Shown here one piece after another: positions 1 through 51,575 of a stretch of 51,575 nt of DNA (position 1 is its first letter; every line of letters begins with the position of its first letter). A program made the position numbers and the translations under genes. The notes below the pieces were generated by a model. It did not search any database. It worked only from the letters and a program-made list of their open reading frames with translations, and was not told the DNA's origin. Location: the IMG/VR virus record IMGVR_UViG_3300030104_000548, positions 1 to 51,575 of that record; one strand, 5' to 3'. This DNA is from a virus.

Positions 1-51
1 CTGTGGTGTCTGTCGTATTTTTTCCCTTGAATCCCTTATAAACTCTTGCAT
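1..51 (-). CDS. small terminase N-terminal part, if window ends are joined
   Basis: If base 1 follows base 51575, the minus-strand terS frame continues without a stop from the right edge through 1-99, where TGA at 100-102 closes it. The only ATG in this stretch is at 49-51, preceded on the minus strand by AAGAGA about 7 bases upstream, a plausible ribosome site. It would add 19 residues (17 here plus Lys-Ala from the right edge) before the Met coded at 51569, giving about 99 residues in all. A stretch this length can stay open by chance, so the join is likely but not proven. Confidence 0.5.
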   Translation of the reverse strand, partial: MQEFIRDSREKIRQTPQ

Positions 52-80
52 TCTGCTATCTCTTAGTTTAGTATTTCTAC

Positions 81-110
81 TTAATGTCTGACTGTAGGGT
101 CAGACATTAA
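81..110. repeat. 12-bp perfect inverted repeat upstream of terS
   Basis: TTAATGTCTGAC at 81-92 is exactly complemented by GTCAGACATTAA at 99-110, with a 6-base spacer. It lies 30-60 bases upstream of the proposed terS ATG (49-51, minus strand), so it would fall in the terS leader or promoter if the ends join. It has no T-run and is not a canonical terminator. An operator or an mRNA leader hairpin is the best guess. Confidence 0.6.
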
Positions 111-154
111 CTGACAGAGGAAATTAAATTCGATATGCTTTGTCAGTAGTCTCC

Positions 155-180
155 CTAACAGTATTGATACTGACTGTTAG
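155..180. repeat. nested inverted repeats
   Basis: CTAACAG (155-161) pairs with CTGTTAG (174-180), and inside it CAGTAT-TG-ATACTG (159-172) is a second palindrome. Two mutually exclusive hairpins or a dimer-binding operator are possible. Function unknown. Confidence 0.45.
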
Positions 181-347
181 ACGACTTTAAAAGTGCAAGT
201 ATCTAGACTGTTTTTCCTCATTTGCGAGGGTGTTTTAATGTCTATAAATAACAAAACACAGCATTGCAAGACTGTTTGCTAGTATATAGTCTTACCAAAA
301 CTAAAACTAGATTACCTCCAAAGATTGTTTATACAATTGGTAATAGA

Positions 348-377
348 AAGGGAAGATTTAGGTCTTCCCTTTTTTTT
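348..377 (+). terminator. rho-independent terminator
   Basis: AAGGGAAGA (348-356), loop TTTAGG, TCTTCCCTT (363-371), followed by further T residues on the plus strand. This is a canonical intrinsic terminator for plus-strand transcription. No protein gene precedes it, so it would end a short untranslated transcript or transcription entering from the left. The rest of 1-529 shows no gene except the possible terS end. Confidence 0.75.
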
Positions 378-401
378 ATTATGGATGTATGCTTATTAGT
401 G

Positions 402-430
402 TTGATTGAGTATTGCTAGGTTTGCTTAAT
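402..430 (+). promoter_or_regulatory. possible sigma70-type promoter for the 530-1073 genes
   Basis: TTGATT (402-407), 17-base spacer, CTTAAT (425-430). It lies after the terminator and about 100 bases before the first plus-strand gene. A separate TATAAT at 516-521 sits immediately before that gene but lacks a well-spaced -35. Either could drive 530-1073; both are guesses from consensus. Confidence 0.3.
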
Positions 431-529
431 CAGTTTTGAATTTTTCATTTTGTATGTAAGTTAGTATCAAACTTAATTTCCTAAAACCTAGCTTTCTTTT
501 TGATAGCAATATGCATATAATCTTAATGT

Positions 530-847
530 ATGTTCGCAGTTATAAGACACACATTCGAGTTGGATGTTGAAGATAAATATAATTCTCTTGGAGATTGGAA
601 GCATTATGTTTGGTTGTTCGACACAGAAGAAGATGCCATGACATTTGCAGTAACTTTACTAGACCATCCCTTACTTGTAGCCAACGAACATTCACTAGCT
701 TATGCAATTGAATCACTTAAAACAGGGAAATTTTTCCAAGTCGGCAGAGAAAGTGTAGCAGTGGCTAAGGTCTTAGAAAGACTAGAAGTAATTGCCGATG
801 ATGAAGAAATAACAGGAGAAGATGACGATGAAAAGTCTATTCATTAG
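530..847 (+). CDS. hypothetical protein, 105 aa
   Basis: Not recognised. The first half is mixed and aromatic; the C-terminus is strongly acidic, with EITGEDDDEK near the end. ATG at 530 has no clear Shine-Dalgarno site, and an in-frame TAA at 524-526 blocks a longer frame. A TATAAT at 516-521 would make the transcript nearly leaderless. It overlaps the start of the following ribbon-helix-helix gene, so the two are probably co-expressed. Position at the edge of the early region suggests an early or regulatory role, by inference only. Confidence 0.65.
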   Translation: MFAVIRHTFELDVEDKYNSLGDWKHYVWLFDTEEDAMTFAVTLLDHPLLVANEHSLAYAIESLKTGKFFQVGRESVAVAKVLERLEVIADDEEITGEDDDEKSIH

Positions 848-1073
848 ATGCTCTGAAGAAACCTATAACTTGGCTCATGCTCTCGCTAAAGAAGAAAGCA
901 GATCACTGAACAAACAAATCATTCACATGATACACAAGGAAGCTAAGGATAAAGAAGTCTCAGCAGAAGTAAACGAAGTCTCTGAAACCAAAGAAGATAA
1001 TTCTAAATTGGGTTTGCAAGGGCTTGTTGAAACAAAGAGACAGGGGAATTTAGATCAACAAACCAATAGTTAA
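828..1073 (+). CDS. Arc/MetJ-type ribbon-helix-helix protein
   Basis: The first 40 residues have the ribbon-helix-helix layout: a short beta strand KSLFIRCSEE, helix TYNLAHALAKEESRS, then LNKQIIHMIHKEA, as in Arc-family phage repressors. The rest is a charged, probably disordered tail. ATG at 828 is preferred over ATG 822 because AGGAG (814-818) lies 9 bases before 828 but only 3 before 822. Such proteins usually bind operators as dimers, so this is the best candidate regulator for the inverted repeats or the 46-bp elements in this genome; that link is inference. Its 3' end overlaps the converging minus-strand gene by 71 bases. Confidence 0.7.
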   Translation: MKSLFIRCSEETYNLAHALAKEESRSLNKQIIHMIHKEAKDKEVSAEVNEVSETKEDNSKLGLQGLVETKRQGNLDQQTNS

Positions 1074-1518
1074 GTAAGGCTTCACTACAAGACTGAACTA
1101 CAAGATAATCAATGTCTTTAAGTTTCTTGGGTGGGCTTGTCATGATTTTCCAAAACCTTTTCTCTACATCCATACCACATTTTTTCTTTAACATCCTTTG
1201 AACTTTTATAAGTATCACTGATCGTGGAAGCGGTTGAGAGTATTGACTGGTAAATATTCTTTCCGCAGGAGGTGTTGAGATGAATGTGCCACTTGCATGA
1301 ATCATCCCCAAGTATTTATCACAAGCATTATGCTGATACTCAGTAATTTTTTTGTCAAGATAAAGACTATCTATGATGTGTTGATCATAAACAATTGCTC
1401 TTGCAAGTTGGCTTCTGCCAATCTTTGTGATTCCTACTTTGTTTCTTTTGTGTAAGTAAGGACTGCCTACTTCATTGTAATGAAGTTTAATCGATACTCC
1501 AGTCGTAGTCGTCTTCAA
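1003..1518 (-). CDS. conserved-looking hypothetical protein, about 171 aa
   Basis: Not confidently recognised. The pattern ITEYQHNACDKYLGMIHASG followed by a helical C-terminal part loosely resembles small alphaproteobacterial and phage proteins of the DUF6456 type, but this is weak. The only early start is TTG at 1516-1518, overlapping the helicase fragment by 32 bases; no ATG occurs until about residue 71. It is the last gene of the minus-strand primase-helicase cluster, so translation is probably coupled. Its stop lies inside the converging ribbon-helix-helix gene. Confidence 0.6.
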   Translation of the reverse strand: MKTTTTGVSIKLHYNEVGSPYLHKRNKVGITKIGRSQLARAIVYDQHIIDSLYLDKKITEYQHNACDKYLGMIHASGTFISTPPAERIFTSQYSQPLPRSVILIKVQRMLKKKCGMDVEKRFWKIMTSPPKKLKDIDYLVVQSCSEALLNYWFVDLNSPVSLFQQALANPI

Positions 1519-1957
1519 TTTCTTCTAGCTCTTGGTATCTACCATTAACAGTATTGTAGCTCATGATAACACTTCCTGTTTTACCATGCCATCCCCATCT
1601 CTGTTTCCAGTTATGTATCTCTACTCCTGTATCTCCACGAAAAACAGTAACACCTGTGTCTGCTTTAGAAAACCAAGCATAAGATTTAGCTATATCTACA
1701 CCAGTAGCTACAGTTTTCTTTGATCTATCTATTGGTTTGGTTGGGTGTGCCACAAAGAAACATAAGACATCGTGTTGCTTACAAAACAATTGCACTTTCG
1801 TAAGCATATCAGAAACCATATCTGTTTCTAAAGCATACTTGCTATCAGTTTGGATAAAGTTAAATGGGTCTATGACAAGTATTCTTATTCCGAATCTCAT
1901 CACTGCACTTGCTCCCTTTTCTAATATGGATTCTATTGTTGGCATATCTCCATCCAT
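1487..1957 (-). CDS. replicative helicase, C-terminal fragment (split primase-helicase)
   Basis: It carries the RecA-fold part of a T7 gp4/DnaB-type helicase: Walker B ILVIDPFNFI and the FFVAHPTKP strand. It lacks Walker A, which is in the next gene upstream. The frame is open back to about 2014 without a ribosome site before the ATG at 1957. The additional residues coded there (ESWIREHILFQDY) read as normal helicase sequence. It is therefore best read as the continuation of 1984-3195 in the -1 frame, through frameshift, deletion or assembly error, rather than an independently started gene. Together the pieces reach about 565 residues, a normal gp4 length. Confidence 0.7.
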   Translation of the reverse strand: MDGDMPTIESILEKGASAVMRFGIRILVIDPFNFIQTDSKYALETDMVSDMLTKVQLFCKQHDVLCFFVAHPTKPIDRSKKTVATGVDIAKSYAWFSKADTGVTVFRGDTGVEIHNWKQRWGWHGKTGSVIMSYNTVNGRYQELEEIEDDYDWSID

Positions 1958-1983
1958 ATAGTCTTGAAATAGTATGTGTTCTC

Positions 1984-3195
1984 TTATCCAGGATTCAAAC
2001 CTTTGAAGAAAGGTTTACCAGTTAATATTTGACTAAGCTGAACGGCATGAAGTTGGGGGGGTTTTTCAAAGCTACAGAAACAAGTCTTCCATCCACTGTT
2101 CTTCCCAACATTTACCACTATCTGATCTATGAATGCAGACTTCCCATCTCCCGCATGACCAGTAAACACATAAAGGTTTCCTGTTGCTAATGTAAACAAG
2201 CTATCAACACTAGGGAAACCTGTTGAAACACCACTAGGCATACCCTTATCGTAGAGGCTTTGGAAGTCTTCAGAGTAATGGTTGATATCATTCAAGCCAT
2301 GCAAAGGAATTGGCTCAGAGTTTATCACTTGGTTTCTTAGAACTTCTTTGCCCTCTGCTAAGAGTAAATCATTGGCATCTTTGTTACCCTTGTAGTTAAC
2401 TCTGTAACACTTAGCTTTGTTTAGTCTTCTAGATAACTCATCGGCTAACACATCTCCCGCAGTATCAGAATCGGTTGCTAGTATTATCTTGTTCTTGTTT
2501 TCAAACTTGGCTCTGTCTTCCCACACATACTTGAATCTACCATCTTCGCTTGGGTCTATCTTATTATCTGTTATCTTAGCGGGTGCACCATTAGGAACTG
2601 AGTACACTTCTATGTTAGCGAAGTCTTTGAATGCAGTCTTGATCGCTATGCAATCCATCTCTCCCTCCGTGATTACTATAGTGTCATCAATGTCATCTAG
2701 CTTTTCATCTCTTATGTTCTTACCCCAAAGTCTTTGAGCATTACCCTCCCACCAAAATACTTTTTCTCCATTAGCACTTCGATACTTAATTGCTTCTACC
2801 TTGTCGCCTGTGGTGTAGGAAAAACCTATGACTGGTTTATATTTCTTTTGTCCAAACGCAACGCCTGATGCAATCGCTACTTCTAAATCAATACCTCTAC
2901 CCTTTAACCACTCAGCAGATTTGCCATTGAAATCATTATCAGGTATCTCTTTTGGTGTTGTTTTCTTGTGGGTAACTCCGTTCATCTTGCTTCCATTTGT
3001 TTTTATCTTGGATACTATTCCATTTTCTCCGCAATGGTGGCAGTTGTAAACTACCTTTTCTGCATCCACATTAACAGACAAAGGCTTGTCTCCTCTATTC
3101 TTTGTTCTCTCACTCTGACATAGAGGGCATTTCATTTTGTGCTGACCCATATCTAAATGGGTCGTAGAATTTTCAATTTGCTCATTGACATTCAT
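1984..3195 (-). CDS. T7 gp4-like DNA primase-helicase, N-terminal and Walker A part
   Basis: Domains in order: zinc ribbon CPLC...CHHC (residues about 24-56) for primase template recognition; TOPRIM primase core with VITEGEMDCIA and ILATDSDTAG; linker; helicase start with Walker A GHAGDGKSAF and SFEKPPQLHAV. The product should unwind DNA and lay down primers at the replication fork. The frame ends at TAA shortly after LTGKPFFKGLN, where homologues continue, and the remaining helicase lies in the -1 frame (1487-1957). A good AGGAG site precedes the ATG. It is the only replication-fork gene seen; no polymerase is encoded, so host polymerase is presumably used. Confidence 0.9.
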   Translation of the reverse strand: MNVNEQIENSTTHLDMGQHKMKCPLCQSERTKNRGDKPLSVNVDAEKVVYNCHHCGENGIVSKIKTNGSKMNGVTHKKTTPKEIPDNDFNGKSAEWLKGRGIDLEVAIASGVAFGQKKYKPVIGFSYTTGDKVEAIKYRSANGEKVFWWEGNAQRLWGKNIRDEKLDDIDDTIVITEGEMDCIAIKTAFKDFANIEVYSVPNGAPAKITDNKIDPSEDGRFKYVWEDRAKFENKNKIILATDSDTAGDVLADELSRRLNKAKCYRVNYKGNKDANDLLLAEGKEVLRNQVINSEPIPLHGLNDINHYSEDFQSLYDKGMPSGVSTGFPSVDSLFTLATGNLYVFTGHAGDGKSAFIDQIVVNVGKNSGWKTCFCSFEKPPQLHAVQLSQILTGKPFFKGLNPG

Positions 3196-3224
3196 AAACT
3201 TCTCCTATATTTTGTTTATACTTC

Positions 3225-3270
3225 TATATACTTACTAAGTATTTACTTATTAAAAACTTACTAAGTACCT
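3225..3270 (-). promoter_or_regulatory. 46-bp element A, shared with the terL upstream region
   Basis: Matches 50889-50934 without gaps at 39 of 46 positions by eye, with blocks such as TATATAC and ATTAAAAACTTA in common. Each copy lies just upstream of a minus-strand gene (primase-helicase here, 30 bases from its ATG). Within this copy ACTTACTAA occurs twice. It is a promoter, an operator or both for minus-strand transcription. Confidence 0.6.
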
Positions 3271-3556
3271 ACTTACTACTTCCTATTAGATCAACATCAA
3301 TAATTCTAGCTATATCATTCGATAATTTTTTTCTAGATATTATTGGGTAATCTTTTAATTCTTTAACACTTCTTTGTACTGCTCTGCAATCAATGCCTAG
3401 TCTGTTACAAAGTTTGGTAAAGTCCTTAGAAATAAAGTAAGATAAAGCTTCATCAGATTTTTTTGTGTCTTTACTTGCCACATCTCTGATAGCTTGTTTT
3501 AAGATGCTACCATCTAAAGCTTTAAGTAAAGTCAAATCTGTATCCACTTTGGTCAT
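3269..3556 (-). CDS. hypothetical protein, 95 aa
   Basis: Not recognised by name. It is mostly helical, with ALSYFISKDFTKLCNRLGID in the middle, a pattern I associate loosely with small phage and prophage proteins of unknown role. It is the first gene of the minus-strand cluster, starting 79 bases from the divergent early operon, and its stop touches element A. Charged C-terminus KKLSNDIARIID. A DNA-binding or regulatory role would fit the position but nothing in the sequence proves it. Confidence 0.6.
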   Translation of the reverse strand: MTKVDTDLTLLKALDGSILKQAIRDVASKDTKKSDEALSYFISKDFTKLCNRLGIDCRAVQRSVKELKDYPIISRKKLSNDIARIIDVDLIGSSK

Positions 3557-3579
3557 TTAAAAAATACTATCACATCATA

Positions 3580-3607
3580 TTGACATTAACAACACATCAA
3601 CTATACT
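3580..3607 (+). promoter_or_regulatory. strong sigma70-type early promoter
   Basis: TTGACA (3580-3585), 16-base spacer, TATACT (3602-3607): full -35 match and five of six -10 bases. It points into the recombination operon starting at 3636, with a start site near 3614 and TAGGAA before the ATG. It should be read by unmodified host RNA polymerase, as expected for early genes in a phage without its own polymerase. Confidence 0.75.
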
Positions 3608-3635
3608 TCTTATATACATCATATAAATTTAGGAA

Positions 3636-4532
3636 ATGAAATATACTAATAAACACAATTTGCCAATAGAAATTATTAGGGCAATAAAGAACGATCAGTA
3701 TTCAAAAGGAGAATCTCATATCTCAGTTACTGGTCTATTACAATCTCCAAGAATAAGACTTTTAAATATAGAAAACCAAGACAAGATAACAGTAGATTAT
3801 TCAGATGAAGTGTGGAAGATTTTGGGTCAAGGCATTCATGCAATATTAGAAAGAGCAAATGAGAACTATGAGGATACCATTACAGAGCAGAGGATGTTCG
3901 CAGAAGTAAATGGGTGGACTATCAGTGGACAAACCGATAGTTTGGCTTTAGATGAAAACATCTTGAAAGACTACAAGGTTACTTCTGTATGGACTGTTAT
4001 CTCTGCTTTGAGTGGTGGCAAGAAAGAGTGGGAAGAACAATTGAATTGTTATGCATGGCTACATAAGAAAACAACAGGAGAAACAATAGATCAATTAAAT
4101 ATTATTGCATTAGCTAGAGACTGGAATAAGCGAGAGTTGCAGAGAAGAGGTGGTGACTATCCTGTCAGTGCAATTAGCACAATTAAGATTCCTGTTTGGA
4201 GTTTTAAAAAGCAAGAACAATTTATTAATGAAAGAGTTTCCAAACACCAAGATGCTGAATTAATTTTTGACATTGGTGGCGATCTCCCTTTGTGTACTGA
4301 CGAAGAGAGGTGGAAAAAAGATGATACTTATCGTGTTATGAAAAAGGGAAGAAAGACTGCTGTAAGGGTACTTGCTTCTCAGAAAGAAGCTGATAAGTAT
4401 CTTAAGGGCAATGACGACAAAGCTTTCTACATTGAGCATTCTCTTGGAGAGTGCATGAAGTGTACAGGAAACTATTGTGGTGTTGCTGAATTTTGTAATC
4501 AATATCAACAAGAGGAGGAAAAACGATGTTGA
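3636..4532 (+). CDS. PD-(D/E)XK nuclease, Cas4/RecB-like exonuclease
   Basis: The protein has the order of a RecB/Cas4-type nuclease: GQGIHAILE (motif I His), GQTDSLALDE (catalytic Asp), then DYKVTS (the (D/E)XK-equivalent strand), followed by a helix with EEQLNCYAWL. The C-terminus has CMKCTGNYCGVAEFC, a four-cysteine cluster reminiscent of the Fe-S-bearing Cas4/AddB nucleases, though only this C-terminal set is visible. It probably resects double-strand ends to give single strands for the annealing protein two genes downstream. First gene of the early operon, ATG 3636, and it overlaps the next gene by 7 bases. Confidence 0.8.
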   Translation: MKYTNKHNLPIEIIRAIKNDQYSKGESHISVTGLLQSPRIRLLNIENQDKITVDYSDEVWKILGQGIHAILERANENYEDTITEQRMFAEVNGWTISGQTDSLALDENILKDYKVTSVWTVISALSGGKKEWEEQLNCYAWLHKKTTGETIDQLNIIALARDWNKRELQRRGGDYPVSAISTIKIPVWSFKKQEQFINERVSKHQDAELIFDIGGDLPLCTDEERWKKDDTYRVMKKGRKTAVRVLASQKEADKYLKGNDDKAFYIEHSLGECMKCTGNYCGVAEFCNQYQQEEEKRC

Positions 4533-4873
4533 ACTTAGATGAAAATGCACACTACTTCTTAATTGAAGATTGGTGTAGGGATGGAGAGCATGAATATACT
4601 GACAAGTATATTATTGCTTCTGACACAGACTTACTTAACTGTGTCGATTTAGATGTGCTTGATCACAGCATATTATCATGGCAATTCGGAGGAGCAGAGT
4701 GGAACGAAGATGCACAAGGCTATGATAATAATGGTGGATTAAGATTAGTAAAAGTAGATGATATCAAGAAACTTAGCTATGACACTGCTTGTGTTTTAGG
4801 GGAGTATCTTAGCTTGATAGATTTTGATACTGCAATAGATGTAAATGGGGGGATAAGAGATGGACAAGTCTGA
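4526..4873 (+). CDS. hypothetical acidic protein, 115 aa
   Basis: Not recognised. Very acidic, with aromatic-rich stretches such as YFLIEDWCRDGEHEY and SWQFGGAEW. Strong AGGAGG (4513-4518) 7 bases before the ATG. It lies between the nuclease and the annealing protein and overlaps both, so it belongs to the recombination operon. Its charge would allow a DNA-mimic or accessory-subunit role; this is only a suggestion. Confidence 0.7.
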   Translation: MLNLDENAHYFLIEDWCRDGEHEYTDKYIIASDTDLLNCVDLDVLDHSILSWQFGGAEWNEDAQGYDNNGGLRLVKVDDIKKLSYDTACVLGEYLSLIDFDTAIDVNGGIRDGQV

Positions 4874-5579
4874 ACCAAATTTTCAAGAGATATGGGCAAC
4901 CTTATCTAAAATAGACTGCACAGATAAGATAGAAAAGAAAATGAATCTATCCTATCTATCTTGGGCATGGGCTTGGCAAGTGCTGATGGAGAATTATCCT
5001 AATGCTACTTATCAATTCTATGAGAATGCAGACACAGGTGTACCATATGTTGCTATGCCCGATGGGTCTGCTGAAGTTAGATGTAGGATTTCTATAGGCA
5101 GTTGTGTCCGTGAGATGTGGCTACCAGTCATGGACTACAAGAACAATGCAGTAGAGAATCCTAGTGCAAGACAAGTTAGCGACACTAAGATGAGATGTCT
5201 CGTCAAGTGTTTAGCTATGTTTGGTCTTGGTCACTACATATATGCGGGAGAAGATTTACCAAATGCAGATGAAGAAACCAAGACAAAGAAAGTAACTAAG
5301 AAGACTGAGCCTAAAAAAGCTGAAGCTAAAACTACTGATTGGAAAGTAAACCCAACAGAAGAGGGAGCTAATCTTTTTGTGGAGGGATTCTTAAAAATGA
5401 TCAAGGTTCATGATACTAAGGAAAATGTGCAGAGTTATTGGGTAGCCAATAAGGAAGACATAACTTTCCTTAAGAAAAACTTTGAAGATATCCACGACAA
5501 GTTAGTCGATGATATCAAAACATATGTTGAAAGCTTAGAAAATAAAGGAGGAAAAGATGGACAACAGACTACAAAGTGA
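4860..5579 (+). CDS. single-strand annealing protein, DUF1071/Sak3 type
   Basis: The N-terminal 150 residues match the DUF1071 (Sak3-like, Rad52-related) annealing family: MNLSYLSWAWAWQVL, a beta-rich middle, then ARQVSDTKMRCLVKCLAMFG, the helix conserved in these recombinases. A Lys/Glu-rich linker (KTKKVTKKTEPKK) joins a helical tail. Such proteins anneal complementary single strands during phage recombination. Partner genes are the upstream nuclease (3636-4532) and the downstream SSB-like protein. Start ATG 4860 overlaps the previous gene by 14 bases and has a GGGGGGA site. Confidence 0.82.
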   Translation: MDKSEPNFQEIWATLSKIDCTDKIEKKMNLSYLSWAWAWQVLMENYPNATYQFYENADTGVPYVAMPDGSAEVRCRISIGSCVREMWLPVMDYKNNAVENPSARQVSDTKMRCLVKCLAMFGLGHYIYAGEDLPNADEETKTKKVTKKTEPKKAEAKTTDWKVNPTEEGANLFVEGFLKMIKVHDTKENVQSYWVANKEDITFLKKNFEDIHDKLVDDIKTYVESLENKGGKDGQQTTK

Positions 5580-5856
5580 TGGAGCAATCTACACAAACGA
5601 CTATAAGAAAACCGAGAAGCAACCAGACTGGACTGGTAAGGTAGAACTTAGCAAAGACTTACTTAAGCAATTAGTAGAGAGAGTTAAAGCGGGAGACATT
5701 GCTGAACTAAGAGTGGCTTTATGGGATAGAACTTCTAAAGCGGGAAAGGAATACAAGTATGCAAGACTTGATGTTGCCGAAGTTAAAAAGGAAGAACCTA
5801 AAGTTGAAGAACAGGTAGAGGAAAAAGATGGCTTTGAAGAAAGTATCCCGTTCTAA
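5557..5856 (+). CDS. putative single-stranded DNA-binding protein
   Basis: A 99-residue protein with a compact beta-rich core (DWTGKVELSKDLL ... AELRVALWDRTSKAGKEYKYARLDV) and an acidic tail ending GFEESIPF. An acidic tail closing with a hydrophobic tip such as IPF is the classic interaction tail of bacterial and phage SSBs. The core also resembles small OB-like phage proteins. It sits directly after the annealing protein, with AGGAGG at 5545-5550, overlapping it by 23 bases, and is a logical partner. Fold assignment is inference from pattern. Confidence 0.6.
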   Translation: MDNRLQSDGAIYTNDYKKTEKQPDWTGKVELSKDLLKQLVERVKAGDIAELRVALWDRTSKAGKEYKYARLDVAEVKKEEPKVEEQVEEKDGFEESIPF

Positions 5857-6073
5857 TTGTTTGTATGGCAAGGAGTTGATTCAAGAAATTGAAGAGAATA
5901 TTGACGAGTATATATTCTTTGAGTTTATGAAAAGCTACTTAGAGCTGATTGATCAATTGAAAGATGTTGAGGATGGTTTCAAAACTACACCTCATAATCT
6001 TTTGATGGACTATCTACTCTTTGCCATTGCAGAAAAGAGAAGTGAAGATGATCAAGCAAGACTAGGAGTATAA
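5828..6073 (+). CDS. hypothetical protein, 81 aa
   Basis: Not recognised. Predicted all-helical, acidic, with aromatic-rich IDEYIFFEFMKSYLELID. It overlaps the SSB-like gene by 29 bases and its stop is followed immediately by the next ATG. Ribosome site GAGGAAAAAG. An early-operon accessory protein. Confidence 0.6.
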   Translation: MALKKVSRSNCLYGKELIQEIEENIDEYIFFEFMKSYLELIDQLKDVEDGFKTTPHNLLMDYLLFAIAEKRSEDDQARLGV

Positions 6074-6319
6074 ATGGAGTTTGAGATTAAGAAAGGAATA
6101 CCCTTGCCAAAAAAAGTAGGGAAGCCGAGAAAGTATGATATAGACTTGGACTTGATGAACAAAGATGAAATGGTTCATATAGTCTTACCCAAGTCTAAGA
6201 TACAACAAGAGCAGAAGATCATTAGAAATTTTGTTCTTAGATATGTGCATAAGTATCCTACTAAAAAGTTTAGTGTCAGAACATTAGATGATGGCATTGG
6301 AATATGGAGGACTAAGTGA
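6074..6319 (+). CDS. conserved small phage protein (IPLP...WR type)
   Basis: N-terminal MEFEIKKGIPLPKK and C-terminal KKFSVRTLDDGIGIWRTK match a small early-protein family I know from many cyanophages and other marine phages, always of unknown function. The middle usually holds a substrate- or DNA-facing strand. AGGAG at 6064-6068 precedes ATG 6074. Confidence 0.7.
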   Translation: MEFEIKKGIPLPKKVGKPRKYDIDLDLMNKDEMVHIVLPKSKIQQEQKIIRNFVLRYVHKYPTKKFSVRTLDDGIGIWRTK

Positions 6320-6513
6320 TGGATGTGATGGATGTTTTTATTTGGGATAACAATGTATCAGTAGAAACTAACTACAATCATTGGAAGCATATGAACGATA
6401 AGGAGCATAGAGATTATGATGAAGAAGTTTATTCTGACAAAGAATCTTGGAAAGTTTTCTTTAATTTGTTTCAAGACAAAATAAGATCAGCAAGGAGGAC
6501 TACCAGTGGATGA
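6319..6513 (+). CDS. hypothetical protein, 64 aa
   Basis: Not recognised. Aromatic and acidic, with a basic end (IRSARRTTSG). ATG 6319 is chosen over GTG 6316 because GGAGG (6306-6310) is then 8 bases away. It overlaps the previous stop by one base and the next gene by 8 bases. Confidence 0.55.
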   Translation: MDVMDVFIWDNNVSVETNYNHWKHMNDKEHRDYDEEVYSDKESWKVFFNLFQDKIRSARRTTSG

Positions 6514-6853
6514 GCAAGTAGAAAGTTGGATGAGCAGGATTCGTAGTCTTGCTCCTGTTATCGAGAAAGCAGAGTATGAACTGTTTAAAAGTAAAGCTGA
6601 TGTGCAAAAGACATTGGCTTTACTTAAGACAGAAGCTTCTGTAAGTGGGCATAAAACTATAGCTTCGCAAGAGACTTGGGCAGAATCTCAAGATAGTCTG
6701 TATCAAGCTAGACTTAAAGTCGGCATGGCACAGGGCTTTCTAGGGTCTGCAAAGATACAGTTAGAAGCTCTTAAGATTGGCTTTGAAGAGTGGCGAACTA
6801 AGATGGTCAATGAAAGAGAAGAGAGAAGAAGATATGGGGTTAACGATGGATAA
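6506..6853 (+). CDS. conserved helical phage protein, 115 aa
   Basis: Nearly all helix and probably coiled coil: an N-terminal hairpin (ESWMSRIRSLAPVIEKAE) and a second long helix ending FEEWRTKMVNEREERRR. It resembles a small early protein widespread in marine podoviruses, function unknown. The start is GTG at 6506, supported by AGGAGG (6493-6498) 7 bases upstream. Confidence 0.65.
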   Translation: MDEQVESWMSRIRSLAPVIEKAEYELFKSKADVQKTLALLKTEASVSGHKTIASQETWAESQDSLYQARLKVGMAQGFLGSAKIQLEALKIGFEEWRTKMVNEREERRRYGVNDG

Positions 6854-7025
6854 CTATACAGCAATAGGTATTACGGAAGGATTTATTGAGCCAACTGATG
6901 AAGATCAAGTTTTACAAGCGTGGCAACATTTAGTTGATACGGGTTTGGCTTGGCAACTTCAAGGTAGGTTTGGCAGAATCGCTATAGATTTAATAAAACA
7001 AGGTTTAATAAACAGGAGAGAATGA
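6846..7025 (+). CDS. conserved small phage protein (LVDTGLAWQLQG type), 59 aa
   Basis: MDNYTAIGITEGF, then AWQHLVDTGLAWQLQGRFGR, the hallmark of a tiny early protein found in many cyanophages and other marine phages. No function is known. Start ATG 6846 is used because upstream sequence overlaps the previous gene and does not look conserved. Confidence 0.7.
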   Translation: MDNYTAIGITEGFIEPTDEDQVLQAWQHLVDTGLAWQLQGRFGRIAIDLIKQGLINRRE

Positions 7026-7219
7026 TGGCTAAACCAAAAGAACTATATGTAGGTATAAATAAATTAACTTTTTGTCTGCATGACGAAGACGGAAATGAAG
7101 TCTTAAACAAAGACGGAACTGTTAAAGAATACAATTTAACTTACAAAGCTAGTAAAGGATTGGATTGGTTTGTTGAGGGCTTAGAGCCAACAGATTTAGA
7201 GGAAGTGAATGACATTTAA
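7025..7219 (+). CDS. hypothetical protein, 64 aa
   Basis: Not recognised. Beta-rich start KELYVGINKLTFCLHDEDG suggests a small sheet. Two adjacent ATGs exist at 7022 and 7025; AGGAG (7014-7018) favours 7025. It overlaps the previous stop by one base and the next small gene by 11 bases. Confidence 0.55.
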   Translation: MAKPKELYVGINKLTFCLHDEDGNEVLNKDGTVKEYNLTYKASKGLDWFVEGLEPTDLEEVNDI

Positions 7220-7349
7220 AGGAAAAGGGTCAAAGCAAAGACCATATAACAGAGATAAGTTTAATGATAACTTTGACAAAATCTTTGGGAAACCTAATAG
7301 AAGTCGTAAGAAAGATGGCATTAAAAGGCAGAACTCCAACAAAAGATGA
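7209..7349 (+). CDS. conserved tiny phage protein (FKGKGSKQRPYN type), 46 aa
   Basis: A 46-codon gene overlapped by its neighbours at both ends: MTFKGKGSKQRPYNRDKF, then NDNFDKIFGKPNRSRKK. The KGSKxRPY...DNFDxIFGK pattern recurs in small early proteins of marine phages. Basic and probably DNA- or RNA-binding by charge only. Its presence argues that the following HNH gene starts at 7315 rather than 7264. Confidence 0.65.
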   Translation: MTFKGKGSKQRPYNRDKFNDNFDKIFGKPNRSRKKDGIKRQNSNKR

Positions 7350-7635
7350 GAAGAAGCATATGGATGATGTGTCTAGAATTGGATGCATCGTCTGTAGAAA
7401 GCTAGGTCTAGGGTATATACCCGCAGAAATACACCACATCAATGGTAAGACACAACCCCTTTGTCACTTTCAAGTCTTACCTTTATGTTATGAACATCAT
7501 AGAAAGGGCAACAAAGAACATCCAATCAGCAGACATCCTTGGAAAAAAAGATTTGAAAAAGAGTATGGTAGTGAAGACGAGTTGTTATGCTTAGTAGAAA
7601 AATATTTAGAAATAGATGAGGGAAGTTGGTGGTGA
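7315..7635 (+). CDS. HNH-type nuclease, Ref/DUF968-like
   Basis: Zinc and nuclease residues are in the expected order: CIVCRKLG, then AEIHHING (HH pair), QVLPLCYEHH, and a C-terminal FEKEYGSEDELL. This is the layout of phage P1 Ref-like, RecA-associated HNH endonucleases and of many small phage HNH proteins. It may act on recombination intermediates made by the upstream nuclease and annealing protein. ATG 7315 is preferred; ATG 7264 would add unconserved residues and overlap the upstream small gene more deeply. The stop TGA overlaps the GTG of the next gene. Confidence 0.75.
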   Translation: MALKGRTPTKDEKKHMDDVSRIGCIVCRKLGLGYIPAEIHHINGKTQPLCHFQVLPLCYEHHRKGNKEHPISRHPWKKRFEKEYGSEDELLCLVEKYLEIDEGSWW

Positions 7636-7805
7636 GCAGCAGGACGCAGCTAAAGAAATATTTACCAGTCAATGATCCTTCCAGGAGTGCGGGAAAAGTT
7701 TGTGAAGATTGTAAGAGGAAGTTTCCTTTGAATCTTTTTAGGGTAAGACAGAAACAATATATAAGGTTTTATGAAAGTATTTGTAAATTTTGTGAGGAGA
7801 AGTAA
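7632..7805 (+). CDS. small zinc-ribbon protein, 57 aa
   Basis: A short frame from GTG 7632 to TAA 7803-7805 encodes a basic protein with CEDC (centre) and CKFC (C-terminus), a four-cysteine zinc knuckle or ribbon. The GTG overlaps the HNH stop (GTGA) and the stop overlaps the next ATG (TAATG), typical of coupled translation. Small phage zinc ribbons often bind DNA, RNA polymerase or nucleases; the target here is unknown. Confidence 0.65.
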   Translation: MSSRTQLKKYLPVNDPSRSAGKVCEDCKRKFPLNLFRVRQKQYIRFYESICKFCEEK

Positions 7806-8164
7806 TGATTGATTATTATGAGCAGAAGCTCAAAGAAAGAAAAGAAGATTGGTGGGAATGGCATAAGCAGAATCCTAAAGTGTGGATAAGGTTTAGGGAT
7901 TATACCTTAGAGGCAATTAAAAGCGGGAGGAAGAGTTATTCTCAGTGGGCGATAATAAATCGCATAAGATGGAATGAGGAGATTGAGACAAGGGGTGGGG
8001 AGTTTAAGATTAGTAATAACTATATAGCTTTCTATGCTAGATTGTTTCATGCCAAGTATCCTCAGTACAAAGACTTCTTTAAGCTCAAGCCTTTCAAAGA
8101 AGAGAAAGAGATAGAGAACTTAGAGAATCTAGGGTTGGATAGAGATTCAAATTTGTTCTGTTAA
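7805..8164 (+). CDS. conserved phage protein, 119 aa
   Basis: Resembles a small phage family with WWEWHKQNPKVW near the start, RKSYSQWAIINRIRW in the middle and FKISNNYIAFYARLF towards the end. It is common at the end of early modules in phages of many hosts, function unknown; an active-site role for the RIRW segment is not established. It is the last gene of the plus-strand operon, and its stop lies inside the end of the converging giant gene. Confidence 0.7.
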   Translation: MIDYYEQKLKERKEDWWEWHKQNPKVWIRFRDYTLEAIKSGRKSYSQWAIINRIRWNEEIETRGGEFKISNNYIAFYARLFHAKYPQYKDFFKLKPFKEEKEIENLENLGLDRDSNLFC

Positions 8165-11100
8165 TGTATTTACATACATTAATCTGATATCTCTTTCGTA
8201 TTCCATTTGTTCTATTATCATCTTTTTATTTGCGGGAGATAGGTCTGAGTTTAAAACTCTGTCTCTTTGTTTTCTCCAGTGAGACATATATCTTTCTAGT
8301 GCAAGTATCTGAGGTCTTGTTCTTGCCAAGCCTTGATTATTCAAAAGGAATGCCTGTGCTTCCTCAAACCTACCCTCTCTTTTTAAACTGTTTAATGTTT
8401 GTATATACTTATCGCTTTCTGCTCTAAGCTCATAAAACTGTTGTTGATATCCGCCACCAAGCTCTGTCTGAAAAAATCTTCTAAGCAATGGAGCTGAATC
8501 TATTCTTGGCATGATTACATCTCTGTCAGTAAACTGTCTTGTGACTGCATCTACTGTAGATAAAACATAAGTACCCATTGTTCCTGTGTAACCTCTCATA
8601 AGGTGTTCTAACTTCAGTGGAGAAATATTAAATGTTTCTCCGATCAATCTTAAAAATTCATTTGTACTATATCTCGACTGGTATCCCGCTTCCATGCCTT
8701 GCTCCATGTAATATGGAACTATGTCTTGACCAGTATAATTATTTCTATTATTGATAACCTCTAATAAAGGTTTTACTACTTGTGGTGTTAGGTCTACTTT
8801 TAGTGTAACTCCAAGCTGTCTGCTTAAAGACTTTGCTGTTTCATCAAGGGTTGCATCTCCCATAGCTAAATCAAAAATTCTTTCAGGTATAACCTTATAC
8901 AGCACACCTACTTCAAATGGTATAGGTATTTTTAAAGCGGGCATTCCCTCAAATAGAGGGATAATCCAGTTGTCATCTCTTGTTTCTCGTCTAGCATTTT
9001 TGTATTCTTCTTCATCACTGAACATCACATAATAAAGACCAGTTATAAGTGCTAACAACATACCTCTTTGGAAAGTGCCTTTAGCAATACCATTTCTCAT
9101 TTCTTCTAGTGTTTGATCTTTGCCAAACTTACTAACAGCAGAATACCTTCCTAAGTGTGCTCTACCTAAAACATCTAAACCTTGAAGTCTTGCATTAAGG
9201 AATGTTACTGCTGTAGTTACAAGTCTAAATATTGGACTTGCTCCTCGTCTACCAAAGTTTATTATCTCTAATGCTTGATAGGCGGCTTCTGCTTGACTGC
9301 CTGTTAGCTCAAAGACTTTATCATATACTGCAGAACGAGTTGCTCCATCAGATTTTGTTGTGTATTCTCCTAACCAATCCCAAAGTTTAGTTACAGCATC
9401 TGTTGCAGTTAAAGCACCATTGTCTCCAATGCCCATCTTTCTAAACTGTTTCTTAATGTAACTATCTATATTTTGTGGGTCATTACTAAAATCATATCCA
9501 CCAACTATTCCAAATTTTTCTAACTCAGTTAAATTTGAATTAAAAAATTTATCAAATGTATCGACTATAGGAGTAATTTCTGCTCCTGAAGTTACTGCAG
9601 TTGACAGGCTATCTCTTAATAAGTTAACAAACATAAAGCCTGGATCACGGGTTATAAACTCTCGTAACCATCCTGCAGGTGCTCCTAATACTTCTCCTAA
9701 AATACCTTGATCATTTATACCTATTGCTTGTAAGCCACTAATTAATAATGGGTCAGCAACTTTAAAAAATATTCTTTCGCCATTTATAAAGACTGGCATT
9801 ATGTCAGCACCTTTTGCATCTTTAGCTGGTACACGAACTGCCATATCTGCAAGCTCAAAGTTTCTAGCAAGTCTTGCAAGACCTTCGTTCTTCATAGCCG
9901 CTGTAACAATAGCTAAATTATTTCGTGCAATAGCTTCTAATGGAGAGATATTTATATCTTCTTCACTACCTTTTAACTTTATATTTAGTGGATTGCCTGC
10001 AATATAACCTGATGCAATGTTTGGACCTTTAATAGTTTCATCTTGCATCTGTCTATAGAAAGGATAGTAATCTGAATTATCTAACCATATTTGTGCTGTG
10101 CCTCTAGTTTCAATTCCTGATTGAGCAGCTATCTCTATCAATTGACTTACTTCTAAGTCTGCTAAGTCTCTTGCTTTGTTGTCTGTTTCTGCGACTATAT
10201 CTTTTATTAGTTCATATTTACTTCTGCTATAACTAAGTATTCCTGCATCTACTGCAAACTTAATTACTTCATTGTTATATGCTTGATACTTATTCCAAAC
10301 TTCCTTAACAATAGGAAAGTCTTGTTCTATTTGTTTTGCTTTTATTATTGTTTGTTCTGATACTGGAACTTTTTTTCCTTCCTCAGCTAACCTTTCACTT
10401 CTTTGTGCTATCGCATATATCTTAAATAGTTGTTCTAGGTTTACTTCTGGATCAGCAAATAGAGGTGCAAATATTTCTAACAATCCTCCATGCTCAAAGT
10501 CTTTAACAGAGGTCAATCCCTTTTCAAGTGTCGGCACACCATTTTTTAACATGGCTGCAAATATACCTCTTGCTCTATCAGCATGACGCAAAGCTGCAAT
10601 AGCACTGGTATCTGCAAGATTTTCTAACTCTCTTACTTCAGCATTCTTTTCAGCTGATTCAATAATTCCTTTTTCAACATCATTTAATTTATCAATAAAC
10701 TGTGTTCTTGCATCACTTAACCACTTACCTATACTGCCTCGCCATCCTAGAGATTTTAAGAAACTCTTACCAAATGATTCACTAGGTTGATTTGCACCAC
10801 CTACATCATCTAATGCACCCTCATAACCTTTAGGTATCTTGGCATAATCTCTGTAAAATCTACTTGATATGTCTGGTGGCACATCATATTTCTTTGAATT
10901 AGCTTCATAGTCAAAAGCTATAGCAAGAGCCACAGGGCTTGCGTTTGTATTAAATCTAGGGATGTTACCCCTTGAATACCTTTCTGCTCGTCTACGGGCT
11001 TCTCGTTGCACCTCAGCTATATCTATATCAGCTAACTCAGTCTCTCCTGCAAGTGCTGAGTTTTCTTGTTCGTATGGTTTTAAATTTAGATTAGGTGCTT

Positions 11101-14100
11101 GTTCTTGTGTTAAGCCTATTTCTTTGGCGAACTTTTTGTAGGCTTCGTAGGCGGGGATGTAAAGATCACGGAGGGCGGCTCGTTGTAAATCGGATGATTC
11201 GAGGAGACTTTCTCTATCCCTAAGTCCTCGTATAGCTGATCTAGTTCCTGGGCTGTAGCTGCTTTCTGCTCCGTATTCGATGTATTCGCTTTCTTGACCA
11301 TATCGTTTTAAATTATAACCTTTTCCACTTAGAATTGGTTCAATACTTTCTGCAAAATCATTTGCATCTTGTTTAGTATAAGGTCTATCTTTATTAAATG
11401 AAATAGGATCAATTAAAACTATACCTGTTTTATCAGTAGCTTGTAATGTAAAGTTTACTTGCTCTCCTCCTCTGCTCATTCCAGATAGACTTCTATTTAA
11501 ATCTTGTAACTCAGCAACATTAAATAAACTTTGATCTGGTTTCTGAATAATTAAACCAGTTTGAAAGACACCTTGTTTTGTTGGTCTTAAAGTTATTGCA
11601 GAATCTTGCATGAATGCATCAGTAAATATTTGTGATATAGCACGAACTGTTTTTGGTTCTGCTCCAGGCAGCTTCAATAATATATTTGGATTTAAGTAAC
11701 CATCATATGTTCCAGCTGATCTTGTAATTTCATGTGCTATCCCTAGCTCACGCAAGAATCTAATCTTATTACCTGATGTTATGGCATTTAACATATTCTC
11801 TTGATAGTCAAAGAACTGATCAAAATTTATTGACTGGTCAATATTCTGTGGAAGATACCCTCTTGTTTTACCCATCTTAAATTCAAATAAAACACTTGGT
11901 GCTTCATTAACAATCATCTGATACATATTATTTTTTAAGTCAGTATCAAATACATTTGATTTTGCTTTACTGTTAAATCTTGGTTGATGAATAAAAACAC
12001 CAGAGAATGTTCTATCTTTAGAAAACAATCCTTCACTTTCTAAATTCTTTAAATCAGAAATTTCTTGTTCTGCTGCAGATACTGCTGAGTTGTAACTGCC
12101 TTCATTAGTTACATTAGTTGGACCAGAATATCTTTGATGTGCCCAAAGCAATGCTTGAACTTGTCTTGGTGTAAAGTTTCTTGGTTCACCATTAACTTTA
12201 ATATTTTCTGCTGCAAGCAAAGCTATTAAACCTTGTGTAATTCTATATTCTTGTTCAGTAGTTTTCTGTCCTTCTTGTAGCTCAATGCCAAACTTTCTAA
12301 GCATATGCCTATCAATTACAGAGAAAGGTGTAAACCTATTATTAGCTGCATCTAATATTTCTAAAGCATAAGTAGAAGTCTTTTGTCCTGTGCCTTGTCT
12401 ATTATATAAACCTGTTTCATATACTTTAGCTATATCATTTAATCTAGAATTATTGTTCATAGCTACACCAAACTTCTTAAGTTCAGCTATATATTTTTTT
12501 GGTTGTTCAACTGGATCAATCTTTCTTGCTACAATCATAGCTCTTAAAGTATCTTTAAGATTTTGTTCTGGTTTGCTTTGTGCTGATGTAATACCAAAGA
12601 TTGCAGAAAATTCATTCATGTTGACATCGCCAACTATATTTGGAATGCCTACACCCCATCTCTCGTACCAAAGATAATCCATATTCTTAGTGATAGCATC
12701 TTTTAAATCATCTCTAATTTCTTTGATATCTTTCCACTTATGTTTTCTTTTAGATTGTGGGCTTACAGATTTATGTAATGCTTGTAAATTCTTTGCAGTT
12801 AAATTACCTTTATTGCTTCTATATAATGTTAAAAGACTTTGTTCAGTTTCTCCTGGATATAAAGTATTTTGTGCAGTTAAACCACTTCTAGAAAATCTTG
12901 ACTTTATATCTCCTGTTAAATCTTTTAATTCTTCTCTTAAATTATCAACTTTGTTTTGTGCTCTCAACATATCAGAAAATAATTTTTGGTATCTCTTCTT
13001 ACCAACATAAGCACCATCGACATTTAAAATACTTTCTGCTCTATATAATTCAGATTCTGCTGTAGTCAATAATTCTCTAACTGTATCTATTTCTTTAGAG
13101 AATCTAGATTCTGGATTCAATAATCCTGCTGCTTGTTTTAATTGTGTTTCTCTTAAGCTTCTTACTTTATTTCTTTCTCTGCTACCTATAACTCCTGAAT
13201 CTAAATCTTGCAATATACTTTCAGGGCTTCTAAAGCCAGCACCAAAAATAGAATCAACAGCACCAAAAAAGAAATCAATAATTCTTTTAATAATACCTTT
13301 TGGTTTTCCAGTTATTTGTTTTGGATTTTCTCTATAAAGTCTAAATAATTCTGCAACATACTCTTCATCACGAATAACAAGACTATCATCTTTGTATGCT
13401 TCTGTAATACCATCTTTTAAATTTTGCGGCAACTTCTCGATAGCATATTCTACTAATGTTTGATATTCATCTTCTGTTAATAAGTCTAGTTCTCTAAGAG
13501 CATGAATAGCTTCATGATCCATAAGACCTGCAAGTTTACTTTTAAATTCTGCTTCAGTTAAAGTACCATCAGGATCAATCTTATTCATAGCTGTAAGAAT
13601 TGTTCTCATAGGAATATCAAATGAAGCTTTATTTGCAAAAGGCACAGGATTAAAGACAGGCTTTCCATCTACAAATCTAATCTCTGTAGACATTTTCATA
13701 GCATTATCAAACTTTAATGCTATATCTTTTAACCCTAATTCATTTAATCTTTTTCTAGCAAACTCAAATAGTCTTTTGTATTTGCCTAAAGATTCTGGAG
13801 AAGGTAATGCTAAAAGTTCATCAGTTTCAACTACATCCTTAATATCTTTCTCTAAGACATTATTTATTTCTTCTTCTGTTAATGGAGTAGTTTCTCTTAA
13901 TCTTTGTGCAAACTCTTCTGTAGATTCATTAAGACTTTGTGCTCGTCTAGCTTGTCGTCTTTCAAAATCATCAGACATTTCTAATCTGTTGTTTACTTTA
14001 TCTGCTCTACCACTGTTAACTAAATCTTCTCTTAAAACTTTTAATTCTTTAGGTGTTAAATTTTTTCCTGTTTGTCTATTTTTTACAAATGCTTTTATTT

Positions 14101-16153
14101 CATTGTTAGTAATTCTTTGACCTTTGTATTCTGTATATAATCTATTAAGATCATTAACACTATATGCTCTTGGTCTAAAGTCAGGTAGTTTTGTTTCAAC
14201 ATCAAATCTAGGCAATCTCTTTAATTCATTAATCAACAATTCTTTTTGCCCACGATTCATAGTATTAAATGATTTAGTACCTGTAATTTGTTCAGCCATA
14301 TATTCAAATGCAGGAGAATTAAAATCTGGAATTATATTTTTAGAACTTAAAACTTTTTTAAAGTCACTTCTTGTAATACCTATCTTTTCTCTTGATCTAG
14401 CTATAGCAACACGATCACCTGTTTCTCTTTGTGTCTTTTCAATAACATGAGCTTTCTCTGACATCAAAGCATTGAAGTCAGCAGGTAATAATATTTTTTT
14501 AGCTTCTTGTGGAGTGTAATATGATTTAGGTGCAATACCTTTTTTTCTAGCACGGGTGTGCAATTGACCTACTAAACTAGATGCATCTATTTTAGTAGCT
14601 GTGGTTGGATAACTTGTTTGTTGTTTTACAAGTTGTTCTTCTAATAGAGTTAATTGTTCTTCATTTAATTGTTGATCGCCAACTAAATCTTCAATAACTG
14701 AACGATCAAGTTTTTGTTTTATTTCTTTTTCTTTTTCTGCTTTGGCTTTTCTACCAATGTTAATACGTGAATCTAAAGCAGCAACAGACTGGACTGGAAT
14801 TAAATTACTTATAGGATTGTACAGCTTGCTACCTAATGCATATGCTGTGCCATTACCATACAAACCATTGATTGATAAACTTTGTTTTACTGAAGTATCA
14901 ATAAAATTATTTCTAAGTTTTTCACGTAATACAACTGCTTCTTTTGCTGCAGTTTCTGTGTCTGGAAAAATACCATAATCTTGACCAGTGTTTATTCCCA
15001 TTACAGATGCAGTGCCATTTGGATTCTGTATTATTTCAAACTCTTCTAGCAACGGAGTTTCTGCAAAATCTAAAGTAGATTCTACAATAGGTGTATCTAC
15101 TTGTGCGTCTTGTGTATCTGTAATACTTACTTCGGATTCTAAAGGTAATACAACTGCACCTTCATTTATAGCTCTATTAAAGTCTCTTCTCTTATCAAAT
15201 CTTTTTTGTTCAGCAACTTTTCTTTCTTCTCTTTCTTTGTCTAATAAATATTCACGACCTATGCCACGCTTATCCATTACACCACGCATGACTAAATCAG
15301 CTAGAAAACCTACACCACCACCAATTGTAAAATCATCCAAAAAGCTTTCGCCTATTGGTAGCTGATCACTGTAAATACCTCTAGCGGTTGCATCTTGTAG
15401 CAATCCTGCTGTAGCTTCTTGAACTGCTTCTATTCCACCTGATTGTAAAGCAAACATTAATCTGTCACGTGGTAATAATTTGCCTGATGATTTAGGAACA
15501 TATCTTAATAATCTTACAGGTGTAACTACTTCACCTAAACCAATGAGACCACCAAATGTTTCTGCTAAAAATTCTTGAAATGGAGAAACTTCTTCTCCCA
15601 GTGCTCTAGCTTGCTCTATGCTTCTACCAGCTCTTGCTACACCACTTGGTGAACCTAAACTTGCAACACCTGCAAGACTTGCTGTTCCTTGTCTTGTTAA
15701 TTTTTGTGCAGGAGTTAAAGCTTGAAAACCTTTAGTGGCTCCTACAGCTTTTGCTGCTAATGTTCCTGGCACCATATAGGAAGCAAATGAACCAAGCCCT
15801 TGTCCTAGTCCTGTAGAGTAAGCATCTTCATAACCTTTTAACGGACTATAAGTATCACTTACAGCTTCTTGAGCATCTCTTAAAAGATTACCAACAGCAC
15901 TATCATTACCTTGGTCAAAATAATTTACAACACCTTCTCCTGCATTAAGAAAAGAATTAATAAATCCGCCTGGTATTTGTTTAACTGCATTGAATACTTC
16001 ACCACCAAAATTTCTTTCTACTTCTTCTATATAGGGTGTGTAATATCCAGGATATAATTCAGCTAAATGATTTTGCAAAGCAATTAACTCTTGATCACCA
16101 AGATTATCTTTTATCTTTATTACTCTGCCATCAGGTAATCTATGTAAACTCAT
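8147..16153 (-). CDS. giant polyvalent ejection protein with HExxH peptidase motif and LPD38-like C-terminus
   Basis: A 2668-residue protein, in the class of large polyvalent virion proteins injected with DNA. Seen: a hydrophobic Gly/Ala-rich N-terminus (first about 250 residues); charged coiled-coil regions; a zinc-peptidase motif HEAIH at residues 880-884 with a downstream EEYVAELF that could supply the third ligand; a domain near 1160-1380 with TSAQSKPEQN and DRHMLRKFG; and a C-terminal part (about 2330-2590) with DDNWIIPLFEG and IPIPFEVGVLYKVIPER, matching the large polyvalent protein-associated domain 38. A membrane-like segment (GMLLALITGLYYVMF) lies within it. Expected role: enter the host with the genome, form an ejection path and modify host components. 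Last gene of the late transcription unit. Confidence 0.85.
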   Translation of the reverse strand: MSLHRLPDGRVIKIKDNLGDQELIALQNHLAELYPGYYTPYIEEVERNFGGEVFNAVKQIPGGFINSFLNAGEGVVNYFDQGNDSAVGNLLRDAQEAVSDTYSPLKGYEDAYSTGLGQGLGSFASYMVPGTLAAKAVGATKGFQALTPAQKLTRQGTASLAGVASLGSPSGVARAGRSIEQARALGEEVSPFQEFLAETFGGLIGLGEVVTPVRLLRYVPKSSGKLLPRDRLMFALQSGGIEAVQEATAGLLQDATARGIYSDQLPIGESFLDDFTIGGGVGFLADLVMRGVMDKRGIGREYLLDKEREERKVAEQKRFDKRRDFNRAINEGAVVLPLESEVSITDTQDAQVDTPIVESTLDFAETPLLEEFEIIQNPNGTASVMGINTGQDYGIFPDTETAAKEAVVLREKLRNNFIDTSVKQSLSINGLYGNGTAYALGSKLYNPISNLIPVQSVAALDSRINIGRKAKAEKEKEIKQKLDRSVIEDLVGDQQLNEEQLTLLEEQLVKQQTSYPTTATKIDASSLVGQLHTRARKKGIAPKSYYTPQEAKKILLPADFNALMSEKAHVIEKTQRETGDRVAIARSREKIGITRSDFKKVLSSKNIIPDFNSPAFEYMAEQITGTKSFNTMNRGQKELLINELKRLPRFDVETKLPDFRPRAYSVNDLNRLYTEYKGQRITNNEIKAFVKNRQTGKNLTPKELKVLREDLVNSGRADKVNNRLEMSDDFERRQARRAQSLNESTEEFAQRLRETTPLTEEEINNVLEKDIKDVVETDELLALPSPESLGKYKRLFEFARKRLNELGLKDIALKFDNAMKMSTEIRFVDGKPVFNPVPFANKASFDIPMRTILTAMNKIDPDGTLTEAEFKSKLAGLMDHEAIHALRELDLLTEDEYQTLVEYAIEKLPQNLKDGITEAYKDDSLVIRDEEYVAELFRLYRENPKQITGKPKGIIKRIIDFFFGAVDSIFGAGFRSPESILQDLDSGVIGSRERNKVRSLRETQLKQAAGLLNPESRFSKEIDTVRELLTTAESELYRAESILNVDGAYVGKKRYQKLFSDMLRAQNKVDNLREELKDLTGDIKSRFSRSGLTAQNTLYPGETEQSLLTLYRSNKGNLTAKNLQALHKSVSPQSKRKHKWKDIKEIRDDLKDAITKNMDYLWYERWGVGIPNIVGDVNMNEFSAIFGITSAQSKPEQNLKDTLRAMIVARKIDPVEQPKKYIAELKKFGVAMNNNSRLNDIAKVYETGLYNRQGTGQKTSTYALEILDAANNRFTPFSVIDRHMLRKFGIELQEGQKTTEQEYRITQGLIALLAAENIKVNGEPRNFTPRQVQALLWAHQRYSGPTNVTNEGSYNSAVSAAEQEISDLKNLESEGLFSKDRTFSGVFIHQPRFNSKAKSNVFDTDLKNNMYQMIVNEAPSVLFEFKMGKTRGYLPQNIDQSINFDQFFDYQENMLNAITSGNKIRFLRELGIAHEITRSAGTYDGYLNPNILLKLPGAEPKTVRAISQIFTDAFMQDSAITLRPTKQGVFQTGLIIQKPDQSLFNVAELQDLNRSLSGMSRGGEQVNFTLQATDKTGIVLIDPISFNKDRPYTKQDANDFAESIEPILSGKGYNLKRYGQESEYIEYGAESSYSPGTRSAIRGLRDRESLLESSDLQRAALRDLYIPAYEAYKKFAKEIGLTQEQAPNLNLKPYEQENSALAGETELADIDIAEVQREARRRAERYSRGNIPRFNTNASPVALAIAFDYEANSKKYDVPPDISSRFYRDYAKIPKGYEGALDDVGGANQPSESFGKSFLKSLGWRGSIGKWLSDARTQFIDKLNDVEKGIIESAEKNAEVRELENLADTSAIAALRHADRARGIFAAMLKNGVPTLEKGLTSVKDFEHGGLLEIFAPLFADPEVNLEQLFKIYAIAQRSERLAEEGKKVPVSEQTIIKAKQIEQDFPIVKEVWNKYQAYNNEVIKFAVDAGILSYSRSKYELIKDIVAETDNKARDLADLEVSQLIEIAAQSGIETRGTAQIWLDNSDYYPFYRQMQDETIKGPNIASGYIAGNPLNIKLKGSEEDINISPLEAIARNNLAIVTAAMKNEGLARLARNFELADMAVRVPAKDAKGADIMPVFINGERIFFKVADPLLISGLQAIGINDQGILGEVLGAPAGWLREFITRDPGFMFVNLLRDSLSTAVTSGAEITPIVDTFDKFFNSNLTELEKFGIVGGYDFSNDPQNIDSYIKKQFRKMGIGDNGALTATDAVTKLWDWLGEYTTKSDGATRSAVYDKVFELTGSQAEAAYQALEIINFGRRGASPIFRLVTTAVTFLNARLQGLDVLGRAHLGRYSAVSKFGKDQTLEEMRNGIAKGTFQRGMLLALITGLYYVMFSDEEEYKNARRETRDDNWIIPLFEGMPALKIPIPFEVGVLYKVIPERIFDLAMGDATLDETAKSLSRQLGVTLKVDLTPQVVKPLLEVINNRNNYTGQDIVPYYMEQGMEAGYQSRYSTNEFLRLIGETFNISPLKLEHLMRGYTGTMGTYVLSTVDAVTRQFTDRDVIMPRIDSAPLLRRFFQTELGGGYQQQFYELRAESDKYIQTLNSLKREGRFEEAQAFLLNNQGLARTRPQILALERYMSHWRKQRDRVLNSDLSPANKKMIIEQMEYERDIRLMYVNTLTEQI
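8161..8182. repeat. hairpin at the convergent ends of early and late units
   Basis: TTAATGTAT (8161-8169), loop TTAC, ATACATTAA (8174-8182): a perfect 9-bp AT-rich stem where the plus early operon and the minus late unit end against each other. No T-run on either side, so any terminator role is uncertain. Confidence 0.45.
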
Positions 16154-16155
16154 TT

Positions 16156-17994
16156 TTAATTTGTTATAAGATCGCTGCCAGGTGGAACATATTTCATACC
16201 TAACTTACCATATAAATCCATTTTAAGAATTTCAGATTCTTCTAATAATTGTGATAATCTAGTTTGTTGTGCTCCACTTGGGAAACCTGCACTATCTTTA
16301 AGTATAGCTGCAATTTCTGCTCTTACACTTGCTAGTTCTCCTGCAAGAACTCTATTACCAGTATTCTCAGCTTGAACTCTAGCAATATCAATTTTATCTA
16401 ATTCATTAGCAAGACCAAATTCTTCTATTGCTTGTGCTCTTTCAGCTGATGCTGCTTCAAGACTACGTTTTCTTTGTGATTCTTTAATTGCAGGTAAGCC
16501 CATTGCTGCATCGCCTATTGCTGCTCCAGCTTCACCAAGATTTTTTGCACTACCAAAAGCTTTGGCTAAAGAACCTAAAGCATATACATCTAACTCTCTT
16601 TGTTTATCTTCCTCTGTAAATGGTTCTATTTCTACTTTAGGTAGATTTAAAGCTGCTACTCTTTCAGCTCCACTAGGTCCTGTTTTTGTTTGTCTGTTTT
16701 TCATCAAAGCTTCAAAGTCTATATTGGTATATAAGTCACTCATGTCAAATGGTTCTGGCTCATCCTCTCCAAAAAAATAATCATAAGCCATTGGTCCAAA
16801 TGTAAGAGCACCTAATCCCAATCCACCATAACCTAAGATTGGTCTATTTTTAAAGAAAGTAGAAATAGGAGTAGTAAATCTACTAAACATACTTGGACTA
16901 CTTGCTGCAGGTGGTACAGTAACTGGAAGGTTACTTGGTGGAGGTATTCTGCCTGGAGGAGCTCCTCTGCTGCCACGACCTATAATACCAGGTAAACCAC
17001 CAACAGGACCACCCATATATGGAACCATGTTTGTTCCTCTAGCAACTGCAGGTAAAGCTGCGGGTGCTGGTAAAGCTGGAGGTGCTGATAATCTAGCACG
17101 AATTGCTTGTGCTGCTGTTGGACCATATCTACTTGCAAGTTTTATACCTGCTCCTCCAAGAGCTAATGAAGCAAGATCACCCATACCCATTTCTCTGTCT
17201 TCACCTACAGTTAAATCTAAAACTCCTTGACCAAAAGGTGTATCACGTAAATTCATCAAAGCTCCTTGTATAGGATTATCTTCTCTATACAACTTGTCAT
17301 ATTCACTTATTACATCACCTAACGATAAATCACTTGTATCTATACCTTCACGTCTTAATCTATCTCCCATAAAACCATCTAAAGCAAGTTCTTTTCTTCT
17401 TTCTGCACTTGCTTCTGCACCTGCTAAAACATTTGATGCTATTTGATCAGGATCAAAAGACTGTAAATTTAAGGGTTGTCTTTCTATAGATTGAGATTGT
17501 TGAAGATTTTGATTGTAAATAGATTCTGCATTTTGATTGGCATAAGCCATTGCTTCTTGTGTAGTGGCACCTGGTTTTGCTGCCATGTACTCTTCTATCA
17601 TTCTTCTTTTAAATTCTTCTAATGTACCAAGATTTCCTCCTAATACACTTGATGACCCACCATTAGCAAACGAAGTTAAGCCACCACTAGCCATACCCAT
17701 TTGAGGGGAAGGCGGTGCCATACTCGTAATACCAGCGTCTAAGGGTGAGGAGACTTCAGCAGAACTTGGCATAGCACCTTGACTTAATTCCATTACTGCT
17801 TCCTCAGCTACAGTAGTGGAAGGTTGATTTTGTCTTGCCATTTGATTGTCGTACATTTGTTTCATTTGTGTACGTCTTTGTATCTCTGACAAAACTAAAT
17901 ATTCTGGGTACCTTGAATTAGGATCACTCATAAATTGCACAAGTTGATCTTGTGGTACGTATTCTAATTCTGCTGCTATGTCTATCAAGCTCAT
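16156..17994 (-). CDS. internal virion/ejection protein, 612 aa
   Basis: N-terminal MSLIDIAAELEYVPQDQLVQ and RYPEYLVLSEIQRRTQM match a family common in marine podovirus virion modules. It contains ASGGLTSFANGG, a motif also found in the 865-residue protein. A Gly/Pro/Ala-rich centre is followed by a membrane-like segment (GYGGLGLGALTFGPMAYDYF) and a helical C-terminus. The TAA stop is two bases from the giant gene's ATG. Likely one of several inner-core proteins ejected with DNA; assignment is from position and composition. Confidence 0.7.
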   Translation of the reverse strand: MSLIDIAAELEYVPQDQLVQFMSDPNSRYPEYLVLSEIQRRTQMKQMYDNQMARQNQPSTTVAEEAVMELSQGAMPSSAEVSSPLDAGITSMAPPSPQMGMASGGLTSFANGGSSSVLGGNLGTLEEFKRRMIEEYMAAKPGATTQEAMAYANQNAESIYNQNLQQSQSIERQPLNLQSFDPDQIASNVLAGAEASAERRKELALDGFMGDRLRREGIDTSDLSLGDVISEYDKLYREDNPIQGALMNLRDTPFGQGVLDLTVGEDREMGMGDLASLALGGAGIKLASRYGPTAAQAIRARLSAPPALPAPAALPAVARGTNMVPYMGGPVGGLPGIIGRGSRGAPPGRIPPPSNLPVTVPPAASSPSMFSRFTTPISTFFKNRPILGYGGLGLGALTFGPMAYDYFFGEDEPEPFDMSDLYTNIDFEALMKNRQTKTGPSGAERVAALNLPKVEIEPFTEEDKQRELDVYALGSLAKAFGSAKNLGEAGAAIGDAAMGLPAIKESQRKRSLEAASAERAQAIEEFGLANELDKIDIARVQAENTGNRVLAGELASVRAEIAAILKDSAGFPSGAQQTRLSQLLEESEILKMDLYGKLGMKYVPPGSDLITN

Positions 17995-17995
17995 A

Positions 17996-19369
17996 TTATC
18001 CTTGACCTCCTCCCATGCCTCTATATAGTCCTAGTCCGCCAAGACCTAAACCTGCTAGAGACTGAAATAATCCAGGTTGTTGTTGATACGTGCTTACTTG
18101 TTGTTGTGGTGAAATTGGCACACCTCTAAGTATATTACTTAAGAAACCTAGATTCTGCTGTCCTGCACCTTGTTGTCTCAAGAAGTCTTGATATCCCACA
18201 TCATAACCAGCTTGTTGTAATGCTCTCTGCTGTGCACCTATACCTTGTAAAGCTCCTATTCTACCAAGAGTATCTCTTTGTATATCGCCACCTAAACCTC
18301 TCATAAAGTCAGCTCCAGCTATTCCATATCTTGAAGATAGGTCAAAGCCTGACTGCTTCAATCTTTCTTGTGCTTGTCTGTCTGCTTCTTGTTGAGCCAT
18401 TGATCTAAGATCAAACTGAGAACCTGCTAAGTCTGCTGCTCGTTCAGCTCCTACTTGTCGTACTGCTGATTCAAAAGCTGCTTGATCTCCTTGAACTTGT
18501 ATATCACCTAACTGTTGTCCAAGATTTCTTTGTCTTTCAGCTTGTAATATAGCTTCACGATAACCGCCTAATCCGCCAGATTGTGCAGCTCGTTCTCCTA
18601 TTTGTCCTCCCAATATATCAGACTGTCTTACAGCTTCTCGTTTTGCAACATCTGTAACAGCTTGTTGATAAGGTGACATAAATCTAGATACACCTTGCTC
18701 AAATCCAAGTTTGTTATAAGTTGGATATGGTGATACCGAACCTGGAGGAACAGGTGCTCCTATAGGATCGCCTATTGGAGGTGGTCCAGCTGTTGGAGAA
18801 ACTTGTCCTAATCTAGATACTTCTTCAGCGGCACGTCTATTATGATCTTCACCAGTAGTAACCATACCTTGTCCTGGTAATGGCACAGCACCTTGTTGAC
18901 CTCCAGCAAATTTTAATCCTTCTTGTCCTGTAGTTGGTGGTCCTATGGTCATTTGGTGCCGACGATCTGAATAATAATTACCAACACGTGTATCTCCCAT
19001 TCCTGGAGCTGGTGCTCCTATAGGTTGCGGTAAGTTTCTGCTAAACCTATCGCTATCATTAGTCTGTCTTGGAGCTTGATACCCTGACTGATAGCCAAAG
19101 TTCATACCTCCAATCATATCTTGTGCTTGACCATATTGACTAGGTGTGCCTGATAAAGCATAACCTCTAGTCATAGCTTGGCTTTGCAATTCATCTGGAG
19201 AAAAATACGCTAGTCTTTGTCCTCCATATGTTGCAGTAGGTTGAAGCGATTCCGCTTCAGCTCTACGCATTAATCTTTCAAAATATGGTTGTGCATATGC
19301 TGGAAGATTTGTTTGAGTTACTGTTTGATCTGTTGGTGCTGCTTGACCACCTCCGCCTCCACTTGACAT
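17996..19369 (-). CDS. internal virion protein, 457 aa
   Basis: A Gly-rich start and PAYAQPYFERLMRRAE are followed by FMSPYQQAVTDVAKREA and a long Gln/Ala-rich helical region (RQSDILGGQIGERAAQSGG, LGQQLGDIQVQGDQ), ending in a Gly-rich membrane-like tail (LGLGGLGLYRGMGGG). This layout recurs in podovirus-like marine phages beside the ejected proteins. Probably a core or channel-forming protein. Confidence 0.7.
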   Translation of the reverse strand: MSSGGGGGQAAPTDQTVTQTNLPAYAQPYFERLMRRAEAESLQPTATYGGQRLAYFSPDELQSQAMTRGYALSGTPSQYGQAQDMIGGMNFGYQSGYQAPRQTNDSDRFSRNLPQPIGAPAPGMGDTRVGNYYSDRRHQMTIGPPTTGQEGLKFAGGQQGAVPLPGQGMVTTGEDHNRRAAEEVSRLGQVSPTAGPPPIGDPIGAPVPPGSVSPYPTYNKLGFEQGVSRFMSPYQQAVTDVAKREAVRQSDILGGQIGERAAQSGGLGGYREAILQAERQRNLGQQLGDIQVQGDQAAFESAVRQVGAERAADLAGSQFDLRSMAQQEADRQAQERLKQSGFDLSSRYGIAGADFMRGLGGDIQRDTLGRIGALQGIGAQQRALQQAGYDVGYQDFLRQQGAGQQNLGFLSNILRGVPISPQQQVSTYQQQPGLFQSLAGLGLGGLGLYRGMGGGQG

Positions 19370-19851
19370 TATTTTTTCTCCTTAAATATTTTCTCGAACA
19401 TAACCGCTTGTTCTTTCCATTGGCTATCTTCTTTAACTGTTAAAAACTTTAAACCTTTTCTGCCTAAAGCTTGCATACCTTTGCAATTATTTTTTCTTGC
19501 CCAACTTTCTAAAACTTTCCAACCACTTGTAAGCCAGTTATCTTTATGGCTTCCACCTAATAATATTACTTCTAACATTTTTAAACCTGTTGGATAAGTA
19601 GATATTGATGTTGTAGCACAAGCTATAATTTTTTCATTATCTACATTTATAACTATCCAAAGATGTTGAACTCCGTTTTTAAGTTGACTATAAACTGTAT
19701 CTAAAGTGTGTCTACCATTAGACCTTTTGCAAGCTCTAAGAAGAAACATCTTGACATCATCCCAAACGATATCTATATGTTCTGGCATTACTGCAGATAT
19801 AGTTGTTTTATATTCTGTTTCTGTATTTTCTACTGCTTGTTGTTCCATCAT
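19369..19851 (-). CDS. GNAT-like phage protein, 160 aa
   Basis: A mixed alpha/beta protein resembling the degenerate acetyltransferase-like proteins seen beside internal virion genes: QHLWIVINVDNEKIIACATT (central strands), then LKMLEVILLGG, LESWARKNNCKGM and ALGRKGLKF. The classical acetyl-CoA loop is not obvious, so activity is uncertain; a structural or assembly role is possible. ATG 19851 overlaps the upstream stop by four bases (ATGA). Confidence 0.6.
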   Translation of the reverse strand: MMEQQAVENTETEYKTTISAVMPEHIDIVWDDVKMFLLRACKRSNGRHTLDTVYSQLKNGVQHLWIVINVDNEKIIACATTSISTYPTGLKMLEVILLGGSHKDNWLTSGWKVLESWARKNNCKGMQALGRKGLKFLTVKEDSQWKEQAVMFEKIFKEKK

Positions 19852-22445
19852 ACTGGTAATACCTCACTATCTTTTATCTCAGATGGCTGAGTTTTGCCAC
19901 CATATTTAGCTTGCCTTACTCTGTCCATCATACGATATAACTTATCTGCACCTGCATCTGAACTGCCATCTCCTAAACTAGAGACAACATCAGCTGGCAC
20001 AATAAACTCATCCTGTGATACAGCTACTGGTTGTTTATTACCTATCATACCATCTATATCATCAGCCATACCGCCTTGATTGGTGCCTTGTATTTGTCCT
20101 TCAACTTGTGCATTAGGAACTACACTTTGTAATACAGCTCTTCTAAGTTCTTGAAATACTTCTGGTCCATATTTATCAATGAACATATTTAAAGCAGATT
20201 CATTATTAGTATCTCCTAAAATAAATGCTATAACTTCTTGTGTTATTGGGTCTTCTAATATTCCTGTCATGCCTCCTGCTTGAAAAACTCCTCTTCCTTT
20301 TAATATGTCAGCATGAGTTACTTTGCCATCTTTGTTTAGATCAGGAAAAGTTTTGCCACTTTTGCCGCCATTTTTCATACGTCTAGGGCTCATTCTTCTT
20401 TCATCTTCTTTCAACATATCTATAATCATTTTGTTTCTAGCTATTTGTTCTTCTAAACTTTCTGGTTTAAATACAGGAAACTCACTATCTTCCATACCAG
20501 CTATAGCTATTTGATTTGACATAATATTATCTTCTATTCCTGATGGAGCAAAAGGTTCTTTGGCAGCAGTAAGTTCGCTAATCATGCCTGATGGACCTGG
20601 ACTAGGTTCACCAAATCCTAATATATTTTTAGGGTCTACATATTTATTTTTTCTAAAATCTCCATATTGTTCCTCATCATCTGGTGGAGGTGGTGGTGGA
20701 GGTGTTTCATCTGGTGGTGGTGGTGGAGGTGGTGTAGGTGTACCATCATCTGGTGGAATTACTATTGGTGGTGGTGGTGGTGGCGGTGGAACAAATGGAC
20801 CGACTTGGAATGGATTCATTTGTTGTGTAGGGTCAAGTATTTGTGGCACTCCTTGTGCTGCCGAACCATAGAATTGTTGATAGCTTGGAGACTGTGTAGG
20901 ACTAAATACAGGAGCACTAGGTACATCTGCTGCTCCTAAGTCTGATATTCCTGCAGCTATTCCTGATTCTAAATCAGTTGCAGATGGATTAGGGCTGCTA
21001 AAGTAATTAAACTCTGGCATAAATCCTGGCATATAACCCATAGGTATTGGGTTAGCTTCTCTTTGTGGTACATACTGCATACCTGCTCCATAAAAATTAC
21101 CTGGATCATTTAAGTTTAAATTATTTATTGCTTGACCAAGATAACCAATACCAGCACTTAAGTCTGGGTCTGTAGGGTCATATGTAATTCCACCTTCTTG
21201 CATTTCTTTTGGTTCTATAAACCTATACCTGCTGTGTTTAGGATCAAATAAAAATTTATTTTCATCTAATAAATTTAAAATATCTTTCATTTCTGATTCT
21301 GAAGCTCTAAAACCTCCTGTAGTTACACCAACTTTTGCTCTACCTATTCGATTTAGTTGATCTTCTAGTTTAAGGAAATCTTTTCTTCTTTCGTCTTGCA
21401 TCTTACGTCTTCCTTCTATATCACCTTTTGTTTCTGCAAACAAATTGGCATATTTTTCGTTTAGTTCTTGCTTTTCAACTTCAGCATAATATTTATAAAT
21501 TTTATGCAAATCAGCAAAAGTTTCATCAACACCCATACTTCTTACAATTTCTTTAGAAGTTTTTTTAGGTACTGCTTTATTAGTGCTTTGTCCATTTGCA
21601 AATTTAGTTATTCCACCACTAGCTGATGGCAAAGGTGTTATATATGTTCCTGGTATAGCTTCAGGATAGTCTAGATACATTTGTCTTTTTCTTTCTTCTT
21701 CTTCAAATGCCAGTCTATCTAATTCTGCTTGAAACGCCTCTTGAGATTGTATAACTCCAGTACCGCCTAAGCCTATACCTGCTGGTATATAAGCACTTGG
21801 AGTTCCTGCTCCACTAAGTACATTTCCAAAACTCATATCTTGCATTCCTGCAAACATATTAGGGTCAGCACCAGCTGCACTTTGTGCTAATCTAGCGGCT
21901 TCTTCTGCACCTTTTCTTGTTGCTGCTATACTTGCTTGTGTACTTTCTTGTCCTAAATGTGATAAAACATTTGGGTCTGTCATTGCACCAGGAGCTAATT
22001 CAAATCCTCCTGATGGGTTTATCCCCATAACTTGTGGAGTATCTATACCACCTAATGCACTTACTGCTTCTTTATTTAAAGCCACATCTGCTGCTGCATC
22101 TCCCGCAGCTGCTACTTGTGCTCCTTGTAAAGCTTTACCAAAACCATAAGAAGTTAACCCAGCTAATATTCCTTTTTTAAAATCACCTTCTAGACCAGCT
22201 GTTAAAAGACCAGAAGCTATTGCTGATCCTGCTGGTCCACCAAAAATACCACCTACTATACTACCAACCATTGGAAGTATATCTCTTAGATTAAAAGCTT
22301 CAGGCAATCCTGTACTAGGATTTAAAGATAAAGCACCTAGTTGTGCTAATCCCTTAACCTCATTTGGGTTAACGTGCATCAACATAGTGTCGCCATAACG
22401 ACCTTGTGCTGCTACATTATTTACTTGATTCATCATATTATTCAT
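19848..22445 (-). CDS. internal virion protein with polyproline and EF-hand-like motif, 865 aa
   Basis: GDTMLMHVNPNEVKGLA near the start is a signature of a widespread phage core-protein family. It is followed by a Gly/Ala-rich membrane-like part. Later regions include three proline tracts in a row (PPPPPPPPIVIPP and relatives), ASGGITKFANG (shared with the 612-residue protein), and FPDLNKDGKVTHADILKG, an EF-hand/dockerin-like calcium loop common in this family. The C-terminal part has VSQDEFIVPADVVSSLG. Expected to be packed in the capsid and ejected. Confidence 0.75.
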   Translation of the reverse strand: MNNMMNQVNNVAAQGRYGDTMLMHVNPNEVKGLAQLGALSLNPSTGLPEAFNLRDILPMVGSIVGGIFGGPAGSAIASGLLTAGLEGDFKKGILAGLTSYGFGKALQGAQVAAAGDAAADVALNKEAVSALGGIDTPQVMGINPSGGFELAPGAMTDPNVLSHLGQESTQASIAATRKGAEEAARLAQSAAGADPNMFAGMQDMSFGNVLSGAGTPSAYIPAGIGLGGTGVIQSQEAFQAELDRLAFEEEERKRQMYLDYPEAIPGTYITPLPSASGGITKFANGQSTNKAVPKKTSKEIVRSMGVDETFADLHKIYKYYAEVEKQELNEKYANLFAETKGDIEGRRKMQDERRKDFLKLEDQLNRIGRAKVGVTTGGFRASESEMKDILNLLDENKFLFDPKHSRYRFIEPKEMQEGGITYDPTDPDLSAGIGYLGQAINNLNLNDPGNFYGAGMQYVPQREANPIPMGYMPGFMPEFNYFSSPNPSATDLESGIAAGISDLGAADVPSAPVFSPTQSPSYQQFYGSAAQGVPQILDPTQQMNPFQVGPFVPPPPPPPPIVIPPDDGTPTPPPPPPPDETPPPPPPPDDEEQYGDFRKNKYVDPKNILGFGEPSPGPSGMISELTAAKEPFAPSGIEDNIMSNQIAIAGMEDSEFPVFKPESLEEQIARNKMIIDMLKEDERRMSPRRMKNGGKSGKTFPDLNKDGKVTHADILKGRGVFQAGGMTGILEDPITQEVIAFILGDTNNESALNMFIDKYGPEVFQELRRAVLQSVVPNAQVEGQIQGTNQGGMADDIDGMIGNKQPVAVSQDEFIVPADVVSSLGDGSSDAGADKLYRMMDRVRQAKYGGKTQPSEIKDSEVLPV

Positions 22446-22447
22446 AA

Positions 22448-22786
22448 TTATCTTTCCTCTGTGGTTTCACAACCAAACATATTAAAACTCATATCTACTG
22501 CACTGGTATAAACTTTGACAACATCTGTTTGATTAAGTGTTATGCCCAACACTATTGTCAAAGAATCGTTAGCTGCTACTGATTTGTCATAGTATAAATA
22601 CTGTTTATCATCAGCTCCTGCTCCTGCAACATGAACACTCAGCCTAAAAGTTATTGCTGAACCTGTTCTATTTGCTGCTACGATAGAACTTACAGTAGTC
22701 TGTGTCTTATCAGGCACTGTGTATAGAGTTGTAGTTGTTGTTGCGGCTGGATCAAGTTGTCCTAAAACTTTTAAACTATCCGCCAT
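22448..22786 (-). CDS. small virion structural protein, 112 aa
   Basis: Predicted beta-rich, with KVLGQLDPAATTTTTLYTVP and a VSSIVAANRTGSAITFRL strand. This small family sits between nozzle and core genes in many marine phages. No enzymatic motifs. Its start overlaps the next upstream gene by 11 bases. Likely a minor tail or decoration protein. Confidence 0.65.
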   Translation of the reverse strand: MADSLKVLGQLDPAATTTTTLYTVPDKTQTTVSSIVAANRTGSAITFRLSVHVAGAGADDKQYLYYDKSVAANDSLTIVLGITLNQTDVVKVYTSAVDMSFNMFGCETTEER

Positions 22787-22982
22787 GTTTTACTCCCATT
22801 AATAAAAATTGGTGTCTTCTTGTAGCTTTACTTACTATAGATTCTTGCATTCTTCTTAGCTCTCCTATGTCAGCGTGTATATCTTGTAAAGCTTGTTCTA
22901 TTGTTCTTCTAGTAATTGCTTCATTCATTGCATCATATTCTGTTGATGCTACTGGAATTGGTACGGAACTTCTTAATGCCAC
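22776..22982 (-). CDS. small conserved virion-module protein, 68 aa
   Basis: Helical, with TRRTIEQALQDIHADIGELRR as its core. It recurs next to the nozzle-like gene in related phages; function unknown. ATG at 22982 overlaps the stop of the upstream gene. Confidence 0.65.
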   Translation of the reverse strand: MALRSSVPIPVASTEYDAMNEAITRRTIEQALQDIHADIGELRRMQESIVSKATRRHQFLLMGVKHGG

Positions 22983-24850
22983 TATCTTTCTCCGTCTGGT
23001 CTAATTTCTAATCTTAAGTCACCTAGTCGCCAACCAAAGTTATCAGCATTATTTTCTACTCTAATAGCACCTTGTCTGCTTCTTGCTCTTGTACTTAAAA
23101 AAGTTGAACTAGGTGTAACAGATAAAGTCTGTAAAGTTGATAAGTCTTGTAAAGGATAGTCTCTGCCTTTTAAAGTTATGCTTACTGTATTAGCAGTATC
23201 ACTTGAACCTCTATACTGTAAGTCTGGAATTAACTTAGATATAAACATATATTTTTCACTATTAGGGTCTAAGTCAAAATCAGATGATTCTATATAAGCT
23301 GTAAAAGATGAACCATCTGCACTATGACCTACCTCATGATTAAATAAATAGTTTCTGTCTGTGCTGTCATACTTACTAGCTGCTATTGGTTTGTTTAACA
23401 TATAAGCAGGATTCCATGCAGTTCTAGCAAAGTTATCGTTAGTTGTTCCTATGCTCCAAGTTTGTTCTAAGTAATTGTAGATAACATATCTATTAACTTC
23501 AGTTGAATCAGAACTTGGATAAAACCAAATAATTTCATTATGGTCAGGAATAGGTGCTGCAAATACTTTGTATGCCTGTGCATGATTAAAGTCACCAAAT
23601 ACATGATCTAATACAGAACATGGCAATCTTTGAGCAGAGCCTGAGTATTGATAAAAAGCTCCATTATCCATAAAGAATACTGTACCCCCTGCAGTTGTCG
23701 CTGCTGATGGACCTATTAAAGACATACCTGTAGCTACTTCATTAAAACTAAATATAAATGGTGCTCCAACAAATCTCATTGAAACTATTCCTGCATCAGT
23801 CCATATAAGTATTTCTTGTCTTGTTTTGACTGCACCAATAATCGTACTACCAGAAGATAACTGTACTCCTCCAGCAGAGTTAGTTGCAGTTGGTGTCCAA
23901 TCTACTGCACTTTCTGCAGTTGAAAATCTAACTAATAACGGGTCAATAGTTGATGAACCTACAGGATTAGAACCAAAAGCTATAACGTGCCTATCTACAT
24001 CAGACATCATTACTTGTAAAACTTTTGTAGGCACATCACTTGCACCTGATAGTGAACTAGCAGCAACTGCTCTTGATGTTACTCCAGAAGATTCATCCCA
24101 ATAATATAATGGTCCTCCTCTAGGAACTGCAATAGTATCATCTCCAAAATTATCTATACTCCAGATTCTAAGCTGATTTGTTAAAGATAATGCTGAAGCT
24201 GAACCCCATGTTCCGCCACCCCATGTACCTGCACTCCAACCTGTTGAGCTTACATATTCATCTAAACCACTATTAATTTGATATACAGCAACTGTACTTG
24301 AACCACCATTACCTGAATCACTTGCATTTGCTGTGACTGTATCACCACTTGTATCTTTAGCAGTTATAGTAAAAGTATTAACACTTGGCACTAAATCTAT
24401 TTCATATTCTTGATTTAATACAGTAGCAGTTATATTGCCACCTAATGTTGCTGCATCAGAAAAAGTAACAAAGTCTCCTTGTACTGCACCATGACCAGCT
24501 TCAGTAACAGTTATTGTCGAAGAACCATTTGTTGCAGCAAAGGTAGCATCACCTGCACTTGTTGTAAGTCTTATAGGAGTTATATCATTAAAGACATTAC
24601 CATTTAAAGCATATAACTTTTTATGTGTTCCATTAATAATATAGTTATCTTGTTCAGCAGTTTTATAAACATGAATCTTTCTTGATGTGCCTATAAAATA
24701 ATTACTGCTATTTTTTTCCCAACCACCTATTCTTTCAGGTCTACCTTTTCTAAACCTTACTTTATCTGCATCAAACCAACCACCCTCATTAGAGTAGTTT
24801 GTTCCCTCTTTGTTGATTCCTGGTTTAAATACAAATTTTTGTAATGCCAC
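22982..24850 (-). CDS. tail nozzle/DNA-stabilisation protein
   Basis: N-terminal FKPGINKEGTNYSNEGGWF and KVRFRKGRPERIGGWEK are hallmarks of a marine-phage tail family corresponding in position and beta-propeller character to P22 gp10-like nozzles. An FCCH-type beta insertion (STITVTEAGHGAVQGDFVTF) lies near residue 110. Repeated short strands with IWSID and LYYWDESSG suggest propeller blades. It should plug the portal-tail channel and hold the packaged DNA. It directly follows the lysozyme gene. Confidence 0.75.
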   Translation of the reverse strand: MALQKFVFKPGINKEGTNYSNEGGWFDADKVRFRKGRPERIGGWEKNSSNYFIGTSRKIHVYKTAEQDNYIINGTHKKLYALNGNVFNDITPIRLTTSAGDATFAATNGSSTITVTEAGHGAVQGDFVTFSDAATLGGNITATVLNQEYEIDLVPSVNTFTITAKDTSGDTVTANASDSGNGGSSTVAVYQINSGLDEYVSSTGWSAGTWGGGTWGSASALSLTNQLRIWSIDNFGDDTIAVPRGGPLYYWDESSGVTSRAVAASSLSGASDVPTKVLQVMMSDVDRHVIAFGSNPVGSSTIDPLLVRFSTAESAVDWTPTATNSAGGVQLSSGSTIIGAVKTRQEILIWTDAGIVSMRFVGAPFIFSFNEVATGMSLIGPSAATTAGGTVFFMDNGAFYQYSGSAQRLPCSVLDHVFGDFNHAQAYKVFAAPIPDHNEIIWFYPSSDSTEVNRYVIYNYLEQTWSIGTTNDNFARTAWNPAYMLNKPIAASKYDSTDRNYLFNHEVGHSADGSSFTAYIESSDFDLDPNSEKYMFISKLIPDLQYRGSSDTANTVSITLKGRDYPLQDLSTLQTLSVTPSSTFLSTRARSRQGAIRVENNADNFGWRLGDLRLEIRPDGER

Positions 24851-24852
24851 TT

Positions 24853-25296
24853 TTATATTTCATGCCATTCTTTGCCTTCAAATAGTAGAGCTTCTGCTTC
24901 TCTTCTTCTTATCAAGCCTCTTGACACTTCTCCTTTTACCTTGTTCCATCTTTTAATCTGAGCAGGAACTTCTTCGTATTCTCCTTTATTCAAAACTTTT
25001 AGAAGAGTTGATGAGCTTAAATTTGATGGACCTAAATTAAATGTCCATGCAACCAAAGCATCAAATTGATTTTGGCTTAAGGGCACATCGACTAAGTTAT
25101 TTACATAGTCTCCAAACTCTTTTAACTCAACTTCTAACATATGATCTGCTTTATCCTGTGACCATACATCTCCTTCTTCTACACCCTTTGTAGAGCCATA
25201 TCCACAAGTCCACACTCCAGCTGGACATTTATATGCTTCTAGTTTACATCCTTCAAACTTTTTAATTAAAGCTATACCTTCTTTTGAAGCTTCCAT
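24853..25296 (-). CDS. endolysin, T4/GH24-type lysozyme
   Basis: LIKKFEGCKLEAY contains the catalytic Glu, and CPAGVWTCGYGSTKGV supplies the downstream catalytic Thr strand typical of GH24 phage lysozymes; QNQFDALVAWTFNLG and RGLIRRREAEALL complete the fold. It should cleave peptidoglycan at lysis. ATG 25296 is preferred over an upstream start because GGAGA sits just before it and the holin stop TAA is one base away; a longer frame would overlap the holin gene. No signal peptide, so it needs the holin for export. Confidence 0.85.
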   Translation of the reverse strand: MEASKEGIALIKKFEGCKLEAYKCPAGVWTCGYGSTKGVEEGDVWSQDKADHMLEVELKEFGDYVNNLVDVPLSQNQFDALVAWTFNLGPSNLSSSTLLKVLNKGEYEEVPAQIKRWNKVKGEVSRGLIRRREAEALLFEGKEWHEI

Positions 25297-25297
25297 A

Positions 25298-25777
25298 TTA
25301 GTCTCCGTCTTTTGTAGAATTTGACGCACCAAAGTAAAAAGATATGATAGCACTAGCTAAACCTCCTAAATAACCTAAGACTAAATTAATTAATGCTTCA
25401 GAGTTTTGCTCTGGTGGTTGTAGTGTTACTAAAAATATATAGCCTAAAAATCCGCCTATAATACCTACACCTATTATTCTTGCTGTCCAATCTTTAGAAA
25501 AATGTCTTCTAGCATCTTGTTTTTCTTGTGCTTCAAGAGCAAAGACATCAACTTCAAGCTTCTTCATCTCTGCTTCAAAAGATAATTCAGCTTTCTTTAT
25601 TTCAGCAAGTTGTTCTGGTGTAGCATCTGCTATACCTTTTTCTATAGCTTTAGGATTATTCGGAACACCCAAAACTTCTGAAATCATATTAGCAGCCATG
25701 CCACCCATAGGACCACCCAATGCTGTACCTAATGTTGGAGCCACTGCTCCTAAAAGATTTTTAAATATATTTTTCAT
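25298..25777 (-). CDS. holin, GTA-type three-transmembrane-like
   Basis: The N-terminal Gly/Ala-rich amphipathic part (GTALGGPMGGMAANM) is followed by PKAIEKGIADATPEQLAEIK, a helical stretch with FEAEMKKLEVDV, and two clear membrane segments (ARIIGVGIIGGFLGYIFLVT and LVLGYLGGLASAIISFYFG). This matches the GTA/phage holin family in order and length. AGGAG precedes the ATG. Together with the lysozyme it forms the lysis cassette, directly after the cyclase gene. Confidence 0.75.
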   Translation of the reverse strand: MKNIFKNLLGAVAPTLGTALGGPMGGMAANMISEVLGVPNNPKAIEKGIADATPEQLAEIKKAELSFEAEMKKLEVDVFALEAQEKQDARRHFSKDWTARIIGVGIIGGFLGYIFLVTLQPPEQNSEALINLVLGYLGGLASAIISFYFGASNSTKDGD

Positions 25778-25811
25778 ATAGTCTCCTTAACTATTAACCC
25801 GTTTATATTCT

Positions 25812-27626
25812 TTAATTAGTATATATTTTTGGTGAGTAAATTGTAATCGGTTCTGATTTTCCTTTCACTAAAATATTTCCTATCTTCTCATATTTAAAAG
25901 CATTACCCGCTAGTTCTTTAGTGTACTCAGAAATAATAATCTTCCATTCTTTGTAATCATTTCTACCAGCAGTTGCTTCAAGTCTAGCTGATAAATTAAC
26001 TGCATCACCTACTACTGAATAATCAAATCTAGTTTCACTTCCCATGTTACCTACAATGCAAGTACCAGAGTTTACTCCAGTGCCTACATTGATTGGTGGT
26101 AAGTCTAGCCCTTCTTCCTTAAATTGTTTGTTTAGTTCTATTGTTGCTTGTTCTATTTCTAATGCAGATTTAATTGCTAGTTCTGCATGATTCTCGCATG
26201 GCAAAGGTGCATTCCAAAAAGCCATAATACAGTCACCCATATACTTATCTATAGTTCCACCATTAGCTAGTATAATTTTTGTCATCTTATCTAAGTAGGT
26301 ATTGATAAGTTCTACTAGACCTTCAGGATCATCTTTGTTCTTAAATACTTCTGAAACAGGAGTAAAGCCCATAATGTCAGTGAATAAGAACGTCATCTCT
26401 TTTCTTTCACCACCTAGCTTAAGAAGCTCTGGATTTTTTTGTAGCATAGCTACCATGTCTGGAGATAGATAAGTTCCAAATTGTTTTTTAATCTGTTGTC
26501 TCAGCTTGTATTGTTCTCTGTAATTAAGATAAAAAGCGGTAGCTCCTGTAAAAACATTGGCTATCAGTGTCCATGTAACATCTATTAGTAATCCTTGTCT
26601 AATAAAATGTAACCCTAAATATGCTGTTCCACCCGTAACTAACAAAGCTCCAACAAGTCCAAAGCTTAAATTTAAAACATTTAGAGCTATCCAAACTAAA
26701 AGAGTTGATGCTATCAATATGCTTAATTCAGCTAATAAAGAATAGTGTGGTATATATGGACTATCTTGTATAAGTATTGATTCAGCTAATGCTGCTTGTA
26801 CTTTATGTGGCTCAAGCAATCCTACTGGTGTAGCAACTTGAGGCATAACTCCTTTGGCTGTAACTCCTACAAAAACAAACTTATTCTCTACATTCATTTC
26901 TTGTAAAGTAGTTTGTGGAGTATCTACCCAGCTTATCCACTTTCTTCCTGTTACATCTAATGGTGTGGGTGGTATTCCTCTTACGCTTATTTCTTCAATG
27001 CCATTAGGATTAGTTTTTATAATATACGTACTTGAATCAGCTAATACTTTTAATACTTGAATAGCATAAGATGGTGTCCAACCTTTATCTGTTTGATATA
27101 GCAAAGGTATTCTTCTTACTAAATTGTCTACATCTACAGGTGCAGAAACTAATCCTTCTTGTGCAACATTTCTAATGATCTCTACATTAGGCATATAGCC
27201 TCTAGCTCTTATACCTTCAGCGTCTTCTCCTAAAATTACAGTACCAGCAGTAGGTGGATTGATATTATTATCTGTTTCAAAAGTAGCAATAACTACAGGA
27301 AGGTTTAAAATTGATTCTGCAAATATCTCATCGCCACCAAACCTATCTTTGTCTATAAACGATATTACCCAGCCAACTCCGATAGCTCCATTATTAAACA
27401 GCTCTGTTTGTATTTCTGCTAAATCTTGTCTTGGAAAAGGATAGCCTCCTCTTTCTCTAACATCATCATCAGTTATATTTAAGATCGTGAAGTATTCAGA
27501 TGGTTTATGTTCTTTTACTAAAGCATCAAAAGTTTTTAGTTTAAGTGTTTCTACAAAGCTTAAATTTGAAATTAATCCATAAACAAAACTTATAATTAAC
27601 AATAAATAAAATATATGTTTCTTCAT
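25812..27626 (-). CDS. CHASE2-domain membrane adenylate cyclase (class III)
   Basis: A complete 604-residue receptor cyclase. Residues 4-21 form the first membrane helix. About 25-290 form a CHASE2 periplasmic sensor (TFDALVKEHKP, ITDDDVRERGGYPFPRQDLA, GVGWVISFID). Three membrane helices follow (about 297-318, 321-341, 347-367), then a class III catalytic domain at about 405-595. Catalytic residues are present: metal Asp417 and Asp465 (FTDIMGF, KYMGD), Lys461 for ATP, Asn544 and Arg548 (AVNLSARLE). The second specificity position, usually Asp or Thr, is Ser537. It should make cAMP from ATP in the host cytoplasm. It overlaps the FecR-like gene by 4 bases. Cyclases of this kind are bacterial signalling proteins and very unusual in a phage. 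Confidence 0.92.
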   Translation of the reverse strand: MKKHIFYLLLIISFVYGLISNLSFVETLKLKTFDALVKEHKPSEYFTILNITDDDVRERGGYPFPRQDLAEIQTELFNNGAIGVGWVISFIDKDRFGGDEIFAESILNLPVVIATFETDNNINPPTAGTVILGEDAEGIRARGYMPNVEIIRNVAQEGLVSAPVDVDNLVRRIPLLYQTDKGWTPSYAIQVLKVLADSSTYIIKTNPNGIEEISVRGIPPTPLDVTGRKWISWVDTPQTTLQEMNVENKFVFVGVTAKGVMPQVATPVGLLEPHKVQAALAESILIQDSPYIPHYSLLAELSILIASTLLVWIALNVLNLSFGLVGALLVTGGTAYLGLHFIRQGLLIDVTWTLIANVFTGATAFYLNYREQYKLRQQIKKQFGTYLSPDMVAMLQKNPELLKLGGERKEMTFLFTDIMGFTPVSEVFKNKDDPEGLVELINTYLDKMTKIILANGGTIDKYMGDCIMAFWNAPLPCENHAELAIKSALEIEQATIELNKQFKEEGLDLPPINVGTGVNSGTCIVGNMGSETRFDYSVVGDAVNLSARLEATAGRNDYKEWKIIISEYTKELAGNAFKYEKIGNILVKGKSEPITIYSPKIYTN

Positions 27627-28723
27627 CCTGATTCCTGTCTTATTCTTATTACAGATGATGATCCATTATTAATAGTAATTATATTAGAAACTCCATCTTG
27701 TATTATTAAGACTGAATATGTTTCATCACTATTTAAAACTAAACTTACATTTTGATTTACATTTCTAATAAGCCTAACTTTGTCACCCTCTAATATAGTA
27801 GTTATTTGTGTTTCAGCATCTTGTCCAATCCTAGTACCTGAAACTGGTATTGCACTTATAAATTGATTTAACTCATCTTCGTCATCTTTTATACTTAGTT
27901 CATCAATAGAATCTAGCAAGTCTTCTAAAAAGTTAACGTCAAGATAATCAATATCTAGTTCAGTAAAATCTAAATCTTCTTCTAAACTAAACAAATCTTC
28001 TTGTAAGTAATCTACATCTAATTCATTAAAATCTAATATGTTAGCTTTTTGTGTTGTTTGTCTTTCTTGTTCTATGCTTTCTTTTTCTTTAGGTGGCGAA
28101 ACAATTAACATATTATCTATAAGCTCAAGACTAATATCTAATGTTATAGGAGTTGTAGGATTTTGTTCGTACACACTTGTAGTAGTTGCTTGATAAGGTT
28201 TATTTAATCTTACCTGACCTGTAGCAGTAGAAACTACAATTTCACCACTAGCTAATCCATCTAATCCTGGCAGTAAAATTATTAAAGCTCTACCCCATTC
28301 ATCTACTGTACAAGTAAAATCTGTTCCTAAAACTGCAATCTCACTACTTGGCGTAGATAAAGAAATATTTTTCTTATTTAATTTATTAACGCTGCCTGAT
28401 AAAAATCTTATTGTGCCACTGTTAAAACTTAATGACATTTTAGATTTATCTGGATTAGGATCGAATATATACTCGTCAATAGTTAATTCAGAGTGTTCTG
28501 TTAGCCTAACTTGGCTATCATCTAAAAATGTAATTCCTATTCTGCCATCAGCAGTTTCTACATTGTCGTAAGAATTTATATCAAAATTCAAACTAGCTGG
28601 GTATGGTTCATCTCTAAGAACTTGACCATACCCTTTTAATTCTGTTATATCGCCTATTGCATCAGCATGAAGTGGCTGAACCACCATCACTTTGAACAAT
28701 ACAAATATTTGAATTAGACGCAT
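27623..28723 (-). CDS. secreted FecR-domain protein
   Basis: A hydrophobic N-terminus ending LHA-DAIG (residues about 1-20) is a likely Sec signal peptide. Then comes a FecR-type beta domain (YDNVETADGRIGITFLDDSQ, VRLTEHSELTIDEYIFDP, LSTPSSEIAVLGTDFTC). Residues about 225-275 hold two acidic repeats of the form DFxELDxDYL. A final beta part ends VIRIRQESG. FecR-CHASE2 cyclase gene pairs are known in bacterial genomes, where the FecR-like protein probably works in the periplasm with the sensor. Here it sits between the curlin-like gene (62-base overlap) and the cyclase (ATGA overlap). Confidence 0.85.
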   Translation of the reverse strand: MRLIQIFVLFKVMVVQPLHADAIGDITELKGYGQVLRDEPYPASLNFDINSYDNVETADGRIGITFLDDSQVRLTEHSELTIDEYIFDPNPDKSKMSLSFNSGTIRFLSGSVNKLNKKNISLSTPSSEIAVLGTDFTCTVDEWGRALIILLPGLDGLASGEIVVSTATGQVRLNKPYQATTTSVYEQNPTTPITLDISLELIDNMLIVSPPKEKESIEQERQTTQKANILDFNELDVDYLQEDLFSLEEDLDFTELDIDYLDVNFLEDLLDSIDELSIKDDEDELNQFISAIPVSGTRIGQDAETQITTILEGDKVRLIRNVNQNVSLVLNSDETYSVLIIQDGVSNIITINNGSSSVIRIRQESG

Positions 28724-29393
28724 TTGTTTCTAGTTTTAACCAATCTCTAGCTAATGTAGAAGATTGTGTGATATCTATAGTATTACTACTTCCATCTAAA
28801 TCTAGATAAAAGTAACCAGCATCACTTGAGCTAGCTCCATATCCACTTCCTGAGAAAGTAATTTCATTACTATCTCCAAGTATATCCATATAGTTTGTAG
28901 CATATTCATAATCAACATCAAACTCGAATATATTAGAATCTCCATCTATTATCCAATCTAAATCAAGATAATTTACACCAGCAGTTTCAGCAAAGTCTAA
29001 ATCAAACTCATTACTTGAGCCTGTAATATCTACATTAAAATCTGCAAAGTCAGCACCATTTGTGCCATCTGTATCTATATCTATATCAAATATATTAGAA
29101 TCGCCATCAAATTCAAAAAAGCCTGTAAAGTTATCTCCATATATACCGCCAGTTAAGAACTCATTTGATGATCCTATTTGATTAATATCAATAGTCATAG
29201 TAGTACCATTTAAAACAGCTTCGCTTAAATTGCCTGCTGTAGAATCAGTACCACCGATAATATTACTACTACCAAGTTGTTCTAAGTCTATTAAGGCATT
29301 ACTACCTGTCTGATCTACAAATATTTCATTGTCTGCAAAAGAGCAGAACGAAAATGTCATTAAAAATATATTTATTAAAATTTTATTATTCAT
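28662..29393 (-). CDS. secreted curlin-like repeat protein
   Basis: Signal peptide ends CSFA-DNE (about residue 21). The mature part has about nine repeats carrying G-S-S-N, G-D-S-N or similar, in spacing typical of curlin/CsgA-B repeats. The first three have the classic Gln (DQTGSNA, EQLGSSN, NQIGSSN); in the others Asp replaces it. The whole protein is extremely acidic (DFDGDSNIFDIDIDTDG-like), and a final repeat ends in SNICIVQ...SC with two cysteines. It probably is the substrate of the adjacent CsgG/CsgF exporter, forming an amyloid-like or acidic fibre outside the cell. It overlaps csgG by 8 bases. Confidence 0.8.
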   Translation of the reverse strand: MNNKILINIFLMTFSFCSFADNEIFVDQTGSNALIDLEQLGSSNIIGGTDSTAGNLSEAVLNGTTMTIDINQIGSSNEFLTGGIYGDNFTGFFEFDGDSNIFDIDIDTDGTNGADFADFNVDITGSSNEFDLDFAETAGVNYLDLDWIIDGDSNIFEFDVDYEYATNYMDILGDSNEITFSGSGYGASSSDAGYFYLDLDGSSNTIDITQSSTLARDWLKLETNASNSNICIVQSDGGSATSC

Positions 29394-30222
29394 ATTTCCA
29401 GTATCCTTTTTTTATACCTTGTTTAATTAAATCTACTACAGCTAACTCTATTGCAGCTTGTAAGGCTATTGCTTTACTTTCATTCATAGCATTACCTGTT
29501 TCAAATTCAACTAACTCAGTGCTTTCAGCTATATATCTAAAGACATCTCCAGACATCATTACTGATAGCACAGTTTTAGAAGATAAAGTTTCTAGAAGAA
29601 TCTCTCCCGTACTTACTGATACAATTCTTAAAGAGACTACCACTGTATCTTCTGTATATTGTTTTGAAGCACCTATGCCTAAATAGCGAGCACCGATACC
29701 TCCACTTTTTAAATTTGTGTTGTAATCAACAACACTCCCTTCAACAATAAGACCTGCAAACAATAGTGGTAATTGTTTTGTCTCATCATCAAAATCTTTT
29801 CTAGATGATTTAATTATTTGTCTTTCTCTTACTAGATGATCTAAACCTTCTCTTTCAACTACTCTAAAAAAACCTGATTGTTTAATAGCTCTTATAACAT
29901 AGTCTAAAGGTGCTTGTGTAAGTGCTGTACTAAAGTCTGCATAACCAGGCACACTTTTTCTTTGTCCTGTAGCATCTTCAAATTTATATATAGCTACTAC
30001 AGGTTTTTTTTCTGCATTCTTTACATTTTTTATAGCCTTTGTTATTGGCTCATTGATAAATGCTTCTTTAGAAAAACATTGAGCTTTGTTTACAATAGTA
30101 ACTAAATCTTTGTAATCATAATCTGGATTATCTATACATGGTGACAAATACTTCCAGTTACTAGCACAGCTAGTTAATGAAGCCAAAATCGCCAATTGGA
30201 ATAGTAATCTCAGTAGTCTCAT
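29386..30222 (-). CDS. csgG: CsgG, curli outer-membrane secretion pore lipoprotein
   Basis: A lipoprotein signal with LTSC at residues 16-19 is followed by the CsgG fold: VVAIYKFEDATGQRK, FSTALTQAPLDYVIRAIKQS, FRVVEREGLDHLVRERQII, then the pore-forming strands ANLKSGGIGARYLGIGASKQ-type (NLKSGGIGARYLGIG in this protein), VVSLRIVSVSTGEIL and a C-terminal helix ending GYWKYE. Length (278) equals E. coli CsgG (277). Aligned with E. coli by eye, Phe56 is kept (Phe97) but Tyr51 and Asn55 of the constriction are replaced by Pro92 and Asp96. It should form a nonameric 36-strand pore. Overlaps csgF by 53 bases. Confidence 0.95.
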   Translation of the reverse strand: MRLLRLLFQLAILASLTSCASNWKYLSPCIDNPDYDYKDLVTIVNKAQCFSKEAFINEPITKAIKNVKNAEKKPVVAIYKFEDATGQRKSVPGYADFSTALTQAPLDYVIRAIKQSGFFRVVEREGLDHLVRERQIIKSSRKDFDDETKQLPLLFAGLIVEGSVVDYNTNLKSGGIGARYLGIGASKQYTEDTVVVSLRIVSVSTGEILLETLSSKTVLSVMMSGDVFRYIAESTELVEFETGNAMNESKAIALQAAIELAVVDLIKQGIKKGYWKYE

Positions 30223-30616
30223 CTGTTAATGTGTTATAAATAGTTAAAGTTATGTACGTGCCATCAGATATCCAAGATATAAGATTATCAAACAATGTAA
30301 ATGAACCTGAGCTTGCAGGATCATCACCAAATAATTGTTCAACTAACTGTCTAGACAACTGTGCAAAAATACGTGATTCAAAATTTTTAATAAATCTTGC
30401 GAGGGTTGTATTCGCTGCATCTCTTTCTGCAGCTTCTTTTAAAGCTTGTATCTCTGCTTCTAAAGCTTCTCTTCTAGTGTACTCTTGATTCTCTATAGTT
30501 AAATAGTGAGCTGAAGTACCAATTCCACTAAATGAAGGAGACTTAAACTTAAAAGTTAATTCATCTGCAAACAAAGGTGCAGTTAAAAATAATAATATTA
30601 TATATAGTTTGTTCAT
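30170..30616 (-). CDS. csgF: CsgF, curli assembly/pore-associated protein
   Basis: Signal peptide ends PLFA-DEL. The mature start DELTFKFKSPSFSGIG matches the E. coli CsgF start (GTMTFQFRNPNFGG), the segment that inserts into the CsgG pore. A helical middle (LARFIKNFESRIFAQL) and beta end (GTYITLTIYNTLTDETTEI) also match family layout. Length 148 versus 138 in E. coli. Its role is to cap the CsgG pore from outside and couple export to fibre nucleation. ATG 30616 overlaps the stop of the upstream small gene by one base. Confidence 0.93.
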   Translation of the reverse strand: MNKLYIILLFLTAPLFADELTFKFKSPSFSGIGTSAHYLTIENQEYTRREALEAEIQALKEAAERDAANTTLARFIKNFESRIFAQLSRQLVEQLFGDDPASSGSFTLFDNLISWISDGTYITLTIYNTLTDETTEITIPIGDFGFIN

Positions 30617-30783
30617 TACTTCCCCACTTCTTTCATAGCTACATTATGAGCTTGTGTAAAGCTTTTGCCTTTTTTCATAAGGTCTTTCATTAAATTCATA
30701 TGTTTTTGTGTGTGATGCACACTATGTTTTTTTAATGTATCTTTTTGTCTTTTATTTAATTCTCTTAACTTTCTATTTGCCAT
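30616..30783 (-). CDS. small basic His/Lys-rich phage protein, 55 aa
   Basis: Encoded from ATG 30783 to TAA 30616-30618. Basic helix RKLRELNKRQKDTLKKH, then HSVHHTQKHMNLMKDLM and KSFTQAHNVAMKEVGK. I recognise the HM..MK..M..GKSF..AHN.A pattern from small proteins in late modules of marine phages, role unknown. The stop overlaps csgF's start (TAATG), so it is translated just before csgF. Confidence 0.65.
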   Translation of the reverse strand: MANRKLRELNKRQKDTLKKHSVHHTQKHMNLMKDLMKKGKSFTQAHNVAMKEVGK

Positions 30784-31133
30784 TAATCTTTCCTTTGATC
30801 ATCCCTGTCTGCTTTAGCTATCTTATTACTATCAATAAGCTGTGGCACTCCTAATATAGTTTTAATTAAAGTATCTTGCCTAATGATCTCATTATCAAGA
30901 CTTCTTATTCTATCTATTAGTGCTACTAATATGCCGTGTTGTGAATCAAGCTTTGTTCCTAGTCTTTGTTCCATAGCTGTTATTTGTTCTGCTACTTTAT
31001 CATCAACTACATCTAACTTGTTTTCCATGCCGTCAACAATACGCATGATAAGTTTATATATAAACCAACCAAGTCCTAAAGCTGCTGCAATAGGAAAGCC
31101 AACTTGTTGAATTATAGTAACAACTTCATTCAT
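30783..31133 (-). CDS. membrane-anchored coiled-coil protein, 116 aa
   Basis: One N-terminal membrane segment (VGFPIAAALGLGWFIYKLIM) followed by a long coiled coil (NKLDVVDDKVAEQITAMEQRL...DRIRSLDNEIIRQDTLI). This layout is common for accessory lysis or virion-module proteins near holins in marine phages. A second holin, antiholin or spanin-like role is possible. The terminal KADRDDQRKD is charged. Confidence 0.6.
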   Translation of the reverse strand: MNEVVTIIQQVGFPIAAALGLGWFIYKLIMRIVDGMENKLDVVDDKVAEQITAMEQRLGTKLDSQHGILVALIDRIRSLDNEIIRQDTLIKTILGVPQLIDSNKIAKADRDDQRKD

Positions 31134-31134
31134 A

Positions 31135-31551
31135 TTAAGATGGAATGAATGTGCCGTTATCTATTAAGACCTGTCTATTCTCTAGGTGTTTTGCTTCTAT
31201 GTCTTCTTTACTTTGACCATAGTATTCAACAGCTAAACTTTGATCAATCATTGACTGGTTAATATTTTCTCCATCAATAAATATTTTTCCTAAAACTCTA
31301 CCAAATTTACCTTTACCATCTTTCTGAGTTTTAATTACTATCTCTTTTGCATTTGCAACTTTATCTAAAATAAACTGTTTAGATATAAGCCCTCTAGCTT
31401 TTTCATCTAAATCTCTTGTTCTAGATTCAGGAGTGTCCATACCATACATACGAACTCTAGCTTTATGAAAGATAGAAAATCCTACATCTATATTTACATC
31501 GACAGTATCGCCATCGACTACTTTAATTACTTCACATTTATATTCAAACAT
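31135..31551 (-). CDS. SNase-family (thermonuclease-like) nuclease
   Basis: Matches the staphylococcal nuclease family: VVDGDTVDVNIDVGF, ARVRMYGMDTPESR (catalytic Arg and Glu), KFGRVLGKIFIDG (second Arg) and VEYYGQSKEDIE. These residues form the calcium-dependent phosphodiesterase site, so activity is likely. ATG 31551 is preferred to 31578 because AAGGGGA lies about ten bases before it. No signal peptide. Placed in late genes, it could degrade host DNA or act within the virion; which is unknown. Confidence 0.85.
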   Translation of the reverse strand: MFEYKCEVIKVVDGDTVDVNIDVGFSIFHKARVRMYGMDTPESRTRDLDEKARGLISKQFILDKVANAKEIVIKTQKDGKGKFGRVLGKIFIDGENINQSMIDQSLAVEYYGQSKEDIEAKHLENRQVLIDNGTFIPS

Positions 31552-31792
31552 ATTTTCTTTTCCCCTTATGCAAGCCATGACTTGCGTGTTGTTTACCTTT
31601 AGCAGTAGCTTCTCTTTTTATTCTATTAGCTCTTGCTAGTTTTGATCTGCCTTTTTTTGATGACTTTAATCTATCTATTGTTTTTTTTGGAGCATATACT
31701 TCTCCTGTATCAGAAGATTTTTTACCACTAGCTGTAGTCCATTTTTGATCTGTCCATTTTTTTAAAGACTTTTGTGACTTTTTTAGTGCCAT
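31544..31792 (-). CDS. basic conserved phage protein (LKKSQKSLKKWTDQKW type), 82 aa
   Basis: Very basic. ALKKSQKSLKKWTDQKWTT and KGKQHASHGLHKGKRK resemble small late proteins widespread in marine phages (similar in style to DUF5872). No enzyme motif. It could bind DNA in the capsid. Overlaps the SNase start by 8 bases and the next upstream stop by one. Confidence 0.6.
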   Translation of the reverse strand: MALKKSQKSLKKWTDQKWTTASGKKSSDTGEVYAPKKTIDRLKSSKKGRSKLARANRIKREATAKGKQHASHGLHKGKRKYV

Positions 31793-31977
31793 TACTTATA
31801 ACCGCCACCAGCTTTTTTATAAGCACTTGCTAACATTTGAGCTTTACGAGCTGACCATTGTCCAGGTTTACCGCCTTTACTTCCTCTTTTAATTCTATTA
31901 AAGATTCGCTTACGCATACCTGGCTTAGTATAATTGCCAGCTTCGTTTACTCTAGACTTTTTTTTTGCTCGGCTCAT
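31792..31977 (-). CDS. basic conserved phage protein (RVNEAGNYTKPGMRKR type), 61 aa
   Basis: VNEAGNYTKPGMRKRIF, KRGSKGGKPGQWSARKAQML and a Gly-rich end match a ubiquitous small marine-phage protein of unknown role. ATG 31977 overlaps the upstream stop (ATGA) and is preferred over a start 17 codons upstream, which adds unconserved residues. Strongly basic; likely nucleic-acid binding by charge. Confidence 0.65.
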   Translation of the reverse strand: MSRAKKKSRVNEAGNYTKPGMRKRIFNRIKRGSKGGKPGQWSARKAQMLASAYKKAGGGYK

Positions 31978-32156
31978 ATATATTCGCTTACTATTAAAGC
32001 TCCTATAATAAAAGGATATACAGCCCAAAGCATGGCTTCTAAACGATCAAATCGCCTAGAACCATCCTCTAGTCTTTTTTCTATATTCTCATATCGTATA
32101 GCACATTCTTTTTCATGTGCTGATATTTTTTCTATAGATTCCTTTGCTGTCGCCAT
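31974..32156 (-). CDS. small membrane coiled-coil protein, 60 aa
   Basis: HEKECAIRYENIEKRLEDG and SRRFDRLEAMLW form a coiled coil before a C-terminal membrane segment (AVYPFIIGALIVSEYI). This resembles XhlA-like or spanin-adjacent accessory membrane proteins; role in lysis is a guess. Confidence 0.55.
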   Translation of the reverse strand: MATAKESIEKISAHEKECAIRYENIEKRLEDGSRRFDRLEAMLWAVYPFIIGALIVSEYI

Positions 32157-32287
32157 TATTTTTTACTTTTAGATTTTGATTTTACAACTATCATTGCTTT
32201 GACTAAATCAATCCATTCTGGTTTGAATTTCCAAATAAAACCAATACCTACTATTGATACTAATACTATACCTATAAAAATTTCCAT
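32156..32287 (-). CDS. tiny single-membrane-helix protein, 43 aa
   Basis: From ATG 32287 to TAA 32156-32158: an N-terminal membrane segment (MEIFIGIVLVSIVGIGFIW) and a basic tail (KSKSKSKK). Start and stop overlap neighbours as TAATG, and GGAGG lies upstream. The N-in helix with basic tail would suit an antiholin or small holin. Confidence 0.55.
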   Translation of the reverse strand: MEIFIGIVLVSIVGIGFIWKFKPEWIDLVKAMIVVKSKSKSKK

Positions 32288-32505
32288 TATGCCTCCTTAT
32301 TAGATTCTTTATCTTCAGATTCTTCTACATCTTCAGATAATTCGTCTGCGTTTTCTATAACATCTTCATTCAAGCCTTTCAGCTTCTCAACAACAGCACC
32401 TCTTATATCGGCAACTGCTCCTAATTCAGGTCCACCCCAAGCACCTCTTTTGCTTGAAATGTCTATAAGTTGTAATACATTTACAAATAAATTTCGATCT
32501 TCCAT
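32287..32505 (-). CDS. hypothetical protein, 72 aa
   Basis: MEDRNLFVNVLQLIDISSKR and AWGGPELGAVADIRG are followed by a strongly acidic tail (ELSEDVEESEDKE). ATG 32505 is preferred: AGGAG precedes it and the TAATG overlap with the oxygenase stop is tidy. Function unknown. Confidence 0.6.
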   Translation of the reverse strand: MEDRNLFVNVLQLIDISSKRGAWGGPELGAVADIRGAVVEKLKGLNEDVIENADELSEDVEESEDKESNKEA

Positions 32506-33212
32506 TAAAGCTCCTTTTCTTTTTCTATTACATCCCAACAATTTAAGTTAGAAGCAATAGTTCTTCGTTCACCCTTCCCTTTAAACGGATACACCATATG
32601 CTGTAGCCAAGAAGGAAATACTAATAGTTTACCTACTTCTGGTGTCATTACAAAGGATTGTGCTGGTCTTAGTCTTTCTGTATCAAGTACCGAGTTTATT
32701 CCATATTGAAATGTTATACAGCCATCACTATGTCCAGATTCGTTATACAACGAATATGTGGGTGTGTTGGCTTCTGCTTTAGCTCCTATTTGTTTAGGAA
32801 CTTTAGTCCAAGCAGTAGTAGATATTCCCATTATTGTTTTAGTGCCATGATCATGTATCGGATTATAATCTCCATCATAACTGTGCACTGACCAAGTTTC
32901 ATCTATCATTACTTGTTTAGGGCTCTTAAGTTTCATACCAGCTCCTGAACTAGCGAAGTGGTTAATATACTCAGCTCCTAAATTACAAATAAAATGATTA
33001 TACTCAATCATTCTTTCATCTTTGTGGTCTAATAACAATTGCTCACCCTTATGTATTTGACCAACCAATGAATGTTTTAAAGATTGTTTATCTTTCTTTT
33101 TTTTATACTCATCCATGTAATCGTTTACAGAATCAATCATGCTTTGAGGCATAGTTGTTTCTAGCACGAATACAGATGGCATCACGTGCATCTGAATCTG
33201 CTGTTCAGTCAC
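32505..33212 (-). CDS. 2OG-Fe(II) oxygenase-like protein
   Basis: Has the layout of the 2OG-FeII_Oxy_5-type family seen in cyanophages: YNPIHDHGTKTIMGIS (first metal ligands), PEVGKLLVFPSWLQHMVYPF (distal His), then GERRTIASNLN (Arg for 2-oxoglutarate). The expected reaction is Fe(II)/2-oxoglutarate-dependent hydroxylation of a protein or small molecule; substrate unknown. It follows the fibre genes, so modification of a virion or host protein is a guess. Confidence 0.75.
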   Translation of the reverse strand: MTEQQIQMHVMPSVFVLETTMPQSMIDSVNDYMDEYKKKKDKQSLKHSLVGQIHKGEQLLLDHKDERMIEYNHFICNLGAEYINHFASSGAGMKLKSPKQVMIDETWSVHSYDGDYNPIHDHGTKTIMGISTTAWTKVPKQIGAKAEANTPTYSLYNESGHSDGCITFQYGINSVLDTERLRPAQSFVMTPEVGKLLVFPSWLQHMVYPFKGKGERRTIASNLNCWDVIEKEKEL

Positions 33213-33214
33213 TC

Positions 33215-33547
33215 TTAACTAGGTACGCTAAAATCGTTATCTGGTGAGCTTACTGCTGGTGGGCTAGTAATAACACTATCTACTTGACTAGCAAATACTG
33301 CATCCCATTGAGATACAGGACATAGTGCTACTAGATTAGCATTACTCCAACTACCTTTAGCTTTAAGTGTAAAGTTTGCATTACCATCATCATCTAATTG
33401 TGGAACAACAATACTGAAAGTAGTAGTGTAATAAGTAGAATCACCTTCACTATCATTTTCATATTTCATTTCTATATCCCACTTATCTACTTTACTAGAT
33501 GAGTTTTCATACGGAACGCATTTTACAATTGCTTTACTAACTGCCAT
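33215..33547 (-). CDS. hypothetical fibre-associated protein, 110 aa
   Basis: Beta-rich (YYTTTFSIVVPQLDDDG, NFTLKAKGSW), ending in a Ser/Pro-rich tail. Its ATG overlaps the fibre stop by 11 bases, so it may be a fibre cap or chaperone. Not recognised by name. Confidence 0.55.
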   Translation of the reverse strand: MAVSKAIVKCVPYENSSSKVDKWDIEMKYENDSEGDSTYYTTTFSIVVPQLDDDGNANFTLKAKGSWSNANLVALCPVSQWDAVFASQVDSVITSPPAVSSPDNDFSVPS

Positions 33548-36500
33548 TTTCTTCCTCCTTTTCTAAAAGTTCTATTCTTGCGATCAATTCATTGTAACCT
33601 TTTAAATCTGGTAAGTCTTTAGGAGTATGAGAATTTGATTTCAACTCCTCAACTTGTGCAGATAATTCTTGTACAGCTTTAACTAACATCGGTACAAACT
33701 TATTATATTTTAAACCATACTGGTTGCCGTCATCACTTAAAGTTGTTGTAAGATTACTTTTGTCAGATATGTTGTAACCATATTCTGATTCTAATTTTTC
33801 AACATCTTGTGCTAAAAATCCAACATCTAGCCAATCTTCTTTATGTGAACCATCTGGAACTATGTGGTTAAAGTCTTCACCTTTTTCTACATAGTTACTT
33901 CTTTTATCCCATTTATAGGTAACTGGCTCTAACTTATTAACAAATTCTAAGCCCATTGGCATAGGTTCTACGTCTGTTTTATCTCTCTTATCTGAGGCTA
34001 CTGTCCAATCTACTTGAACGTGTGCTGCTGTAATATTTTCATCACCAAGTACAATCTCATTAGATTCAGTATCTATAGGTCCACCTGGGCTTCCAGATAG
34101 TCCTGCATCATGTCCTAATAAAAGATTGTTACTGCCACTTGATAAGTTTTTACCAGCACTAGAACCAAGAGTAGTATTATCACTACCTGTTACTGTGCCT
34201 ACTCCTCCAGCTAAATTACCTATAAAAGTATTGCTTGAACCTGTTGTTAAATTTTCTCCTGCTCTGTCTCCCATAGCAGTATTATTAGCTCCTGTAGTGC
34301 AGTCACTTAAAGAACCATAGCCAACTGAGGTATTTTGGTCTGCTGTAGTATTAGCGTCAAGTGCGTAAGTACCAACAGCTGTATTGTGTGCTCCTGTGGT
34401 ATTACTTTGCATTGCTGCACCACCGATTGCCACATTGTTTGCAGCAGTTGTTGCATTTTGTAAGCTGCCGAATCCAACAGCTGTATTTGCTGCACCTGTA
34501 GTATTTGTGGATAAACTGTTATAACCCAGTGCTGTGTTGTAGTCTGCTGTAGTATTTGCGTCAAGTGCATAAGTTCCTACAGCTGAGTTATATGCTCCTG
34601 TGGTATTTTCTTCTAAGGCTTGATAACCCACAGCTACGTTAAAACTTGCTGTAGTATTTTTCTGTAGAGCTTCTTGACCTACTGCTGTGTTTGTTGCACC
34701 TGTGGTGTTTTCTTGTCCAGCTAAATAACCTACTGCTGTGTTTCCATTACCTGTAGTAGTTTCTTCTAATGCTAATGCACCTACAGCTGTATTGGTTGTT
34801 CCTGTAGTTAAAGAGTGACCAGCTTGATAGCCAACAGCTACGTTATAAGTATCTGAATCACTACCAGGATTTGCAACTAAAAGTGCTTCATGCCCTATAG
34901 CTACGTTTCTATCCCCTAAAACATTAGCTCCTAATGCTTGTGCTCCTATAGCTACGTTAGTATTACCTCCAGTACAAGCATCTAAAGACTGATAACCGAT
35001 TGCTACATTATCATTTGCTGTAGTATTGTTAGCTAATGCATCTTTACCTATTCCAACATTTCTTTGTCCTGTAGTGTTTGCTCCCATAGCATGATTACCT
35101 ATGGCTGTATTGTCGGAAGCTGTTGTATTTGCGTCTAATGCGTGTGCACCTATAGCTACATTTCTGTTTCCTGTTGTATTTACATCAAATGCTTCATAAC
35201 CTATAGCTACATTAGCTGCACCTGTTGTATTTAATGCAGCAGCTGCATAACCGATTGCTACGTTTTCACTTGCTGTTGTATTAGCTCCTAATGATGCCGT
35301 TCCTAATGCTACATTGTAGTCTCCTGTAGTATTAGCATCTAAGGCTTGATAACCAAATGCTGCATTGTAGTCTCCTGTAGTGTTTGCTGCTAATGCATAA
35401 AAACCTACTGCTGTGTTGTGACCACCAGTAGTATTAGCTGTCATAGCACTTTTACCAATAGCTGTGTTTTCACTAGCTGTAGTGTTTGCGTCAAGAGCAA
35501 AAGCTCCTACTGCTACGTTATCATTTCCTGTAGTGTTTACATAGAGAGATTCTCTACCTACAGCCGTATTATCATGTCCTGTGGTGTTTGCACCTAAAGC
35601 ACCACGACCTACTGCTGAATTACTGTCTGCTGTTGTGTTTGCTGTTAAAGCACCTTGTCCTACGGCTGTGTTTCTTGCTCCTGTAGTATTGGCTCCTAAT
35701 GCTGCTTGACCTATCGCTACGTTTTCACTAGCTGTGGTGTTAGCATCTAAAGCAAAAGAACCCACTGCTACGTTGTTTGCTCCAGTAGTATTAGATAACA
35801 TTGCATCATGTCCAATCGCTGTGTTGTCATCAGCTGTTGTGTTAGCACTTAATGCCATCACTCCAATAGCTACATTGTCTGCACCTGTTGTATTTGCATC
35901 TAAAGAGGCATAACCCAATGCAACATTATTTGATCCTGTGGTATTAGCATCCATTGCTAATCCACCGATTGCTGTATTTTGTTTGCCTGTTGAATTGTTT
36001 GTTAGAGCAGCATAACCAACACCTACGTTGTAGCTGTCTTCGTTGGTGCTTGGATTATATGTAGTTAAAGCACCATGTCCTATACCTACGTTTCTATCGC
36101 CAACTGTGTTCGCATCTAAAGCATAATTACCAACTGCTACGTTTCTGTCACCTGTGGTATTGGCTCCTAATGCTGCTGATCCTACAGCTACATTATCGGA
36201 AGCTGTTGTATTAGCATCTAAAGTAGCATAACCAACTGCTACGTTTCTAGCTCCTGTGGTGTTTGCTCCTAAAGCTAAACCACCAACAGCTGTGTTTGAA
36301 CCTCCTGTAGTATTGGCATCTAATGTTGTTCTTCCTACAGCAGTATTGTTATCTCCTTCTGTATTAGAGACTAAAGCATCTTGTCCTACTGCTGTGTTTG
36401 AACCACCTGTAGTATTTGCTGCTAAAGCTCCTGTTCCTACGGCTGTGTTTACAATACCTGTAGTGTTTGCAGCTAATGCACTTTTTCCTAGAGCTGTGTT

Positions 36501-37907
36501 TGAATAGCCAGTAGTATTTGCTGCTAATGCTGATTTACCAAATGCTGCATTGTTAGAAGCTGTTGTATTTGCTGCTAAAGAGTTATGACCTACAGCTGTA
36601 TTAGCACTACCTGTAGTATTTGCTGAAATACTTAAATAGCCTACAGCAGTGTTATTGTCTCCTGTTGTATTAGCGTCTAAGGCAGCAGAACCAACTGCTA
36701 CATGAGAAGAACCTGTAGTATTAGCTACTAAAGCATTGTGTCCTACAGCTGTGTTGTTATTAGAACCTGTTATTGCTCCTAACGCTGACTTACCTACAGC
36801 TACATTGTAGTCACCATCTGTTAAAGCATCACCTGCTTGGCTACCTATAATAGTATTTTCAAGACCAGCTGTAAGTTTAGTTCCTGCATGATAGCCCAAT
36901 GCTGTGTTATGGTCTCCAGATGTTAGGTCATCAAAAACTTCCCAACCTAAACCTGTGTTATAAGAAGCTGTAGATAATGTTCCTGTACCTGCGTCATTAC
37001 TTATTAGAATACTGTTACTAAAGTTAGTTATGTTTGAGGATATGCCAACACCATTTATTGTACTTGATCCTGTAATAGCTCCATCTACTTGTAGAGTTGA
37101 AGCCATATCTACAGCTCCGTCTATATCGACCACATCAAGGTTTGTTGTTCCGTCTACGTCTATATCTCCAGATATATCAAGACTTGCAAAAACTGATGTA
37201 CCTGTAGCAGTTACTGTTCCTGATATATCAACAGCACCATTCATGTCTATGGTTGTAGCGTTTATTTCTATTTCAGTATCAGAAACTAAATCTAATACTC
37301 CGTCTGCTGATTGATGTATGTATGTGCCTGAATCACCAAACTGTAATTGTCTTGTGCTATTTAATAGTAAACCTGTATCAGCAACGTGTGTAAGAGTGGT
37401 ATCTGTATCTGTACCAAAACCTAATACTGAGGCATCAGATAATAAAGTTAAATCGTCACCAACAAAAAAATCACCTGCTACATTTAAATCTGTAAATGCA
37501 TCTGTCATAGCTGCACCAGAGCCAGCTCCGTCAGAATATACAGCTTTTACATGACCTGCTGGTATAGTGACATTAGCTCCTGAGCCTTGAGATATAATTA
37601 TATTTTGTGATCCTGATGTAGCATTTTCTATTAGCCAAACCTTAGAAACAGTATTTGGTCCAATAGTTATCGTACAAGCACTATCAAGTGTGCCTGTATA
37701 TTTTAGATACAATGAACGACCTGGATCAGTTGATCCATCTGCTATTGTTGTTGTGTGAGTATCAGCATTTGTAGTTATAGCTTCTGTGCCATAACTAAAA
37801 GCTTCTGCAATTAATTCTAAATTGGTATTCGTAGAAGTACCCCAGGTACCGCTTTCGTCACCTGTTGCAATTTCTTTAAGTCTTAAATCATTTACATATG
37901 TTGCCAT
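33537..37907 (-). CDS. giant repetitive tail fibre with S74 intramolecular chaperone
   Basis: A 1456-residue fibre. The N-terminus (MATYVNDLRLKEIATGDESG) is a tail-attachment type shared by marine phage fibres. About residues 316-1275 consist of some 56 repeats of 17 residues, consensus N-T-A-V-G-x-x-A-L-x-A-N-T-T-G-x-x, like the YadA-head beta-roll of trimeric adhesins. The C-terminus has ASDKRDKTDVEP and GLEFVNKLEPVTYKWDKR, the Ser-Lys dyad region of an S74 endosialidase-type chaperone; self-cleavage before Ser1305 would release about 152 residues. It should be trimeric and bind the host surface. Overlaps the following small gene. Confidence 0.9.
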   Translation of the reverse strand: MATYVNDLRLKEIATGDESGTWGTSTNTNLELIAEAFSYGTEAITTNADTHTTTIADGSTDPGRSLYLKYTGTLDSACTITIGPNTVSKVWLIENATSGSQNIIISQGSGANVTIPAGHVKAVYSDGAGSGAAMTDAFTDLNVAGDFFVGDDLTLLSDASVLGFGTDTDTTLTHVADTGLLLNSTRQLQFGDSGTYIHQSADGVLDLVSDTEIEINATTIDMNGAVDISGTVTATGTSVFASLDISGDIDVDGTTNLDVVDIDGAVDMASTLQVDGAITGSSTINGVGISSNITNFSNSILISNDAGTGTLSTASYNTGLGWEVFDDLTSGDHNTALGYHAGTKLTAGLENTIIGSQAGDALTDGDYNVAVGKSALGAITGSNNNTAVGHNALVANTTGSSHVAVGSAALDANTTGDNNTAVGYLSISANTTGSANTAVGHNSLAANTTASNNAAFGKSALAANTTGYSNTALGKSALAANTTGIVNTAVGTGALAANTTGGSNTAVGQDALVSNTEGDNNTAVGRTTLDANTTGGSNTAVGGLALGANTTGARNVAVGYATLDANTTASDNVAVGSAALGANTTGDRNVAVGNYALDANTVGDRNVGIGHGALTTYNPSTNEDSYNVGVGYAALTNNSTGKQNTAIGGLAMDANTTGSNNVALGYASLDANTTGADNVAIGVMALSANTTADDNTAIGHDAMLSNTTGANNVAVGSFALDANTTASENVAIGQAALGANTTGARNTAVGQGALTANTTADSNSAVGRGALGANTTGHDNTAVGRESLYVNTTGNDNVAVGAFALDANTTASENTAIGKSAMTANTTGGHNTAVGFYALAANTTGDYNAAFGYQALDANTTGDYNVALGTASLGANTTASENVAIGYAAAALNTTGAANVAIGYEAFDVNTTGNRNVAIGAHALDANTTASDNTAIGNHAMGANTTGQRNVGIGKDALANNTTANDNVAIGYQSLDACTGGNTNVAIGAQALGANVLGDRNVAIGHEALLVANPGSDSDTYNVAVGYQAGHSLTTGTTNTAVGALALEETTTGNGNTAVGYLAGQENTTGATNTAVGQEALQKNTTASFNVAVGYQALEENTTGAYNSAVGTYALDANTTADYNTALGYNSLSTNTTGAANTAVGFGSLQNATTAANNVAIGGAAMQSNTTGAHNTAVGTYALDANTTADQNTSVGYGSLSDCTTGANNTAMGDRAGENLTTGSSNTFIGNLAGGVGTVTGSDNTTLGSSAGKNLSSGSNNLLLGHDAGLSGSPGGPIDTESNEIVLGDENITAAHVQVDWTVASDKRDKTDVEPMPMGLEFVNKLEPVTYKWDKRSNYVEKGEDFNHIVPDGSHKEDWLDVGFLAQDVEKLESEYGYNISDKSNLTTTLSDDGNQYGLKYNKFVPMLVKAVQELSAQVEELKSNSHTPKDLPDLKGYNELIARIELLEKEEENGS
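34081..36959 (-). repeat. array of about 56 51-bp coding repeats
   Basis: The DNA repeats every 51 bases in phase with the 17-residue units of the fibre. Units 18 and 41 contain four-residue insertions of related sequence (NPSTNEDSY and NPGSDSDTY) in matching surroundings, pointing to duplication of a multi-unit block. This is coding repeat, not CRISPR: there are no unique spacers. Confidence 0.85.
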
Positions 37908-37920
37908 AAATTATCCTTTT

Positions 37921-38616
37921 TTACGCCACCTCTTGATAGTTAGCATCTTGAGATGTATTTATATTACTATAGTTTGGTGTTTGTGTTGTCGATATACTTG
38001 AATAGCTAGGTGTTTGTGAATCATCGACTAATCCCCAAACATTTACTCCTTCTATTTCTCCAGTAGCAAATACTCCTGTTGGAATAGTAACTGCTTTAGC
38101 TACAACAGTTATACTTCCTAAGCTACTTGTTGCATCAAATCCTGTAACTTCTAAAACATTATTAGTAGATAAACTTATACTTCCTAATGCAGAAGTTCCT
38201 GCTAATCCTGTAACTGATACATTAGCTGCTGCGGAAACTGATTCATCACCAAGTGTTCCTACTGAGGCAGAGCCTGTAACTCCTGTTACAGCTGCTCCCA
38301 TAGTCATTGCATTACCTAATGCAGAAGTAAGACCAAAACCAGTTGCAGATGTATTAGCATCTGCTGCTACTGTTTCGCTTCCTAGTGCAGAAGTTCCAGC
38401 AATTCCTGTCGCAGAAATATTAGCATCTGCTGTTATTGTTTCTGAGCCTAATGCACTTGTAGCTGATACACCAGTTACACTTACATCTGCTGCTGCAGAA
38501 ACTGTTTCGCTACCGAGTGCAGTTGTTCCTACAACTCCAGTAACTTCAACAGGTATAGGTTCGCCAAAGGTTAATTGACCCCAGGTACCTCGACCCCAAC
38601 CTGTTACGTTTGCCAT
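37921..38616 (-). CDS. repetitive virion structural protein, 231 aa
   Basis: MANVTGWGRGTWGQLTFGEP is a signature of a marine-phage structural family. The centre has about seven repeats of VTG..ATSALGSETVTA-like sequence, roughly 23 residues each. The end (QTPSYSSISTTQTPNYSNI) is Ser/Thr-rich. Likely a fibre or decoration protein working with the S74 fibre downstream. Confidence 0.7.
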   Translation of the reverse strand: MANVTGWGRGTWGQLTFGEPIPVEVTGVVGTTALGSETVSAAADVSVTGVSATSALGSETITADANISATGIAGTSALGSETVAADANTSATGFGLTSALGNAMTMGAAVTGVTGSASVGTLGDESVSAAANVSVTGLAGTSALGSISLSTNNVLEVTGFDATSSLGSITVVAKAVTIPTGVFATGEIEGVNVWGLVDDSQTPSYSSISTTQTPNYSNINTSQDANYQEVA

Positions 38617-38617
38617 T

Positions 38618-39049
38618 TTACGCTATTCTAATAATAGCATTTGAAGCATCAGCTGTAGGAAATTGAATTGTAAAATCTCCAGCAGTAGATGTTTTATCTC
38701 CTCCGAAATCTAAAATACAAACAGCTGGATCACCAGAAGCTGAATCATTAAAGATCATAGCTCCTCTTGCAGTTACAGTAGCATTTGAAAAAGTCAAATC
38801 TGCAAAATCTGTAAGTGCAGTTGTTCCTGATGTAGAAGGATCAACTCTAGTTAGAGATGCTCCTTTAGCAGTATAGTTTGTACCAGATACTTCGTTAGAA
38901 GTAGTGTACGCAGTTGTAGAAGCACCAAGACTAGCTGAACTTGTATAAAGTGCTAGATTAAAAGTGCTGCCACCTGAGTTTTTAAAATTGTGTACAGCTT
39001 CTAATAATTCTTGTTTAAAAGATGTGCACATTGCTTGCGTTATCGCCAT
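38618..39049 (-). CDS. virion structural protein, 143 aa
   Basis: Beta-rich, starting ITQAMCTSFKQELLEAVHNF and ending with FTIQFPTADASNAIIRIA. This matches a family commonly next to the repetitive structural protein in marine phages. No catalytic residues. Likely a minor capsid or tail protein. Confidence 0.65.
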   Translation of the reverse strand: MAITQAMCTSFKQELLEAVHNFKNSGGSTFNLALYTSSASLGASTTAYTTSNEVSGTNYTAKGASLTRVDPSTSGTTALTDFADLTFSNATVTARGAMIFNDSASGDPAVCILDFGGDKTSTAGDFTIQFPTADASNAIIRIA

Positions 39050-39339
39050 TATATTCTCCTTACAATATCAGCCATATCCTTATGACCTTGTTTCTCTAAT
39101 AAACCAGCTACAGTAGCTCTGTCGCTTAATATAGCTTGTTTTATATAAAGTAAAATTAAATTTTCTATAGATGATTTAAAAGCTTTAGCTTGTGCTTGCA
39201 CCATTGGATCAGCATTATCGCTTATTGCTATAAGTCTCTCTACTATTCTTTCAGTCCAATATTCAGGACTAAGACCTTTATTCTGTGTTGTCTTTACATC
39301 AACTGTACCTATTTCTGGTTTTATGTCTACATTTAACAT
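39049..39339 (-). CDS. conserved virion-module protein, 96 aa
   Basis: Helical protein with SPEYWTERIVERLIAISDNA and VAGLLEKQGHKDMADI. It recurs between adaptor and structural genes in related phages; role unknown. Its stop and start touch neighbours on both sides. Confidence 0.6.
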   Translation of the reverse strand: MLNVDIKPEIGTVDVKTTQNKGLSPEYWTERIVERLIAISDNADPMVQAQAKAFKSSIENLILLYIKQAILSDRATVAGLLEKQGHKDMADIVRRI

Positions 39340-39980
39340 TAGCTTCTACCTATTCTTTGACTATCATCTCTATATGAATCTACTTTATTATCACCCTCTC
39401 CTAAAGTTTTTAATCTAGCTAAAGCTTGATCATATCTTTTTTCGTAGGTTGCCATAAGATCAGGCTCTCCTTTCATGTAGGTGTAAGCTTCTACTAAGCA
39501 TCCATACAACAATGCATTCTCAGCATTAGTAGACAACCATGTAGTTCCTGAATCAGAACCAGCTGTTAGTGAATCTGGTTGATAGAAATAATGTAACTCT
39601 ACTGTATAACCAGAACCTGGTGTTGGTCCAACAATAAAAGATGTATTATCAAACAAAGCATAATGCTTTGGTACTCCTGTAGTAGAAGCATTTGGATAAG
39701 CCTCTCTTACAAAATTAACATCTTTAAATAAAAGAAACTCTTGTGAACTAGAGTTTGTAATACTTAAAGAAAAGTTATCTAGAAAATCTGTTGGTGTTGC
39801 TAGATATTGATTACCTGATGTTAAATTTCCTGTAACATTTTTTCTAAACACAGGAAGCTTAACTGTTTTAAGTATTCTTGTTTCTGCTTGCTTAATTATT
39901 GTAGGCAAGTCTGCTACAAAAGTAGCTTCTGTATTTTGTAAATAATCTTGTATTAAACTTTTTAATTCTGAGTATGTCAT
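39339..39980 (-). CDS. phage head-tail adaptor/tail tubular A-like protein
   Basis: Resembles gp13/tail-tube-A adaptors of podovirus-like marine phages: TYSELKSLIQDYLQNTEATF, LPTIIKQAETRILKTVK, then FVREAYPNASTTGVPKHYAL and YDQALARLKTLG. It should ring the portal and join the tail. Overlaps the zinc-ribbon gene by 4 bases. Confidence 0.75.
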   Translation of the reverse strand: MTYSELKSLIQDYLQNTEATFVADLPTIIKQAETRILKTVKLPVFRKNVTGNLTSGNQYLATPTDFLDNFSLSITNSSSQEFLLFKDVNFVREAYPNASTTGVPKHYALFDNTSFIVGPTPGSGYTVELHYFYQPDSLTAGSDSGTTWLSTNAENALLYGCLVEAYTYMKGEPDLMATYEKRYDQALARLKTLGEGDNKVDSYRDDSQRIGRS

Positions 39981-40291
39981 CCTATTGTAATTTTTACATC
40001 TCCTATATTGCCTCTTAAGACTATGCCACTGCTATTAACAGGATCAAAGCCAAAGTAAACAGTTGAATCTTTTTCTCCGCTATCTGGTCTTGCATTAAAT
40101 AATGCTTGTGAATCAGAGGTATTTAGTTTGCCTACTTGATATTGTGGTTGATCTGGATCAAAACAATTACTACAAACTCTTAATCCATTTCTAGTTTCGT
40201 TTTCTACTTCATACTTAAGCTCATTAAGCTTATATGAAAAACCACATCTATCACATATACCTAGTGCTTTTGAACCTACTGCATAAGACAT
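39977..40291 (-). CDS. zinc-ribbon virion-module protein, 104 aa
   Basis: CDRCGFSYKLNELKYE and RVCSNCFDPDQPQY make a four-cysteine zinc ribbon. Such proteins are common beside tail adaptors in marine phages; they may aid head-tail joining or DNA end handling. Not a nuclease by visible motifs. Confidence 0.65.
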   Translation of the reverse strand: MSYAVGSKALGICDRCGFSYKLNELKYEVENETRNGLRVCSNCFDPDQPQYQVGKLNTSDSQALFNARPDSGEKDSTVYFGFDPVNSSGIVLRGNIGDVKITIG

Positions 40292-40293
40292 TT

Positions 40294-40986
40294 TTAATAA
40301 ACACTTCCACCTGGTACAAACTTTACTGCTGCTCTTTCTCTATCAGCATCAGAAACTTCATCCCATAGCTCCATGTATCTTTGCCTAATCATGTTAACTC
40401 TATTCTGAGCTTCAGGTTCTTTACAAGCTATATTATATGCTAGTGCATAAGTTAAGCATGGAAGATATCTTGCTGGTACATCTGCATTATTACTTGCAAC
40501 ACTACCTGCATCTTCAATTCTTTTTATGTAGTCATAAACTAAAGTATATGTTTGTGCATCATCAGGTGTTGACCATAAAACTATATTAATACCACCAGTA
40601 CCTTTATCAGCATAAAACTGTGTAGGTTTTGACTTAGACAGTTTCTTTGCTTGATGGTTGTACTGTGTTCTAGATATTCTAGTAAGTTGTTGATCAAACT
40701 GTTTATCAGTATCTCCAGAATCTGTTCGTATAAAAGCATCAACTATTTCTAACGCAGAAGTTTCTGCAGCATAGCTGCTAGTGCCTGCAGTTAAAGCTTG
40801 AGTTGCTTGTTCTATCTTCCAAAGGTTTAAGCCTTTGTTTTGCCATTCTAAAAATATAAGATTTAAAGCACGTCTTGCAGTTCTATAATCATAACCAGAA
40901 CGCATAGTAAGACCGCATAGTTCATATGCTTCTTCCATGATATCTGATAAATCTAAATTAAATGTTGTTGTACCGCTTGTTGCCAT
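40294..40986 (-). CDS. head-completion/P22 gp4-like connector protein
   Basis: LDLSDIMEEAYELCGLTMRSG, RTARRALNLIFLEWQNKGLN and SRTQYNHQAKKLSKSKPT match the gp4-like adaptor family that joins the portal to the tail in P22-like phages. The C-terminal RYLPCLTYALAYNIA helix is typical. It sits with the second adaptor (39339-39980) between basic proteins and fibre genes. Confidence 0.75.
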   Translation of the reverse strand: MATSGTTTFNLDLSDIMEEAYELCGLTMRSGYDYRTARRALNLIFLEWQNKGLNLWKIEQATQALTAGTSSYAAETSALEIVDAFIRTDSGDTDKQFDQQLTRISRTQYNHQAKKLSKSKPTQFYADKGTGGINIVLWSTPDDAQTYTLVYDYIKRIEDAGSVASNNADVPARYLPCLTYALAYNIACKEPEAQNRVNMIRQRYMELWDEVSDADRERAAVKFVPGGSVY

Positions 40987-40998
40987 ATTTACCTCTAA

Positions 40999-41301
40999 TT
41001 AACATTTCCATCTTCTGCGAGCCTGTCTTATTCTTGAGTTAGGATCATTTCTAGTTTTAGCTGAACTTCTTTTCAGCTGTCCTAAAGACCTAGCACAATA
41101 AGACTTTCTGCGTTTTGCAGCCTTACTACCTTTCTTAACTTTGCCTGTTACTGCTGTTTTTAACTTTGATCCAGGATTTGCTTTGCGATATGCACGCACT
41201 CCTTTAGCAGTCATACCAGCACCAGACTTAGTAGGTCGGTAGTTAGCACCTTTACCTTTTGTAGTTTTAGGTATAGGTCTTTCTCTTTTGGCTCTAGACA
41301 T
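40999..41301 (-). CDS. basic virion protein, DUF6321-like, 100 aa
   Basis: KTTKGKGANYRPTKSGAG, AKGVRAYRKANPGSKLKTAV and RRKSYCARSLGQLK match the DUF6321 family, common in marine viruses. Very basic, with Lys/Arg clusters throughout. Probably binds packaged DNA; not proven. Confidence 0.7.
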   Translation of the reverse strand: MSRAKRERPIPKTTKGKGANYRPTKSGAGMTAKGVRAYRKANPGSKLKTAVTGKVKKGSKAAKRRKSYCARSLGQLKRSSAKTRNDPNSRIRQARRRWKC

Positions 41302-41318
41302 TATGTGTAATTATTAAA

Positions 41319-41639
41319 TTACCCAAATCTTTTTTTAATGTCATCTTGGAAAGAAACAACTTTAGGTGTCATTCCTTTAGGTGTCATTCCGCCACCTTTC
41401 ATTCCTCTTCTACCTTCAGCATCCATTTTCATAGGTACTTTAGGTCCAATTGGTCGTTTTGGTGGTACTGCTCTACCTATAAGACCAGGAGGTAGTTGTC
41501 CTGGAACCATGCCACCGCCACCTGGTACATTTTTTGGAATTGGTCTTCTACCAGTAGGTCCGCCTGCACGCATTTTTTTTACTTTGCCTACACCGCCTAC
41601 TGCCATTTTCTTTTTCTTTTTCTTGTTTCCGTATTTCAT
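41319..41639 (-). CDS. basic Gly/Pro-rich protein, 106 aa
   Basis: Starts KYGNKKKKKKMAVGG and is rich in Gly, Pro, Lys and Arg to a C-terminal SFQDDIKKRFG. Low complexity, likely disordered. DNA condensation in the capsid would fit its charge and neighbours. Confidence 0.55.
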   Translation of the reverse strand: MKYGNKKKKKKMAVGGVGKVKKMRAGGPTGRRPIPKNVPGGGGMVPGQLPPGLIGRAVPPKRPIGPKVPMKMDAEGRRGMKGGGMTPKGMTPKVVSFQDDIKKRFG

Positions 41640-41673
41640 AATTTATCCTTATCTTTGTTGTAAAGAACAGAAA

Positions 41674-41707
41674 CTTAACCTATAAATAATAAAACTTAAA
41701 GGTTAAG
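41674..41707. repeat. intergenic hairpin
   Basis: CTTAACCT (41674-41681) pairs with AGGTTAAG (41700-41707) across an 18-base AT-rich loop, in the gap 41640-41727. No T-run, so not a clear terminator. It may be a regulatory or processing site between the AT-hook-like gene and the basic protein genes. Confidence 0.4.
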
Positions 41708-41727
41708 CACTGTATCTTTGTTAATTA

Positions 41728-42003
41728 TTATCCTTTCTTTTTTGGTCTTCCACGCTTTTTAGCAGGAGCTTTCCCTGAAACATAAGCTTCATTTATATCT
41801 GGAGTAGATAGATCATCTGCTTTATAGTGACCTTTACTGTCTCTAGCTCTTTTCTCTGAACCAGATAACTCAGCGTGTTTACGTTGAGCATCCTCTAGAT
41901 CAGGATCAGGACCAAAAACAGGTCTTAGAATACCATCATCTCCTTCTGCCAATACAAAGTATTGTGCTGGGAAATTACCATTTTCTGAAATAAAATATTT
42001 CAT
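41728..42003 (-). CDS. AT-hook-like virion-module protein, 91 aa
   Basis: Acidic first half (DPDLEDAQRKHAE) and a C-terminal KKRGRPKKKG, the core AT-hook that binds the minor groove of AT-rich DNA. Fits a genome of this composition. May condense DNA or tether other proteins to it. Confidence 0.65.
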   Translation of the reverse strand: MKYFISENGNFPAQYFVLAEGDDGILRPVFGPDPDLEDAQRKHAELSGSEKRARDSKGHYKADDLSTPDINEAYVSGKAPAKKRGRPKKKG

Positions 42004-42013
42004 ATTGCTCTCC

Positions 42014-42421
42014 TTAATCAGAATACACTTTAACCATTTCTAAAACAATAGAATAAGTGTCTCCGCTTGAATGACCTTTAGTAGTAAAGAGGATATCTCC
42101 ATCTTTACCACTTCCTGCATTATTAGGAAGTCCACCAAAGTCTTTAAAATCCATGTGTCCATTACTGCTTTCAGCTAGTTCCATTAATAGAACATTAGAT
42201 GAAGCATTAAGAAACACTTGAACAGACATACCAACAATGGCATGGCTTATACGCATTACTCTAACTTCTGAACAGGATACACCTGCTGCGTTAGCTGCTA
42301 AGGCAGAAACATCTACCTTAGCTACTGCGGATTCGCCAGTGCCATCACTGACATTGGTAAACTTCATAACACAGTTTCTTTCACCATCAATAATGGTTTG
42401 TGAAGTTACTGCATCAGCCAT
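42014..42421 (-). CDS. virion structural protein, 135 aa
   Basis: Beta-rich, with GERNCVMKFTNVSDGTGES, SEVRVMRISHAIVGMSVQV and LLMELAESSNGHMDF. A conserved head-module protein in related phages, probably decoration or capsid-fibre base. No enzyme motifs. Confidence 0.65.
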   Translation of the reverse strand: MADAVTSQTIIDGERNCVMKFTNVSDGTGESAVAKVDVSALAANAAGVSCSEVRVMRISHAIVGMSVQVFLNASSNVLLMELAESSNGHMDFKDFGGLPNNAGSGKDGDILFTTKGHSSGDTYSIVLEMVKVYSD

Positions 42422-42431
42422 AATTTACTCC

Positions 42432-42989
42432 TTACTCAAATGGAGTAGCTAAAGTTCCATCACCATGAAGAAACGCTTCACAATGCCAAACTGCAGCTGT
42501 TGTTGCTTTTAGTCGAATAATTCCACCAACTGCCCAACCTTGTGCTGCTGAACCTAAATCAATAGTATCGTCATCACTAGCATCAGGAATAAAAGTGTTT
42601 GTATCACCTGCTGTTGCTGGATCAAATATCTGGGCAAAGCCTGAATATAAGTCACTCGTATTTTGTGTGTTTATTTGTCCTGCACCTGTAAATGTAGTGC
42701 CTACTATAAATGTATATTGTAGACCTGCTGCTGCAGTTGGTAGTGTAACCACAATACCTGCTGCTCTATTTAAAGTAAAAACAGAACCAGACTGTGCTGC
42801 TGTAACACTATACGTTGCTGCAGTAACGTCAACAATATTATCATAATGAAGTACGGAACCAGAGGTAACTATATTACCACTGCTGTCTACATCTAAATTT
42901 GTAGTTACTGCTCCTGTACTTGAGTTTATGGAGATTTGTTCAAAACCTCCTTCGGACCTTACTGGTCCATTAAAAGTCGTATTCGCCAT
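42432..42989 (-). CDS. capsid decoration or head-fibre protein, 185 aa
   Basis: N-terminal MANTTFNGPVRSEGGFEQI is typical of marine-phage decoration proteins. The rest is beta-rich (SVTAAQSGSVFTLNRAAGIV, WHCEAFLHGDG). Expressed just after the capsid terminator (43071-43096). AGGAGG precedes its ATG. Confidence 0.65.
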   Translation of the reverse strand: MANTTFNGPVRSEGGFEQISINSSTGAVTTNLDVDSSGNIVTSGSVLHYDNIVDVTAATYSVTAAQSGSVFTLNRAAGIVVTLPTAAAGLQYTFIVGTTFTGAGQINTQNTSDLYSGFAQIFDPATAGDTNTFIPDASDDDTIDLGSAAQGWAVGGIIRLKATTAAVWHCEAFLHGDGTLATPFE

Positions 42990-43008
42990 ATTTCCTCCTG
43001 CGGAAAAA

Positions 43009-43048
43009 GTTTATCATCTTGGCTTGTCTGCTAGGGCAGTTGATAAAC
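43009..43048. repeat. inverted repeat after the capsid gene
   Basis: GTTTATCA (43009-43016) and TGATAAAC (43041-43048) are separated by 24 bases, between the capsid terminator and the decoration gene. It could be part of the promoter or operator restarting transcription; no clear -35/-10 pair was found. Confidence 0.35.
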
Positions 43049-43070
43049 AAATTAATAAATCCCTAGATAT

Positions 43071-43096
43071 AAAAAGAGGGGAGCAAAAGCTCCCCT
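43071..43096 (-). terminator. rho-independent terminator after the capsid gene
   Basis: Minus-strand order: AGGGGAGC (43096-43089), loop TTTT, GCTCCCCT (43084-43077), then TTTTT (43075-43071). A canonical intrinsic terminator directly after the capsid stop. It should limit read-through so capsid is made in excess over downstream genes. Confidence 0.85.
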
Positions 43097-43103
43097 ACAA
43101 ATT

Positions 43104-44045
43104 TTAGCTTGAACCTGGTGAACCCCAGATACCTAGCGGATCAGATACTCCAAATGAATATCTTTCTCTAGCTTTGTATCTTACGTTTCCAGTATCAAAG
43201 TCTCCGTCCATGCTAGTCACCATAGGTGCTCTAACAAAATGCTTCATGCCATCAGGCACATCTGTTGTTAAGAAGAAAGCATTAGTATCAGTTAAATAAT
43301 GATTAACTGCATAGCCTTCTGGTATAACACCATTGTTTCTGATTGCATTGACATCGTTATCAGCAGAACTTGGCTTGTATTCACTCTCTAATAAGCGAGT
43401 TGCAACAAACTGAAGATCAGATGGAACAATAAGTTTCTTTGGTCTAGCTGCGATCTTAAGACCTCTTTCATCCGTCCACTTACCAATTTGAATTACTCCA
43501 TCTTCTAAAGATGTTTCATTCAGGTCAGCACCTGTGGATGGTCTGTTAGAGTTCTTACCGCCATTAACCAATGGGTGTCCATCACCTCCAGTAACACCAT
43601 CACCATCTGCTGTAAATAGGTTTACCCCATCTCCAGACTGGAATGAATTACTGAAGCCGTTGTTTAACGGATAAGCTGATTTGACTTGCTTTGTGTAAGC
43701 CATAGCTCTTGCTAAAGCTTTTGTGTATCTAGCAGATAGTGAAACATAGAGGTTATCCTCCATAGCTTCTTCTGTGATACTAAAGCCTAAAGCAATAGTT
43801 TCGTGTGTATAACGAGCTACAAAAGATTCTTGTGCAACATCATAAGATACTGAAGCACCTTCATCTTTAACTGGAGCAGCACCAAAACCTGAAAGTTTTA
43901 GTTCTTCTTCAAATGATCTGTCTGAGTTTTCACTCTCATAAATCATTTCATGCTCATTCTCGTAGTTATTATACTCATCTCCAAACAGGGCATTAAGTCC
44001 TGGTAGGAGTTGTTTTAATTCGTTAGCTCTTGAAATAGCTGCCAT
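43104..44045 (-). CDS. major capsid protein, HK97-fold
   Basis: A 313-residue head protein. MAAISRANELKQLLPGLNAL, then YTHETIALGFSITEEAMEDN, SARYTKALARAMAYTKQVKS and ARPKKLIVPSDLQFVATRLL match the helix/strand order of HK97-like marine-phage capsids. VRYKARERYSFGVSDPLG closes the fold. It is followed by a terminator, as expected for the most abundant product. Confidence 0.85.
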   Translation of the reverse strand: MAAISRANELKQLLPGLNALFGDEYNNYENEHEMIYESENSDRSFEEELKLSGFGAAPVKDEGASVSYDVAQESFVARYTHETIALGFSITEEAMEDNLYVSLSARYTKALARAMAYTKQVKSAYPLNNGFSNSFQSGDGVNLFTADGDGVTGGDGHPLVNGGKNSNRPSTGADLNETSLEDGVIQIGKWTDERGLKIAARPKKLIVPSDLQFVATRLLESEYKPSSADNDVNAIRNNGVIPEGYAVNHYLTDTNAFFLTTDVPDGMKHFVRAPMVTSMDGDFDTGNVRYKARERYSFGVSDPLGIWGSPGSS

Positions 44046-44057
44046 GATATTCTCCTA

Positions 44058-44645
44058 TTAACCTATACCTGTTGTGTTTAAATATTGATGTCCAACATTG
44101 AACATCACTAATACGTCAGTGTAACTATCACCAATTGCACTATCTGGACCATCGACAAAGTCAATAATCTTTAAAGGTAGTGTATTAGTAGTAGCTGCTG
44201 TACTGCCGTCTACTGCGTTTTTGCTGACACCTATTGAAGTTGATCCTGCGGTTTGCACAACAGCGACATTCTTACCAATATCATCTTGGTTAAGTGATTC
44301 GTCTGATTGCATTTGCATTACAACAAATGGGTCTGCAGCAACATATGCAACAATATCATCCGCAGCAAGTGATGCTGGGAATTGATTGTTATTTACGAAT
44401 TGACCTGATGTTGGGTCAGTATAAGAACATCCTAAGAATACACCAATAGGTGTACAAGCAGTAGTTCCAGTATCTTTTTGTATTGTAGTGTTTGGATTGT
44501 CATCCCCCCACTTTACAAAGTCACCATAAAATATGGCTGTGCCGTATGCATTCTTAATCTTATAATGACTAATTTTTGCATTGTATGCACATGATACTAA
44601 TGATCCAACAGGTCTAGCTCCCATAGGAGCTGCTGATGAAGCCAT
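44058..44645 (-). CDS. capsid-associated structural protein, 195 aa
   Basis: Beta-rich, with MGARPVGSLVSCAYNAKI and FVKWGDDNPNTTIQKDTGTT, ending LVMFNVGHQYL. This family lies immediately before or after the capsid gene in related phages; probably decoration or minor capsid. The gap 44646-44688 upstream has no gene. Confidence 0.7.
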   Translation of the reverse strand: MASSAAPMGARPVGSLVSCAYNAKISHYKIKNAYGTAIFYGDFVKWGDDNPNTTIQKDTGTTACTPIGVFLGCSYTDPTSGQFVNNNQFPASLAADDIVAYVAADPFVVMQMQSDESLNQDDIGKNVAVVQTAGSTSIGVSKNAVDGSTAATTNTLPLKIIDFVDGPDSAIGDSYTDVLVMFNVGHQYLNTTGIG

Positions 44646-44688
44646 AGCTTCCTCCTTCTGTTAAATAAAAATTGTTAATCTAACAAGA

Positions 44689-45207
44689 CTAAGAATCTTT
44701 ACCAAAGGTAGTTTTAGACTTTCTTTCAAAAACTTGTTTGGTAGCCATTCTAGAATCTTGATCCTTAAAATATACGTTATCTACAGATTCCATCTGATTT
44801 TTTGCCACATTTTTAAAATAGGCATCTCTAGCTTCCGCTTTCTCTTTTGGCATCTTACATAGTAACTGCCCACCAATTTCTAAATTTCCTTTTTCCGCCC
44901 ACTCAGATTTGTAGTCCATCATATGAATATGTAATTCTGGATGATCTTCTGCTCTGCATGGTTGCCAACCTTCTCTAAATTTTTTAGATACATTAGGATT
45001 ATCAGTATTACCTAATAAACTTGTTCGTATCCATCTAAAAACCCAGCCTGGTTGTGGATCAGGACTTGGTAAATTGGAGGGGTTTTCCCAACTTTCTACA
45101 CGTTGGTGAACCTCTCGGTCTTCTGAACCCCTAGGGGTACGCACTGGTTCCACTGCTTCAACATTGTCTACTACAGCTTCTTGATTAATTTTAACTTCTT
45201 CTGACAT
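44689..45207 (-). CDS. conserved head-module protein, 172 aa
   Basis: PGWVFRWIRTSLLGNTDNPN and FREGWQPCRAEDHPELHI are conserved in the family, which usually lies between scaffold and capsid. DQDSRMATKQVFERKSKTTF ends it. Role unknown; likely capsid assembly. Confidence 0.65.
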   Translation of the reverse strand: MSEEVKINQEAVVDNVEAVEPVRTPRGSEDREVHQRVESWENPSNLPSPDPQPGWVFRWIRTSLLGNTDNPNVSKKFREGWQPCRAEDHPELHIHMMDYKSEWAEKGNLEIGGQLLCKMPKEKAEARDAYFKNVAKNQMESVDNVYFKDQDSRMATKQVFERKSKTTFGKDS

Positions 45208-46256
45208 TATGTCTCCTTAAGTAATTGTTTTGCGTATTGAGCAGGCGTTATACCAAGTGAACGTGCTAGTTTTACTTGCGTCTGCGTCAAACGTACATTG
45301 CGAGGATTCTTATTAGCTCCACTGTTCCTCGTTGCGGGAGCTACGACATTCGATGGTTGTCGTTTTTCTTCTTCTATCTGTACCTCTCCTCCAGCTTCCG
45401 CTTGTTGAGGTACACCAAAAAAACTTGGAAATTGTTCTTTCATGGCTTCGTCTACTTTGCCATAATATTGTTCTGCTTGTCCTACTGGATCAACACCTTC
45501 TGCTTGCAACTTTTGATCGACATACATTGCAAAAGATGTCATCTCTCTGTGTACAGGTTCACTACCCATAAACCAAGGATTCTTACCTGCCCATGCTTTC
45601 ATTGCTGGGTCTGGTTCTGGAATTTGCGGTTGAGCTTGTACTGCTTGTGCTGCTTGTGCTTGCATTGCTCTAGCATATCCAGGTGCTTGTTGTTCAGCTA
45701 ATGTTGCTTTAGATAATTCTTCTTGAGCTAGTGCCATTGCATCTGCATCACCCTCATCATAAGCTTTCTTAAACTTCTCTTGTGCACTTACTTTAGCAAA
45801 CTGAGCATTAGCTACAGCGTGTTGATTAAGAGCTTGACCACCTGTATTTACTAATTCAGATAATCTTTGGTTTTCAGCCATAACAGTTTTTAATCTATTG
45901 ACTGCTTCGGATGATTCTCTCTTAGCTGCTTCTTTTGCTCTGCGTTCTTCGTGATACTCGTATTTAATTTGATTAATACGATCACCTGCTCTTTTGCTAG
46001 TGTCTGCTATTTCTTTATCAATAACATCACTATCTACAGGCTCATCTTTAGTTTCTTGTTTTGGTGCCCTTCTGTCTTCTTCAGGAACATCACTAACTAC
46101 TTCAACATCAAGATCATCTGAATCTTTACTATCTTCTTTTGTAATTTGTGTTTTTACACCAAAAAATTTATCTTCCATTGACTGAGGTTTTATATTACCT
46201 TCAGCATCTGCTTCATATGAAGTTTCTATAGAGGTTTCTACTTGTTGATCACTCAT
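45207..46256 (-). CDS. scaffolding protein
   Basis: Acidic N-terminal third, then a long coiled coil (DRINQIKYEYHEERRAKEAA ... RLKTVMAENQRLSELVNTGG) and a Gln/Ala-rich stretch (MQAQAAQAVQAQPQIPEPD). A basic C-terminus (RLTQTQVKLARSLGIT, AQYAKQLLKE) would bind capsid protein. Length 349, position between portal and capsid, and this layout fit a podovirus scaffold. Confidence 0.75.
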   Translation of the reverse strand: MSDQQVETSIETSYEADAEGNIKPQSMEDKFFGVKTQITKEDSKDSDDLDVEVVSDVPEEDRRAPKQETKDEPVDSDVIDKEIADTSKRAGDRINQIKYEYHEERRAKEAAKRESSEAVNRLKTVMAENQRLSELVNTGGQALNQHAVANAQFAKVSAQEKFKKAYDEGDADAMALAQEELSKATLAEQQAPGYARAMQAQAAQAVQAQPQIPEPDPAMKAWAGKNPWFMGSEPVHREMTSFAMYVDQKLQAEGVDPVGQAEQYYGKVDEAMKEQFPSFFGVPQQAEAGGEVQIEEEKRQPSNVVAPATRNSGANKNPRNVRLTQTQVKLARSLGITPAQYAKQLLKET

Positions 46257-46645
46257 GCTCTTACTACTCCTGTTGGGTCTTCAACTACTGCTTCCACAGT
46301 ATCATCGTTTATTAAACGAAACTCTTGTCCATACATTTTCATGCGAGTACCTGAATAAGCTCTAAATATTACCCAATCACCTACTTTACACCAAGGCTTA
46401 GTAAATCTATTTGCGTCTTTATAAGAATCAGGACCAAGCTTAAGAACATATCCACATATGTTGCTTACCTCTTCGTCTTTAATTGTTGAACTTGCTTTAA
46501 GAATACCACCATCAGTTTTTTCATCTGCTTGTGGCATAGCTACTAGAATTTTCCAGCCTTGTGGGTCAGGTAACTGACTTTTAGCTTTTTCATCAACCTT
46601 CGGCTCTTTAAAGTTTTTAGGTTTCTTTATTTCTTTTTTACTCAT
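46253..46645 (-). CDS. GroES/Cpn10-like co-chaperonin
   Basis: WKILVAMPQADEKTDGGILK corresponds to the mobile-loop start of Cpn10; GYVLKLGPDSYKD and KVGDWVIFRAYSGTRMKM match the beta-barrel; FRLINDDTVEAVVEDP closes it. A phage co-chaperonin should cap host GroEL to fold the capsid protein, as T4 gp31 does. It overlaps the scaffold start by 4 bases. The loop tip is somewhat diverged. Confidence 0.75.
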   Translation of the reverse strand: MSKKEIKKPKNFKEPKVDEKAKSQLPDPQGWKILVAMPQADEKTDGGILKASSTIKDEEVSNICGYVLKLGPDSYKDANRFTKPWCKVGDWVIFRAYSGTRMKMYGQEFRLINDDTVEAVVEDPTGVVRA

Positions 46646-46672
46646 ATTTGCACAACTTAAGGAGTTGAGTTC

Positions 46673-46879
46673 CTATATTTCCCGTGTATGTTGTTCTATC
46701 CAGTCCAACATCTCACGTTCTGCGAGAGCCAAGCCCTCTATTATGCCGCAGATTCTTTTGTACTCTGGGTAATCTTTTATACTACCTGTCGCAACATGAT
46801 CTGCGTGTTCGTTCATGACATCTCTGATTCTAACCTTTAACCACTCAGAAAGTGATTGCTCATTGATATCATTTGACAT
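46673..46879 (-). CDS. small conserved head-module protein, 68 aa
   Basis: Helical: LSEWLKVRIRDVMNEHADHV and RICGIIEGLALAEREMLDWI. Found after portal genes in related marine phages; function unknown. Confidence 0.6.
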   Translation of the reverse strand: MSNDINEQSLSEWLKVRIRDVMNEHADHVATGSIKDYPEYKRICGIIEGLALAEREMLDWIEQHTREI

Positions 46880-46880
46880 A

Positions 46881-49370
46881 CTAATTGATATCTTTAACTA
46901 TATCCTTAGCCATGTCAAGACCTAATTTAAAATCTTCTTTTGCTTGCTTTTTGCTTTCTTTCTCTTCATCTAGCATATCGCTAGCAATTTTTTGTCCTAC
47001 TTCCATACCAGCTATTTGTGTTTCAACTGATAGCTTATCTTTTTCAACTTCAATTTTTTCTTGTTCAAGAACCTGTTGAGCTTGTTGCTTCTGTGCAGCT
47101 AGAGTAAATCTTGCTTGATCACCCATAGCTTTTCTTTGCACCTCAGCTTCTTTAGCTGCAACTTCTCTTTCCTTCATCATGATCAGAGGGTCTTGTTGTT
47201 GTTCAGCTATTCTTTGCTGTTCTGCTTGCATTCTAGCTTTTTCAGTTACTCTTCCTGCAGCTTCTGCAACTAGATCAGATATACGTTTCTCTACATCTGC
47301 TGGTAAAGGTTCACCTAATGGTGGTAACTCTATACCAAGTTCTTCTTGTACTTGATCTCTAAACTTCATTGTTAAATGATCATTAACGTATGAAGATGCT
47401 GCTGCCATAATCGATGGTCCTGTAGGAGACTGTTCTAGTAATCCCATAATCTCTGGATTGTCTTGTGCTGCTGCAACAGTTTGTATATGTGCATCGTGAT
47501 CTTGGAACTCAAATGCTTTTACAGGAATATTATTAATTAAGTTCTGTACAGCACTGACAGGATCAACTGGCATCACTTCTCCTTCTTCAGGAATTATATT
47601 ATCAACATCAGGAATACCTAATACTTCTAACATCTGTCTATGCAGTTCTTGCATATTGTACATTTCAGGTGAAGCCTGTGCTAATTGCATAGCAGCTTGA
47701 TACTGCATAATCCTTTGTGCCATAGTTGCAGCATTAGGATCAGACACTGGAATCACATCTATCCTTGAATCAAAGTCAGATGATTTAATTTGTTCCTCTT
47801 CTCCTGTGTCATATGGATAACTTGGATTACCAAAGTCTTGAATAATATTTACCAAGATATCAAATTCTTTTTTCATAGATGCGTGTAGTCTTGCTTGCAC
47901 TGCACTCATCACTTTCATGTTTCTTTCTAATAAAGCTAGAGTTGTTCCAACTGGTGCCTGACTATTCATGTCACTTACCTTCATGTCAGAAATACTAGCA
48001 AACCTTCTTCCCTCTTCCACTATGTTTTGTAATAGCTGATAAAGAGTTGGGGAAGGTTCTTTATAGGGCAGGAAGGTTATATTATCTCTAATAGCACCAC
48101 CTGGAACATCTACATCCCTAAACTCTCCTGGCATGATTGGGGTATCATCACCTTTGATTCTAAGACCTCTGGCTTTTAACCCACCAGGAAGATTAGATAA
48201 TGTACCTGCATCTACTAACTGTCTTAATAAACTTGTAGCTGATTTTGCTAATCCACCTATCATATGAATCAAACCAAAACCATAAAACCCTATGCCTGGT
48301 AAATACTGATAGTGGACAAAGTGTGATCTTCTTTTCTTTTGTGGATCATCTTCGTAATAGTTTCTGCGAATACTTAGAATCGTGCCACTAGGAAAATCTA
48401 AGGTTACAACATAAGGTAACTGAATCCCTGTAGGCTCACCATCTTTAACATCTTCAAAACCTGGCAAATCTAAATTAACTTGCATCTCTAATAGAGTATG
48501 CCTTTGATCGAATCTATCTTGTTCGCTTTCACCACTTAGCTCATCGTACTTTTCTTTTATATCTGAAAAACTATTAGGTGCGTCTTGTAATTCTATGTCT
48601 CTATAGAAACCACTTACTTGCATCTTACGTATCTCATTAAAAGATTTACGCATTACATGAGTGGCTCTCTCACAAGTCTCTAAGTCACTAGCACCATAGT
48701 TAACTACTACATCTTCTGATGGTACAAAGATTCCGCTTGGTCTATCTAGACTAGGGTCATAGTAAACCTTTCTAAAAGCAGAACCTGCTAGAGGCAAAGA
48801 GAACAATAGCTTTTCTGTCTCTGTTCTGTATTCAGACATCTCATGAGTTAAAAGATAATTCATATAGTCTTGTACTCTTTGAGATTGTTTCTCTTTGTCG
48901 CTGGTCATCTTACCAACTATCTTTGTCTTTACTGGTCCTTGTGCTGGAAATATTTCTGATATTGCTTGCGACTGAAATCTAATAACTGCTTCACTTAGCA
49001 TTGGGTGAAACACACCACAAGCTCCATTCCAAGGCTGTGTTCTTTCTTCTATCTTTAAACCTAGCTGATCTAATCCTTTGGTATAAGTTTCTTCCCACTC
49101 TTTACGAGAATCTTTATCCATGTTGTAGGCAGATATTAAATCAGAACCCATCTTCTCTAAATCTTGCTCACCAATAATCTCTGCCAGATTGCTGTCAAAT
49201 TCAGCATCTGGTTTATCTTCTTCTGGGTCAAAGTCTATAATCATGCCACCATCATCAGTTTCAATTGCTACTGATTCAGGATTCTCTATTGCAATACTTA
49301 TATCATCTGTCTGCGGTTCTTGTTCTATTAAACCATCTACTGGTGTAGCTGGTGTTCTTTCAATTGCCAA
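46881..49370 (-). CDS. portal protein, P22-like
   Basis: An 829-residue portal. Seen: WNGACGVFHPMLSEAVIRFQ (clip/stem start), YDPSLDRPSGIFVPSEDVVV, FVHYQYLPGIGFYGFGLIHM, SISDMKVSDMNSQAPVGTTL, and a long C-terminal Gln/Glu/Ala coiled coil (about 690-829) corresponding to the barrel of P22 gp1. Longer than P22 gp1 (725). The start is TTG at 49368-49370, supported by AGGAG shortly upstream; no nearby ATG works. It should form the twelve-fold DNA channel. Confidence 0.85.
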   Translation of the reverse strand: MAIERTPATPVDGLIEQEPQTDDISIAIENPESVAIETDDGGMIIDFDPEEDKPDAEFDSNLAEIIGEQDLEKMGSDLISAYNMDKDSRKEWEETYTKGLDQLGLKIEERTQPWNGACGVFHPMLSEAVIRFQSQAISEIFPAQGPVKTKIVGKMTSDKEKQSQRVQDYMNYLLTHEMSEYRTETEKLLFSLPLAGSAFRKVYYDPSLDRPSGIFVPSEDVVVNYGASDLETCERATHVMRKSFNEIRKMQVSGFYRDIELQDAPNSFSDIKEKYDELSGESEQDRFDQRHTLLEMQVNLDLPGFEDVKDGEPTGIQLPYVVTLDFPSGTILSIRRNYYEDDPQKKRRSHFVHYQYLPGIGFYGFGLIHMIGGLAKSATSLLRQLVDAGTLSNLPGGLKARGLRIKGDDTPIMPGEFRDVDVPGGAIRDNITFLPYKEPSPTLYQLLQNIVEEGRRFASISDMKVSDMNSQAPVGTTLALLERNMKVMSAVQARLHASMKKEFDILVNIIQDFGNPSYPYDTGEEEQIKSSDFDSRIDVIPVSDPNAATMAQRIMQYQAAMQLAQASPEMYNMQELHRQMLEVLGIPDVDNIIPEEGEVMPVDPVSAVQNLINNIPVKAFEFQDHDAHIQTVAAAQDNPEIMGLLEQSPTGPSIMAAASSYVNDHLTMKFRDQVQEELGIELPPLGEPLPADVEKRISDLVAEAAGRVTEKARMQAEQQRIAEQQQDPLIMMKEREVAAKEAEVQRKAMGDQARFTLAAQKQQAQQVLEQEKIEVEKDKLSVETQIAGMEVGQKIASDMLDEEKESKKQAKEDFKLGLDMAKDIVKDIN

Positions 49371-49379
49371 TTAAATCTC

Positions 49380-50879
49380 CTAGTAATAATCTGCTGTTTT
49401 ATTATGTTCTAATGGTTCATCTTCTTCATCAGAACGTAAAGGTACAAATCCACCCTGTCTAAATCTTAACAAAGCTTGCGTGCTGCTATCAACTAAATCG
49501 TCATGTTCCGCATTTGGAAAAGACGCAAACTCTTCTATAACTTCTTCTGCCCATCTTGTCTGAGGTGCCCAAACAACTCCTGAAGAAAACAGATCAGATA
49601 CCGCATTAACTCTTGATATCTTATCGTTACCTCTACTAGGAGTGTACTCTTGTACGGGAATACCCATTTGCCTCAATTCAAATATTAATGGCATACCAGC
49701 AGCTTTTGCCTCAATAATAAAAGCATCTGGCTTATATGACTTGTAACTCTCTAAAGCACGTTTCTTTAATTCAGGAAACTCTAATCTTTCTTTATGTGCA
49801 TCGAGCAAAATAATTTGGGGTGTAGTTAAACCACTGCTTTCATCTTCTCTATAAAAGACACCCCAAGTAGTACAGGCAGAGTAGTCAGCTCTTTGAGTTT
49901 TTAAGAATGCGGTATCCCAAGATTGAATTATAAATTCACATTGAGGAGGTTCTCGTTCTTCCCATTCTTTCCACCACTCTCTTTTAACAATGGCTCCTTC
50001 TTCAGCTGTAGGGTCTTGCTGATACTGAGCCATCCATTTAGAAGTTGGTAGTTCTGCTTTTAAAGCTTCTAACTCTTCAAGCTTCCAAAATTCTGACCAA
50101 AGAGGATTACCTGAAGGTAATATAGCTGGAAGCTCAATTACTTCCCATTGGTCGGCACCGCCTCGTTTAATACTAGCATCAACTAACTGACCAGTGAGGT
50201 CACGCTGATGCCATCTTGTCATCACTACTACAATTGAACCTTTAGGTTGTAAACGCTGTCGTGGTCCTGATGTGTACCACTCATAAGTTTTATTAAATAC
50301 ATTCACATCTGAGGAAGCACCTTCCTGTTCAGAATGTGGATCATCGATGATAAGTAGATCAGCACCTTTACCAGTTACTGCACCACCTACACCGATAGCG
50401 AAGTATTCTCCGCCTTTGTTTGTGTTCCAACGCCCAGCAGCCTTACTGTCAGCCTGCAGACTTATATTTGGGAATAAGTTTTTGAAATCTTTACTGTTGA
50501 CTAAATTTCTTACCTTTCTACCAAAACCGACAGCAAGTTCTGCTGTATGGGCTGTCTGGATAATCTTCTTGTCGGGATATCTTCCTAGAAACCATGCAGG
50601 TAAAAGATAGGAAGCGAACTCCGACTTCGTGTGTCTGGGAGGCATATTAATGATCAACCTTTTCAAATCACCATTGACCACCCTTTCAAAAGCCTCAGCC
50701 ATAATCTCATGATGTTTTCCGTGAATGAAAGCAGACCACATTGAGTTAACGAACTTGAGAAACTTAGCCTCACAAGCTTCTCTATTCTTAGAGTTCTCTA
50801 GTTCTCTCAACAAAGAAACTAACTCTTGTTTATCTTCTGCTGATAAACTTTGTAACTTACTCAATACCTGTGTATTCAT
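49380..50879 (-). CDS. terminase large subunit
   Basis: Packaging motor with RLIINMPPRHTKSEF (Walker A-like), DLLIIDDPHSEQEGA (Walker B), VVVMTRWHQRDLTG (coupling motif), and an RNase H-like nuclease with IQSWDTAF and NAEHDDLVDSSTQALL (catalytic acids). Length 499 is normal. It starts only 9 bases after the 46-bp element B with no clear ribosome site, so initiation may be leaderless or use another signal. Confidence 0.92.
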   Translation of the reverse strand: MNTQVLSKLQSLSAEDKQELVSLLRELENSKNREACEAKFLKFVNSMWSAFIHGKHHEIMAEAFERVVNGDLKRLIINMPPRHTKSEFASYLLPAWFLGRYPDKKIIQTAHTAELAVGFGRKVRNLVNSKDFKNLFPNISLQADSKAAGRWNTNKGGEYFAIGVGGAVTGKGADLLIIDDPHSEQEGASSDVNVFNKTYEWYTSGPRQRLQPKGSIVVVMTRWHQRDLTGQLVDASIKRGGADQWEVIELPAILPSGNPLWSEFWKLEELEALKAELPTSKWMAQYQQDPTAEEGAIVKREWWKEWEEREPPQCEFIIQSWDTAFLKTQRADYSACTTWGVFYREDESSGLTTPQIILLDAHKERLEFPELKKRALESYKSYKPDAFIIEAKAAGMPLIFELRQMGIPVQEYTPSRGNDKISRVNAVSDLFSSGVVWAPQTRWAEEVIEEFASFPNAEHDDLVDSSTQALLRFRQGGFVPLRSDEEDEPLEHNKTADYY

Positions 50880-50888
50880 AATATGTAG

Positions 50889-50934
50889 TATATACCTAAT
50901 AAGTATTAACTAATTAAAAACTTATGTAGTACCT
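50889..50934 (-). promoter_or_regulatory. 46-bp element B, matching 3225-3270
   Basis: Ungapped match to element A at 39 of 46 bases by eye. Directly upstream of terL on the minus strand. Together with A it suggests a phage-specific promoter or operator used at both ends of the minus-strand programme. Confidence 0.6.
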
Positions 50935-50935
50935 G

Positions 50936-50962
50936 TAGTAGGTACCTAACAATAGTAGGTAC
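50936..50962. repeat. direct repeat TAGTAGGTAC
   Basis: TAGTAGGTAC occurs at 50936-50945 and again at 50953-50962, 17 bases apart. The core AGTAGGTAC is also present, inverted, at 3266-3274 beside element A. Likely binding sites for one protein. Confidence 0.5.
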
Positions 50963-51326
50963 ATACTTTTTGTTTGGTATATTCTAGGTATATCTATCTA
51001 CAGATTATACAATATTGTACTACTTCACATAAAAAAGCAATATAAAACGTAAAAATAATTTAGAGGCTTATAGGGTACCTTAACCCATTCTCTGGAAATA
51101 GGGGGTAGGGGGGTACAATATACACTGCTTGCAAAATGCAATTACTTAACCAGGTCTATTAAAACTGATAATCGTTTGTGTAAATCACTATGTATATAAG
51201 ATAGTCATGCACGTATGCGATCTAGGGGGGTCGGGGGTTGTTATTTCTTCTCTTATTAATAGGGTGGTGTTGCTTTTCTCTGCTGTACAAAAAATGATCA
51301 ATGGGTCTTAAATAACAAAAATGGTT

Positions 51327-51569
51327 TCAGTGTTTCGTTAGTAATTGCTCTATTCTTTCTTCCAACTCTTGCTCTATCTCTTCACTGGGTCTTGTCTCTT
51401 TGGTTTCTACTACGTCTGAGAACAAACTAACGGACTTACCCAGCAACTCTAATGCTCTTACCCTTGATGCATCGCTATCTGACTGTTGGCTTTCCTTGTA
51501 GAGCCTATCAAGAACATAATTCTTCGTTCGTAGGCTTGAAGCTATTACAGTAGTCTCTTTCTTCTGCAT
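51327..51569 (-). CDS. terminase small subunit (continues past the window edge)
   Basis: LRTKNYVLDRLYKESQQSD, then SRVRALELLGKSVSLFSDVV, is the conserved C-terminal part of terminase small subunits of the Terminase_2-like type, followed by an acidic helix EEIEQELEERIEQLL. No N-terminal helix-turn-helix is visible in this part. The frame stays open to base 51575 and, if the ends join, to base 99. It should recognise the packaging site and deliver it to TerL. Confidence 0.75.
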   Translation of the reverse strand: MQKKETTVIASSLRTKNYVLDRLYKESQQSDSDASRVRALELLGKSVSLFSDVVETKETRPSEEIEQELEERIEQLLTKH

Positions 51570-51575
51570 AGCCTT

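Follow-up and report, generated by a model that had tools for sequence, protein, structure and literature searches.

The known systems closest to the present locus are of three kinds. The Arc repressor of phage P22 controls a single short operator at Pant, and the T4 middle promoters (MotA box) and the phi29 A3 late promoter are composed of a box near –30 and a –10 hexamer, with no consensus –35. The ribbon-helix-helix (RHH) ParB protein Omega of plasmid pSM19035 has sites made of 7–10 contiguous WATCACW heptads, and these 7-bp repeat arrays overlap the promoter regions of several genes (PMC9499535). As for the timing of gene expression in a Pelagibacter phage, temporal classes are seen in the transcriptome of HTVC027P (PMC12753301).

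The window analysed here is a fragment (51,575 bases) from a tailed phage in the 55–63 kb class. It is covered from both ends by its closest long relative (G001, 57,775 bases), on which the window ends are separated by about 6.5 kb, so that the regions of the terminase large subunit (terL) and primase genes are about 10 kb apart and not 47 kb. Relatives were collected via terL and via the primase, and several long contigs were read whole; every relative bearing the arrays described below was a metagenomic contig. Among the cultured relatives, which are distant by terL, are the Pelagibacter phages HTVC027P and HTVC023P (52–55% identity), both with a different replication module. In the window, the primase-helicase gene is found on the minus strand as two ORFs, an N-terminal part (1984–3195; PHROG 239, 9e-48) and a C-terminal part (1487–1957; PHROG 239, 2e-15), which match successive parts of one PHROG because about 37 bp present in G001 are missing at about 1994–1997 (window 1958–1997), a break that is either an assembly gap or a real deletion. 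The first gene of the late operon is terL (49380–50879, minus strand; PHROG 38, 8e-106), and the probable terminase small subunit gene terS (51327–51575, minus strand; PHROG 51, 5e-4), cut by the window end, is intact in G001 (40391–40837). No array accompanies the divergent early (exonuclease) operon, whose promoter is a strong consensus one of σ70-like type (3580–3607, plus strand; TTGACA-16-TATACT, 11 of 12 matches). Elsewhere in the window, an LPD38 large polyvalent protein domain is found in the 2668-aa product of 8147–16153, and a dense family of degenerate direct repeats occupies 34300–36760, within a 1456-aa ORF (33537–37907).

An earlier note on this DNA had described a 46-bp element common to the control regions of the primase-helicase and terL genes. 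Direct comparison of its two minus-strand copies, 3225–3270 and 50889–50934, confirmed 39 of 46 identical bases with no gaps, each copy lying directly upstream of a minus-strand gene (primase-helicase, ATG at 3195; terL, ATG at 50879). The nearby copies of AGTAGGTAC mentioned by the note were recovered as well, two at terL on the plus strand (around 50938 and 50954) and one at the primase array on the minus strand (around 3268–3276). The pair was also retrieved by genome sequence search (E 6e-10) and, the tail-gene repeats at 34–37 kb aside, represented the strongest direct repeat in the window, with 48.8 bits against at most 35.3 bits for the best direct repeat in 40 dinucleotide-preserving shuffles of the whole window; shuffling of the two array regions yielded at most 30 of 46 matches.

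The 46 bp turned out to be what two larger arrays, of about 65 and 95 bp, have in common at their core. Array P (3217–3282, minus strand), upstream of the primase-helicase, sits between the gene of a 95-aa protein and the primase, inside their operon, overlapping the stop codon of the former and stopping about 20–25 nt before the ATG of the latter, while array T (50880–50976, minus strand) lies upstream of terL, with weaker further sites up to about 50995. When each genome was scanned with the 7-mers of the remaining genomes' arrays (leave-one-out), the primase and terL arrays were the top two windows genome-wide in 12 of the 12 genomes with both arrays; in the DNA studied here they scored 254 and 236, and the next best scored 92. 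The two were usually far ahead of the third, the exception being the diverged G018, in which there was no margin (112, 107, and 106). The motif search proposed by the note, extended across the genome and its relatives, therefore found the array conserved at exactly the same two places in all of them, and not the lack of conservation that the note had named as grounds for abandoning the idea. The same operator type thus heads separate operons in 12/12 genomes, as in a multi-site regulon. In G014, where the contig ends before the region upstream of the primase, the array precedes a small ORF that lies before terL, indicating that what the array fronts is the late operon as such and not terL in particular. 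The genome-wide scan of the 12 genomes revealed only two arrays per genome and none at the operon of the RHH protein discussed below, which leaves no place for autoregulation of the usual RHH type and counts against that protein as the binder. HTVC027P is devoid of the arrays, and no array was found upstream of the homologous terL in HTVC027P, HTVC023P, 023Pt_psg01, and DSL-LC04. Exact matches to the array palindrome in IMG/VR amounted to 90, some of them in unrelated groups. Isolated GTAAGTAAGTACTTACTTAC palindromes were observed in such unrelated phage groups (L199, L202, L226, L240, and L272), in some of them with a distant terL about 2.4 kb away, and no RHH relative was found in these loci.

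The family consensus around GTAnnTAC corresponded to a 20-bp dyad, TAnTARGTAnnTACYTAnTA, that is, two half-sites separated by two bases (TAnTARGTA-nn-TACYTAnTA); the count of this dyad was anchored on GTAnnTAC, a core therefore fixed by construction. Unanchored EM motif discovery returned a lattice of TA steps, whose autocorrelation peaked at 4, 7, and 11 bp (z 7–14), with weaker peaks at 18 and 25; 3-mer self-matches peaked at 4, 11, and 18, with no peak at 7. Dyads were in excess, perfect 7-bp dyads being 3–7 times commoner than in shuffles. A simple heptad array was considered and rejected, since EM and autocorrelation show a TA lattice instead of a strict 7-bp repeat. The arrangement resembles that of Omega in its small RHH protein, its mixed-orientation short-repeat arrays over promoter regions of several genes, and its lattice of about 7 bp, but differs in that the 7-bp spacing is borne by TA steps and not by 3-mers, in that the sites are more dyad-like, and in that the phage RHH gene itself has no array. 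Contiguous non-palindromic WATCACW repeats were not found in the phage arrays, and the two arrays of the phage do not include one at the promoter of the RHH gene, as arrays at several promoters of the Omega type would. In view of the missing strict heptads and autoregulatory site, the phage system was not classed as Omega, whose logic is the nearest described to that of these arrays.

The two arrays of one genome also change together. The half-sites altered in particular lineages were TAGATA, CTAGGTG, and GTAACTAC: G019 had TTAGATACTATCTA in both arrays, G020 had CTAGGTG(A/T)TACCTAG in both, and G004 had GTAACTAC in both, the half-site being also altered in both arrays of G018. Array pairs from the same genome were more alike than permuted pairs (z about 3, P 0.0025–0.0043) among 16 phylogenetically non-independent genomes, a signal driven by the lineages with altered half-sites; the canonical genomes alone gave no extra pairing signal. 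G019 and G020, chosen for their divergent primases and not for their arrays, were added to the test once a first result had been seen, a point to be weighed in reading it. Before this addition the test was not significant (P 0.14–0.22), since most of the other genomes have the same half-site and are little informative. The joint change of both arrays whenever the half-site changes points to one trans-acting protein that reads both, and it is probable, judging from these sequences, that one phage protein controls the two arrays.

The RHH protein encoded at 822–1073 on the plus strand (conserved start at 828, MKSLFIRCS...), which the earlier note had suggested as a binder, emerged as the best candidate from its predicted Arc-type fold, its presence, and the variants of its strand. 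It was found in every relative whose locus is covered. Foldseek gave Arc as the top match (prob 1.00), followed by AmrZ and CopG, and the AlphaFold2 model of the RHH residues 1–45 presented helices at 12–24 and 29–44, consistent with a beta-alpha-alpha fold of the Arc type; the DNA-reading strand is not visible in this monomer model, as it needs the dimer. Arc matched the protein weakly in sequence, PHROG Arc-like repressors were matched, also weakly, by 20 of 25 members, and no match was found in 50,697 phage records nor in the genome contig collection. The strand positions that we take to be DNA-facing, from the Arc structure and the alignment, read S/N/T-F/Y-R in a nearly invariant strand. 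T-Y-R, the strand of G019 and G020, occurred in exactly the two groups with TAGAT arrays (L114/L126 and L133/L276), and AGTA-type arrays were retained where T was combined with F (L129 and L254) or S/N with Y. The half-site assignments come from two independent T-Y-R changes, and L088 and L090, in which the half-site is altered with no T-Y-R change, count against them. Moreover, RHH distance tracked array distance when the primase or the 95-aa protein was controlled for (partial Mantel 0.43–0.48, P 0.001–0.002). As a phage regulator presumed to read DNA by a beta-strand, this protein has in Arc its closest fold relative in the PDB, but in place of the single short operator of Arc the phage has two arrays, both long and separated by about 10 kb. 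The C-terminal end of the phage protein presents in nearly all relatives, after a variable linker, a conserved GLxxLAETKxQ tail, lacking in Arc, which may possibly contact a partner protein.

Directly upstream of array T there is a promoter-like element, TGTGAAG-N13-TATAAT (51004–51029, minus strand), whose full pattern, in the 13 window-family genomes scanned, was present at terL in 11; the 2 isolates lack it. Having no consensus –35, this putative promoter, predicted to start transcription near 50997, escaped the scan for TTGACA/TATAAT. It resembles the T4 middle promoters and phi29 A3 in having a conserved box near –30 and a –10 with no consensus –35, and it looks like an activator-dependent late promoter; unlike in those phages, no MotA or p4 homologue was identified, and the TGTGAAG box is reported as a conserved neighbour only. 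The element often has TTGAC about 25 bp before the –10, with the palindrome CAATATTG between them. No consensus –35/–10 pair was found in the terL upstream region, and the array element itself, with its variable internal spacing, does not have the –35 and –10 hexamers 16–18 bp apart of a σ70 promoter. Between terS and the terL promoter there are G/C-rich runs (51084–51117 and 51219–51239), and several relatives have GGGTAGGAATCCTAC followed by a C run there; these G/C-rich runs are a candidate cos or pac site.

The arrays are best interpreted, with a probability of roughly 0.6, as operators for one phage regulator, most likely the RHH protein, which would time the replication and late operons. 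Since the array sequence is AT-rich and simple-looking, a match due to chance or to a mobile repeat had to be considered, and its probability is practically nil: shuffles never approached the real score, the two copies diverge jointly, and the arrays stand at the same two places in 12 of 12 genomes, which refutes it. The earlier note had left the choice between a promoter and an operator class open; conserved placement, dyads and lattice, and co-variation argue for the operator, while the promoter lost ground. Promoters for the host or a phage-modified RNA polymerase, with starts near the ATGs, would agree with the position of both arrays directly before start codons, with the TATATAC conserved near the ATG, and with the terL TATACT found about 7 nt before the ATG with no ribosome-binding site. 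However, TATAC lies 26 bp from the T-tract in both arrays of the window but 31–34 bp in relatives, no –35-like block stands at a constant distance, arrays differ in how many sites they have and in what order, and at terL a separate conserved –10 element lies upstream. With such variable internal spacing, the 46 bp as a promoter was rejected as the main explanation, and this reading is considered distinctly unlikely.

As an alternative binder, the conserved 95-aa five-helix protein encoded by the first gene of the replication operon (3269–3556, minus strand) could control both the operon it belongs to and the late operon, given that its gene adjoins array P and is kept in all relatives with the locus, that it has weak winged-helix/HTH Pfam matches, and that its distance tracks array distance as well as that of the RHH protein does. 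Partial Mantel tests support both proteins and do not separate them, and the gene of the 95-aa protein is linked to the primase array, the array segment having included 20 nt of its coding end. Nevertheless, this protein had no PDB or fold match, its confident model lacks a strand or wing, it is conserved at lower identity than the RHH protein, and phages sharing a half-site differ freely in its putative recognition region whereas the RHH strand is nearly invariant, so that it is a weaker candidate than the RHH protein and an unlikely owner of the arrays. The arrays could instead belong to replication or packaging, as iteron- or partition-like sites: one is beside the primase-helicase, the other is between terS and terL, a frequent location of packaging sites, an AT-rich tract separates dyads, and Omega-type RHH proteins serve partition besides repression (PMC9499535). 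GC skew follows gene orientation only, giving no independent origin signal, on which grounds the origin was rejected; array P is within an operon, both arrays abut start codons, and the GC-rich packaging-like sequence is separate from the array, making sites of this class very unlikely. The abutted start codons would equally suit 5′-leader RNA hairpins controlling the translation of the primase and TerL, and single mismatches in the 8-bp dyads of the primase array favoured G-U over A-C (21 to 6). The terL array showed no such lean (10 to 9), folding was no better or modestly better than in shuffles (z –1.2 and –2.1), the common dyad has two central bases only, unusable for an RNA hairpin, and G014 has a small ORF between the array and terL. 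The mismatch test and folding gave no consistent support, and control by RNA was rejected as highly improbable.

According to the preferred interpretation, operators for the RHH protein, this regulator would be made from a separate operon on the opposite strand, and its dimers would line up next to one another along the half-sites of the TA lattice, setting the timing of the replication operon (95-aa protein and primase-helicase) and of the late operon (terL and structural genes). If transcription starts near 50997 as predicted, array T would span about +1 to +115 of the late transcript, covering the initial transcribed region downstream of the promoter-like element, and array P lies inside its operon; from these positions, repression would be the likelier sign, with initiation or early elongation blocked until sufficient template or a further factor lifts the block. 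The array positions, together with the strong array-free early promoter, favour an RHH repressor that would hold back the replication and late operons. A more speculative and rather improbable extension is that the RHH protein acts as a single switch coupling replication to late expression and packaging via both arrays and its C-terminal tail, for example by forming a bridge across the 10 kb between the arrays or through its displacement by replication; if true, it would represent a timing mechanism of lytic phages with no described counterpart found.

Among the phage records searched, no isolate carries this array system. The arrays consequently offer a handle, obtained from sequence alone, on the timing of replication and virion genes in uncultivated marine phages, and the AGTA-, TAGAT-, and CTAGGTG-type arrays with their matched RHH proteins constitute a ready test set for the reading of DNA by the RHH strand.
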